Source: Desulfomonilaceae bacterium (lineage in GTDB: Bacteria; Desulfobacterota; Desulfomonilia; Desulfomonilales; Desulfomonilaceae). From it: DNA of 43,452 bases. Location of the stretch: assembly GCA_031082285.1 (NCBI GenBank), contig JAVHLK010000040.1, positions 1-43,452 on the forward strand. Direction: 5' to 3'. Numbering within the stretch: the first letter of the stretch is position 1; the number at the start of each line of letters is the position of its first letter. This document shows positions 1-43,452 of the stretch, one piece after another. The notes beneath the pieces are model-generated. The model had not been told where the DNA came from. It did not search any database and saw nothing but the letters and a program-made list of their open reading frames with translations. The position numbers and the translations under genes were made by a program.

Positions 1-316
1 CAAACCAGTGCCGGGTAGCAAACGGTGTGAGAACGGTTCTTGATCGGCGGAATCCCGGGGCTTTGCAGACGGCAATCTGTCAACGCTTCGCCCGTCGACT
101 CACGACGGCCAACGTACGGCTCGGGGACGGTGTGGCCGATCAGGCCTTCACCGTATCACTCTTTCATTCACGATTCCTTGCCCGTTTTGACCGGCGCTCC
201 CGGCTATTCAAGGCATGCCCCTCCAGGTCAAGGCTGCTTATGCGCTTCATTTCCATCGCCGGCATCTTTCCGTTTTTTTCCACGGTGGGCGTCCCTGCCC
301 GTCATCTTTAGTCGTC
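1..316. other. Left-edge region without a recognisable gene
   Basis: This stretch lies downstream of the stop of the minus-strand DUF4139 gene. Open frames cross it on both strands, but none has a convincing ribosome binding site, a recognisable motif or a protein-like composition. I see no RNA gene and no hairpin followed by a T-tract. It may hold the 3' region of the DUF4139 transcript; an upstream neighbour beyond the window edge cannot be judged. Confidence 0.5.
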
Positions 317-1741
317 CTATATCCCTACTCTGACCCGGTAGGTTACCTTGGCCTGACCGTCTTTGGGAACCGTCACGTCGAATCTGATCGTGTGTGCATC
401 CACTTTCGTGTAGGGATGACTCTTGGAGATCACCTCCCAGTTTCCGAAAAGAGGTTCCACAAGCCCGACCGATACCGGTTGGTCCTTGTGATTGCGCACC
501 GTGACTTCCCATTCCGTCTCATACATGGCTCGTGTCAACCGCTTGAAATCGGTCTGCACCCGTTCCGCCACCACATCGAAGGCTTCCCCGATTTTGAGTT
601 TTACCTCCTCGTCCTTGGGCGTGTGGTCGACCTTGTCTTCGCCGATGAATTGGCCGCTTCCGTCAGCGTCCTGTTTGTACAGACGCATTATGCCTGCCGG
701 CAACGGCATTCCCAGGGAGTTCTCCTTTGAATTCTTGAACTTCACATAGACGTTCACCGGCTGCTTTGGACTCTTCTCCTGGAACTGTGAGGTGAAGTAG
801 CTCCGGATACCGTAGACGAGCAATTCCTTCGTAACCTTTACTTTGTTGGCCTCGAGCAGACTCACCTGCTTGGTCTGATTGTCTTTGACCGTGGTCTTTC
901 TCTGTAAGTCGTAGATATGATACTCGAAGAAGGCTTGCTCCCTGAATTGAGGCTCCGCGGGCGCGACCAGGTCCTTTCTTCGAGGAGCCATTGCCAACGG
1001 TACGCGCTCTTCTACGATACGATGGACATCTCCTGCGACCAACTTGAGACGAGCATTTCTGTACGTGCCCCCACTCTTGTTGTCGAGCGTTACCCATCCG
1101 GATATGTCGGCTTCCGTGTCGTCCTTGTTCAGGACCACCACATAGTCGGCCCGCCAGTTGATCTTACCCGTGAGGTAGCTCACTTCCAGTTGGTGCGGTT
1201 CCTTGGACCCGTTCTCATAAAGCCAGGTGAGCGTCGGTTTGGCGATGAGATCTTCGGGGAGTTTCGGCAAGACCTTGATTCCGGGGTGACCCAGGTATAT
1301 TTCATCGCCGATTCCGTAAACCTGGCCCTGATTGTTGCTGAGCAGCACGGCTTCCACAACTTCTTTTCGGTCTTGGTATTTGTTCCAGTCGACGATCTTA
1401 AGCTTCTTTCCCACGTACTTGTCCAGGAGTTTCTGTTGATTCATGAGGTCGTATTCGTAGTTCTGTTCAAGTACCGTGAAGCCTCCGGGCTGATTGATCG
1501 ACTTCACATGAACAGTGACCGGCATGATGTGCGCGGCCACGTCCATAAATTTGAGTTCCCCTCCGCCTCCCGGGAGCTCGACCGTTCGAGTTTCCTTTAC
1601 CAGGCCGAGGTCATTGTTGTACACGGTGAGTTCAACTCCGGTTTGCTCGACGGATGTACTCGTCACGGTCGCGTCGGCGAATGAGACGAGCGGTACGATA
1701 AGCACCAGGACGAAGCAGCAGATTCCGAGAGCCGGTTTCAT
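317..1741 (-). CDS. Exported DUF4139 domain protein
   Basis: A 474-residue protein that matches the DUF4139 family by eye. Residues 1-24 form a signal peptide (MKPALG, a long hydrophobic run, then an ADA-type cleavage site), so it should act in the periplasm or at the outer membrane. The family signatures are an early YNNDLGLVKE segment and a middle region resembling an N-W-x-A-D-Y strand followed by a VTLDNKSG strand (about residues 190-240), as expected of a beta-sandwich. Some DUF4139 relatives carry an extra N-terminal DUF4140 domain and are called mucoidy inhibitor MuiA-like; that part is not obvious here. The start was chosen because AGGAGG lies eight bases upstream of this ATG. No enzymatic function is known to me. 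It appears to be transcribed alone, 145 bases downstream of pgpA on the same strand. Confidence 0.8.
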   Translation of the reverse strand: MKPALGICCFVLVLIVPLVSFADATVTSTSVEQTGVELTVYNNDLGLVKETRTVELPGGGGELKFMDVAAHIMPVTVHVKSINQPGGFTVLEQNYEYDLMNQQKLLDKYVGKKLKIVDWNKYQDRKEVVEAVLLSNNQGQVYGIGDEIYLGHPGIKVLPKLPEDLIAKPTLTWLYENGSKEPHQLEVSYLTGKINWRADYVVVLNKDDTEADISGWVTLDNKSGGTYRNARLKLVAGDVHRIVEERVPLAMAPRRKDLVAPAEPQFREQAFFEYHIYDLQRKTTVKDNQTKQVSLLEANKVKVTKELLVYGIRSYFTSQFQEKSPKQPVNVYVKFKNSKENSLGMPLPAGIMRLYKQDADGSGQFIGEDKVDHTPKDEEVKLKIGEAFDVVAERVQTDFKRLTRAMYETEWEVTVRNHKDQPVSVGLVEPLFGNWEVISKSHPYTKVDAHTIRFDVTVPKDGQAKVTYRVRVGI

Positions 1742-1886
1742 GACCAAGCCTCCTGTGTGTGGTTCGTTTCAACAGTGGACGCGGTTGTCGCGGGCACGGT
1801 CTCCGACATGCCGCAATCAGCCGTTGAAAAAGATTTCGCAAACCCTACGAGCTTGTTACACTCGTGCGCGACGACCGGGATTTCCT

Positions 1887-2387
1887 CTACGATGCCAAGA
1901 AAAGCCTCGGCACCAGGTAATACGCAACATGTAACACCAGTACGGCATAGAGTGAGGCCCCAAGGTCGTCCATGAGTATGCCCCAACCGGCGGGCAATGC
2001 CTCGAATTTCGAGGCCGGCCACGGCTTGACGATGTCCGCGGCTCTGGTTACGACAAATGCCCAGGCCGCGGTGACAAAGGGATCGGGCACTCTGAATAGT
2101 AGTACGGTCAGGAAAAATCCCGCTACCTCGTCGAGCACGAAGTGTCGTGGATCTTTTCGCCCCCAGTGTGTTTCAGCCCAGCCTCCCAACGCGATCGACA
2201 GGACGCAGGTCACGGCAAGAGCCGCACCGATAATCATCGTCTGGTCCTTGGGCGGCGCGATATAGGCGATCCCGAGGAAGATTGCCACGGCGGGCAAAGT
2301 GCCGACCGTTCCCGGAGCGATCGGTGAATATCCGAAACCGAGAGCCGTGCACAAGGCAGCTCGAACATAATCCGATACGCGGTTCAT
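1887..2387 (-). CDS. pgpA: Phosphatidylglycerophosphatase A
   Basis: A 166-residue membrane phosphatase that should dephosphorylate phosphatidylglycerol phosphate to phosphatidylglycerol in the inner membrane, the last step of PG synthesis. Family signatures are clear: GFGYSPIAPGTVGTLPA near the N-terminus, the metal-binding D-E-V-A-G segment in the middle, then DIVKPWPASKFEALP and WGILMDDLGA. Three to four hydrophobic helices are visible and the length is normal for the family. The ATG at 2387 (MNRVSDYVRA) is preferred over the ATG sixteen codons upstream because family members begin close to this position. The histidine phosphatase gene at 2582 is transcribed divergently. Confidence 0.88.
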   Translation of the reverse strand: MNRVSDYVRAALCTALGFGYSPIAPGTVGTLPAVAIFLGIAYIAPPKDQTMIIGAALAVTCVLSIALGGWAETHWGRKDPRHFVLDEVAGFFLTVLLFRVPDPFVTAAWAFVVTRAADIVKPWPASKFEALPAGWGILMDDLGASLYAVLVLHVAYYLVPRLFLAS

Positions 2388-2581
2388 GAGTCCATGTACT
2401 CCCACACGTCTATTGTATAGCTTCAGTCCTCTCACGGCACGACGAAACGCAGGTTCCTATAGTGATGACCGTGAAGGAATGCGTCAAGAACAAAATTCCG
2501 CCGCTTCGGGTTGCCGGAAGGGGCCAGGGTCGCCTGCGGCGTGTGAAACGGAGTACCTAGAGAGGTGACGGAGATCTGAAC

Positions 2582-3193
2582 ATGCCTCCTGCGAAAATTG
2601 TAATTACACGGCACGGCCAAACGGAGTCAAATCGGGACGACCTGATTATGGGGCGTTCTGATGCTCGATTGACGCGGCAGGGTATTGAGACGGTGAGAGA
2701 TCTGTCACGAGTCATTGCCGCGGAAGGCGTCCGGTACATCATTTCCAGTACGCTTGGACGGGCTGCGCTCACCGCAGCGATCCATTCGGAACAATTAGGG
2801 GTTCCCGTCTCGTTCAGCGAGGCTGTTGCGGAGTTGTCATGCGGAATCTGGGAAGGAAGACCCCGTGAGCAGGTCGTCGCCGGATCCGGGCCCATTCGCG
2901 GCACATGGCGGTTCAGGCCTCCCGGCGGTGAAAGCTACCTTGACGGGGAGGCCAGGGTGTCATCGCTGGTCAGGGATATCCTCGGGATGACCGACCGAAG
3001 AGCGGTTCTCTTGGTCGGGCATGCCGCGGTGAACCGAGTACTCATGAAACTATTGCTGGATTTGGATCCGGACGAGGCCATGACCATTCGCTTTCCCCAT
3101 GACGCCATCCATGTCGTCGAGCACGCTCGGGACGTTCGGTACGCCTCGATTTCCGGAATGTGCGGTGACGGAATTCTAAAAGAACCGAAGTGA
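2582..3193 (+). CDS. Histidine phosphatase family protein (PhoE/GpmB-like)
   Basis: A 203-residue cytoplasmic protein of the branch-2 histidine phosphatase (phosphoglycerate mutase-like) superfamily. The phosphoryl-accepting histidine is H11 in T-R-H-G-Q-T. R60 lies in the S-S-T-L-G-R-A segment, an acidic E84 sits in ELSCGIWEG, and the second catalytic histidine is H147 in LLVGHAAVNRVL. The substrate cannot be read from sequence; relatives include broad phosphatases, alpha-ribazole phosphatase and cofactor-dependent mutases. No cobalamin genes are nearby, so CobC is not supported. GGAG lies eight bases before the ATG. Its 3' end overlaps the convergent methyltransferase gene by 18 bases. Confidence 0.85.
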   Translation: MPPAKIVITRHGQTESNRDDLIMGRSDARLTRQGIETVRDLSRVIAAEGVRYIISSTLGRAALTAAIHSEQLGVPVSFSEAVAELSCGIWEGRPREQVVAGSGPIRGTWRFRPPGGESYLDGEARVSSLVRDILGMTDRRAVLLVGHAAVNRVLMKLLLDLDPDEAMTIRFPHDAIHVVEHARDVRYASISGMCGDGILKEPK

Positions 3194-4057
3194 TTGGCAG
3201 ACGGCGGGCATGGGACTGCCCGGCACGGCCTCAATGGGCGAGGTTAACGGCGCGCGTTGAGGCACGACCGAAGAGGCTCGAGCCCGGACGATCACGTTCC
3301 AGCCCAATCGGTTGTACGGAAAAACGCCGCCAAGTGCCTTGTCGATCCAGCTCAACAGGTCGATCCTGAGAAACTCTTTGCCCGATCCGGGCACGCCGGG
3401 CAGTTTGTACGGGATCACATAGACCGACCGCCAACCCTCGCTGGTGAAGCCGGCCTTGGCCAGCTTTCTGTTGAGACTCATCGGGGTATAGAATCGCACA
3501 TGCGTTTCATCCCAGCCGCACCAGTTCTTTTCTCCCAGCACGCGCCGGCGGTACGTCCCCTGGATAAGATAGTTGAGGGACAACGAGTTCTGAGTGCTCA
3601 CCACCAAGAGCCCGCCCGGGACAACGGCCTCCGCCGCTGCGCACAGCAATCCTTGGTCGTCTTCAACATGCTCCAGAACGTCCTTCATAAGGATCGCGTC
3701 AAACTTGGGCCGTTTCGCGAGAACAGGAAAGCGGTCACTGCGAACGAAACTGCACAGACGATCGACTCCCTCGCGTCGAGCGAAGTACCGGGCGGCTTCC
3801 AGCGCACTGCCTTCCGCGTCCACCCCCACGACTTCCAGAGCCCCCTGTTGGGCCGCATGGACGGTAAACATTCCTCCACCGCAACCGTAATCAAGAAACC
3901 GTTTGTTTCTGAGATCTCCCAGAAGTTCTTTGACATACGCGTTCTTGATCCGGCTGTAGGCCTTGCTCTGCTGTTCCAAATACGCGGCAAGGACCTTTTC
4001 CGAGTCGTGTGACCTCAGCCAATGTCCTTCGGAGTATCGCTTTCTCTGATTCTGCAT
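3176..4057 (-). CDS. Class I SAM-dependent methyltransferase
   Basis: A 293-residue protein with a Rossmann methyltransferase core. Motif I is FLDYGCGGG at residues 54-62, followed by VVGVDAEGSALEAARY (motif II) and the ILMKDVLEHVEDDQGLL segment typical of UbiE/COQ5-like Methyltransf_11/23 enzymes. The C-terminal third carries Y-x-P-M-S-L and GWRSVYVIPYK segments seen in methyltransferases of surface-polysaccharide clusters. The substrate is unknown; the glycosyltransferase immediately upstream on the same strand suggests a glycan or lipid-linked sugar. The ATG at 4057 (MQNQRKRY) is chosen because an upstream in-frame extension would run into the glycosyltransferase gene; its RBS (AAAAGG, 13 bases away) is weak. 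Confidence 0.8.
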   Translation of the reverse strand: MQNQRKRYSEGHWLRSHDSEKVLAAYLEQQSKAYSRIKNAYVKELLGDLRNKRFLDYGCGGGMFTVHAAQQGALEVVGVDAEGSALEAARYFARREGVDRLCSFVRSDRFPVLAKRPKFDAILMKDVLEHVEDDQGLLCAAAEAVVPGGLLVVSTQNSLSLNYLIQGTYRRRVLGEKNWCGWDETHVRFYTPMSLNRKLAKAGFTSEGWRSVYVIPYKLPGVPGSGKEFLRIDLLSWIDKALGGVFPYNRLGWNVIVRARASSVVPQRAPLTSPIEAVPGSPMPAVCQSLRFF

Positions 4058-4139
4058 CGCGTCGGAATGCCTTTTGGGAACCTGACCATGGGCCTGCACA
4101 ACCCCGTTGGGGAGAAATGCGTTTCGCCGGTGAAACACC

Positions 4140-5327
4140 CTACCACTTATGGAGTATGTCTCGAAGCAAAAGTTCCCATTCGCGGCCCTCGGCTTGAAAG
4201 GAGAACCGTTGCATCCTTGCTCGTCCGGCCGCGCCCAGTGACCGGGCAAGGTCTTCATCGACCATGATTTGGCGCAACGCATCCGCGAGAGCGCCGGAAT
4301 CTCCCCACGGAACGACGAGCCCCGAGGTTCCGTGCTCTATGAGATCGGGAACGGCACCGGTCCGAGTTGCCACCGCGGGAACTCCGACGGCCATGGCCTC
4401 CATGAGGATGTTTGGACATCCTTCCGTAACCGAAGGGAGAACGAACACATCGAGACTCCGAAGCCAGTCGGGGATCTCATCATGTTCCAGGGGAGGTTTT
4501 CTTACGATCACGTCATCGATGCCCGTCCCGGTCACCATGTAGTCGTATGTCTGCTCTTCCGATTCCCGAACCGTGCCCACGATCTCCAGCACCACCGGCC
4601 TCAGATTTCTGATTTGGGCCGTTGCTTTGAAAAGGTAGGGAAGGCCCTTGGCATACTTGAAGATTCCGGCGCAGCCAATTCGAAAGGGCGTACGCGGATC
4701 GCGGCTCTTTTTCCAAACCGGCTCGGGGATTTCGACGGAGTTGTAGATGACCGCCGCCTTTTCCTCAATGGGACTCAAGGAATGGGCCATTTCTACAAGA
4801 TCGCGGCTGAGCGCCACAATTCTGTCGGCATTCTCAAGACCGCTTCGGCAAACCGCCACCTTTTCCGGGCTGAACATGTATTTTTTTACATCGTTGCCCA
4901 CCACGACCGCGACCGTAGGAACCCGCATCCTTCGGGCAATGAGCCCGGCGACATATCCCACGGGATAGAGAAAAAAGGAGACATAGAGGTCGAAGCCGAT
5001 CATGCGGTGCAACATCTCAAGCGATTGATACATCATCTGAATCGTCAGCGTGTGGGGGCAATCCCAGAGATCTCGATTCGAATCCTGGGTCCTTTCCCTT
5101 CCCACACGCACGCGATGAATCGTGATGCCGTCCCGCTGCATGCTCTCACGGTTCTCGTCAAGGAGCACCGGAAGGCTCGATTCCACGGTGAAGTGCGCGA
5201 CATGGGTTTCATGGCCCATGTCTCGAACGTGAAAACCCACGTTCCTCACCGTGCGCGCAAGACCGCCCCATTGATCGGGGGGATACTCGGGCGTGACGAT
5301 ACAGACTCTTGCGGACGATTTCCGCAT
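4140..5327 (-). CDS. Glycosyltransferase family 4 (GT-B fold)
   Basis: A 395-residue retaining glycosyltransferase. The N-terminal domain opens with RVCIVTPEYPPDQWGGLART, the usual GT4 acceptor-domain start with a glycine-rich loop. The C-terminal donor domain has FRIGCAGIFKYAKGLPYL, DVFVLPSVTEGCPNILMEAM (the E-x7-E nucleotide-sugar signature) and an IEHGTSGLVVPWGD segment. It should transfer a sugar from an activated donor in the cytoplasm; donor and acceptor cannot be told. It probably forms a short operon with the downstream methyltransferase (82-base gap). A second, weaker GT-B gene lies divergently to the right. Confidence 0.88.
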   Translation of the reverse strand: MRKSSARVCIVTPEYPPDQWGGLARTVRNVGFHVRDMGHETHVAHFTVESSLPVLLDENRESMQRDGITIHRVRVGRERTQDSNRDLWDCPHTLTIQMMYQSLEMLHRMIGFDLYVSFFLYPVGYVAGLIARRMRVPTVAVVVGNDVKKYMFSPEKVAVCRSGLENADRIVALSRDLVEMAHSLSPIEEKAAVIYNSVEIPEPVWKKSRDPRTPFRIGCAGIFKYAKGLPYLFKATAQIRNLRPVVLEIVGTVRESEEQTYDYMVTGTGIDDVIVRKPPLEHDEIPDWLRSLDVFVLPSVTEGCPNILMEAMAVGVPAVATRTGAVPDLIEHGTSGLVVPWGDSGALADALRQIMVDEDLARSLGAAGRARMQRFSFQAEGREWELLLRDILHKW

Positions 5328-5738
5328 GCCGGCCCCTCACCTTGACAAGGACATGTGGATTGGCACTGAGTGCCGCAGAGAGGACCTCCCCGAATGGTTA
5401 CAGGCCGTTCCCCGGACCCGGTCCAACCGCGCGGCCCCCCTTGTTTTAGCATCCCCCGGAGACAAGGGAAAGGATCAAAGGGAACCGTTCGCTCATGCAG
5501 GCGAAGCGATCAACGACCGCTTGGCCGTGCTTGCGTCCTCAAGCGATTTGTGGGACCTTTGTCATCGCTGCGCGTAAGGCACGGCGACGTCCGAGCGTGC
5601 GCTTCGTTCCGCGTTCCCCATGCTCACGGCCGGCGGGAAAGACGCGGGAATGCCTCTTCGGAGCCGAGGCGAGGTCGGTCTGACGACCGAACGCCTGCGG
5701 TAAACCGTACGCTCACGTCCTCATCCTCGGGAGTTTTC
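5328..5738. other. Divergent intergenic region with two dyads
   Basis: This 411-base gap separates the minus-strand GT4 gene from the plus-strand glycosyltransferase, so promoters for both should lie here. I see a perfect 13-base palindrome at 5362-5374 (GGCACT-G-AGTGCC) just downstream of a TTGACA-like box at 5342-5347. No good -10 element follows that box at the usual spacing. A second inverted repeat has arms CCCTTGT (5438-5444) and ACAAGGG (5462-5468). A long open frame reads into the downstream gene but has no family signature, so I do not call it coding. Confidence 0.4.
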
Positions 5739-6782
5739 ATGCGTGTCGGAATTCTGTTTCACAAGAACCCGTTCGGTCCGGCTACGGGCATCGACCTGGT
5801 TCGCATTCGCGCGATTGCCGGTGGACTCCGTCGAAAGGGCATCGATGCGCACATCATTAGTCCGACCGGCATGGAAGGGACTATCGACGACGGCGTTCCG
5901 GTTCGGGACATTTCGGCATTGGGCGAATCGCCGGCCTACGATCTGGTGAAGACCTCATACCACGACTCGATCACTTTGCTCGGATCGTACAAGGGCCCGG
6001 TCGTGGCACGCATTGTACGGGTGGTCGACGAACGTCTTCCCGAGCGGGACGAAGCGTCTCGACGGAAACTGCTGGATTGCCAGGAATTGATTCTATCCAG
6101 GGCTTCGGCTCTCGTGCTGAACAACCGGGAGAATGTGGCACGTTGGCGCGAGCGGTATGGGAACCGTCTGCCGGTTTTCCTCATCCCCACAGGCTGTCCC
6201 GCGGTTCTCCCCCGGTCCGGGGTGAATCCGTTCAAAGGGGGATTGCCGGCGATCCTGTTCCTGGGAAGCTTGGCCGCACCGCGGATGGCGGCAATTCTTA
6301 ATGAATCGGCACGCAGACTGGAAGGCCTGGCCAAGATCCATTTCATCGGCCGCAACAAGACCGGCATCTACGGAGGAGGCAGCGAGTGCAGGTTGGATTC
6401 TCTCATCGCGGTCCATGGCGAGATCGCGGAAGAACACATCTGGCCTTATATTCGACATGCGAGCGTCGGACTGGCATTGGCAACAGGACCGTACGCTTTT
6501 GACAACGACGTATCCAAAATTCTCAACTATTTGCGCGGCGGCCTTCCGGTGCTTTCCGAAGAGCCCATCATCAACAACGAGCTGATCAGGCAAACCAAAT
6601 ACGGTAAGACCTTCAAGCATGGCGATGTCGACGATCTTGTCATCAAGGCTGCCCAGATCCTCAGCAACCCACCGGTCGACAAGAGAGAAGCCGTCATGCG
6701 CTTCATGGCCGTGGAGCATTCCTGGGACAGGAGGGTAGAGTCGTACACGGCTGTGTTCGAACAGGTACTGAAATCGTGGTGA
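5739..6782 (+). CDS. Putative GT-B glycosyltransferase
   Basis: A 347-residue protein that looks like a divergent GT-B glycosyltransferase. It begins MRVGILFHKNPFG with an N-terminal Rossmann-like half (IDLVRIRAIAGGLRRKGIDA). A C-terminal half follows with AILFLGSLAAPRM, IHFIGRNKT, a VGLALATGPYAFDNDVSKI segment (the position normally holding the E-x7-E motif; here it is D-x-D-V-S-K-I) and LNYLRGGLPVLSEEPIINN. The last pieces resemble enzymes whose product selection follows a colour-of-the-donor loop, but donor and acceptor are unknown. The start is placed where the glycosyltransferase fold begins; GGGAG lies a few bases upstream. Confidence in the fold is higher than in activity. Confidence 0.65.
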   Translation: MRVGILFHKNPFGPATGIDLVRIRAIAGGLRRKGIDAHIISPTGMEGTIDDGVPVRDISALGESPAYDLVKTSYHDSITLLGSYKGPVVARIVRVVDERLPERDEASRRKLLDCQELILSRASALVLNNRENVARWRERYGNRLPVFLIPTGCPAVLPRSGVNPFKGGLPAILFLGSLAAPRMAAILNESARRLEGLAKIHFIGRNKTGIYGGGSECRLDSLIAVHGEIAEEHIWPYIRHASVGLALATGPYAFDNDVSKILNYLRGGLPVLSEEPIINNELIRQTKYGKTFKHGDVDDLVIKAAQILSNPPVDKREAVMRFMAVEHSWDRRVESYTAVFEQVLKSW

Positions 6783-6850
6783 ACCGGTCCGACCGGTGCG
6801 CCCGGCTCTCGGAACTTGACATCGCGTATGACGAATCTTAAGGTGCTGCC

Positions 6851-8050
6851 ATGCCGCCTCGCCTTATGAGTATTATCGGGATCGGAGCCATCATACTGGT
6901 GTGCTGCGCGGTCTCCTCGGATCGCAGGCGAATCAACTGGATAACCGTCGGCTGGGGGCTGGCCCTGCAATTCGCATTCGGACTGCTCATTCTCAAGACC
7001 TACCCGGATCGAATATTTGAAGCGGCCAACGCAATTTTTTCTTCAATTTCATTGTACTCCGGAGAAGGAGCCAAGTTTCTCTTCGGCTCTTTGGCCGAAC
7101 ACAAGGATTTCGTCATCCTCGGCATGGGGTCGGTGATCATATTTGTCAGTGCCGTCTTGGCCGCACTGAACTATGCACGGATACTCCCCGTCATCATTTA
7201 CGGCCTGGCAAGACTCATGCAAAAAACCATGCGGACCTCGGGAGCGGAAACGTTGGCCGCGGCAATGTTCATCCTCATGGGAATCGAGGGAGTCACCGGG
7301 CTCAAAACCGTCATTGGACGGATGACGCGCTCGGAGCTCTTCACCGTCATGACTTGCTTCATGGCCACCATTGCCGGATCGGTGATGGCGGTGTACGTGG
7401 GGGTATTCGGAGCGAGTGCCGGCCACATCATGGCGGCAAGTATCATGAGTGCCCCTGCCGCGCTGGCTCTGTCAAAGATCATGATTCCCGAAACGTTGAT
7501 TCCGGAAACCGCGGGACGCGTGGAATGGAAGACTCTGATACCTCAGGATAGGGGCTTTGTGGAAGCCGCCGCGAACGGAGCGTTGGACGGTCTCAGGCTC
7601 GCCGCCACAATCGGTGCCATATTGCTGGCCTTCGTCTCCATTATCTATATGTTGGACGCAGTGCTCGGAATTGTCGGAACGTCCTTTGGAACTCTCGGCG
7701 GATACTTCTTTGCGCCGATTGCCTACTGCATGGGGGTTCCCTGGGAAGACTGCATGAAGGTCGGAAATCTCCTGGCGCTCAAGACCGTGTTCAACGAATG
7801 GCTTGCCTACAGCAGAATGCAGGAGATGGTAACGGCCGGTGAACTGGCTCCTCGCTCGGTCATGATTCTGACCTATGCCTTGTGTTCCTTTGCAAATTTC
7901 GGAAGCCTCGCTATCCTCATCGGCGGAATATCCGCTCTCGCACCGGATCGCAAGCACGAAGTCATCGCCCTGGGCTTGCGGGCGTTGGCCGCAGGCCTTC
8001 TGGCCGGCTTTCTGACCGCAACGGTCGCAGGGTGCTTGCGAGCCGAATAG
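6851..8050 (+). CDS. Concentrative nucleoside transporter (CNT/NupC family)
   Basis: A 399-residue inner-membrane protein with about ten hydrophobic helices. CNT signatures are the N-terminal RRINWITVGWGLALQFAFGL helix, the first re-entrant region with GAETLAAAMFILMGIEG, and the second with KTVFNEWLAY near residue 320. LCSFANFGSLAILIGG follows near the C-terminus. Family members import nucleosides with protons or sodium; the MGIEG/NEW residues correspond to the substrate and ion binding loops, here slightly divergent from the usual G-Q-S-E and N-E-F. The gene ends eight bases before the radical SAM gene, so the two are probably co-transcribed. Confidence 0.88.
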   Translation: MPPRLMSIIGIGAIILVCCAVSSDRRRINWITVGWGLALQFAFGLLILKTYPDRIFEAANAIFSSISLYSGEGAKFLFGSLAEHKDFVILGMGSVIIFVSAVLAALNYARILPVIIYGLARLMQKTMRTSGAETLAAAMFILMGIEGVTGLKTVIGRMTRSELFTVMTCFMATIAGSVMAVYVGVFGASAGHIMAASIMSAPAALALSKIMIPETLIPETAGRVEWKTLIPQDRGFVEAAANGALDGLRLAATIGAILLAFVSIIYMLDAVLGIVGTSFGTLGGYFFAPIAYCMGVPWEDCMKVGNLLALKTVFNEWLAYSRMQEMVTAGELAPRSVMILTYALCSFANFGSLAILIGGISALAPDRKHEVIALGLRALAAGLLAGFLTATVAGCLRAE

Positions 8051-8058
8051 GACGGACA

Positions 8059-9174
8059 ATGGAACACGAGATGCAAACCACTATGGTGAAAAAGCCTGCG
8101 CCCTATCTTCCCGGGAAGTTCAAACGCATTCACATCGAACTGACCAACAAGTGCAATTTCTCCTGCGTGTTCTGCCCGGACTCGAAAATGACTCGACCAC
8201 GCGGATCCATGGCCGAGGATCTTGCGCGAAGCGTCCTCGACCAGATCTCGGCACTCGACCTGGCGGAAAAGGTGACCTTTCACGTCATGGGTGAACCGCT
8301 CCTGTACCCGCGGCTCTTTGAGATCCTCGAACATGCTCGCCGGGTGAATCTGCCGGTTGGACTTACTACCAATGGCGCGCTTCTCACGCAAGAAACGATC
8401 CGGAAACTAGCCGAGCAAGACCTCCACCAAATCGACATTTCCTTGCAAACCCCGGACCCGGAGAGTTTTCGAGCCACGCGGGGCACGCGCATGGAATTCG
8501 AAACGTATCGGGGCCGTCTGCTGGACCTTCTCTTTGCATGCGCGAACAGACCTTGTCCACCCATCTTCAAGATACGGATCATGACCACCAGATTCGCCGG
8601 CACGCTGAAAAGGAAACTGGGAATCCCCGATTTCATGGACAGTACGACCGCATTGAGGAACACGGTTCTCCAATGGACCGAACTCGTGCACGAGCGGCTC
8701 GGAATTACATCGGATCGCTCCAAAGCGGCCGCCCGCATAGGCAAGATCGGTATCCATGGGTGGAATGTCATCGAGATTGTCCCGAAAGTGTTCATCGAGA
8801 CATACGTGCTCACCGATTGGGGCAACGCGTTCGCCGACGGCAACATAATTCAGGCCCGCCGAGGGTATTGCTTCGGCATGAGGGACCATTTCGCGATACT
8901 TTACACCGGCGACGTCACCCTCTGCTGCATCGACTTTGATGGAAAAACCTCTATTGGGAACATCGCGGAAACCCCGCTGATCGACATTCTCAACGGTCCC
9001 GAGTTGCAACGAATTATGCGAGGGTTTGCAAAGGGCAAACTCTTGTCGCCCCAATGCAGGCACTGTTTGGGAAGCTCGACGCGTGCCGGCTCGTTGATCA
9101 AACCCGCGGCATCGTACCTCGGACTCAAGATCCTCAAACCGTTCTTCTATAGACAATACCGATTGTTCGACTGA
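8059..9174 (+). CDS. Radical SAM protein with SPASM-type C-terminal cluster
   Basis: A 371-residue protein. C32, C36 and C39 form the CxxxCxxC motif that binds the SAM-cleaving 4Fe-4S cluster. VTFHVMGEPLLYPRLFEI follows as the glycine-rich SAM-binding segment. The C-terminal part has C271, C289, C290, C333 and C336, with GDVTLCCIDFDGKTSIGN, matching a SPASM/Twitch auxiliary-cluster domain. Relatives include peptide-maturation enzymes and sugar or lipid-modifying enzymes; no precursor peptide is seen nearby, so a modifying role on a small molecule or glycan is possible. The start (MEHEMQTT) lies eight bases after the nucleoside transporter; a second ATG four codons later is also possible. Confidence 0.85.
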   Translation: MEHEMQTTMVKKPAPYLPGKFKRIHIELTNKCNFSCVFCPDSKMTRPRGSMAEDLARSVLDQISALDLAEKVTFHVMGEPLLYPRLFEILEHARRVNLPVGLTTNGALLTQETIRKLAEQDLHQIDISLQTPDPESFRATRGTRMEFETYRGRLLDLLFACANRPCPPIFKIRIMTTRFAGTLKRKLGIPDFMDSTTALRNTVLQWTELVHERLGITSDRSKAAARIGKIGIHGWNVIEIVPKVFIETYVLTDWGNAFADGNIIQARRGYCFGMRDHFAILYTGDVTLCCIDFDGKTSIGNIAETPLIDILNGPELQRIMRGFAKGKLLSPQCRHCLGSSTRAGSLIKPAASYLGLKILKPFFYRQYRLFD

Positions 9175-9391
9175 CGTTCTCGGAATCGGGAACAATCGAT
9201 TGAAGCCATTGTCGTTTACTGATGACATCGCCTGGGGCACGCGCCGTTCCGCGTCGCGCCGTGCGTTCACATGGTGTAACGGGAAGGAGTATCTCACGTC
9301 TAAACTGTCGGGGGGACACGGAAAGGGGGCGCACGGGACCACATGGTCTTGGACCTTTTTCGACCACAAAATTCAATGAGAAACATTGCGG

Positions 9392-9421
9392 TAGACAAGT
9401 ATGTTCATGTTGTGGTAACAT
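9392..9421 (+). promoter_or_regulatory. Possible sigma70-type promoter for the first TPR gene
   Basis: TAGACA at 9392-9397 and TAACAT at 9416-9421 are separated by 18 bases, about 40 bases before the chosen start codon. Both hexamers are partial matches, so this is only suggestive. Confidence 0.3.
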
Positions 9422-9460
9422 CATCACGAGCATGTCCCTGTGAAACAAGGGAGTTTTGTA

Positions 9461-10936
9461 ATGCGAGCGAAGACATGGACCGGCATGATCCTGGGCTTGG
9501 TCCTCATTCTGTGCGCAGCCGCCGCCGCCCGAGGCGACACGGCCGACGAGTATCTGGATAAGGCTAAATCTGCGCAGAGAATGGGCGAGCACGATAAGGT
9601 AATCGACCTCTTGACAAGAGCTGTGCGTGCCGGCGCCGCAACTGCGGACACGTTTTTCCGTCGGGGCCTCGCATATGAAAAGATGGGCAAGTACGAAGAA
9701 GCGATTCAAGATTACACGAGAGCCGTTAAGATGGACTCCGGTCTCTCGACGGCGTTCAACAATCGGGGCAGCGCCTACTACCGACTCCGGCGGTACGATG
9801 AGGCAATTCAGGACTTCACCAATGCCATAAAGTTGAATCCGTCATACGCCTTGGCCTACTATAACCGGGGGAACGCTTACCATGGCAAGGGCGACCTGAA
9901 TCGGTCCATCGAAGACTTCTCCAAGGCCATAGAAATCGACCCCTCGGACCCCGACGCGTACAATAATCGCGGATGGGCCTTGATACAAAACCATGAACCG
10001 GCCAAAGCGATCAAAGATTTCAATCAGGCCTTGAACATCAACCCTCAGTACACCCTCGCATACTACAACCGCGGCAACGCGCGTCTAAAGACGGGAGACA
10101 ACGACGGTGCGGTCAAGGACTTCTCCCGGGCAATCGAGCTGAACCCTGATTATGCTTTGGCCTATTATCAACGCGGTAACGCTCATTTCGGCAAAGATGA
10201 TCTCGATGAGGCGATTGAGGACTACAACAAGGCAGTACGAATCGATCCTCGCTTCCCGGACCTGTACAACAACCGCGGGTGGGTTTTCTTCAAGAAGGGC
10301 AATGTTGCTCAGGCCCTTCGGGACGTGTCCAAAGCCATCACAATGAATCCTCAGCTCGCACGTGCATACGTCAATAGAGGATGGATCTATAAGAGCCGAG
10401 GCGAGTGTGCCAGAGCCATACAAGATTTCACTCAATCCCTGGACCTGGAACCGGACAACCCGGACGTGTACGTGTATCGCAGCGAATGCCGGCGGGATAC
10501 CGGGAACATGGAAAGCGCCGTGAAGGATCTGGAGACCGCGGCAAAATTGGACCCGGAGAATCGCGACGTCCTGCTCTCCCTCGGTGGACTCAAGGAATTG
10601 TCGGGGGATTACAACGCCGCGGTGGAAATATTTTCAAAACTCGTCGCGGGGCGACCCGACGATCCCGATGCTCATTTCAACCTGGGTATGGCCTTGGGAA
10701 AACAGGGGCGTATCCGGGAAGCCGTGAAGCAGTTCAGCCGAACCATCGAAATCGACCCACGGCACCGTGAAGCGCACTTGAACCGGGCAATCGCGTATGA
10801 ATTCTTAGGAGACGCAGTTCGATCCAGGGCCGACTTCGGCAAGGCGTTGCACCTCCCTGAGTCCAAGCGGTCCGGGTTCTCCTTCAGGCAGCCGGTCAGT
10901 ACTACTCACGTCAGGGAGATGCTTTCCGCTCAATGA
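9461..10936 (+). CDS. Exported protein of about 13 tetratricopeptide repeats
   Basis: A 491-residue protein. Residues 1-25 are a signal peptide (charged start, LGLVLILCAAAAA core, A-R-G cleavage region), so it should be periplasmic. The rest is an almost unbroken run of thirteen 34-residue TPRs with the usual W4-L7-G8-Y11-A20-F24-A27-P32 pattern, many reading A-Y-x-N-R-G-x-A. TPR superhelices mediate protein-protein contact, so this is most likely a scaffold; no enzymatic domain is present. The ATG at 9461 is preferred over the GTG at 9440 because AAGGGAG lies eight bases before it and the signal peptide starts there. A second 13-TPR paralogue follows 158 bases downstream. TPR blocks three units apart are closer to each other than to their neighbours. 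Confidence 0.88.
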   Translation: MRAKTWTGMILGLVLILCAAAAARGDTADEYLDKAKSAQRMGEHDKVIDLLTRAVRAGAATADTFFRRGLAYEKMGKYEEAIQDYTRAVKMDSGLSTAFNNRGSAYYRLRRYDEAIQDFTNAIKLNPSYALAYYNRGNAYHGKGDLNRSIEDFSKAIEIDPSDPDAYNNRGWALIQNHEPAKAIKDFNQALNINPQYTLAYYNRGNARLKTGDNDGAVKDFSRAIELNPDYALAYYQRGNAHFGKDDLDEAIEDYNKAVRIDPRFPDLYNNRGWVFFKKGNVAQALRDVSKAITMNPQLARAYVNRGWIYKSRGECARAIQDFTQSLDLEPDNPDVYVYRSECRRDTGNMESAVKDLETAAKLDPENRDVLLSLGGLKELSGDYNAAVEIFSKLVAGRPDDPDAHFNLGMALGKQGRIREAVKQFSRTIEIDPRHREAHLNRAIAYEFLGDAVRSRADFGKALHLPESKRSGFSFRQPVSTTHVREMLSAQ

Positions 10937-11094
10937 CAAGTTCGCTCGGCAGTAATTCACGAGATGCAGTGAAGCTCTTTTGCACGTGGAAGCGTGGGTG
11001 AAGACAAAACGAAATCGCCGGAACTGCGTTGGCGTCTCGCGGGCGGAAGGTCCTGAAATGATGAGAGCATGCAGCAACGGCATCCGGAAATAAG

Positions 11095-12693
11095 GTGACA
11101 ACTCCCAGCAAACCCACACGAGAACACAGTCCGGTATTATGGAGACTTTTCGGGCTTTTCCTGGCGACGGTCTTCGCGTTTTCCGCGGCGCCCTCAATTC
11201 TAACAGCTGCGGACAATGCAAACACGGTCTATTCAGAAGCGGTGGAAGCCCACTGGAAGTGGAATCTCGACGAGGCCATTCGCCTGTATACCCGCGTGAT
11301 TTCTCTCGATCCGAATCACGCACGGGCCTATTTCAATAGGGGCGTGGCCTACCGTTCCAAAGGCGACGAAGACCGCGCACTGGCGGATTTCACTCGAGCC
11401 GTTTCCATAGCACCCGACATCCAGGACGCGCTGTACGGCCGCGGACTCATCTACCTTCACAAGAAGATGTTTGACAAGACCGTGGACGACATGAACCAGG
11501 TACTCAAACTTGAACCGAAGCATGCGGGGGCTCTCCGAGTACGAGCCGAAGCTTCACTCGCCCTGGGAAATACCGATGCCGCAATCAAGGACTTGAACGA
11601 AGCTCTCAAGCTCTACCCGCTTGACGGCGAGTCCTATTATCTGCGCGGCTCGGCTTACCTGAAGTCCCAGAACATTCCCCAAGCTCTATCGGATCTCGAT
11701 CGCACGCTTGAGATGAACCCCAAACACTCCGGAGCCTGGTTCAAGCAAGGAAACGCACTGTTTATCCAGGGAAAAACCGATCGGGCGGTCGAAAGCTACA
11801 ACAAAGCCATCAATCTGGATCCCAACAATGCCGAGGCATTCAATAATAGAGGTTACGCGCAATCCGTCCAGGGAAACCTCGAATCGGCCGTAAAGGACCT
11901 GACCAGGGCGATCGAACTCGATCCCAAATTCATCATGGCACTGACAAATCGTGCGGACGTTTACAGAAGGCTTGAACGTAATGAGGAGGCCCTGCAAGAC
12001 TACAACCGACTGCCGGCGATCAAGAAACCGGATACGGTTCTCCTCATTGAACGAGGTCGGACCCTTCTGGACTTAGGCAAGTTCAAGGAAGCAACGGAAG
12101 ATTTTGACCGGGTTCTTCAGAGTGAGCCTCACGAGACGTCGGTGAGAACGCTGCGGGGACGTGCCCGCCTCCTGAGCGGTCATCCGAAGGAAGCCCTTGA
12201 AGATCTTAACGCCGTACTCCAGGCCGACCCGGACAACGCGGATGCTCTGGTCCACCGTGGAATGGCCCACTTGGAGCAGAAGAACTACGCCGCAGCAGTA
12301 AAGGACTTTTCTCGGTCAATCCAAGAAAGCCCGTCCCGGGCGACACCCGAGATGTACTACCACCTGGCGATCGCCAATCTCCTCAATCGAAACCTCGATC
12401 GAGCCGTGGACGCGTTCACCAATGCCATCAAGCTGAGGCCGACCTATGGTTTGGCTTATGCCAACCGGGGGGTGGCATATAAGGACAAGGGGGACTACCG
12501 ACAAGCATCGCAAGATTTTCGCAAAGCCCTCTCGTTACTCTCGAAACCTTCCCGAAAACAGGCTGTTACGCGGCTTCTCGACGAAACCAACGGTCTGATG
12601 AGGTCTTCTCCACAGACGGACCTGGATAGGGTTCTTTCCGGCGGTTCTCGAGAAACCGGTTCCCCTGAACCCGATCGACCTAAATTCTGGTAG
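11095..12693 (+). CDS. Second exported TPR-repeat protein, paralogue of the preceding gene
   Basis: A 532-residue protein. A GTG start opens a basic N-terminus followed by a hydrophobic segment (WRLFGLFLATVFAFSAA) ending near TAADNANT, which fits a signal peptide or a membrane anchor. About thirteen TPRs follow up to roughly residue 490, including LDEAIRLYTRVISLDPNH and DRAVESYNKAINLDPNN. One unit around residue 310 is degenerate (LPAIKKPD in place of the normal helix B end). The C-terminal 40 residues are polar and repeat-free. The RBS is weak, so the start is uncertain by a few codons. It is probably co-transcribed with the first TPR gene, and the two proteins may form a periplasmic scaffold pair. 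Confidence 0.83.
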   Translation: MTTPSKPTREHSPVLWRLFGLFLATVFAFSAAPSILTAADNANTVYSEAVEAHWKWNLDEAIRLYTRVISLDPNHARAYFNRGVAYRSKGDEDRALADFTRAVSIAPDIQDALYGRGLIYLHKKMFDKTVDDMNQVLKLEPKHAGALRVRAEASLALGNTDAAIKDLNEALKLYPLDGESYYLRGSAYLKSQNIPQALSDLDRTLEMNPKHSGAWFKQGNALFIQGKTDRAVESYNKAINLDPNNAEAFNNRGYAQSVQGNLESAVKDLTRAIELDPKFIMALTNRADVYRRLERNEEALQDYNRLPAIKKPDTVLLIERGRTLLDLGKFKEATEDFDRVLQSEPHETSVRTLRGRARLLSGHPKEALEDLNAVLQADPDNADALVHRGMAHLEQKNYAAAVKDFSRSIQESPSRATPEMYYHLAIANLLNRNLDRAVDAFTNAIKLRPTYGLAYANRGVAYKDKGDYRQASQDFRKALSLLSKPSRKQAVTRLLDETNGLMRSSPQTDLDRVLSGGSRETGSPEPDRPKFW

Positions 12694-13112
12694 CCCGTCT
12701 TCGGCTCGCCTCCGAGTCGGAGCCCATTCCCGGCCGGCAGACACATGTGCCGCTTCCATATTCTCGCGACTTCATGGCCGGCTAAGATGTGGTGGGGTTT
12801 GTCTGGAAATCCATCCTGTTTTCTCGTATTCTGATGAATGGATTCATCGGCACGCGTAGTGCGTCATACGGTCGGAGGCGAGACATTGCGCGTCCGCGAT
12901 GAGGGATACGCATAGTCGACCACCGGGAACGAACGCCGGTCTACCCAACGACTCTTATAAGACGTCCGCGGAATCGTTACTGAGGCGGACACCCGGTATC
13001 GTCAACGAGCTTTCGCTATCCCCCGGAGTATTTTCTGCGGCACCGCCGGTAGTACATTGGATCTTGCCGGCTCGTCTTTCCGACTCTCGTACTTCTCACA
13101 TGAGAGGCTCCC
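12694..13112. other. Intergenic region with a stem-loop and an operator-like dyad
   Basis: The 419 bases between the second TPR gene and the sensor kinase hold a short stem just after the TPR stop, with arms GGCTC (12703-12707) and GAGCC (12720-12724). It lacks a T-tract, so it is at best a weak terminator. A perfect dyad, GATGAAT-GG-ATTCATC, lies at 12833-12848 and looks like an operator. I see no convincing promoter hexamers. No reading frame here has a family signature. Confidence 0.4.
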
Positions 13113-14657
13113 ATGACCACTCCGGACGAAACCATAGAAGACAGTCGCACTGAACTCGAACGGCTGCGTCGGCGCGTGCTTAAAGGTGAACGGGACTCAG
13201 CCGAGCTCAGGAATCTCCGGGATCGATTGGCCAAGGTGAGAGAGTGTTTCTACAGCCTCGGATCGGACCGACTCGAGAACATTCGTCGACTCACCGGACT
13301 TCTCGGAGAACTGGCCGGAACGGACGATCCGGACCTGGTCGATCTCGTGGCCGGCGGGATCCGAGCCGAAGAGAAGCGTAGACAGGCTGACGAATCCCTT
13401 CAAACTCATGTGTTCGGCCATGAAGGATCGGACGTGAAGTCGAACGGGGCCGGGGACTGCACCGACCGTGTGGCGGCCGAAGAGGCCCTGCGTATCAGCG
13501 AGGAACGATACCGAAAGCTCTACGAGAAATCCAAGCGGGGTGAGGAGATATACCGTTCCCTGATCGATTCGTCGGCCGATGCAATCGTCATTTATGACAT
13601 GCTGGGAAGGGTCATCCACGTAAGTCCTTCGTTTACGGAGATTTTCGGGTGGACGCTGGAGGAGGTGAAAGGAAAACGAATAGCGTACGTGCCTGATTCC
13701 GAGCGGGAGACGACTATGCACTTGATCGAGAAGGTCATCAGGACCGGCGTTCCCGTCACCGGCTTTGAGACGAAAAGATATACACGTGACGGTCGCATCC
13801 TGGACTTGAGCGTGATGGCTTCCCGCTATCACGACCATGAGGATAAGCCTTCGGGAATGCTCGTCATTCTTTCGGACATATCGGAACGCAAGCTTGCGGA
13901 GCAGGAAATTCGAAGGTTGAACGTGGAACTCGAGCGACGAGTGGCCCAACGAACCGCGCAACTCCAGGCGGCCAATGAAGAGCTCCAGGCATTCTCATAC
14001 TCGGTTTCCCACGATCTGCGCGCCCCGCTGAGAAGCATCGACGGGTTCAGCCAAGTGCTCCTGGAGGATTACTCAACGAGTCTGGACACCGACGGTCGAG
14101 ACTGCCTCCGGAGAGTGCGTGCCGCTTCTCAGCGAATGGCGCAGCTCATAGACGATTTGCTGAAATTGTCCCGCGTGACCAGGAGTGACATGAATCACGA
14201 GAAGGTCTACCTCAGCGGCCTGGTCGGCATCGTCGCCAAGGGTCTTCAAGAGATTGAGGCCGATCGCAAGGTCGAGTTCATCATACGCCCCGGGCTGGTC
14301 GTCTATGGCGACAAACGCCTGCTGAAAATTGCGATAGAAAATCTCTTGGGGAATGCCTGGAAGTTCACCCGCAACCGGGAGCATGCCCGAGTGGAGTTCG
14401 GTTTTGTCAAGGAACGCGTACACGGGAAGGCCGAAGCTCCGAGGACCGTCTATTTTGTTCGAGACAACGGCGCGGGTTTCGATATGAAGTACGCTTCAAA
14501 GCTGTTTGGTCCGTTTCAACGCTTGCACGGCGAAAAAGAGTTCTCCGGATCGGGCATCGGGCTGGCCACGGTGCAAAGGATTATCCATCGGCACGGAGGT
14601 GCGGTCTGGGGCGAGGGAATCGTGGACCGCGGGGCAACATTCTATTTCACGCTGTGA
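13113..14657 (+). CDS. PAS-domain sensor histidine kinase
   Basis: A 514-residue cytoplasmic kinase without membrane segments. Residues 1-145 are mostly charged helix. A PAS domain spans about 146-258 (SLIDSSADAIVIYDMLGRVI, then GMLVILSDISERK), followed by a coiled coil (259-292). The HisKA dimerisation helix carries H300 in Y-S-V-S-H-D-L-R-A-P-L as the phosphorylated residue. The HATPase_c domain has an N-box (ENLLGNAWKF), DNGAGFD and GSGIGLATVQRI. The YSVSHDLRAPLRSIDGF type is common in bacteriophytochrome-related kinases, which often pair with Rcp1-like response regulators, as here. The ligand is unknown; no GAF or PHY domain is present. GAGAGG lies a few bases upstream of the ATG. Confidence 0.9.
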   Translation: MTTPDETIEDSRTELERLRRRVLKGERDSAELRNLRDRLAKVRECFYSLGSDRLENIRRLTGLLGELAGTDDPDLVDLVAGGIRAEEKRRQADESLQTHVFGHEGSDVKSNGAGDCTDRVAAEEALRISEERYRKLYEKSKRGEEIYRSLIDSSADAIVIYDMLGRVIHVSPSFTEIFGWTLEEVKGKRIAYVPDSERETTMHLIEKVIRTGVPVTGFETKRYTRDGRILDLSVMASRYHDHEDKPSGMLVILSDISERKLAEQEIRRLNVELERRVAQRTAQLQAANEELQAFSYSVSHDLRAPLRSIDGFSQVLLEDYSTSLDTDGRDCLRRVRAASQRMAQLIDDLLKLSRVTRSDMNHEKVYLSGLVGIVAKGLQEIEADRKVEFIIRPGLVVYGDKRLLKIAIENLLGNAWKFTRNREHARVEFGFVKERVHGKAEAPRTVYFVRDNGAGFDMKYASKLFGPFQRLHGEKEFSGSGIGLATVQRIIHRHGGAVWGEGIVDRGATFYFTL

Positions 14658-14676
14658 TGGAAGGAGGAGCGGATTC

Positions 14677-15120
14677 ATGGAAAGAAGGATCATCCTGCTT
14701 GTGGAAGACAATGCCGACGATGAAGCTCTCACTCTCCGATCGTTGAGCAAGAGTAAAGTGGTGAACGAAGTTGTCGTGGCACGCGATGGAGTGGAGGCGC
14801 TGGAGTATCTCTTGGGCACCGGAGACGAGGACGTTGAGACATTGGGGCTGTTGCCCGAGGTCATCCTCCTCGATTTGAAGCTGCCCAAAATCGACGGCTT
14901 GGAGGTGCTCCGAAGAATACGCGCTCACGAGCGCACGAAGCTGGTCCCCGTGGTCGTGCTCACCTCATCGGACGAGGAACCGGATCTCATTGAGAGTTAT
15001 CGGTTGGGCGCAAACAGTTACGTCAGAAAACCTGTTGAGTTTACGAGATTTGCCGAGGCAATTCGTCACCTGGAACTCTATTGGATGGTATTGAACCAGA
15101 GCCCTCCGAGGAAGAGGTGA
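14677..15120 (+). CDS. Single-domain response regulator (Rcp1-like)
   Basis: A 147-residue CheY-fold receiver domain with no output domain. Acidic pocket residues are E10 and D11, the phospho-acceptor is D66 in VILLDLKLPKIDG, T96 follows in VVVLTSS, and the conserved lysine is K118 in SYVRKPVEF. The C-terminal RHLELYW segment is typical of Rcp1-type regulators that pair with phytochrome-family or PAS kinases. AAGGAGG lies about ten bases before the ATG, and the gene begins 19 bases after the kinase stop. It probably receives phosphate from one or both flanking kinases and passes it on or binds a partner protein. Confidence 0.92.
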   Translation: MERRIILLVEDNADDEALTLRSLSKSKVVNEVVVARDGVEALEYLLGTGDEDVETLGLLPEVILLDLKLPKIDGLEVLRRIRAHERTKLVPVVVLTSSDEEPDLIESYRLGANSYVRKPVEFTRFAEAIRHLELYWMVLNQSPPRKR

Positions 15121-15123
15121 ACG

Positions 15124-17049
15124 ATGAGTGAGAGGCTGCGGGTTTTGATCGTGGAGGATTCCGAAGACGACTGTCTCCTTCTGGTGCGGCATCTGCGTCG
15201 CGGCGGCTATCAACCGGAATTCAGGCGCGTGGAAACCAATTCCGCCGTGAGAGAAGCTCTCGTCGAACACACATGGGACGTCGTCATATCCGACTACGCC
15301 ATGCCTCACTTCAGCGCAATGGGTGTTCTCAGCGTGTTGAGGAGCATGCACCTCGACATCCCGTGTCTCATCGTTTCCGGCACGATCGGAGAAGAAACCG
15401 CGGTCACGATCATGAAGGCGGGCGCGAACGACTACATCATGAAGGACAACCTGCAGCGTTTGGTTCCCGCGATCGAGCGTGAAATCCGCGAGGCGGAGAT
15501 CCGTAAGGAGCGTCGGCGTACGGCCGAAGCGTTGAGAGAAAGCGAAGAGCGGTATCGATCTCTTGTGGACAACATAGATATCGGCGTAACGCTCATGGAT
15601 GCGGATTACAATGTCGTCATGACAAATCCTGCTCAATCTCGCCTCTTCTCCAAGCATGTGGACGAAATGGTCGGGACGAAATGCCATGAAACCTTTGCCG
15701 AGACGGCATCGATTTGCCCGTACTGCCCGGCGAGCCGTGCCATGAGCACCGGGCGCCCCGCGGAGGTGGAAGTTGAGCGGCTGATCGGGGATGAAAAACG
15801 AACCAATTTGAGGATCAGGGCGTTTCCAACTCTCGGAAGAGACGGTGCGATCACAGGATGCATCGAGGTGGTGGAGGACATCACACAGCGTGCCCGCATG
15901 GAGGAGCAACTTCGCCAAACCGCGCAACTCGAGGCAATAGGGAGACTTGCCGGGGGCGTGGCGCACGACTTCAACAACCTTCTGACCGCCATTCTTGGTT
16001 ATTCCAGTGTCTTGCTTCAACAAATGCCCAAGAACAGCAGTGAACGGGAAAAAGTGTTTCAGATCGGTCGCGCCGCCGAACGTGCTGCGGAACTCACTCG
16101 GCAGTTGTTGGCTTTCAGTCGCAAGCAGGTCTTGTCCGTCAGAGCACTCGACCTCAATCCTTTGATCGCGGATTTTGAAAAGATTCTCAGGCGTCTGCTC
16201 GGCGTAGACATTGAACTGATGACGGTTTTTGACCCCTCTTTGGGACAGGTCATGGCCGATCCCAACCAGATTGAGCAAATCCTGCTGAACCTCGCGGTCA
16301 ATGCCCGTGACGCAATGCCTGAAGGCGGCAAGCTGACGATGGAGACCGCGAACGTGACGCTGGACGAAGCGTATACCCGGGCCCACGCGGATCTCAACCC
16401 GGGACAATATGTGATGTTCTCGGTCGCCGACACCGGCGTAGGAATGGATGCGGATACCCGCAGCAATATATTCGACCCGTTCTTTACCACCAAAGAAAAG
16501 GGAAAGGGAACGGGGTTGGGTCTGTCCACCGTGTACGGCATCGTTAAACAGCACAAGGGCCATGTCTCCGTGTACAGCGAACCGGGACGGGGCAGTGTGT
16601 TCAAAATCTATCTGCCTTGTATGGAGCGCCGGATTGCATCGACATCGGAAGTCGCGGCCGCGGGCGACCAGCGGCGAGGGCACGAGACAGTACTGGTGGT
16701 GGAGGACGAAGAGGTCGTGCGCAATCTTGCGTGCGAGCTGTTGGAACTTCTCGGGTACTCCGTGTTGCATGCCGCCCATCCCCTGGAGGCAATTCGCTTA
16801 AGTCAAGAGTATGACGGACCGATACATCTCTTGCTGACCGATATCGTCCTGCCCAAGATGGACGGTGCTCGTCTCTATCGAACCATCTCGGAATCAAGGC
16901 CCGGAATAAAGGTGCTTTACGTCTCCGGGTACACGCAAAACGCCATCATCGATCACGGTGTGCTCAAACCAGGCGTGCACTTCCTGGCAAAACCGTTTAC
17001 CTTGGACAGCCTGGCAAGCAAGGTGAGAGAAATCCTTGACAAAGACTAG
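15124..17049 (+). CDS. Hybrid sensor kinase, REC-PAS-HisKA-HATPase-REC
   Basis: A 641-residue cytoplasmic protein starting three bases after the response regulator stop. An N-terminal receiver has D57 in VVISDYAMP. A PAS domain spans about 142-258 and contains C187, C198 and C201 (a CPYC pair in the middle of the domain). The HisKA helix has H281 in GGVAHDFNNLL, the form used by NtrB-like kinases. The HATPase_c domain has NARDAMPEGG, DTGVGM, and GTGLGLSTVYGIV. A C-terminal receiver has D573 in LLLTDIVLPKMDG and K623. The three genes form a phosphorelay with two histidines and three receiver domains. No transcriptional output domain is present in any of them. Confidence 0.92.
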   Translation: MSERLRVLIVEDSEDDCLLLVRHLRRGGYQPEFRRVETNSAVREALVEHTWDVVISDYAMPHFSAMGVLSVLRSMHLDIPCLIVSGTIGEETAVTIMKAGANDYIMKDNLQRLVPAIEREIREAEIRKERRRTAEALRESEERYRSLVDNIDIGVTLMDADYNVVMTNPAQSRLFSKHVDEMVGTKCHETFAETASICPYCPASRAMSTGRPAEVEVERLIGDEKRTNLRIRAFPTLGRDGAITGCIEVVEDITQRARMEEQLRQTAQLEAIGRLAGGVAHDFNNLLTAILGYSSVLLQQMPKNSSEREKVFQIGRAAERAAELTRQLLAFSRKQVLSVRALDLNPLIADFEKILRRLLGVDIELMTVFDPSLGQVMADPNQIEQILLNLAVNARDAMPEGGKLTMETANVTLDEAYTRAHADLNPGQYVMFSVADTGVGMDADTRSNIFDPFFTTKEKGKGTGLGLSTVYGIVKQHKGHVSVYSEPGRGSVFKIYLPCMERRIASTSEVAAAGDQRRGHETVLVVEDEEVVRNLACELLELLGYSVLHAAHPLEAIRLSQEYDGPIHLLLTDIVLPKMDGARLYRTISESRPGIKVLYVSGYTQNAIIDHGVLKPGVHFLAKPFTLDSLASKVREILDKD

Positions 17050-17128
17050 GCGGTTCGCCTCCATCCGCCGGCTTTCGAGGATCTCGGCTCGGTCATACGT
17101 TGCCTCCGTCGACATTGTCTCAAGGATC

Positions 17129-17272
17129 CTAAAGGATGCTCAGTAATTCCGGTTGCCTCTGATTCCACCGTTCCGTCGGGCCCGGAACCACGACTCCGGC
17201 TTCAAGCACTGATTGGGTGGTATGAAGATCCATGCCCCCTTCACGGCGCACCGTGAAAATGACTTGTGTCAT
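17129..17272 (-). CDS. Possible 47-residue mini-gene or HicB N-terminal remnant
   Basis: The ATG at 17272 is preceded by AGGA at six-base spacing, and the first residues are MTQVIFTVRREGG. That opening resembles the first beta strand of HicB-type antitoxins. The remainder (ending QRQPELLSIL) does not match the HicB pattern, so this may be a decayed or frameshifted copy, or chance. It is interesting only because a HicA-like/HicB-like pair lies just downstream on the other strand. It is not confirmed as a gene. Confidence 0.2.
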   Translation of the reverse strand: MTQVIFTVRREGGMDLHTTQSVLEAGVVVPGPTERWNQRQPELLSIL

Positions 17273-17342
17273 TCGAGATCCTGCGATAAGAGACCGGAGA
17301 AACGGCACCTGCGCGTTCGTCGGCAGCGAACGTTTTCCTCTC

Positions 17343-17372
17343 TTGACCCGGTTCCTGCAGGCAGCGTAACAT
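17343..17372 (+). promoter_or_regulatory. Candidate promoter of the TIGR04255/HicB-like/HicA-like cassette
   Basis: TTGACC at 17343-17348 and TAACAT at 17367-17372 are 18 bases apart, with the GTG start 41 bases further on. The -35 box matches five of six consensus bases. A second TA-rich hexamer (TAATAT, 17374-17379) lies just behind. Promoter use has not been tested. Confidence 0.45.
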
Positions 17373-17413
17373 GTAATATCCATCTCTTGAAGGATAGGTC
17401 GAAGAGAGTACCC

Positions 17414-18124
17414 GTGAGCAAAGTCCCTGACGAAAGGCACCCCAATTCTCCGCTCGTAGAGGTCGTTTTTGAGGTTCGATTCCCCGGTGAAACGGTCATC
17501 GAATCTCGTCGTCACGAGATTCAGGAGATCGTCAGAGCCGAGTTCCCCAATTTATTGGTCCCTCGAGTCGAAGCCGGTATGGCAGTGTCTTTAGAACCTT
17601 TTCGGTTCGAAAAACAGGATGGAAGTGCCGGAGTGATGGTGTCAATCAACAGATTCGGCTATTACTGTAGAGCTTATCCCGGATTTGATAGGTTTAGCGC
17701 GGAGTGTCTGAGGGTGATGGATCTGTTGGGTTCGATTGTTCCGATCCGACGGTTGAACCGTATCGGACTCCGCCATATCAACATTATCCCGTTTCTGCGA
17801 GAAGATGATCTTGTGCCGTTTTCGTATTTCTTTGAGTTGGGCGACAAGATGTTGGAATCACTTCCGGGCGGTATTGAGAATATCAGCATGGCTTTTGCCT
17901 TGTCTGGAGGCGGAGGTAAGATCACGACTCGAATCGAGTCGATTACCAGAACCGACGGTAGCCAGGAAGCCTTCCTTCTGGATTTCGACTACGCCAAAGA
18001 GGGTGAACTGACCTTCGGTCAAGTGCGTGATTACCTCAAGGAAGCCCATGATCGGTCTGCGGATCTGTTTCACCGGTTGATCACACCCAACTACCGTGAT
18101 TACATAAAGGGAGAGGAGATCTGA
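17414..18124 (+). CDS. TIGR04255-like protein of unknown function
   Basis: A 236-residue soluble protein with no signal peptide or membrane segment. It matches my recollection of the TIGR04255 family, a sporadically distributed group of about 250 residues with no assigned activity. Signatures are the opening N-S-P-L-V-E-V-V-F-E-V-R-F, a middle R-L-N-R-I-G-L-R-H-I-N segment and a C-terminal LLDFDY segment followed by a helix ending H-R-L-I-T-P-N-Y. The GTG start at 17414 places the family's opening strand about ten residues in; an earlier in-frame start would add 67 residues that do not fit. It ends two bases before the HicB-like gene, so the three genes are almost certainly one operon. It could be a regulator, a third toxin-antitoxin component or an effector. 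Confidence 0.75.
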   Translation: MSKVPDERHPNSPLVEVVFEVRFPGETVIESRRHEIQEIVRAEFPNLLVPRVEAGMAVSLEPFRFEKQDGSAGVMVSINRFGYYCRAYPGFDRFSAECLRVMDLLGSIVPIRRLNRIGLRHINIIPFLREDDLVPFSYFFELGDKMLESLPGGIENISMAFALSGGGGKITTRIESITRTDGSQEAFLLDFDYAKEGELTFGQVRDYLKEAHDRSADLFHRLITPNYRDYIKGEEI

Positions 18125-18126
18125 GG

Positions 18127-18579
18127 TTGGAAACGGCTACAGCTAAGACCTTACCCGTTTCGGGTTTCAAGCCATCCTGGAGCGGGGAAATAGTGACGGC
18201 AACTCCCGAGCCGGTTCGTGGTCTCGAACAGCCCGCTTCTGAGGCAGTGCAAGTTCGTACTGGCGACAGTCTTCGTCACAATCTTCCTCAAGAATACAAA
18301 GTAGCGGCACTTTCCTTCTCCGACGCTCACCTAAGACTGCGGCCCCGTAAGCCGGTCACGATATCCGTTGCACGGGGGCAGGACCTCTGGTTCGCTGAGA
18401 ATCTCCGATTGGACATATTCGCTACCGGTGACACGGCTCAAGATGCCATACATGAATTCATGAAACACGTTCTGAGCTTCTACAGGCATTACAAGGAGCT
18501 CACTTCAGAAGAAGCCATGGGCAACGCGTTGAGCCTCAAGACGGTTTTTGAAGAGAGTTTCGTTGAGGCTTGCGAATGA
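18127..18579 (+). CDS. HicB-like protein, middle gene of the cassette
   Basis: A 150-residue protein with a TTG start and GAGAGGAG about eight bases upstream. Residues 1-75 are low-complexity and polar and unrecognised. Residues 76-125 (PVTISVARGQDLWFAENL, then GDTAQDAIHEFMKHV) resemble the HicB partial RNase H fold: two beta strands, an acidic loop, the G-D-T-x-x-x-A-I turn and a helix. No C-terminal ribbon-helix-helix or HTH DNA-binding domain is evident, which differs from classical HicB. By position and fold it would be the antitoxin to the overlapping HicA-like protein. The order (antitoxin-like first) is the reverse of the usual hicA-hicB arrangement. Confidence 0.6.
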   Translation: METATAKTLPVSGFKPSWSGEIVTATPEPVRGLEQPASEAVQVRTGDSLRHNLPQEYKVAALSFSDAHLRLRPRKPVTISVARGQDLWFAENLRLDIFATGDTAQDAIHEFMKHVLSFYRHYKELTSEEAMGNALSLKTVFEESFVEACE

Positions 18580-18884
18580 AAGTTGACCGGAAGGCGGCTG
18601 AAAAGAGTCTCAAGAAGAAAGGCTTTCGACGAGACGTTTCCGGTGACCACGTCTATTTCTTCCACGTCTTCAACGGCAAAGAGACCGGAATCAAGACCTA
18701 TGTCTCTCATAGTGCGAAATATAGAGACATCGGCCCGGACAACTTGAAGAGTATGATGAGGCAACTCAGGCTTCAGACAGTACATGAAGCCCGGGACCTT
18801 CTCGAGTGTCCGATGACCGCGGACGAATACAACAATTTGCTCAGGAAACTCGGCCATCTCATGGTCGAGAAGACGGAATACTGA
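18576..18884 (+). CDS. HicA-like putative mRNA interferase
   Basis: A 102-residue protein. Its N-terminal 65 residues follow the HicA double-stranded RNA-binding-like fold: helix KAAEKSLKKKGFRRD, then S-G-D-H-V-Y-F with H25 in the position of the catalytic histidine (HicA has G-S-H), strand TYVSHS, and helix DIGPDNLKSMMRQLRL. HicA toxins cleave mRNA in the ribosome context. A 35-residue C-terminal extension (LLECPMTADEYNNLLRKLG) is longer than in classical HicA. The ATG overlaps the preceding stop as ATGA, so translation is coupled. Codon positions here look like those of the neighbouring genes. Activity has not been shown; H25 is the residue to test for significance. Confidence 0.65.
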   Translation: MKVDRKAAEKSLKKKGFRRDVSGDHVYFFHVFNGKETGIKTYVSHSAKYRDIGPDNLKSMMRQLRLQTVHEARDLLECPMTADEYNNLLRKLGHLMVEKTEY

Positions 18885-18996
18885 AGCGAAAAGAGTGGGC
18901 CATAGCTCGTGGGGCACTGCCGGTCCTGATCTGACCGCTGTGCCTGCAAAAGGTCACGTATCTGACCCGTTGGCCATGGGCCCGGGCGCGTCTTTC

Positions 18997-19025
18997 TTGA
19001 TTTTCTCTATTGGATGGTCTATACG
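18997..19025 (+). promoter_or_regulatory. Possible promoter for the histidine-rich protein gene
   Basis: TTGATT at 18997-19002 and TATACG at 19020-19025 are exactly 17 bases apart. Each hexamer matches four of six consensus bases. The start codon lies about 75 bases downstream. Confidence 0.35.
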
Positions 19026-19105
19026 TACGACCTAGGTCGCCCCCCGAACGGGAGGTGCCTCAAGTATTCGATTTGAGGACGTATGGATGTGATGCCGTGA
19101 ACACG

Positions 19106-19531
19106 ATGCGGACCAAGAGAATCGCAGCATTTTCCCTGTTGTTGGCGTATTTCCTTTTGCTTGGAATCCCGCACATCGAGGAGACGTGTTGCAGGCATTT
19201 CCAGCATGAACACGAGCCGATCCGCGGCGTGAACTCCTTTTCTGCAGACACCGACGTCTCACATAGTCACGCTCCCCATTCGAACGACCGGCCGCATCTC
19301 CATGACGCGGATTGCTGTCACAACCACAGCGTGGCCGGCGGCGACTCGGCGACTCTCGCGCTTCCCGTGCGGAACTCCCGGACCTTTCCGGCATTCAATG
19401 CAATGCTTTCTCCGCTTCAACCTTCCTCCTGCCGCGTCTTGCCGGACCGAGCGATCTCTCCTTTCACGGAGGAGCCTCGGGGGATCGGTTCAACGATTGC
19501 CTCTCTCCGGACCACCATTCTTCTGATCTAA
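19106..19531 (+). CDS. Small exported histidine-rich protein
   Basis: A 141-residue protein with an N-terminal signal peptide or anchor (MRTKRIAAFSLLLAYFLLLG). The central region is rich in histidine with several cysteines: HIEETCCRHFQHEHEP, then a run of S-H-S-H, P-H-S-N, R-P-H-L-H-D-A-D-C-C-H-N-H. This composition suggests periplasmic metal binding (zinc, nickel, cobalt or copper). The C-terminal half is unrecognised. A GTG at 19097 is an alternative start. No metal pump is adjacent, so the link to metal handling rests on composition alone. I do not recognise a family. Confidence 0.55.
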   Translation: MRTKRIAAFSLLLAYFLLLGIPHIEETCCRHFQHEHEPIRGVNSFSADTDVSHSHAPHSNDRPHLHDADCCHNHSVAGGDSATLALPVRNSRTFPAFNAMLSPLQPSSCRVLPDRAISPFTEEPRGIGSTIASLRTTILLI

Positions 19532-19790
19532 GCCTCCACAGATCTGCCGACAATTCCGGTCGCAGGTTCACGCAATCCATTTAAGGAAATGCGATGACTG
19601 CAAGGTTGTTGTCCCGCGCTTGCTCGAGCAGTGGGCGGTGAACAATGGCCGAGCACGGGGCGGATGAATGCCCGCGGCATGGCATTTCAGGTAAGCGAAC
19701 CCAATAGATAACCGGTTCTGATGCCGTCGGCGACGATTTCGGCCGTACTGCATCTTGACCGATTCGGTCAACAAAGTGGAGGTCATACCA

Positions 19791-20027
19791 ATGAAGAAGC
19801 TGCTTGCAGTTGCAACGATCTTTCTGGTCTTTTCGGCTTCAGTTGTCCCCGTACTTGCGGGAGGCGCCGCATACCACTCTTCGCAACGTCGAGCCCGAGC
19901 CGCTGCCGACGAGTGGAAACGGAACATGACGGACAAATGGAAGAAATTCGACGCTGAAATGAGTGCATGTACAAAAGGCACGGGAAAATCCACGTCCAAG
20001 CCGGACGACAAACGACCGGGCGACTAG
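19791..20027 (+). CDS. Small exported hypothetical protein
   Basis: A 78-residue protein with a clear signal peptide (MKKLLAVATIFLVFSASVVP, cleavage near VLAGG) and a GGAGGT ribosome binding site seven bases upstream. The mature part of about 53 residues is polar and strongly charged (RRARAAADEWKRNMTDKWKK), probably one amphipathic helix, with a single cysteine. I do not recognise a family. It lies downstream of the histidine-rich exported protein on the same strand, but a 259-base gap argues against a tight operon. Confidence 0.6.
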   Translation: MKKLLAVATIFLVFSASVVPVLAGGAAYHSSQRRARAAADEWKRNMTDKWKKFDAEMSACTKGTGKSTSKPDDKRPGD

Positions 20028-20529
20028 GGCCTCAACACCTTCCGTTGAATCCCGAAGAACGCTTCCATACCAAAGTAGTCCGACCCGGACGATTCACTGC
20101 AACCGTCACGGAATTTTCCATGTGGAAGAAGCTTTCACCGGGGATGCCGACACGCGTCCCCGGAGGAACGCGGAAGCGTTCGTCCGCCCACGACATGATG
20201 GTTGGCATAATGACCCGGGAGCGCCACGAGTCTGTACAGGCGTCGATACGATTGACAAAGAGAAGGCTCAAGAATACCCTGGTCAAACTGCCCGTCAGGT
20301 TAAGGTGTCGTCCTGGGTCGGCCTCAATCCGCTCCATTCGATACTCTATTTTTTCGCTTCTTGATGGGAACCGTTCCTGAGAAACTGCGATCGCGCGTGT
20401 GACTCGGATTCTTGTGAACGTGTGGGGACCACACCGTGGTATGGTGAGGTCCGAGCAACCATGGGACGACCGGGCGAGGGCCGGAAAGTCAGCGGAAGTG
20501 ACTGAAACCCCGGATAATTCAGGATCGTA
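20028..20529. other. Long leader region of the antiporter gene
   Basis: This 502-base gap contains overlapping open frames on both strands, but their basic, repetitive translations and lack of ribosome binding sites argue against genes. The last 110 bases are unusually rich in stem-loops and are listed separately. I found no convincing promoter hexamers. Confidence 0.4.
20421..20520 (+). promoter_or_regulatory. Structured 5' leader, riboswitch-like candidate
   Basis: Three stem-loops lie immediately before the antiporter start. The first, at 20426-20452, has GGACC and CACC arms pairing with GGTG and GGTCC around a seven-base loop, with one A-A mismatch. The second pairs CCGG (20470-20473) with CCGG (20481-20484). 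The third pairs AGTCA (20487-20491) with TGACT (20499-20503). A competing pairing of CCGGG (20470-20474) with CCCGG (20509-20513) would replace the second stem, which is how a switch could work. AGGA then leads into the ATG. I could not match it to a known riboswitch consensus, including ydaO (c-di-AMP). Confidence 0.4.
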
Positions 20530-22506
20530 ATGGGTATTGCAACCGACATCATCGTCCTTATCGTAGCCGCATTCTTCTGCGGTCTGCTGCTGCAGAGGCT
20601 CGGCCAACCGTTGATCCTCGGCTATGTCGCTGCGGGGGTCATCCTGGGACCTCATACGGCGGGATTCACGGTCTCGAACATTCACGACATCGAGTTGCTC
20701 TCCGAGATCGGAATAGCTCTGCTCCTCTTCGCACTCGGACTGGAGTTTTCTCTCAAGGATCTCAGACCGGTCAAGAGAGTGGCCCTGATTGGTACCCCCA
20801 TCCAGATCGCTCTCACCATATGTCTCGGCCTGGGAATCGGACACGTCATGGGGTTGGACTGGAAATCATCGCTTTGGCTTGGGGCACTGATTTCTCTTTC
20901 CAGCACCATGGTAATCCTCAAGACGCTCATGAGCCAGGGATGGCTGGGGACCCTCTCGAGCAAAGTGATGATCGGGATGCTCATTGTCCAGGACCTTGCC
21001 GTGATACCCATGATGGTCATGCTGCCGCAGCTGAACGATCCCGCCCTGGGACTGCCGGTGCTTGGCTTCGCTGCACTGAAGGCCGCGGCTTTCATTACCG
21101 GTATGATCCTTCTTGGTACGCGGATCCTGCCGCGGCTCATGACGCACATCGCCAAGTTAGGTTCAAGAGAACTCTTTCTGCTCGCCATCACGGCCATCGG
21201 TTTGGGGGTGGGTTATCTTACGCACGAGGTGGGGCTCTCTTTTGCCTTCGGCGCATTCGTGGCCGGTATGGTGTTGAGTGAATCGGACTACGGCCACCAG
21301 GCCCTCAGCGACATCATTCCGCTTCGTGATCTCTTTGGTTTGCTGTTTTTTGCGTCGGTAGGGATGCTTCTGGATCCGACCTTCCTTATGGACAACCTCT
21401 GGCACATAGCTGCGCTGGTGCTGGCCGTAGGGATTGCAAAGGGACTCATCTTCTCGTTCATTGCCAAAGCCTTCGACTACGGCAATGTAATTCCCCTGGC
21501 CGTAGGATTGGGCATGTTTCAAATCGGGGAGTTCTCGTTCATTCTTGCCCGAGTGGGCGTATCCACCAACTCCATTGACGCCGATCTCTACTCGCTGGTA
21601 CTGAGTTCTGCAATACTGATGATGGTCCTCACACCGATCATCTCGGGGCAAACCGCTAAGATTTATGCGTTGAGAAAACGCTCGTTCGACCATGAAGAGC
21701 TCGAATCATCGAACATGCCCGTTGATGGGCTTCACAATCACGTGGTCATCGCAGGCGGCGGCCGTGTCGGTTTTCTCATTGCGCAGGTCTTGAAGCGTTT
21801 GGGCCTTCCATTCGTGGTCATCGAGCTTGACCACCAACGGGTGGAACAGGCCAAGGATGAGGGCATGACCGTGGTCTACGGGGATTCAAGCCACGAAATC
21901 GTCTTGGACGCGGCCGGGATCAAGGAGAGTTCTCTTCTGGTCATCACAACGCCGGGAATTGTGGTCCTCAGAACCACCGCGGTTCACGCCAGACGGTTGA
22001 ACAGCAAGATCAAGATCGTCGCGAGAGCGTCGGGTCCGGATTACTTTGAGCTGTTGAAGGAGTTGGGAGTGTCCGAAGTTGTGCTGCCCGAATTCGAAGC
22101 AAGTCTCGAATTGACTCGCCGGTCTCTTCTGCACCTCCACGTTCCGGCCAACGAAATTCAGCGATATACCGATACGGTTCGCCAGGAGCTTTATGCCGAG
22201 TGGTTCACCCATGGTGATGATTATAGTCTCCTGTCTCACTTCCGAGGAGCCGAGCAGCAATTCGACCTGCAATGGGTCGTTTTGGATCGCGATAGTCCGA
22301 TGGTGAACAAATCGATCGGAGAGCTTGGAATCCGAAAAAAAACCGGGGCCTCGGTTGTAGGTGTTGTCCGCGACGCGAAACTGCAGCCGAATCCTGATGC
22401 CGATTTTGTGTTCCAACCGAACGACTCGGTCGCAATTATCGGCAGCGATCATAACAGGAAGTCATTTTGTGTGATGGCATCATCCGACGGCTGCGATTAC
22501 CGATGA
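20530..22506 (+). CDS. CPA2 monovalent cation/proton antiporter with RCK domains (KefB/YbaL-like)
   Basis: A 658-residue inner-membrane transporter. Residues 1-385 form the Na+/H+ exchanger domain with about 12-13 helices: [32 protein letters not shown], and the unwound-helix region [11 protein letters not shown] whose aspartate is the ion-binding residue. A TrkA_N (RCK) domain starts at residue 404 with [18 protein letters not shown], a nucleotide-binding G-x-G-x-x-G loop, and IELDHQRV. A TrkA_C domain fills the last 80 residues. Family members exchange K+ or Na+ for protons and are gated by nucleotides or c-di-AMP through the RCK. KefB-type glutathione regulation is not clear. The stem-loop-rich leader immediately upstream suggests RNA-level control. 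Confidence 0.9.
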
Positions 22507-22551
22507 GTACATTGATGTCGGCCGAGAAGACGCCGGCTCGATGCAAGGCCG

Positions 22552-23796
22552 CTATCGCCGCAGCATTGCCGCGTAATCAACGGGCTTGTCCTTGTCTATT
22601 CGGGACAAGGTCGTGTTCATCGGATACTTCAGGCCCGATCCGGTATTGAACAACAGTACTCGCTCATCCTTGTCCACATCCTTACGATCCAGGGCCTTCT
22701 TCAAGGCCGCGAGCGTGGCCGCGCCCTCCGGCGCCGCGATGATGCCTTCCTTCTCGGCAAGCTCTCTTTGTGCAAGGAGGATTTCGTCGTCGGGAACGGC
22801 TATGGCCGTACCGTTGGTTTCCCGAATGGCCCTGAGGATGAGGAAATCGCCGATGCAGTGGGGCACTCTGATGCCCGCGGCGACGGTAGATGCGTGTTCC
22901 CACGGTCGGGCGGTCTCCGCACCTTCTTCGAAGGCCCTGACGATGGGCGCGCAACCTTCGGATTGTACCGATATGAGCCGCGGCCTCTTGCTCCCTATCC
23001 ACCCAAGAGTTTCCAGTTCGTTGAACGCCTTCCACATGCCGATCAGTCCGGTCCCACCACCGGTGGGATAGAAGATGGCGTCGGGCAGGTCCCAACTGAA
23101 CTGTTCAGCCGTTTCCAGCCCCATGGTCTTTTTCCCCTCTATCCGATAGGGCTCCCGAAGGGTCGACATGTCGAACCAGCCCAACAGATCCTTGCCCTCA
23201 CGGACTATTCGTCCGCAATCATCGATGAGACCGTTGACGAGATACACCGCCGCGCCGACCATGCCGCATTCGTTCGCATTGATCTCGGGTGCGTCCTCAG
23301 GGCAAAAGACAAAGACCTCCATGCCCGCGCGGGCACCGTATGCGGCCAGCGCGCCTCCGGCATTCCCCGCGGTGGGGATGGTGACGCGTCGAATCCCGAA
23401 CTCATTGGCCATGGTCACGGCCATTGCCAGGCCGCGGGCCTTGAAACTCGCGGTGGGCAATCTCCCTTCATCCTTAACGAACAGATGGTCCATACCGAGC
23501 CCCGCACCCACGGTTCGGCAGTGAACCACGGGGGTCATCGTCTCCCCCAAGCTCACCACGTTCCCGAGGTCCTGTACGGGAAGGAGTTCCCTGTACCGCC
23601 ACATGTCCGGCAAGCGGGAGACGAGCAGGCTGCGTTTCAGTTCCGATTGCGCCGATTCAAGGTCGTACATGACCAGGAGCGGACTTCCGCACGAAATGCA
23701 TACGGTCTGGATTGTGCTTGATTCATGGATTTCGTTGCATTTGGGACATTGCAGGTAAGTCACGTAGGCCGCGGACGAAAGAGCGCCGGAATTCAT
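22552..23796 (-). CDS. thrC: Threonine synthase
   Basis: A 414-residue PLP enzyme that converts O-phosphohomoserine to threonine. A short N-terminal zinc-ribbon-like segment (C17, C20, C33, C36) precedes the catalytic fold, as in the archaeal and bacterial thrC type. PLP binds K119 in LPTASFKARGLAM. PTAGNAGGALAAYGA forms the phosphate-loop region and YPTGGGTGLIGMWK the second glycine-rich loop. The ATG at 23796 is preferred over that at 23805 because AAAGG sits at normal spacing for it. It lies 31 bases after suhB, likely in the same transcript. A related cystathionine-type or threonine dehydratase-like enzyme is less likely given the zinc ribbon. Confidence 0.87.
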   Translation of the reverse strand: MNSGALSSAAYVTYLQCPKCNEIHESSTIQTVCISCGSPLLVMYDLESAQSELKRSLLVSRLPDMWRYRELLPVQDLGNVVSLGETMTPVVHCRTVGAGLGMDHLFVKDEGRLPTASFKARGLAMAVTMANEFGIRRVTIPTAGNAGGALAAYGARAGMEVFVFCPEDAPEINANECGMVGAAVYLVNGLIDDCGRIVREGKDLLGWFDMSTLREPYRIEGKKTMGLETAEQFSWDLPDAIFYPTGGGTGLIGMWKAFNELETLGWIGSKRPRLISVQSEGCAPIVRAFEEGAETARPWEHASTVAAGIRVPHCIGDFLILRAIRETNGTAIAVPDDEILLAQRELAEKEGIIAAPEGAATLAALKKALDRKDVDKDERVLLFNTGSGLKYPMNTTLSRIDKDKPVDYAAMLRR

Positions 23797-23827
23797 GGTC
23801 TCCATCCTTTCAAGATGAGGATGTCTG

Positions 23828-24634
23828 TTAGGAGTTTCTGGACAGTACGGTTACCAGCTCGTTATGGATCAAGCCGTTCGTCGCCACTATGCTCAGCGTG
23901 CGGATATGAGTAGGTCGTCCCGTTCCGTCCGAAACGCGGCCGCCGGCTTCTTGTACGAGAAGCATCCCCGCACCCTGATCCCAGGGTTTGAGCCGAAGTT
24001 CCCAGAACCCGTCGAGACGGCCGCCGGCAACGTAAGCCAGATCCAGAGCCGCTGAGCCCCCTCTTCGTATGCCTTGGACCCTGGTGACTACCTGTGTGAA
24101 TTCCTTCACATTGTTGTCTTCCGAATAGGCCCGGTCGTACGGGAAGCCGGTGGCCACGATACTTGTCTGAAGCGTGCGGGCTTTCGACACCGCGACGGCT
24201 TTGCCGTTAAGAAACGTGCCCTGATTCTGAAAGGCATGGAAACTCTCTTTTCTCAGGGGGTCATACACCATTCCGGCCGTAAGGTCGCCGTTGTACGTGA
24301 GGGCAATGGATATGGAAAAATGCGGGTACCCATGAGCAAAGTTGACCGTGCCGTCCAGAGGATCGACGAGCCACAACCACGGCGCGCCCGAACGCTCCGT
24401 CAAAGTCTCCTCGGTGAGAATATCGTGCTCGGGAAACGCTTTGGCAATCTCACCGAGAATGAGCTCTTCCGATGCACGATCCGCGTCCGTAACGATGTCA
24501 ATGCCCTTTTCGGAAGTGTCCTTGCGCTCCACCGCGAAGTCCCCGCGGTGATACGACAGCACCCTCTTCCCCGCCTCCTGAGTGATGTGATGAAGAAAGG
24601 GTAAGAGGTCTTTGGGGTTGACCAGGTCATTCAT
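23828..24634 (-). CDS. suhB: Inositol monophosphatase family protein (SuhB-like)
   Basis: A 268-residue magnesium-dependent phosphatase. The metal-binding motif is W-L-V-D-P-L-D-G-T-V-N-F with D91 and D94; E75 in ILTEET and a C-terminal WDQGAGMLLVQEAGG complete the site. Family members hydrolyse myo-inositol-1-phosphate and related sugar phosphates, or in enterobacteria act with the transcription machinery. The physiological substrate here is unknown. It lies 95 bases after xseA and 31 bases before thrC on the same strand; a palindromic repeat occupies the gap to xseA. Confidence 0.88.
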   Translation of the reverse strand: MNDLVNPKDLLPFLHHITQEAGKRVLSYHRGDFAVERKDTSEKGIDIVTDADRASEELILGEIAKAFPEHDILTEETLTERSGAPWLWLVDPLDGTVNFAHGYPHFSISIALTYNGDLTAGMVYDPLRKESFHAFQNQGTFLNGKAVAVSKARTLQTSIVATGFPYDRAYSEDNNVKEFTQVVTRVQGIRRGGSAALDLAYVAGGRLDGFWELRLKPWDQGAGMLLVQEAGGRVSDGTGRPTHIRTLSIVATNGLIHNELVTVLSRNS

Positions 24635-24665
24635 GAGAATCTCTCGATCTGATTGGGTCGATCCT

Positions 24666-24686
24666 GGGCGGGTTTAAAACCCGCCC
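24666..24686. repeat. Perfect palindromic repeat between xseA and suhB
   Basis: Arms GGGCGGGTTT (24666-24675) and AAACCCGCCC (24677-24686) flank a single central base. This type of GC-rich palindrome is dispersed in many proteobacterial genomes and forms a strong RNA hairpin. No T-tract follows on either strand, so termination is uncertain. Confidence 0.7.
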
Positions 24687-24729
24687 CTGCGTCCGGCGGT
24701 GCCTTCAATATGGAAAATCACTGTATGCT

Positions 24730-26070
24730 TCACTCTTCATCCTTCGCGGTGACCCTGCACGACAGTTCCCCCCGGAATAGACGAATACGCAGGTCTTCAC
24801 CGGTTTCGACCAATGCCGCGTCCGTGACCACCGTACCGTCGCGCTTCTTCATCGTAATGGAATAACCGCGCTCCATTACGGCCAACGGGCTCAGGCCTTC
24901 CAATTGTGCCGCAAGATTGTGCGCGGCATCTCTGCTCGTCCGGAGAACAGTATGGATCGACCGTACCATTCGGCCCGTCAGGTCGTCACATCGTGCCTTG
25001 CTTTCGATTATGGTCCGCTCGACATACTCGGGACGCAGACGGTTCGCAAGGGCTTCCGTATCTCTTCGGGCGGTTGCGGTCCTCCGAACCATCGCGTTTC
25101 CGAGCCGAATGGTGAGTTCGTCTATCCGCATACGCTTTTCTTCGATCTGTCGCCGAGGATCGTAGAGCCTCTTGAGCGTCTCGGTCACCGCGTCGGTGTA
25201 TTTTCTCAGGAGGCCGCTCATGGCGTTTCTGAGCCTTGCGACGAGGTGGCTCAATCCGTCCATCAGTTCCCGCCTGTCGGGAACGACCATTTCCGCGGCC
25301 GCGGACGGCGTGGACGCCCTGAGATCCGAGGCGAAATCGGTGAGGGTCACATCCGTTTCGTGGCCCACGGCACTGACGATGGGAATCGGGCATCGAGCCG
25401 TCGCTTTCACCACCCGTTCGTCGTTGAATGCCCAGAGATCCTCCACGGAGCCGCCGCCACGTCCGATTATGATCACGTCCGGATCGCCGGACGTGCACAA
25501 CCGTTCCAGCGCGGCCACGATCTCGTCGGGTGCCCGGTCTCCCTGGACCGACGTCGCACTCAGCACGATGTGCACCCCCGGGTAGCGTCGATGTATGACT
25601 CGTATCATGTCCCTCACCGCGGCTCCCCGCGGCGACGTGACAAGCCCCACGGTCTCCGGAAACGCGGGGATGGGTTTCTTGGTGCGAGCGTCAAAGAGAC
25701 CTTCGCCGGCGAGTTTGGCCTTCAATTGCTCAAATGCCAGCATAAGGCTGCCCAGCCCCAAGGGTTCCATGGTGTCCAGAATGAGCTGGTATTCGCCTCG
25801 GAGATTGTACACACTCAGCCGACCCCACGCGATGACATCCAGACCGTCCTCCACCTTGAACTTTAGGAATCGTGACTGGATCTTGAACATCACGCACCGG
25901 ATCTGGGCGGAGTCATCTTTCAGCGTGAAATACGTATGACCCGACGGTGCCGCATGAAAATTTGAAACCTCCCCCTGCACCCATACCGAGGGAAATTCCC
26001 GCTCGAGGAGATCGCGAATCCGACCGGTGAGTTCGGATACCGTATAGACTTTTCGTTCAGGCAATTCCAT
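24730..26070 (-). CDS. xseA: Exodeoxyribonuclease VII large subunit
   Basis: A 446-residue subunit of the single-strand DNA exonuclease VII. The N-terminal OB domain (VYTVSELTGRIRDLLE, then VSNFHAAPSGHTYFTLKD) binds DNA. The catalytic core has KPIPAFPETVGLVTSP, the R-G-G-G-S-V-E-D-L-W motif and H-E-T-D-V-T-L-T-D followed by A-S-T-P-S-A-A-A-E. A long coiled-coil helical region (about 280-400) and a C-terminal segment follow, which normally assemble with XseB. AGGATT lies just upstream of the ATG. No xseB gene is adjacent; suhB occupies the place where xseB usually sits. Confidence 0.92.
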   Translation of the reverse strand: MELPERKVYTVSELTGRIRDLLEREFPSVWVQGEVSNFHAAPSGHTYFTLKDDSAQIRCVMFKIQSRFLKFKVEDGLDVIAWGRLSVYNLRGEYQLILDTMEPLGLGSLMLAFEQLKAKLAGEGLFDARTKKPIPAFPETVGLVTSPRGAAVRDMIRVIHRRYPGVHIVLSATSVQGDRAPDEIVAALERLCTSGDPDVIIIGRGGGSVEDLWAFNDERVVKATARCPIPIVSAVGHETDVTLTDFASDLRASTPSAAAEMVVPDRRELMDGLSHLVARLRNAMSGLLRKYTDAVTETLKRLYDPRRQIEEKRMRIDELTIRLGNAMVRRTATARRDTEALANRLRPEYVERTIIESKARCDDLTGRMVRSIHTVLRTSRDAAHNLAAQLEGLSPLAVMERGYSITMKKRDGTVVTDAALVETGEDLRIRLFRGELSCRVTAKDEE

Positions 26071-26253
26071 TACGAATCCTGTCGAGGCGGATCGAGGCCC
26101 AATTAGGCAAGTTCCCCGGGAAGCAGGCTACCCAAGAAATGCCCGCAAGCGCCGGACATGGGACGCACGACGTGCATTCTATCGGCGGTTCGCCGAATTT
26201 TCAATTCCTCAGTACTGCATGCAGGAAGTACGGCCATCTGTTTCAGACCATCC

Positions 26254-26282
26254 GAGATTGCTCGCATCGCGCCGCAATGACG
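26254..26282. repeat. Palindromic repeat of the GAGATTGC...GCAATGAC family
   Basis: GAGATTGC (26254-26261) and GCAATGACG (26274-26282) form inverted arms around a 12-base loop, upstream of the beta-barrel gene. Related copies lie at 32879-32966 and 35649-35689. Confidence 0.55.
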
Positions 26283-26368
26283 CTTCCGAGACACACGGAT
26301 CTCCCCCGCGAGACCGGCCGGTGATCACAAGCTTCCAAATTCCCTTTTCTTTCTTGCCGATTTGAGCA

Positions 26369-26374
26369 TATAAT
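26369..26374 (+). promoter_or_regulatory. Perfect -10 hexamer upstream of the beta-barrel gene
   Basis: TATAAT lies 46 bases before the start codon. The -35 region at the expected distance (TTTCTT) is poor, so activation or an extended element may be involved. Confidence 0.45.
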
Positions 26375-26420
26375 GCGGACACTGCATTTTTATTCTTTTG
26401 GGTACGGAGAGTGGATTCCC

Positions 26421-27335
26421 ATGCGCGTCTTAGCGAGTGTTGCGGCTATTCTGCTGACCATCGCGGTTCTTCCCGCATGTGTGCAGGCTCAGGGGTTCCT
26501 TCCGCAGTCGGTGTTCTTGCAGGCACAGCGGTTTTTTCCACAAGGAATGGAATTAGATGGTTCTTTTCGCATGGAACTTCTCTTCGGTTCACAGATGCTT
26601 CGCGCCTTGCACGGCGCTAACAGAACGCCCGAGTTGGAGGATGTGTTCAAGGTTCTGTACAATCCGCGTCTGCCGGTTCTGGCCGGTGATGTCGAAATCT
26701 CGCCTTTCTACGCTTTTTCCGGACGAATCGGGGGAGCACTGAGCATTTTCGAGAGAGATCTATCCTCGACACGCGGGTTCGAGGTCGGTGGAGTAGAGAC
26801 GCCACGGTGGGTGACTCGTCCCGACTATCAGTCATGGGAAGCCGCGGGACTGTATCATCTCCACAAGGGCGGGGGCTATCGGTTCAGTGTCGTCGCGGGA
26901 TATCGACAGTCCGTATGGCGCTATCACGGGGAACTTGAGCAGGGGGGCGACTCACGGTTGCGTGATACGTTCGCGTCCAATATTCCGTTTATCGGCATGC
27001 AAACCGCCATGTTCTCTCCATGGTGGAAGGCGCGCTTCGAGGTGATTGGCTCGCCGTTTATGAAACAGAATTCCACCCTGTCCATTCGGCAGGCCGCCGC
27101 GTTTTCCGAACACAACGTGGAGACCGATAAAGGGGGGCTGATCGAATTTCGATTGGAAGGAACGGTGGCCCTTCAAGCCAACCTCCGGCTGGGCGTGTTC
27201 GCGTGCTATTACTATCAGGAACTGACCGGCAGGTCCACAGGATCGGGTGCAGGGCCGTTCGCCGAGAACCTGAGCGGCTATTACACGAGAGAGAGTATGG
27301 CTTCGGTGGGTTTGAATCTCAACGTCGTGTACTGA
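26421..27335 (+). CDS. Putative outer-membrane beta-barrel protein
   Basis: A 304-residue protein with a signal peptide (MRVLASVAAILLTIAVL, likely cleavage at VQA-QG). The mature part has no hydrophobic helix but many short amphipathic strands with aromatic girdles (YRFSVVAGYRQSVWRYHG, LRLGVFACYYYQELTG). It ends in G-L-N-L-N-V-V-Y, a C-terminal aromatic residue as used for BAM recognition. A 10- to 14-stranded barrel is likely. The lipobox-like V-L-P-A-C has proline in the wrong place, so lipidation is unlikely. I do not recognise a family. GGAGAG lies upstream of this ATG; an earlier in-frame ATG would add 16 residues before the signal peptide. Confidence 0.6.
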   Translation: MRVLASVAAILLTIAVLPACVQAQGFLPQSVFLQAQRFFPQGMELDGSFRMELLFGSQMLRALHGANRTPELEDVFKVLYNPRLPVLAGDVEISPFYAFSGRIGGALSIFERDLSSTRGFEVGGVETPRWVTRPDYQSWEAAGLYHLHKGGGYRFSVVAGYRQSVWRYHGELEQGGDSRLRDTFASNIPFIGMQTAMFSPWWKARFEVIGSPFMKQNSTLSIRQAAAFSEHNVETDKGGLIEFRLEGTVALQANLRLGVFACYYYQELTGRSTGSGAGPFAENLSGYYTRESMASVGLNLNVVY

Positions 27336-27348
27336 GCGAATTCCTTCT

Positions 27349-27374
27349 CGTTCCCAGGCTCCTGCCCGGGAATG
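27349..27374. repeat. Palindromic repeat between convergent genes
   Basis: CGTTCCCAGGC and GCCCGGGAATG form near-perfect inverted arms around a four-base centre. This sequence type (TTCCCAGGCTC...GGGAA) is a known dispersed palindrome in many genomes. Its place between the convergent beta-barrel and trmFO genes suggests a role in bidirectional termination. Confidence 0.6.
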
Positions 27375-27483
27375 CCTGTCCTTCCCGCGTCCCGCCGGAT
27401 CTTTGCCCCGACAGTCTACTTCCGTGAAAGGCTTTCATAGTCCGTTTCGATCAGCGGGCATGGCGGATTGCGAGTCGGCATAT

Positions 27484-28836
27484 TTAGAATACGACCGCGC
27501 CTTTCTCTCCCTCCTCCTCCTCCCAGAGCTTGTCAACGCGGCCGATCCATTTCCGGATTTCGGCAATCGCGGCCGCCGCAAGCACTTCCTTTTTTCGCTT
27601 CTTGGTTGTGCCCGGGGGAGGGGCATCCATGAGTCCGAAGTTCACGTTCATCGGTTCGTACTTCTTGGGAGTCGTGTCCCTGGTATGCTTCAAGAGCCCC
27701 CCCACCGCGGTCGATGACGGCGGCGGTTCGGGAGTAATGCCTCGGGCGCACAGCCCGGCCATGATGCCGACGATCAGACCGGATGCTGCGGACTCGATAT
27801 ACCCCTCCACGCCAGTGATCTGACCGGCGAAGAACACATGCGGCAACGCCGTGGATCGGGAAAATCGGTCGAGCAACCTGGGTGCATCGAGATAGGTATT
27901 GCGGTGTATCGAACCCAGGCGGGCAAAGGTCGCGGATTCCAGACCGGGGATGGTACGAAACATCTTCTCCTGCTCCGGATGCGTCATCTTGGTTTGGAAC
28001 CCCACCAGATTGTACAGGGTCTTCTCCCTGTTCTCGGCGCGCAGTTGAACCACCGCGTACGGTCGCCTTCCGGTGGCCGGGTCAATGAGCCCGACGGGCT
28101 TCATGGGACCGAACGCGAGGGTGTCGGGACCCCTCCGAGCAATTTCTTCGATCGGCAGGCACCCCTCGAAATGCGGGATCTTCTCGAAAGGATACGGATC
28201 CACCTTTTGGGCCCATATGACCGCGTCCACAAAACGTCGGTATGTCTCTTCGTCCATAGGAGCGTTCAGGTAGTCGCCTTCCCCCTCCTCATAACGTGAG
28301 GCGGAAAAGAGCTTGTTCATGTCCAGGGAATCCGCTTCCACGATGGGCGCGATGGCATCATAGAAAGAGAGCCCGTCGGCGCCCACGGAACGGGCAATGT
28401 CATCCGCGAGTGAATCGGACGTCAGAGGTCCCGTTGCGACAATCACCGTGCCTTCCTCCACGTGGGGAATCCTCGTGATTTCCCTTCGTTCCAAAGTCAC
28501 CAGCGGATTCCCCGAGATCCGCTCGGTAATGAAGCGCGAGAATCGCTCCCTGTCCACGGCGAGCGCCTTCCCCGCGGGTACCGAGGTGGCCCGGGCCGCG
28601 GTCACGATCAACGAATCCATGAGCCGCATCTCTTCTTTGAGCAGCCCCGCCGCGGAGTTCAAGGATGCCGACCTGAACGAGTTGGAGCATACCAGCTCGC
28701 CGAGATTCTCCGACTCGTGCGCGGGAGAGAATCGCTCGGGCTTCATCTCGATCAGGCGAACCCGCGTTCCTCTCTTCACCAGTTGCCACGCTGCTTCACA
28801 ACCCGCCAGCCCGCCTCCCAAGATCGTAATTGCCAT
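27484..28836 (-). CDS. trmFO: Folate-dependent tRNA (uracil-5-)-methyltransferase TrmFO
   Basis: A 450-residue flavoprotein that makes 5-methyluridine at position 54 of tRNA using methylenetetrahydrofolate and reduced FAD. The dinucleotide-binding start is ITILGGGLAGCEAAWQL. Family segments follow: ELVCSNSFRSASLNSAAGLLK, LAVDRERFSRFITERI, ASRYEEGEGDYLNAPM, and GQITGVEGYIESAASGL. The length fits. The ATG at 28836 has AGGAG upstream at normal spacing; the longer frame that starts 28 codons earlier lacks one. TrmFO is found in Firmicutes, many deltaproteobacteria and others, replacing the SAM-dependent TrmA. The gene stands alone. Confidence 0.93.
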   Translation of the reverse strand: MAITILGGGLAGCEAAWQLVKRGTRVRLIEMKPERFSPAHESENLGELVCSNSFRSASLNSAAGLLKEEMRLMDSLIVTAARATSVPAGKALAVDRERFSRFITERISGNPLVTLERREITRIPHVEEGTVIVATGPLTSDSLADDIARSVGADGLSFYDAIAPIVEADSLDMNKLFSASRYEEGEGDYLNAPMDEETYRRFVDAVIWAQKVDPYPFEKIPHFEGCLPIEEIARRGPDTLAFGPMKPVGLIDPATGRRPYAVVQLRAENREKTLYNLVGFQTKMTHPEQEKMFRTIPGLESATFARLGSIHRNTYLDAPRLLDRFSRSTALPHVFFAGQITGVEGYIESAASGLIVGIMAGLCARGITPEPPPSSTAVGGLLKHTRDTTPKKYEPMNVNFGLMDAPPPGTTKKRKKEVLAAAAIAEIRKWIGRVDKLWEEEEGEKGAVVF

Positions 28837-28968
28837 GCACGCTCCTGCGGTCGTTCCATCACCGTGAATCTCGAGTTGCCCATTCGAACAAGCGTTTCCA
28901 TTGTAGCAGAATGCCGACACCCCGTGAATGCCGACGAACGGGGACTTTTCGGGAGACTCCGGCCTGGT

Positions 28969-29601
28969 CTAATTCATCAGCCGCGCAAGCAAGCCGTTGA
29001 ACCTCCCTGTGAAAAAGGGATTGGGAGCTGACACGTCTTCCTTCTTTGCCGGTGGGGCATGTGCCGACGATGCGAGTTTCGGGGGTGGGGTTGGGGGAAC
29101 GCCCGATTTCTTCGCAGGGGTCGCTCGGGCCTTGGACGCAAGTTTGACCGGTGCCTGCCCGATCACGGTAAAGTGGACCGGAGCGGTACCCGGCTTCACG
29201 ATGTCGAGCTCTTGTGCCGCACTGAACGAAAGATCGATCACGCGCTCGCCCACGAACGGGCCCCGATCGTTGACACGCACGAGCACGCTCTTCCGGTTCG
29301 TCAAATTGGTCACCTGGACGAGAGTCTGCAACGGCAGCGTGCTGTGAGCCGCGGTCAGCGCGTGCATGTCGTAGACTTCTCCTGAAGCGGTCTTCTTCCC
29401 ATGGAATCCCGGTCCGTACCAGGAAGCGATACCGCGCTGTGAATAGCCGGGCTGGATTTTCTTCAGAGGATAGTAGGTTTTTCCGTTGATGGTGTAGGAC
29501 CCGGGGACCCGTTTCTTGACAATAGGGGTTTTGGCTGCACAACTGATCATTAGCATGGATATTAAAGTAATTATCAATAGTTGTGCTATTTTGATGTTCA
29601 T
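28969..29601 (-). CDS. rlpA: RlpA-like septal-ring lipoprotein
   Basis: A 210-residue lipoprotein. The lipobox L-M-I-S-C gives C21 as the lipidated residue. The double-psi beta-barrel domain (about 50-150) starts with GIASWYGPGFHGKKTASG and contains E75, D78, H86 and D112; the spacing of the first three matches the catalytic residues I recall for Pseudomonas RlpA, a lytic transglycosylase acting on naked glycan strands. The C-terminal 60 residues are a proline/alanine/lysine-rich tail with two related KLAS...PAKK blocks, and there is no SPOR domain. It is therefore a short RlpA that may rely on other factors for septal targeting. Confidence 0.88.
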   Translation of the reverse strand: MNIKIAQLLIITLISMLMISCAAKTPIVKKRVPGSYTINGKTYYPLKKIQPGYSQRGIASWYGPGFHGKKTASGEVYDMHALTAAHSTLPLQTLVQVTNLTNRKSVLVRVNDRGPFVGERVIDLSFSAAQELDIVKPGTAPVHFTVIGQAPVKLASKARATPAKKSGVPPTPPPKLASSAHAPPAKKEDVSAPNPFFTGRFNGLLARLMN

Positions 29602-29641
29602 GATTGTCTTATGTATCTATAACATCTTATGATGGTTATTG

Positions 29642-29671
29642 TTTTTAGCATATTTAGACGGCTCGTGTCAA
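29642..29671 (-). promoter_or_regulatory. Candidate promoter of rlpA
   Basis: On the minus strand a perfect TTGACA (29671-29666) is followed after 18 bases by TAAAAA (29647-29642). The region is AT-rich and lies about 40-70 bases before the ATG at 29601. Confidence 0.5.
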
Positions 29672-29872
29672 GATCCGTAAACGATTCCGCGCCGTTTCCG
29701 GATCGACTCGTTCGCCGAAGCAATTATTCACGGCCGCGGGAAGACCGACTCCGCCGGCGCGTCACTGCGGGGAACGGAGCGACACTCCATTTTTGAGATG
29801 TATTTTCACGTCCTGAAATGATATCTATCCTGGATCCCGCTCGAAACGAATGCGTGTCGTGAAGGAAGGGCA

Positions 29873-30886
29873 TTGCCGACGGAGACGATTACCGGTCCAA
29901 TCGCAACGGAAATGGTTTCATGCGACCTGTGCGGGTCGGACGATCAGGATGTGCTGTACACGAGACTCGACCCCATCACCGGCCGGGAGTTTCACCTGGT
30001 GGAATGTCGCTGCGGCATGGCCTTTGTCAACCCCATGCCGACGGCACGATCGATTCCGCTGCTTTATCCGGATGATTACCTCAAGGACAAGCAGGACCTG
30101 CAGTCGCTGTACGGCCGCATGATGACCTACCTGCCCGAACCGGAACCGGATGACGGCGTGTTGCTGGACATAGGCTGCGGTCGAGGTGATTTCATCCACT
30201 ACGCGGCCGGACTGGGACGTCGAGTGGAGGGTGTCGATCTGCTGACCTGGGAGACGCCCCATGACGTGCCCATACGGGTCGGGGATTTCCTCGCCATGGA
30301 ATTGCCCGAACGGCATTACAAGATCGTGACTGCGTGGGCCATCCTGGAACACGTGCGCACTCCATCGGCCTTTTTCGACAAGATTTCCCGGCTTCTCCAA
30401 GAAGACGGTCGGTTCGTGTTCGTGGTTCCCAACTTTGGTGCTCCGGGTATGAGACACGCATGCACTGAAGACATTCCAAGACACCTTCACCTGTTTACTC
30501 CGCGATCGGTGAAGGCCCATTTGAGCAACCACGGCATGGAGGCGCTCACAATCTACCACCATGACGACCTTTACACCGCCTACCCTTTTGGACTTGTCAG
30601 GTACGGTCTCTACAACCTGCGCGGGAAGGAGCGGAGGTGTACGAAATATCAGAACCGATCGGTGGCGCTGCTCCGTAACAGACAGATCAAGGGGAACATG
30701 GGAGTGTGGCTGGCTGAGGTGTTCAGGAAGGTGGGCCCTGTGGCCCTCATTGTTGACGCGGTCGACCTGGCCGTAGGAATAGCCGTGGCCAAGCTTTCGA
30801 AGTTGATGGGCAACTACGGAGTCATGACGGTCGTTGCTCGCGTGAACAGGCAAAAAAAAAGCAATCCACATGAGGAGGATTGCTAA
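29873..30886 (+). CDS. SAM methyltransferase with N-terminal zinc ribbon
   Basis: A 337-residue protein. C17, C20, C45 and C47 form a small zinc-binding module, typical of the C-methyltransferases of deoxysugar and glycan clusters, followed by a YPDDYL segment. The Rossmann core starts with LLDIGCGRGDFIHYA (98-112) and has IVTAWAILEHVRTPSAFF, the family's post-motif region. A TTG start at 29873 is chosen because GAAGGAAGGG lies directly upstream; ATG at 29912 is the alternative and would still keep the zinc ribbon. The substrate is unknown. The last 12 codons overlap a strong stem-loop that reads as a terminator on the opposite strand. Confidence 0.8.
   Translation: MPTETITGPIATEMVSCDLCGSDDQDVLYTRLDPITGREFHLVECRCGMAFVNPMPTARSIPLLYPDDYLKDKQDLQSLYGRMMTYLPEPEPDDGVLLDIGCGRGDFIHYAAGLGRRVEGVDLLTWETPHDVPIRVGDFLAMELPERHYKIVTAWAILEHVRTPSAFFDKISRLLQEDGRFVFVVPNFGAPGMRHACTEDIPRHLHLFTPRSVKAHLSNHGMEALTIYHHDDLYTAYPFGLVRYGLYNLRGKERRCTKYQNRSVALLRNRQIKGNMGVWLAEVFRKVGPVALIVDAVDLAVGIAVAKLSKLMGNYGVMTVVARVNRQKKSNPHEEDC
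30852..30884 (-). terminator. Rho-independent terminator on the minus strand, inside the methyltransferase 3' end
   Basis: The 8-bp stem AGCAATCC (30860-30867)/GGATTGCT (30877-30884) has a nine-base loop. On the minus strand it is followed by a run of nine T bases (the A-run at 30852-30860 on the plus strand). It should end minus-strand transcripts coming from the rsmB direction, and it lies within the coding end of the convergent methyltransferase. On the plus strand no T-tract follows. Confidence 0.75.
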
Positions 30887-31293
30887 GAGGGTATGGTTAG
30901 GAGTCGTTGTTCGTCTTATTAATAAGCAACTCGCGTGCCAAGTGTGCTAACTAGGGAGAAGACCGAACCTTTCCCGAATTTGGCCTGCGTGGTACTCGCG
31001 CATGAGCGATTAGTTTTTTCGCACTTTGTCCGACCGGCCGGAGGTTGTGTGAATTTTTTTCGCAGCAAGACCCTCTCCACGGGTTTTCCCTTGAGCCATC
31101 TTACTGAAACCGAACACGAGTTCGTTTCCCGGTTCCGCTTGTTGAAGCGTACCGAAAGGAAAACGAACGACGAGACGGGTACGTCGACCGAACGCGCCCG
31201 AGACAAATCCGCGCGTCGGTGAGGCTCAATTCAGTCTTCCAATTCACTGGAAAAGCTCCCGCGGTTTTCAATTCATCGCCTTTTTTCAGTATG
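30887..31293. other. 407-base gap between convergent genes, with hairpins
   Basis: This region lies between rsmB (minus strand, stop at 31294) and the terminator ending at 30852. It contains a strong hairpin with CGAAC (31111-31115) and GTTCG (31120-31124) arms, extended by GAAA (31106-31109) and TTTC (31125-31128). T-rich stretches are present on both strands. Open frames exist, but their composition and lack of RBS do not support genes. It may be a long rsmB 3' untranslated region or hold a small RNA. Confidence 0.4.
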
Positions 31294-32703
31294 TTAACGC
31301 TTCCTAAGCCGCGCTGCGAAAAAACCATCCAGTGGTACGTCGTCCGGCGGTGGAAAGGTCATCAGTAATCCAGGGGGTCGGATGACGCCCGGAATCCGGA
31401 CTTCCTCCGGGAGTATGGGATCTACGGAAAATTCCGGATGTTCCTGCAAGAAGCGCGTTACGACTTCCGTCGTCTCCTCGTCCGTCGTGGTACAGACGGA
31501 ATAGACCATGATTCCGGTCGCGTCGAGAGCGGACGAAAGCGTCTTGAGCAGGTTGAGTTGTCTTTCGGCCGATTCTCGAACTCGTTGGATGGTCGAGCGG
31601 TACTTCACCTCAGGATTGTGTCTCAGCACACCCAGGTTGGAGCACGGCGCGTCCAACAATATCTTGCGGAACTTTCCCAGTCCGCGGATCGCGGATGTGT
31701 CGGTCATATCTCCGTGGATCAGTCTGACGCCGGCCGTGCCGAGCCGATCGAGATTCCGGCCCGTCTCATCCAGTCGTTGTAGGTTCTCGTCCGTTGCAGT
31801 GATGTCCGCACGGTTCCCGGTCAACGCGGCGAGATGAGCGGTTTTTCCGCCGGGAGCCGCGCACGCGTCGAGGATCTTCTCCCCGGCGCGAGGCTTCAAC
31901 AAGGGCGCAACCAGCTGCGAAGCCCTGTCCTGAACGGCAAAGAGCCCGAGATTGAATCCCGGCAACTCGTGTACCGGACACCTTGTCGACGGTATCCACA
32001 GAGCGTCGGGCTCTGGTACGGTGGGAATCGCGGAGATACCGGATCCGGAAAAGATCTCGAGAAGCTCGTCTCGGGTCGTCTTCAGCGGGTTGGCACGCAC
32101 AATGAGCTGAGATGGTGAATTGCCGAACATCAATACCCGACGGGTTGTCTCAACGCCGTACTGCTTGAGCCATCTCTCGACGATCCAGACCGGATATGAG
32201 TAGTACGCGGCAAGCGACGCGGGTGCATCCGAGGGATCGGGATCGATCGTCTCAAGGTTTCTCAAGGCATTTCTCAGTACCGCGTTCACAAAGCCGGCCG
32301 CGGCATCGCCGACTCTGGTTCGAGCCTGAAGCACGGCCTGGTGCACGGCCGCGCGCTGCGGAACGCGATCCAATATGACGAGTTGGTACAACGCGGTTCT
32401 GAGTATTGCCCTTACAGTCGGGTGGAGCTTCTTCCGTGGTTTGTTAAGGCATTTGTTGATGATTCCATCCAGCCGAGTCAGCCGGCGCACCACACCGTAC
32501 GTCAATTCCGTGGCCAATCCACGGTCTTCCGGCGTCAAGGCTCGGGTCTGTAATTGCTCGGAGAGCGCGGCTTCGACGAACTTTCCCCGCTGAACCGACT
32601 CCAGCACATCAACCGCCGCGTCCCTGGCAGGAGTTGCGGGAATCGGCCGATTCTTGGAACGTCGCTTCGACGATTTTGATGAATTATTAGTGCCCGGTTT
32701 CAT
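31294..32703 (-). CDS. rsmB: 16S rRNA (cytosine(967)-C(5))-methyltransferase RsmB
   Basis: A 469-residue enzyme that methylates C967 of 16S rRNA. A basic, unstructured 25-residue start (KRRSKNRPIPAT) leads into a NusB-like RNA-binding domain (about 25-150). The RsmB/NOL1 fold follows, with motif I DACAAPGGKTAHLAAL, the catalytic C354 in LLDAPCSNLGVL and the second cysteine C404 in YSVCTTTDEE. The YSVC-T-T form is a slight variant of the usual Y-S-T-C-S. The ATG at 32703 is chosen because the upstream frame lacks similarity to the family. It is the last gene of the def-fmt-htpX-rsmB run. Confidence 0.92.
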   Translation of the reverse strand: MKPGTNNSSKSSKRRSKNRPIPATPARDAAVDVLESVQRGKFVEAALSEQLQTRALTPEDRGLATELTYGVVRRLTRLDGIINKCLNKPRKKLHPTVRAILRTALYQLVILDRVPQRAAVHQAVLQARTRVGDAAAGFVNAVLRNALRNLETIDPDPSDAPASLAAYYSYPVWIVERWLKQYGVETTRRVLMFGNSPSQLIVRANPLKTTRDELLEIFSGSGISAIPTVPEPDALWIPSTRCPVHELPGFNLGLFAVQDRASQLVAPLLKPRAGEKILDACAAPGGKTAHLAALTGNRADITATDENLQRLDETGRNLDRLGTAGVRLIHGDMTDTSAIRGLGKFRKILLDAPCSNLGVLRHNPEVKYRSTIQRVRESAERQLNLLKTLSSALDATGIMVYSVCTTTDEETTEVVTRFLQEHPEFSVDPILPEEVRIPGVIRPPGLLMTFPPPDDVPLDGFFAARLRKR

Positions 32704-32750
32704 AAGTTCGGCCACGTATGCACGGAAGCCCCCGTTGTGCCGGTAACGCC

Positions 32751-32812
32751 CCGTTTCACGGGATTCCTTCTCCGCGAACGCCCGGCATCCCGCGCAGCAC
32801 GCGGGACGGGAC
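32751..32812. repeat. Dispersed repeat, copy 1, with CCCGCG...CGCGGG hairpin
   Basis: A roughly 60-base unit reading TTTCACGGGATTCCTTC, then CGCCCGGCATCCCGCG, five loop bases and CGCGGGAC. It recurs at 35797-35856 with clear similarity. The core forms a perfect hairpin. The same core also appears inside the palindromic element at 32879-32966. Confidence 0.6.
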
Positions 32813-32878
32813 GCGACCGAGAGTTTACGGCACCAAGTGCTCTGTGGCATGATTACGGTCGCACATTTCTTCCGCGTC

Positions 32879-32966
32879 GAGATTGCTTTCCCGCGTTCTG
32901 CGCGGGACTACGCTCCTCGCAAAGACATGGTAAAGGTTGTCATTGCGAGCAAAGCGAAGCAATCTC
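32879..32966. repeat. Large palindromic repeat with a nested hairpin
   Basis: GAGATTGCTT...CGCTCCTCGCAAAGACA (32879-32927) pairs with TGTCATTGCGAG...AGCGAAGCAATCTC (32938-32966). The left arm carries an extra 22-base hairpin, CCCGCG-TTCTG-CGCGGG, which the right arm lacks. This looks like a palindromic element into which a second repeat has inserted. It belongs to the GAGATTGC/GCAATGACA family. Confidence 0.6.
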
Positions 32967-33039
32967 AGCTCGCCGGAATCCGCGACCGAATTTAGGAAAC
33001 GGAACACTTCGCGACCGTATTTGAGAAATGGAGCAGTAC

Positions 33040-33876
33040 TCAGTATCCGGCCATTTTCTGAAGTCGGGCAATCCGTTCCTCGGTGGGCGGATGCGTCGAG
33101 AAAAGGCTTCCAATGCCTCCGCTCAGGAAGGGATTGACGATAAACATGTGAGCGGTGGCCTGGTCTCCGTGCATGGGAACCGCGTCGGCACCGCGCCTCA
33201 GCTTATCGAGCGCTCGCGCCAACCATATGGGATTGCCGCAGATCTGCGCGCCGGTGGAGTCCGCAATGTACTCTCGTGACCGCGAGATGGCCATCTGAAT
33301 GAGCATTGCGGCAATGGGTGCCAGGATCATCATCATGATCATTCCCACGATGGAACCGCCGCCTTCCTCGTCATCCGACCGGCCGCCGAACAGAAACCCG
33401 AAATGGGCAAGGTACGTGATGGCCGCCCCTATGGTGGCTGCAACACTCTGAATAAGTATGTCTCTGTTCTTCACATGCCCCAATTCATGCCCGATCACGC
33501 CCGCGAGTTCTTCCCGGGTGAGAAGCCTCATGATTCCTTCCGTGACCGCCACCGCGGCATGAGACGGGTTCCTTCCCGTCGCGAACGCGTTGGGGGAGGG
33601 ATCGGGAATAATGTACACCTTGGGCATGGGGAGACCCGCATGAGAGGCAAGATTGGCAACCAGGCGGTAGAGGTCCGGAGCCTCCGCTTCGGTGACTTCC
33701 TGAGCCTTGTACATTCTCAACACGATCTTGTCGCTGAACCAATAGCTTCCGAAGTTCAAGACTACGGCTATCACCAGTGCTATAGCGGCACCGTTCTTAC
33801 CGCCGATGAATCCTCCAATTACGACGAGAAGTCCGCCCAATGCCGCGAGAAGAATCACCGTCCTAAACTGATTCAT
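33040..33876 (-). CDS. htpX: Membrane zinc metalloprotease HtpX
   Basis: A 278-residue M48 family protease of the inner membrane that degrades misfolded membrane proteins. Two N-terminal helices (residues 7-24 and 29-46) precede the catalytic domain with H130-E-L-G-H134, followed by two further hydrophobic segments and an [11 protein letters not shown] motif supplying the third zinc ligand. The ATG at 33876 has GGAGAAAG upstream. The gene lies between fmt and rsmB, a common place in Desulfobacterota. Stress regulation cannot be seen. Confidence 0.92.
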
Positions 33877-34034
33877 ACTTCTTTCTCCAAATGGTTTTGT
33901 TAAGATTTCCGGGTTTCGGACATGGCCGCCGTTCGCCGCCGCGTTCCTTCCGGAATTTTGTCGGGCCGCGCACACGGCGTGTCGCAGGCCATTGTGTCGA
34001 CCCATGCATCAGCCGACACGGAACCGGGGACCCG

Positions 34035-34961
34035 TCACGCGAGAATGTCTCCCACCTTCAATCGACGTCCTCGAGCATACTCCGCTGCAAAGACCGGCTT
34101 CTTGCCGGGAGCTTGAACCCGGCACAACCGGAGTTGACCGGTGCCGGTTCCCACGGACACGCCGTCCCCTTTGATTCCCATCACGTGACCCGGTCCGGAT
34201 TCTCCCTCTTCAACAGCGGCCTCCCAAACCTTGACGTTCACCCCCGCGAGAGAGAAGAACGCCCCCGGCCACGGATTCATTGCTCTCACGAGTCGATGCA
34301 GAAAGTCCGCATCGTGGTTCCAGTCTATACGTCCGTCGTCTTTGGTCAGCAAACGGCTATAGGTAGCCGCGGATTCGTCCTGAGGTTCGGGCCGAACGTT
34401 TCCACCGGCCATCATCTTCAATGTTTTGACCACGAGGTCCGCCCCGGGTTCCAGCAACTTGTCGTGCAGAGTCCCTGCGGTATCGTCCGGAGCGATGGGA
34501 ACTTCCTTCTTGAGGAGGATGTCGCCCGTATCCATGCCTTCGTCCATGACCATGGTGCACACGCCGGTCACCGTGTCGCCCGCCAGTATGGCCGCGGAGA
34601 TGGGGGAAGCTCCTCTGTGACGGGGCAAGAGCGACGCGTGCAGGTTGATGCAGCCCATCTCGGGAAGTTCAAGGACGACCTTGGGCAGAATCTTCCCGTA
34701 CGCGGCAACGACAATCACGTCTGGGTTCCAGTATTTCAGCAGCTCGATGGATTCGCTCGAGGCGAGCTTGTCCGGCTCGGCAATCGGAACACCCAGTTCC
34801 AGGGCCGCGGCTTTCACCGCCGTGGGCACGGTTTTCCGTCCCCTTCCCTTGGGTCTGTCCGGTTGAGTCATGACGCCGACGAGCCGGAAACGGCTATGAA
34901 TTGCCCGGAGAGGCGGAACCGCGAACTCCGGTGAACCCATGAACACCACTCTCAGGCTCAC
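34035..34961 (-). CDS. fmt: Methionyl-tRNA formyltransferase
   Basis: A 308-residue enzyme that formylates initiator Met-tRNA with 10-formyltetrahydrofolate. The N-terminal domain opens RVVFMGSPEFAVPPL; the catalytic region has INLHASLLPRHRGASPI and an invariant aspartate in VMDEGMDTGDIL. The C-terminal OB domain starts near residue 210 with RLVRAMNPWPGAFF. The start is GTG at 34961, which overlaps the def stop (GTGA), so translation is coupled to def. No function beyond the standard one is suggested. Confidence 0.95.
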   Translation of the reverse strand: MSLRVVFMGSPEFAVPPLRAIHSRFRLVGVMTQPDRPKGRGRKTVPTAVKAAALELGVPIAEPDKLASSESIELLKYWNPDVIVVAAYGKILPKVVLELPEMGCINLHASLLPRHRGASPISAAILAGDTVTGVCTMVMDEGMDTGDILLKKEVPIAPDDTAGTLHDKLLEPGADLVVKTLKMMAGGNVRPEPQDESAATYSRLLTKDDGRIDWNHDADFLHRLVRAMNPWPGAFFSLAGVNVKVWEAAVEEGESGPGHVMGIKGDGVSVGTGTGQLRLCRVQAPGKKPVFAAEYARGRRLKVGDILA

Positions 34962-35482
34962 CGGTCCTTCCTCGCTTGCTTCTTTAGGCGTCTGCGATAG
35001 ATGTTCCGCTTGAGGACCGATGCGTGGTCAAGGATGGTCGTCCCCCGAAGGTGATCGACCTCATGCTGAAGCGCTCGTGCGAGCAACCCTTCAGCCTCGA
35101 TCTTGAGAGGGTTGCCGTCAAGGTCCACGCCCGTAAGTTGAATGCACGACGGACGGGTTATATCTACATTGAATTCGGGAACGCTCAAACACCCTTCTTC
35201 AAAGGTGTCGCCCCCCTCGCAGAGGCCGATCTCCGGATTAATGATGATGATCGGGTTTTTCTTCTTTTCCTTGGGATCGCCGTACGCATAATCCACATCC
35301 ACCACGATCAGCTTTATCGCCTCGCCCACTTGATTGGCTGCAAGGCCTATTCCCGGCGCCTTGTACATGGTCTCCACCATATCGCGGGCAAGATTCCGTA
35401 CGTGATCGTCAATGTTCTCGATCTCCTCAGCTTCTTGGCTCAAGGCCCCATGAGGAACGACCACGATCTCTCTGACTGCCAT
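34958..35482 (-). CDS. def: Peptide deformylase
   Basis: A 174-residue metalloenzyme that removes the formyl group from new proteins. All three motifs are intact: G-I-G-L-A-A-N-Q-V-G (44-53), E-G-C-L-S-V-P with metal ligand C98, and Q-H-E-V-D-H with H140, E141 and H144. The lysine/arginine-rich C-terminus (KRNIYRRRLKKQARKDR) may contact the ribosome. It is translationally coupled to fmt by a 4-base overlap. A promoter with perfect TTGACA lies just upstream. Confidence 0.96.
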   Translation of the reverse strand: MAVREIVVVPHGALSQEAEEIENIDDHVRNLARDMVETMYKAPGIGLAANQVGEAIKLIVVDVDYAYGDPKEKKKNPIIIINPEIGLCEGGDTFEEGCLSVPEFNVDITRPSCIQLTGVDLDGNPLKIEAEGLLARALQHEVDHLRGTTILDHASVLKRNIYRRRLKKQARKDR

Positions 35483-35510
35483 AGTCCGTCACCTGCGTTT
35501 CTTTCCTCTT

Positions 35511-35540
35511 AATATGTTTACTCCGCTACGTTGCTGTCAA
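35511..35540 (-). promoter_or_regulatory. Candidate promoter of def-fmt
   Basis: On the minus strand TTGACA (35540-35535) is followed after 18 bases by CATATT (35516-35511), a four-of-six -10 match. The def start is about 30 bases further on. Confidence 0.55.
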
Positions 35541-35648
35541 GGAAAGACGTGCCTGCCGGGAAGACTGCACAGAATACGCGCGTGAACCCATGAACGAGAG
35601 TGCCGTGCAAGCGGTTGCGCAATGACGCTCCCGCGGTCTCAACCTCTT

Positions 35649-35689
35649 GAGATTGCCGTGCCCTCCCTTCGGTCGGGCCGGCAATGACA
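35649..35689. repeat. Palindromic repeat of the GAGATTGC...GCAATGACA family
   Basis: GAGATTGCCG-T-GCCC pairs with GGGC-C-GGCAATGACA around an 11-base loop. A partial related motif (TTGCGCAATGACG) lies some 30 bases to the left. Sister copies are at 26254 and 32879. Confidence 0.55.
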
Positions 35690-35796
35690 AACGTGAAGGC
35701 ATCCGCAGTATCCAAGGAGGGACACCGTAGCACTCCACGGCGGAAGTTCGGTGACATATTGACGAGGACCGGCCCCTCTTGGCAGCGCCGGCCTTC

Positions 35797-35856
35797 CCGC
35801 GTTCCACGGGATATTCTTCACGCCCGGCATCCCGCGTAGAACGCGGGACTGGACGC
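35797..35856. repeat. Dispersed repeat, copy 2, with CCCGCG...CGCGGG hairpin
   Basis: This matches the unit at 32751-32812: an ACGGGAT block, a TTC-rich link, CGCCCGGCATCCCGCG, five loop bases and CGCGGGACTGGACGC. The two copies flank the def-fmt-htpX-rsmB block. Confidence 0.6.
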
Positions 35857-35903
35857 TACCGGGCATTATGAACAATATGTCAGCCCATTTATGCCGTGGT
35901 GTA

Positions 35904-37043
35904 CTAGTGTTCGAGAAGCACCAGATTGTCTACATGGATGGCTTCGTCGTTTCGGTGATAACCGAGAATCCAGTCAATTTCAGCGGTTTGATGTCCCATG
36001 ATCCTGAGCATCTCTTCCGACGAATAGTTGATCAGACCTATGGCCAGTTTGTTCCCGTCCGAATCCCGCACGGTCACCGCCGCGCCGTGCTCGAAATGCC
36101 CTTGGACGCCGATCACTCCGATGGGCAGCAGACTCTTTCCGCTTGAACATAACGCTCGGGCCGCGCCCCCGTCGATCTCCAGCTCTCCTTCAGGCTCCAG
36201 GTTGTAGCGTATCCAGTGTTTTCTGGAGGACATTCTTTCCTTGGAGGGAAGCACCAGGGTGCCGCAGAGGTCCGCCTCCATGATCCGCGGTATGATGTGC
36301 GGCGACTTGCCTTTGGCAATGATCATGGGGATGCCGAAAAGTCTGACCTTGGAGGCTGCTTCCAGTTTGGAAGCCATCCCGCCTCGACCGGGGCCGGATG
36401 AGTTCGCGCCGGCCAGTCTTCTGACATCGGGCGTAATGTCCTCGACAAGCGGGATGAGACACGCATCGGAGTTTGACCGAGGATCGCAGTCCATGAACCC
36501 CTCCATATCCGTGAGAGTGATCAGAAGGTCCGCATCGGCCAGCGCGGCCACCAAGGCCGAGAGGTTGTCGTTGTCGCCGAGCTTGATCTCTTCCACCATG
36601 ACCGTGTCGTTCTCGTTCACAATCGGCACGACTCCCCATGACAAGAGCGTAGTGAGCGTATTGCGCGCGTTCAGGTGTCTCCTCCGGTGGGACAAATCGT
36701 CCTTGGTGAGCAGCATCTGCGCCACGCGTATTCCGTGCAGACCGAATGCCTCCTCGTAGACGGCCATGAGTCGACTCTGCCCCACCGAGGCCGCGGCCTG
36801 CTTCTGAGGTATGGTCCGTGCGCCCTCTTTCAGCTTCATGTGGCGTACGCCGGCTGCAACAGCTCCGGAGGAAACAATGATGAATTCTTTGCCTAGCTTC
36901 TTGTATCGACTCACATCATCGACCAGACCGCCGATTATCTTGTAGTCCAGGCCGTCCTCAGTGGTTACCACACTGGATCCCAGCTTGAGAACAATCCTTC
37001 TGACACAGGACAGAGCCTCTTTTCTTATGGCTAGGTGATTCAT
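35904..37043 (-). CDS. proB: Glutamate 5-kinase
   Basis: A 379-residue enzyme catalysing the first step of proline synthesis. The amino-acid kinase domain has RIVLKLGSSVVTTEDG, IVSSGAVAAGVRHM, VPIVNENDTVMVEE and LGDNDNLSALVA. A C-terminal PUA domain (about 285-379) contains ALCSSGKSLLPIGV and GHFEHGAAVTV. It is likely inhibited by proline, as is known for the family. The ATG overlaps the obg stop (ATGA), giving translational coupling. The partner proA is not in the window. Confidence 0.94.
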   Translation of the reverse strand: MNHLAIRKEALSCVRRIVLKLGSSVVTTEDGLDYKIIGGLVDDVSRYKKLGKEFIIVSSGAVAAGVRHMKLKEGARTIPQKQAAASVGQSRLMAVYEEAFGLHGIRVAQMLLTKDDLSHRRRHLNARNTLTTLLSWGVVPIVNENDTVMVEEIKLGDNDNLSALVAALADADLLITLTDMEGFMDCDPRSNSDACLIPLVEDITPDVRRLAGANSSGPGRGGMASKLEAASKVRLFGIPMIIAKGKSPHIIPRIMEADLCGTLVLPSKERMSSRKHWIRYNLEPEGELEIDGGAARALCSSGKSLLPIGVIGVQGHFEHGAAVTVRDSDGNKLAIGLINYSSEEMLRIMGHQTAEIDWILGYHRNDEAIHVDNLVLLEH

Positions 37044-38053
37044 GACTCACTGCGGCCCCTTTTCAAAAGTCGTACAATTCCTCGGAGAAGTTCCTTGAGC
37101 CCGGAACCGGTCGCCGCGGATATCGCGTACACCTCGAACCCGCGGCGCTCTAATGCGGCACGAAGTTCATCCGCGGGCTCCCTGTTCTCGGGCAGATCCG
37201 TCTTGGTGATGACCGCGAGCAATGGTTTTCGCACCAAATCGACGCGGTACGAAGTGAGTTCGTTCATCACGATGTCGAACCGCTCTTCCGGTCCATTGTC
37301 GAGGTGCGGAGAAGGATCGACGAGGTGGAGAAGCAGACGCGTCCGCTCAATGTGTCGGAGGAACCGGTCGCCCATGCCGGCTCCCTTGTGCGCGTCCTTG
37401 ATGAGGCCGGGAATGTCGGCCATCACGAAGTCGAACCCGTCTCCTATCCTCACGATGCCCAAACCGGGAACCTTTGTGGTGAACGGATAGTCCGCGATCT
37501 TCGGCCGCGCGTTGCTCACCCGCGAGATCAGTGTGGACTTGCCCGCATTGGGCAGCCCGATGAGTCCCACGTCGGCAATGAGCTTCAGCTCGAGCCGCAA
37601 CGACCGCTCCACTCCGGGTTGCCCTCCCTCGAACCTTCTCGGCGCTCGGTTGCGGGAACTCACGAATCTCGCATTTCCTCGGCCCCCTCGACCGCCGACC
37701 GCTACGAGCACCTCTTTTCCCGGTCGATCCAGATCCGCGATCAATTCTTGGGTCTCCTCATCGTGCACCAGCGTGCCGACCGGGACTCTTACTATAAGCG
37801 GTGGAGCCGACCTGCCGTGCCGATCCTTGCCCATGCCGTGCGCGCCTCTCTTTGCCTTATAGAGCTGCTGGTACTGACAGTCCAGAAGAGTGTGCAGCGA
37901 CGCGTCGGCCCTGATAATCACATCGCCGCCTTTTCCGCCGTCGCCCCCATCGGGGCCTCCTTTGGGGACAAAGGCCTCGCGACGAAAACTCAGGCATCCT
38001 CGTCCGCCGTCACCGGACACGGCTCGAATGCGGGTTTGGTCAACGAACTTCAC
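37040..38053 (-). CDS. obg: GTPase Obg/CgtA
   Basis: A 337-residue GTPase needed for 50S ribosome assembly and stress signalling. The glycine-rich Obg fold spans residues 1-155 (GGPDGGDGGKGGDV). The G domain has G1 GLPNAGKST (166-174), G3 DIPGL, and G4 T-K-T-D followed by SAATG. The optional C-terminal OCT domain is missing, which is normal for many deltaproteobacteria. The GTG at 38053 is chosen by the family start MKFVDQ; its RBS is weak. It shares a probable transcript with rplU, rpmA and proB, after a 190-base spacer that contains a 6-bp stem (38200-38221). Confidence 0.93.
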   Translation of the reverse strand: MKFVDQTRIRAVSGDGGRGCLSFRREAFVPKGGPDGGDGGKGGDVIIRADASLHTLLDCQYQQLYKAKRGAHGMGKDRHGRSAPPLIVRVPVGTLVHDEETQELIADLDRPGKEVLVAVGGRGGRGNARFVSSRNRAPRRFEGGQPGVERSLRLELKLIADVGLIGLPNAGKSTLISRVSNARPKIADYPFTTKVPGLGIVRIGDGFDFVMADIPGLIKDAHKGAGMGDRFLRHIERTRLLLHLVDPSPHLDNGPEERFDIVMNELTSYRVDLVRKPLLAVITKTDLPENREPADELRAALERRGFEVYAISAATGSGLKELLRGIVRLLKRGRSES

Positions 38054-38243
38054 AACAAGAGCTTCAGTGTTCTGGGAGACAAAGTCGGGAAAGGGATGGT
38101 ACGTGTCTACTCGCGGAAGGATCGGGGTCGGAAGGATCGGTTCTTGTCGGAATCCGCCCTCGTCCCGGACCGATCCGACAATCAACGGATGAACGGATCA
38201 GTCCCGGGGAAACGAGGGACTCGTGTCTTTCAAGCAACTATCC

Positions 38244-38501
38244 TCACTGAGCGGGGAAAACCGCAACACATTTTCGATCGCGGCCTTTCCGTTCGTACTT
38301 AACGATCCCGTCGATCTTGGCGAAGAGGGTGTAATCCCTTCCCATCCCGACGTTTTCTCCCGGATGGATACTGGTTCCCAACTGGCGGACCAGGATGTTG
38401 CCGGCCCGCACCTTCTGTCCGGCAAATCTCTTCACTCCAAGCCGCTGGCCGGGGCTGTCCCGACCGTTCCTGGAGCTTCCTCCTGCCTTTTTGTGGGCCA
38501 T
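38244..38501 (-). CDS. rpmA: Ribosomal protein bL27
   Basis: An 85-residue protein of the 50S subunit. The start [20 protein letters not shown] is standard and carries no cleavable Firmicutes-type extension, so the N-terminus reaches directly into the peptidyl transferase centre. It begins 18 bases after rplU. Confidence 0.97.
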
Positions 38502-38519
38502 GGTCTTTCCTCCTGTCCT

Positions 38520-38894
38520 CTATGCTTCCGGGCTCTGGTCCGGCGATGTCTGTGCCGGAGAATCAATTTGAATCTCAGCCGGGGACCGGTTGATGGAATC
38601 TATCCTCAGCAGGGTAAACCACTGGCGGTGTCCCTGTTTCTTGTGATAGCCTTTTCGCCGTTTCTTTTTGAAAACGACGATCTTGCGATCGCGGGCCGTC
38701 CTCAAGACGGTCGCCTTGACCCGAGCGTCCTCGATCAACGGCGTTCCCAGTTCTATGCCCTCATCGCCGGCCACCGCGAGAACGTGTTCCAACTCAACGG
38801 GCGAACCGGGGTCGACCTTGAGTTTTTCGACTTTTAGCTGATCTCCCGGTTGCACCTTGTATTGTTTGCCGCCGGTTTGCACTATGGCGTACAT
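38520..38894 (-). CDS. rplU: Ribosomal protein bL21
   Basis: A 124-residue protein of the 50S subunit. It starts MYAIVQTGGKQYKVQPGD and contains VFKKKRRKGYHKKQGHRQ, the 23S rRNA contact. The last 20 residues (a Q/S/P/A-rich tail) go beyond the usual end near residue 103. GGGAGG lies ten bases upstream. It is the first gene of rplU-rpmA-obg-proB. Confidence 0.96.
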   Translation of the reverse strand: MYAIVQTGGKQYKVQPGDQLKVEKLKVDPGSPVELEHVLAVAGDEGIELGTPLIEDARVKATVLRTARDRKIVVFKKKRRKGYHKKQGHRQWFTLLRIDSINRSPAEIQIDSPAQTSPDQSPEA

Positions 38895-38925
38895 GAATAA
38901 CAGCCTCCCAAAAAGATAACAAATT

Positions 38926-38954
38926 ATTAAACCACCGAAAGACCACACTGTCAA
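38926..38954 (-). promoter_or_regulatory. Strong promoter of rplU-rpmA-obg-proB
   Basis: On the minus strand a perfect TTGACA (38954-38949) is followed after exactly 17 bases by TTTAAT (38931-38926), a five-of-six match. The leader to the rplU start is about 25 bases. Confidence 0.75.
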
Positions 38955-39027
38955 GTTCAAATTCGCCTTGTCAATGCCTCGTATGTCTGGCATCTTCTTT
39001 TCCGTTGGATACCACACGGAGATCCCC

Positions 39028-39843
39028 ATGCAGGACAAGACCTTTTCATTCGGCCGAAATTGGCAACGATTCCTGACCGCCATCGATGAAGAGCGGATAA
39101 GGACCGCGGAAGCGTCCCTCACCGAGTTCCTGGGCCTGGACGATCTGCACGGCAAGAGTTTCGTGGACATCGGCTGCGGCAGCGGCCTGTTTTCCCTCGC
39201 GGCCGTGAGGCTCGGAGCGGCCCGCGTGGTCAGCTTCGATATCGACCCGTTCAGCGTGGAATGCTGCACGCATCTCAGGAACCGGGAGGGCGACCCCCAA
39301 CACTGGGATGTTCATCAGGGGTCTGTACTGGACGAGGATTTTCTGTCCCGGTTGGGCCGTTTCGATATCACGTATTCATGGGGGGTGCTTCATCACACCG
39401 GAAGGATGTGGGATGCCGTGAGGAATTCCGCGGAGCTGGTCGTCCCGGGCGGTTACTATTACATCGCGGTGTACAACAAGATACTCTCCAGAAACGGTGA
39501 AGCCTCCTGGATACACGACTTCTGGATAAGGGTGAAGAAGATCTACAACTCATCGCCCACGATCGCGGCCTACGTGCTGGAACCGCTGGCCATGTCGGCC
39601 TACGTATCAATGCTCATCGCAAAGCTGGAAAACCCCGTGACTCACATCAGGAACTACAAGTCCCACCGGGGCATGAGCTGGAAGACGGACGCAACGGACT
39701 GGCTCGGCGGATATCCTTACGAATTCGCCACGGTGGAAGAGGTATTCACGTTCGTGAGATCGGAGTTCCCCGATTTCACCCTTGCCAATCTCAAGGTCAC
39801 CAGCGGTCGGGGACTCAACTGGTATCTGTTTCGCAGAGCGTGA
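39028..39843 (+). CDS. Class I SAM-dependent methyltransferase
   Basis: A 271-residue protein with SAM motif I FVDIGCGSGLFSLAA (45-59), VVSFDIDPFSVEC (motif II) and ITYSWGVLHHTGRMW, a UbiE/COQ5-like post-motif. The C-terminal part contains MSWKTDATDWLGGYPYEFA, seen in methyltransferases that act on glycan or lipid precursors; the substrate is unknown. The ATG at 39028 has GGAG upstream; longer in-frame starts would overlap the rplU promoter region. It points away from rplU. Confidence 0.82.
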   Translation: MQDKTFSFGRNWQRFLTAIDEERIRTAEASLTEFLGLDDLHGKSFVDIGCGSGLFSLAAVRLGAARVVSFDIDPFSVECCTHLRNREGDPQHWDVHQGSVLDEDFLSRLGRFDITYSWGVLHHTGRMWDAVRNSAELVVPGGYYYIAVYNKILSRNGEASWIHDFWIRVKKIYNSSPTIAAYVLEPLAMSAYVSMLIAKLENPVTHIRNYKSHRGMSWKTDATDWLGGYPYEFATVEEVFTFVRSEFPDFTLANLKVTSGRGLNWYLFRRA

Positions 39844-39955
39844 GACCGCAGTTCGTGAGACCGGGAGGGAACTCGAAGCCGGTCCCCTGTTGCCGCAGGA
39901 AAGCCGGTGCAGATGTGCGTTGCCGATCTAAATGAGAGATAAGGGATTTAACTTA

Positions 39956-39984
39956 TAGACTTTTTTCCGGTCTTGTCTTAGAAT
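39956..39984 (+). promoter_or_regulatory. Candidate promoter of the primase-like gene
   Basis: TAGACT at 39956-39961 and TAGAAT at 39979-39984 are exactly 17 bases apart, in an AT-rich patch. The -10 matches five of six consensus bases. The start codon is 45 bases downstream. Confidence 0.5.
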
Positions 39985-40028
39985 GATGCTCCAAGACCGC
40001 CTCGTCAGGGAATTCAGGGACTGAGAAG

Positions 40029-40982
40029 ATGACCGATCGGATTTCCCGCAAAGACTTTCTCGACGCGCTCTTTCTTTCGTACATGAAGAATTGCGGGGGA
40101 TTCATCATGGTACGGTCCGTGAGCCCCAACGAACTGAAGACGAGCACTCGGTACTTCCCCAACACCGAAACGCTGTCGAGAGAGCAGTACGCGGATGATT
40201 ATAATGTGTTTTTCGGAGTTTGTCCCCGGCAGAGGATGAAACCGGGCAAGGAGCACATTCGCCACATCACGGCCGTGTGGGCGGGGCTGGACATCGGTCC
40301 TGACGGGTACTCCGGGAAGGAAAGGCATTTTGCGAGTGAGAAGCAGGCGCTCGCGGCACTCAAGGATTTCCCGCTGGAGCCCTCGATAGTGGTTCGTTCA
40401 GGCAGAGGCATGCACCTGTATTGGTTGCTCGACAACCTCGAACCCGTCACGGACACGGACGTTGACCGGGTGGAAAAGACGCTCAGGCGCATAAGCGACT
40501 ATTTCCAATGTAAGCCGGAAGTAGGAATAGACGGGGTGCTCCGGTTGCCCGGAACCGCGAATGCCAAGGACCCCGTACAGACAAAGCCCTGCTACGTCGA
40601 ACACATGGATGCCACGCGGCGGTACGGACTCGAGGATTTCCAGAGCTTGGACCTGAGGATATTCATCCCCTCCAAAAGGCCCCCCAAACCGTTTCAGCTT
40701 CCGCCTCTTCCGCAGCCTCGCGTACGAGTGATCCGTAATCCCGAGTCATGGTCGTTTCAGCAGGACGAGCCGGTGGTCACCGTAATTTCCACGGACTCGG
40801 GGATCACCGAGACGGATACCCCGCCTTCTCCGGAAGGTCGGCCGGACCTGACCGATCGATCCATGGAGAAGTTGACGGAAAGATTCCTGGAAGCGTTCTC
40901 AGAGGAAATGCTGGACAGGCTGGCCGACAAAATCGTTGACAGGCTTGCTGCGAAGTTCGGGGGAATCAACCGGAAACAATGA
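40029..40982 (+). CDS. Stand-alone primase-like protein (archaeo-eukaryotic primase superfamily, RepB type)
   Basis: A 317-residue protein. The core is an AEP-like fold: N-V-F-F-G-V-C-P-R near residue 60, V-W-A-G-L-D-I-G with D88, S124-G-R-G-M-H129-L-Y-W, and D168 before R-L-P-G-T-A-N-A-K. These match the three AEP motifs (metal-binding acids, S-x-H, and a third acid). The first residue of the usual D-x-D pair is glycine here (G86), so one metal ligand may be missing. A proline-rich linker and a helical C-terminus (MEKLTERFLEAFSEEMLDRL) follow; no helicase or HTH domain is attached. RepB-type primases normally belong to plasmids, phages or defence loci. No such neighbour is seen. Confidence 0.7.
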   Translation: MTDRISRKDFLDALFLSYMKNCGGFIMVRSVSPNELKTSTRYFPNTETLSREQYADDYNVFFGVCPRQRMKPGKEHIRHITAVWAGLDIGPDGYSGKERHFASEKQALAALKDFPLEPSIVVRSGRGMHLYWLLDNLEPVTDTDVDRVEKTLRRISDYFQCKPEVGIDGVLRLPGTANAKDPVQTKPCYVEHMDATRRYGLEDFQSLDLRIFIPSKRPPKPFQLPPLPQPRVRVIRNPESWSFQQDEPVVTVISTDSGITETDTPPSPEGRPDLTDRSMEKLTERFLEAFSEEMLDRLADKIVDRLAAKFGGINRKQ

Positions 40983-41001
40983 CGCCGTGCGTTCCTTCAC
41001 A

Positions 41002-42123
41002 TTACACGAACCGATTATCGTGCTCGTCAAGACACTCCTGTATGAACTCCAGGAACTCTTTCTGAAACCTTCTCCTGCCGAACCGTTCCGCGTGGTCCCG
41101 GATCGCGGACGGATCGAAACGATCGCATGTCGACTCAAACTCCGCGATGGTTGCCTTCAACGCCTCGGGTGACCGCTCAGTAAAAAACAGACCGGTCTTT
41201 CCGGGAATGACCGTGTCCCGCGCGCCACCGCGGCCATAGGCGATGACGGGCTTGCCGCACGCCTGGGCCTCGACCGGCACGATGCCGAAGTCCTCTTCGC
41301 CGGGAAAGATAAGGGCCTTACAACCCGCATAGAGACCGGAGAGTTCCTCGTCCGAGACCCATCCCACGATTTCGATATTGTTCTTTGCTATGGATTTCAG
41401 ATACTCTTTCTGCGGCCCCTCGCCCGCCACGACCAATCGCATGCCGTTTTCGGAAAAAGCCCCGACCGCGAGCGCAACATTCTTGTATTCCACCAACCGG
41501 CCGGCACACAGATAATAGTCCTGCGATCGGCATGACACCTGAAATCTTTCAATGTCGCACGGGGGGTGGATTACCTTCGCGTCGCGGCGATAATACGCAC
41601 GAATTCGATGCCTCACGGCCGTTGAATTGCACGCGAAGAAATCGACGCGGCCCGCCGCGGAATAATCCCAGAGTCGCAAATAGTGCATCACCAGGGACGT
41701 CAGAGCAGTCCTGATCGGCCCCGAGTTTTTCAGGTACTCGTGATACATGCTCCATGCGTATCGCATGGGAGAATGACAGTAGCAGATGTGACAGGTTTCG
41801 GGCCGAGTGATGACGCCCTTGACGGTGTTGGAATCGCTGCTGATGACCAGATCGTACGCATTCAAGTCAAGGAGCTCGACGGCAACCGGGAACATCCACG
41901 CGTAGTACCTGTGGTATTTGAGCGCTCCCGGGATTTTCTGAACAAAGCTCGTGGTAAGCGATGATTTTTGCAGCTCCGGGGAAAGAACCGCGGGATCCGC
42001 CAAAATGGTGAACATGTCGGGCGCGTCGAGGATTTCGCAAAGGGCCTCGCACACCTTTTCCCCGCCGGTCATGTTCAGGAACCAATGATGTACGAGAGCC
42101 TTACGGCAGTCCGCGATGTTCAT
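41002..42123 (-). CDS. Glycosyltransferase family 4 (WbaZ/mannosyltransferase-like)
   Basis: A 373-residue GT-B enzyme. It opens with KALVHHWFLNMTGGEKVCEA, the acceptor-side loop of this group. CHICYCHSPMRYAWSMYHEY is a hallmark of O-antigen and EPS mannosyltransferases, and YLCAGRLVEYKNVALAV and KALIFPGEEDFGIVPVEAQA carry the donor-side E-x7-E. The ATG at 42123 is chosen because family members begin with this strand; the longer frame adds 25 residues without similarity. The gene is convergent with the primase-like gene (19-base gap) and 82 bases downstream of a methyltransferase on the same strand. Confidence 0.87.
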   Translation of the reverse strand: MNIADCRKALVHHWFLNMTGGEKVCEALCEILDAPDMFTILADPAVLSPELQKSSLTTSFVQKIPGALKYHRYYAWMFPVAVELLDLNAYDLVISSDSNTVKGVITRPETCHICYCHSPMRYAWSMYHEYLKNSGPIRTALTSLVMHYLRLWDYSAAGRVDFFACNSTAVRHRIRAYYRRDAKVIHPPCDIERFQVSCRSQDYYLCAGRLVEYKNVALAVGAFSENGMRLVVAGEGPQKEYLKSIAKNNIEIVGWVSDEELSGLYAGCKALIFPGEEDFGIVPVEAQACGKPVIAYGRGGARDTVIPGKTGLFFTERSPEALKATIAEFESTCDRFDPSAIRDHAERFGRRRFQKEFLEFIQECLDEHDNRFV

Positions 42124-42205
42124 GGAGACCTGTGGGTGCACCGGTTGCCCTGATATTGAGTGAGTGGAACGACCAAGAACCGTGTAGCTATTGAACAACG
42201 GTGTG

Positions 42206-43450
42206 TTACGGGCTGAACAACCGGTACATCCTTTCGAATATCCTTCTTAACGCGTCTCTTAATCTAGGATGATCGGCCAAAAAACCGCGAATTGGCTCTG
42301 AACCTCGCCAATAAACGCTCGTGCAAACAGCGTCCCTCTCCCGAAGCGCGTCGTCCCGCTCCCGTAGCGCTTTATCCCGCCCTCGAAGCGCGGAATCCCT
42401 TTCTTGAAGCGCTGTCATGTAGTTGACCGACCCTTCTCCCACATGCTTGAAGAACCATTGTAGGTACTTATAATAACTTTCATTCTTACACAACTCAATA
42501 AGTCGGTAAACCGGACTATTGCCGTCTTGTCCCAGGTACAGTACCCCAAGGCCGTGAGAATGAGTAAACTCTAGATGCGGATATTGTGTCTTTAAATCCG
42601 CCCAAAAAGACCACACGCCAAAATCGTCACGATACTCACATATGTCATGGAAAAGGACGACCCCTTCTTTGGTCAACTTGTCCTTCCATGTGAAATAATC
42701 GTTCGACACGGCTTCATAGGTGTGAAGCCCATCGATGTGCAATATGTCTATTGACTCGTTCGAGAAATAGGGGGCTACTTCATTGAAGTCCCCTTTTATG
42801 TAGCTTCCGACATCTGAAAAATGCTTACTCAGTCTTGAAAAGAAATCCGTGAAAACAGTATCGTCATGGAAGCCCGCATGTTTGTCCCCTTCCCAACTAT
42901 CCACCGCGATGCAGCGCCCTTTCAGTTCATTATCTTGATAGGCTTGGCATGCCGCAAAAAAGCTTCCGCCGTTGTGTACACCAAGTTCAACATATCTTCG
43001 AGGTCGCAAAGCGGCAATCAAACAAAAGAGGAAAGGAATGTGTCCGGACCAAGCGGAGGCCGGTAAAACCTTTATGGGGTACATCGATGGTCGGAGCCAT
43101 TCGAGAAGGAAGGCCCAGCCGGCAAGATCCTTCAGCTTCGAGTTACATTCACACGGTTCACCCAATGAGGAGAAAGTGCTGATCCGCCAATCAATCTTCT
43201 TTTCTTCGTCTACTTCCAGTCTAAGAAGTGACGAGTCCATCTCATGAAATCTCTGCCTTGGTTCTAATAGTGTTGATGTTATGCGAAATAGGAGCTCTGA
43301 TGAGGATACTTTACTGTCTAATGGGGGAAGGTCGGCCTGAGCTATATGTATTTTCTTTAGCACGTAACCTCTTGATGCCAAATCCTTGTCTCTCAGACAG
43401 CCCATTTCGCCATCCCTGTGTTCTCCATAGTTAGCCGCAATCCAGTTCAA
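42206..43450 (-). CDS. Class I methyltransferase with ERD-repeat tail, truncated at the window edge
   Basis: At least 414 residues; the reading frame is open at the right edge, so the N-terminus may be missing. A Methyltransf_24-type core has RYVELGVHNGGSFFAACQAY, CIAVDSWEGDKHAGFH and IDILHIDGLHTYEAVSNDYF. A C-terminal heptad repeat, (E/G)RDxALR four times, forms a short coiled coil, followed by about 40 residues. Such proteins occur in polysaccharide clusters and may tether to other enzymes. The gene is visibly richer in A and T than its neighbours, and its codon choice differs, suggesting transfer. Confidence 0.78.
   Translation of the reverse strand: MNWIAANYGEHRDGEMGCLRDKDLASRGYVLKKIHIAQADLPPLDSKVSSSELLFRITSTLLEPRQRFHEMDSSLLRLEVDEEKKIDWRISTFSSLGEPCECNSKLKDLAGWAFLLEWLRPSMYPIKVLPASAWSGHIPFLFCLIAALRPRRYVELGVHNGGSFFAACQAYQDNELKGRCIAVDSWEGDKHAGFHDDTVFTDFFSRLSKHFSDVGSYIKGDFNEVAPYFSNESIDILHIDGLHTYEAVSNDYFTWKDKLTKEGVVLFHDICEYRDDFGVWSFWADLKTQYPHLEFTHSHGLGVLYLGQDGNSPVYRLIELCKNESYYKYLQWFFKHVGEGSVNYMTALQERDSALRGRDKALRERDDALRERDAVCTSVYWRGSEPIRGFLADHPRLRDALRRIFERMYRLFSP
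42331..42414 (-). repeat. Four tandem 21-base repeats in the methyltransferase gene
   Basis: Four units of 21 bases (42331-42351, 42352-42372, 42373-42393, 42394-42414) each encode one seven-residue ERDxALR heptad. Units share CCGnnnnCGAAGCGC-type cores. Copy number may vary between strains by slippage. Confidence 0.75.
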
Positions 43451-43452
43451 AA

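Follow-up and report, generated by a model that had tools for sequence, protein, structure and literature searches.

A three-gene operon headed by a TIGR04255-family gene

In the window (the whole stretch of 43,452 nucleotides of Desulfomonilaceae bacterium DNA that was analyzed, contig JAVHLK010000040.1), we identified a tightly packed trio of genes encoding, in order, a TIGR04255-family protein, a protein with a predicted HicB-like core and a HicA-like protein (Table 1). We consider the chances about even that this trio is a tripartite type II toxin-antitoxin (TA) module in which the TIGR04255 protein binds the N-terminus of the antitoxin, and in which neutralization of the toxin depends on the TIGR04255 protein. 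This protein family is not specific to HicA: it stands first in three-gene operons that carry a number of unrelated toxin families, a feature that the preliminary description of this DNA had missed.

The three close-packed genes that had been reported earlier, with a 2-base gap followed by an ATGA overlap, were all recovered as open frames, and they have the layout of a type II TA locus, that is, small, tightly coupled and jointly conserved genes. The start assigned to gene 1 agrees with its relatives, lying ~10 residues ahead of the conserved PNSPLVE. A candidate promoter that had been placed at positions 17343-17372 was rejected, as such sites occur at chance level (one found, compared with 1.4 expected) and shuffled sequence yields as many. 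The trio is flanked by sensor-kinase genes and a transporter; directly upstream, positions 13113-17049 of the window hold consecutive genes for sensor kinases and response regulators. No attC-like site was found in the trio region of the window. Upstream synteny was absent in the nearest relative with the downstream transporter (G694), and for this reason an empty-site comparison with that genome was uninformative.

Table 1. Coordinates of the three genes and of their proposed functional segments (positions in the window)
Feature	Position	Strand	Remarks
Gene 1, TIGR04255-family protein, 236 aa	17414..18124	+	GTG start at 17414; proposed antitoxin-dedicated, chaperone-like partner
Gene 2, proposed antitoxin, 150 aa	18127..18579	+	TTG start at 18127; 2-base gap after gene 1
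Gene 2 N-terminal segment, residues 1-53	18127..18285	+	Predicted disordered, pLDDT ~31; proposed TIGR04255 docking segment
Gene 2 HicB-like core, residues 73-149, no DNA-binding domain	18343..18573	+	pLDDT ~90; structure matches
Gene 3, HicA-like proposed toxin, 102 aa	18576..18884	+	ATG start at 18576; ATGA overlap with gene 2
Gene 3 H25 codon (G-D-H), equivalent of the HicA catalytic histidine	18648..18650	+	Invariant in the trio HicA-like proteins
Gene 3 C-terminal extension, C-P-M-x4-Y-N-x2-L-R motif	18771..18881	+	Outside the HicA model

The product of gene 1 (P0001) matches the NCBIfam model TIGR04255 over residues 10-229 with a score of 94.4 bits (E = 9.4e-27) against a curated cut-off of 30 bits, in agreement with its initial assignment. 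TIGR04255 is a named but uncharacterized family for which we found no description in the literature. Sequence-based searches of solved structures yielded nothing useful. The AlphaFold model of this protein (mean pLDDT 88.3) has an alpha/beta fold, and structure searches with it gave no decisive relative. Matches at Z ~6-8 comprised phosphagen kinases (best Z 8.2), Mediator 18/20, spermine synthase, AdoMetDC and TBP-like chains; we rejected kinship with any of these proteins and read the matches as a common arrangement only. SecB was absent from both the sequence and the fold matches of TIGR04255, an absence that is compatible with a shared fold.

The third gene encodes a HicA-like protein

The description of gene 3 as HicA-like, with a G-D-H histidine, held up on closer analysis. 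Its product matches the HicA model PF07927 over residues 8-65 (E = 1.1e-5); the score of 25.9 bits falls slightly short of the 27-bit gathering cut-off of Pfam, and its relatives score 14-22 bits against the same model. Profile comparison with ordinary HicA gave a weak match (E = 8e-4, probability 24%) that aligns H25 with the histidine of the HicA G-S-H motif, and H25 is invariant in nine relatives. Within the C-terminal extension, residues C78, P79, M80, Y85, N86, L89 and R90 are invariant among the trio relatives, and the protein as a whole is basic (pI 9.5).

Two-gene pairs (L122, L131, L132, L133, L135, L136 and L137) contain weaker relatives of gene 3 that have a similar extension; in these pairs the upstream partner is HicB-like or a similarly placed small protein. 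Judged from these two-gene relatives, the gene 3 group looks like a divergent HicBA lineage with the antitoxin first, of which the trio would be the TIGR04255-using version. At other two-gene loci with such weaker relatives, the HicA-like gene is preceded by a gene for a ~355-residue protein (L121:1783-2865, L129:450-1511 and L130:1776-2840), and the C-terminal HicB-like part of the L121 protein is recognized by the gene 2 profile (E = 2e-9). The N-terminal domain of these longer proteins showed no similarity to TIGR04255 in profile comparisons; possibly it is a different accessory domain that has become fused to the antitoxin. The genome from which the window derives has 14 HicA matches, three of which lie within ~2.2 kb (G000:C292:93819-95939).

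The second gene is predicted to encode a HicB-like core

Gene 2 matched no model in Pfam, NCBIfam, PADLOC or PHROG, and comparing its profile with six HicB-like proteins encoded in the same genome gave no convincing match (probability 3.5%), so that its assignment to HicB rests on the predicted fold. An AlphaFold model built from eight sequences predicts that residues 54-148 are well ordered (pLDDT ~90) and form strands and then two helices. The top PDB match in Foldseek and VIA alike was the antitoxin chain 3k6q_B (Z 6.4 over 77 residues, model positions 73-149, 3.3 Å). The second VIA-align match was the Burkholderia pseudomallei HicB chain 6g1c_V (Z 5.5, 62 residues). These two leading matches are both HicB-family antitoxins, whose core has a partial RNase-H-like fold, but both Z values fall below 8, the level from which Z is safe. 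Chain 6g1n_C was found lower in the list (Z 4.7), and dsRBD and ribosome-hibernation folds made up much of the remaining matches. Given a modest Z and strong agreement with gene context, these results support the presence of a HicB-like core in the C-terminal part of gene 2. The predicted structure is also in line with the earlier proposal that this core comes without a DNA-binding domain, as the protein ends after it.

The preliminary description had also pointed to the reversed gene order and the missing DNA-binding domain. Both are present, but neither is unusual, because an ordinary hicBA pair in the window's genome (L003), whose 68-residue HicB is encoded first and has no DNA-binding domain, and the two-gene relatives of gene 3 show both. 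A C-terminal DNA-binding domain is found in only part of the HicB family.

The trio is conserved in genomes of two phyla

Conserved co-occurrence of the three genes, on which the preliminary description had staked its reading, was observed: complete trios in the same order occur in eight genomes of two phyla, namely that of the window and seven others. A search for gene 2 in 395 genomes of the window's phylum identified three other genomes, all of which carry the same-order trio. One further trio genome, from Nitrospirae, came from a scan of a species collection, and a TIGR04255 survey of Nitrospirae added three more. All close relatives of gene 2 lie between TIGR04255 and HicA-like genes. Across 691 genomes, a HicA-like profile gave 10 strong matches, which correspond to the eight complete trios, one locus truncated by a contig end and one rearranged remnant. 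In this remnant (L016:806-1255, also L126), an intact HicA-like frame is preceded by no more than the last part of gene 2, and the genome has no TIGR04255 gene; the frame is either silent or encodes a weak toxin.

The TIGR04255 proteins of the trios form one fully supported branch of the family tree, and because this branch mixes genomes of both phyla, it points to a probable spread of the trio by horizontal transfer. Searches of viral and phage collections detected no relative of gene 2, of gene 3 or of trio-type TIGR04255, and no gene 2 relative was detected on plasmids. Another TIGR04255 protein had no match among phage records and a single one, weak and partial, among viral contigs.

TIGR04255 heads operons with several unrelated toxin families

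TIGR04255 was found in 32 of 395 (8%) and 57 of 296 (19%) sampled genomes of two phyla, and we surveyed the gene neighborhoods of 82 non-identical loci. The next gene lies -35 to +15 bases from TIGR04255 in 66 of the 82, with an exact 4-base ATGA overlap in 33, and the third gene is tightly linked in 52 of the 63 loci where one was detected. TIGR04255 usually heads a tight operon in which a small gene 2 is followed by a variable third gene. Plasmid-borne TIGR04255 genes (from Cyanobacteriota, Deinococcota and Pseudomonadota) are also mostly followed by small genes, as in the survey.

The third genes include HicA-like (eight loci, including the window), PIN (five loci, best E = 1.6e-16), PemK/MazF (L022, E = 2e-13) and zeta-like members (among them L088; zeta matches at E = 6e-10 and 3e-12). 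A Vibrio plasmid record is independently annotated as TIGR04255, hypothetical protein and zeta toxin. Six loci have HEPN-like third genes, with Pfam E values of 6e-4 and 4e-3, under the cut-off, in the two that were tested; four have DUF7689 (Pfam tested in one); and uncharacterized third-gene families have 19, 10, 3 and 3 members. Of all third genes in the survey, about half are outside any known toxin family. The largest group (19 loci; L029-L033, L054 and relatives) encodes two uncharacterized proteins, the third gene product often having an SVTRH-like motif, and gene 2 of L030 weakly resembles the PADLOC candidate PDC-M32A (E = 2e-4). Another uncharacterized third-gene family is marked by a conserved Q-[DS]-C-D motif (L020, L059, L068, L090 and relatives); it spans 10 loci, with a related-looking group of three.

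Two pairs of loci show exchange of modules within these operons. The TIGR04255 proteins of L020 and L022 are 85% identical, and the DNA of the two loci is collinear (74% identity) over a stretch that starts upstream of gene 1 and reaches roughly codon 81 of gene 2, after which it is unrelated; the third gene is uncharacterized in L020 and encodes MazF in L022. Likewise, L057, with a PIN third gene, and L066, with an uncharacterized one, share DNA across gene 1 and ~29 codons of gene 2. As both exchanges break within gene 2, we place the boundary between TIGR04255-linked and third-gene-linked sequence inside this gene. Mapped onto the tree of TIGR04255 proteins, the effector type undergoes at least 13 changes among nine types (minimum of eight), compared with 32-42 in shuffles; effector type is thus strongly inherited with TIGR04255 yet repeatedly exchanged. 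A ~90-bp repeat near L022/L023 was considered as a possible integron attC site and rejected, as in L090 a DUF1156 methylase gene begins with the same stretch.

A proposed role for TIGR04255 as a partner of the antitoxin

In the mechanism that we propose, gene 3 would encode a HicA-like RNase toxin that is bound and blocked by the HicB-like core in the C-terminal part of gene 2, and the flexible N-terminus of gene 2 would be bound by the TIGR04255 protein, which may stabilize or fold the antitoxin in a chaperone-like manner. We assign the docking role to residues 1-53 of gene 2 because the exchanges seen in other TIGR04255 operons keep the start of this gene. Neutralization of the toxin would then depend on TIGR04255, and loss or diversion of this protein would free the toxin. 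With genes in the order partner, antitoxin, toxin and with coupled translation, the nascent antitoxin would meet its partner. In the family at large, TIGR04255 would be a shared platform, with the gene 2 N-terminus kept and the remainder of gene 2 changing along with the toxin, which may be of the PIN, MazF, HEPN, zeta or another type. The earlier idea that TIGR04255 acts as a third component is plausible. Our data suggest that TIGR04255 serves as a shared platform for unrelated toxins, a role of which we found no description in the literature. Against a strong toxin stands the remnant locus L016, which keeps its HicA-like frame in the absence of its partners; this would be odd if the frame were expressed.

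The TIGR04255 protein might instead be a sensor or trigger that, on recognizing a signal of phage or of stress, releases the toxin or activates it, in which case the trio would be an abortive-infection defense module. TIGR04255 operons occur within or beside restriction-modification genes (L036, L080, L082, L084), in a helicase-DUF1156 methylase island (L090), next to a multiubiquitin/ThiF cluster (one operon) and in a prophage region of a Pantoea sp. Lij88 plasmid, between lysis and terminase genes (L104), and the HicA trio L078 lies upstream of a PLD-SNF2 helicase. From these neighborhoods, a defense role for TIGR04255 operons is possible. However, none of the three trio proteins matched a PADLOC model, and no recognizable defense genes were seen among the neighbors of the window trio, and we regard a sensor function as unlikely. 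It would be compatible with a chaperone-like role, because loss of TIGR04255 could itself be the trigger. The position of the L104 operon, between lysis genes and terminase, is typical for cargo genes.

We also weighed whether TIGR04255 controls transcription of the operon, replacing the DNA-binding domain that the antitoxin lacks, like PaaR in paaR-paaA-parE. The preliminary description had raised such a stand-in function, and the weak Foldseek matches of P0001 do include the DNA-binding TATA-binding protein, but the remaining evidence did not support it. The protein has a pI of 5.3 and its family is mostly acidic, the secondary structure of its model has no evident helix-turn-helix or ribbon-helix-helix, and no operator palindrome shared upstream of TIGR04255 operons was found. 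Moreover, TIGR04255 is retained in loci where gene 2 itself carries an HTH. We therefore give a regulatory role little credence.

Finally, it is improbable that the trio is no TA module and that its HicA-like fold has been co-opted for a conserved, non-toxic complex of three proteins: the sub-threshold HicA score, the partnerless but intact frame of L016 and the many third genes of unknown type in TIGR04255 loci would suit such a complex, but the gene 3 histidine is invariant, the antidote core of gene 2 is HicB-like, other TIGR04255 operons carry well-known toxin families, and a patchy distribution in two phyla is typical of mobile modules.

Comparison with known systems and significance

If TIGR04255 is a partner of the antitoxin, its nearest tested precedent would, by analogy, be TAC, in which SecB-like chaperones serve HigBA, HicAB and MqsRA pairs via exchangeable antitoxin tails and the antitoxins are chaperone-dependent (PMC5105189). 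On our reading, both are three-gene operons with one partner for several unrelated TA families, HicAB included, and with an exchangeable flexible antitoxin segment. They differ in that the partner here is TIGR04255, for which similarity to SecB was not found in sequence or fold matches; in that the partner gene is first in TIGR04255 operons and last in TAC; and in that the proposed docking segment is N-terminal, whereas the chaperone-addiction extension of TAC is C-terminal. The range of candidate toxins is also different, including PIN, MazF, HEPN and zeta types, and the chaperone role of TIGR04255 is one that we infer. Panacea systems (PanA/DUF4065) likewise place one conserved family beside many unrelated toxin families (PMC8832971). 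There, however, the antitoxin itself is what the systems share, and most of them have two genes (PMC8832971), whereas TIGR04255 is encoded by a separate first gene and the presumed neutralizing part changes with the toxin. HipBST resembles the trio in being a three-gene TA operon (PMC10627512).

The trio shares with HicAB/HicBA pairs a HicA-like domain with its histidine, a HicB-like core and overlapping genes. It differs from them in the conserved C-terminal extension of gene 3 (C-P-M ... Y-N-x2-L-R), in the additional N-terminus of gene 2, predicted to be disordered, and in the presence of a third gene at every complete locus. The paaR-paaA-parE operon is a further three-gene TA operon, and both it and HipBST are tied to one toxin type each. 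To our knowledge, the third proteins of these two systems are not TIGR04255 members.

The natural exchanges that we describe render the idea of a TIGR04255 platform directly testable. If TIGR04255 is a dedicated antitoxin partner, this would explain why a sporadic family is found ahead of many different small gene pairs, and it would provide a function for several unnamed gene families that lie behind TIGR04255. It would also mean that the problem for which TAC systems use SecB has been solved a second time, independently.
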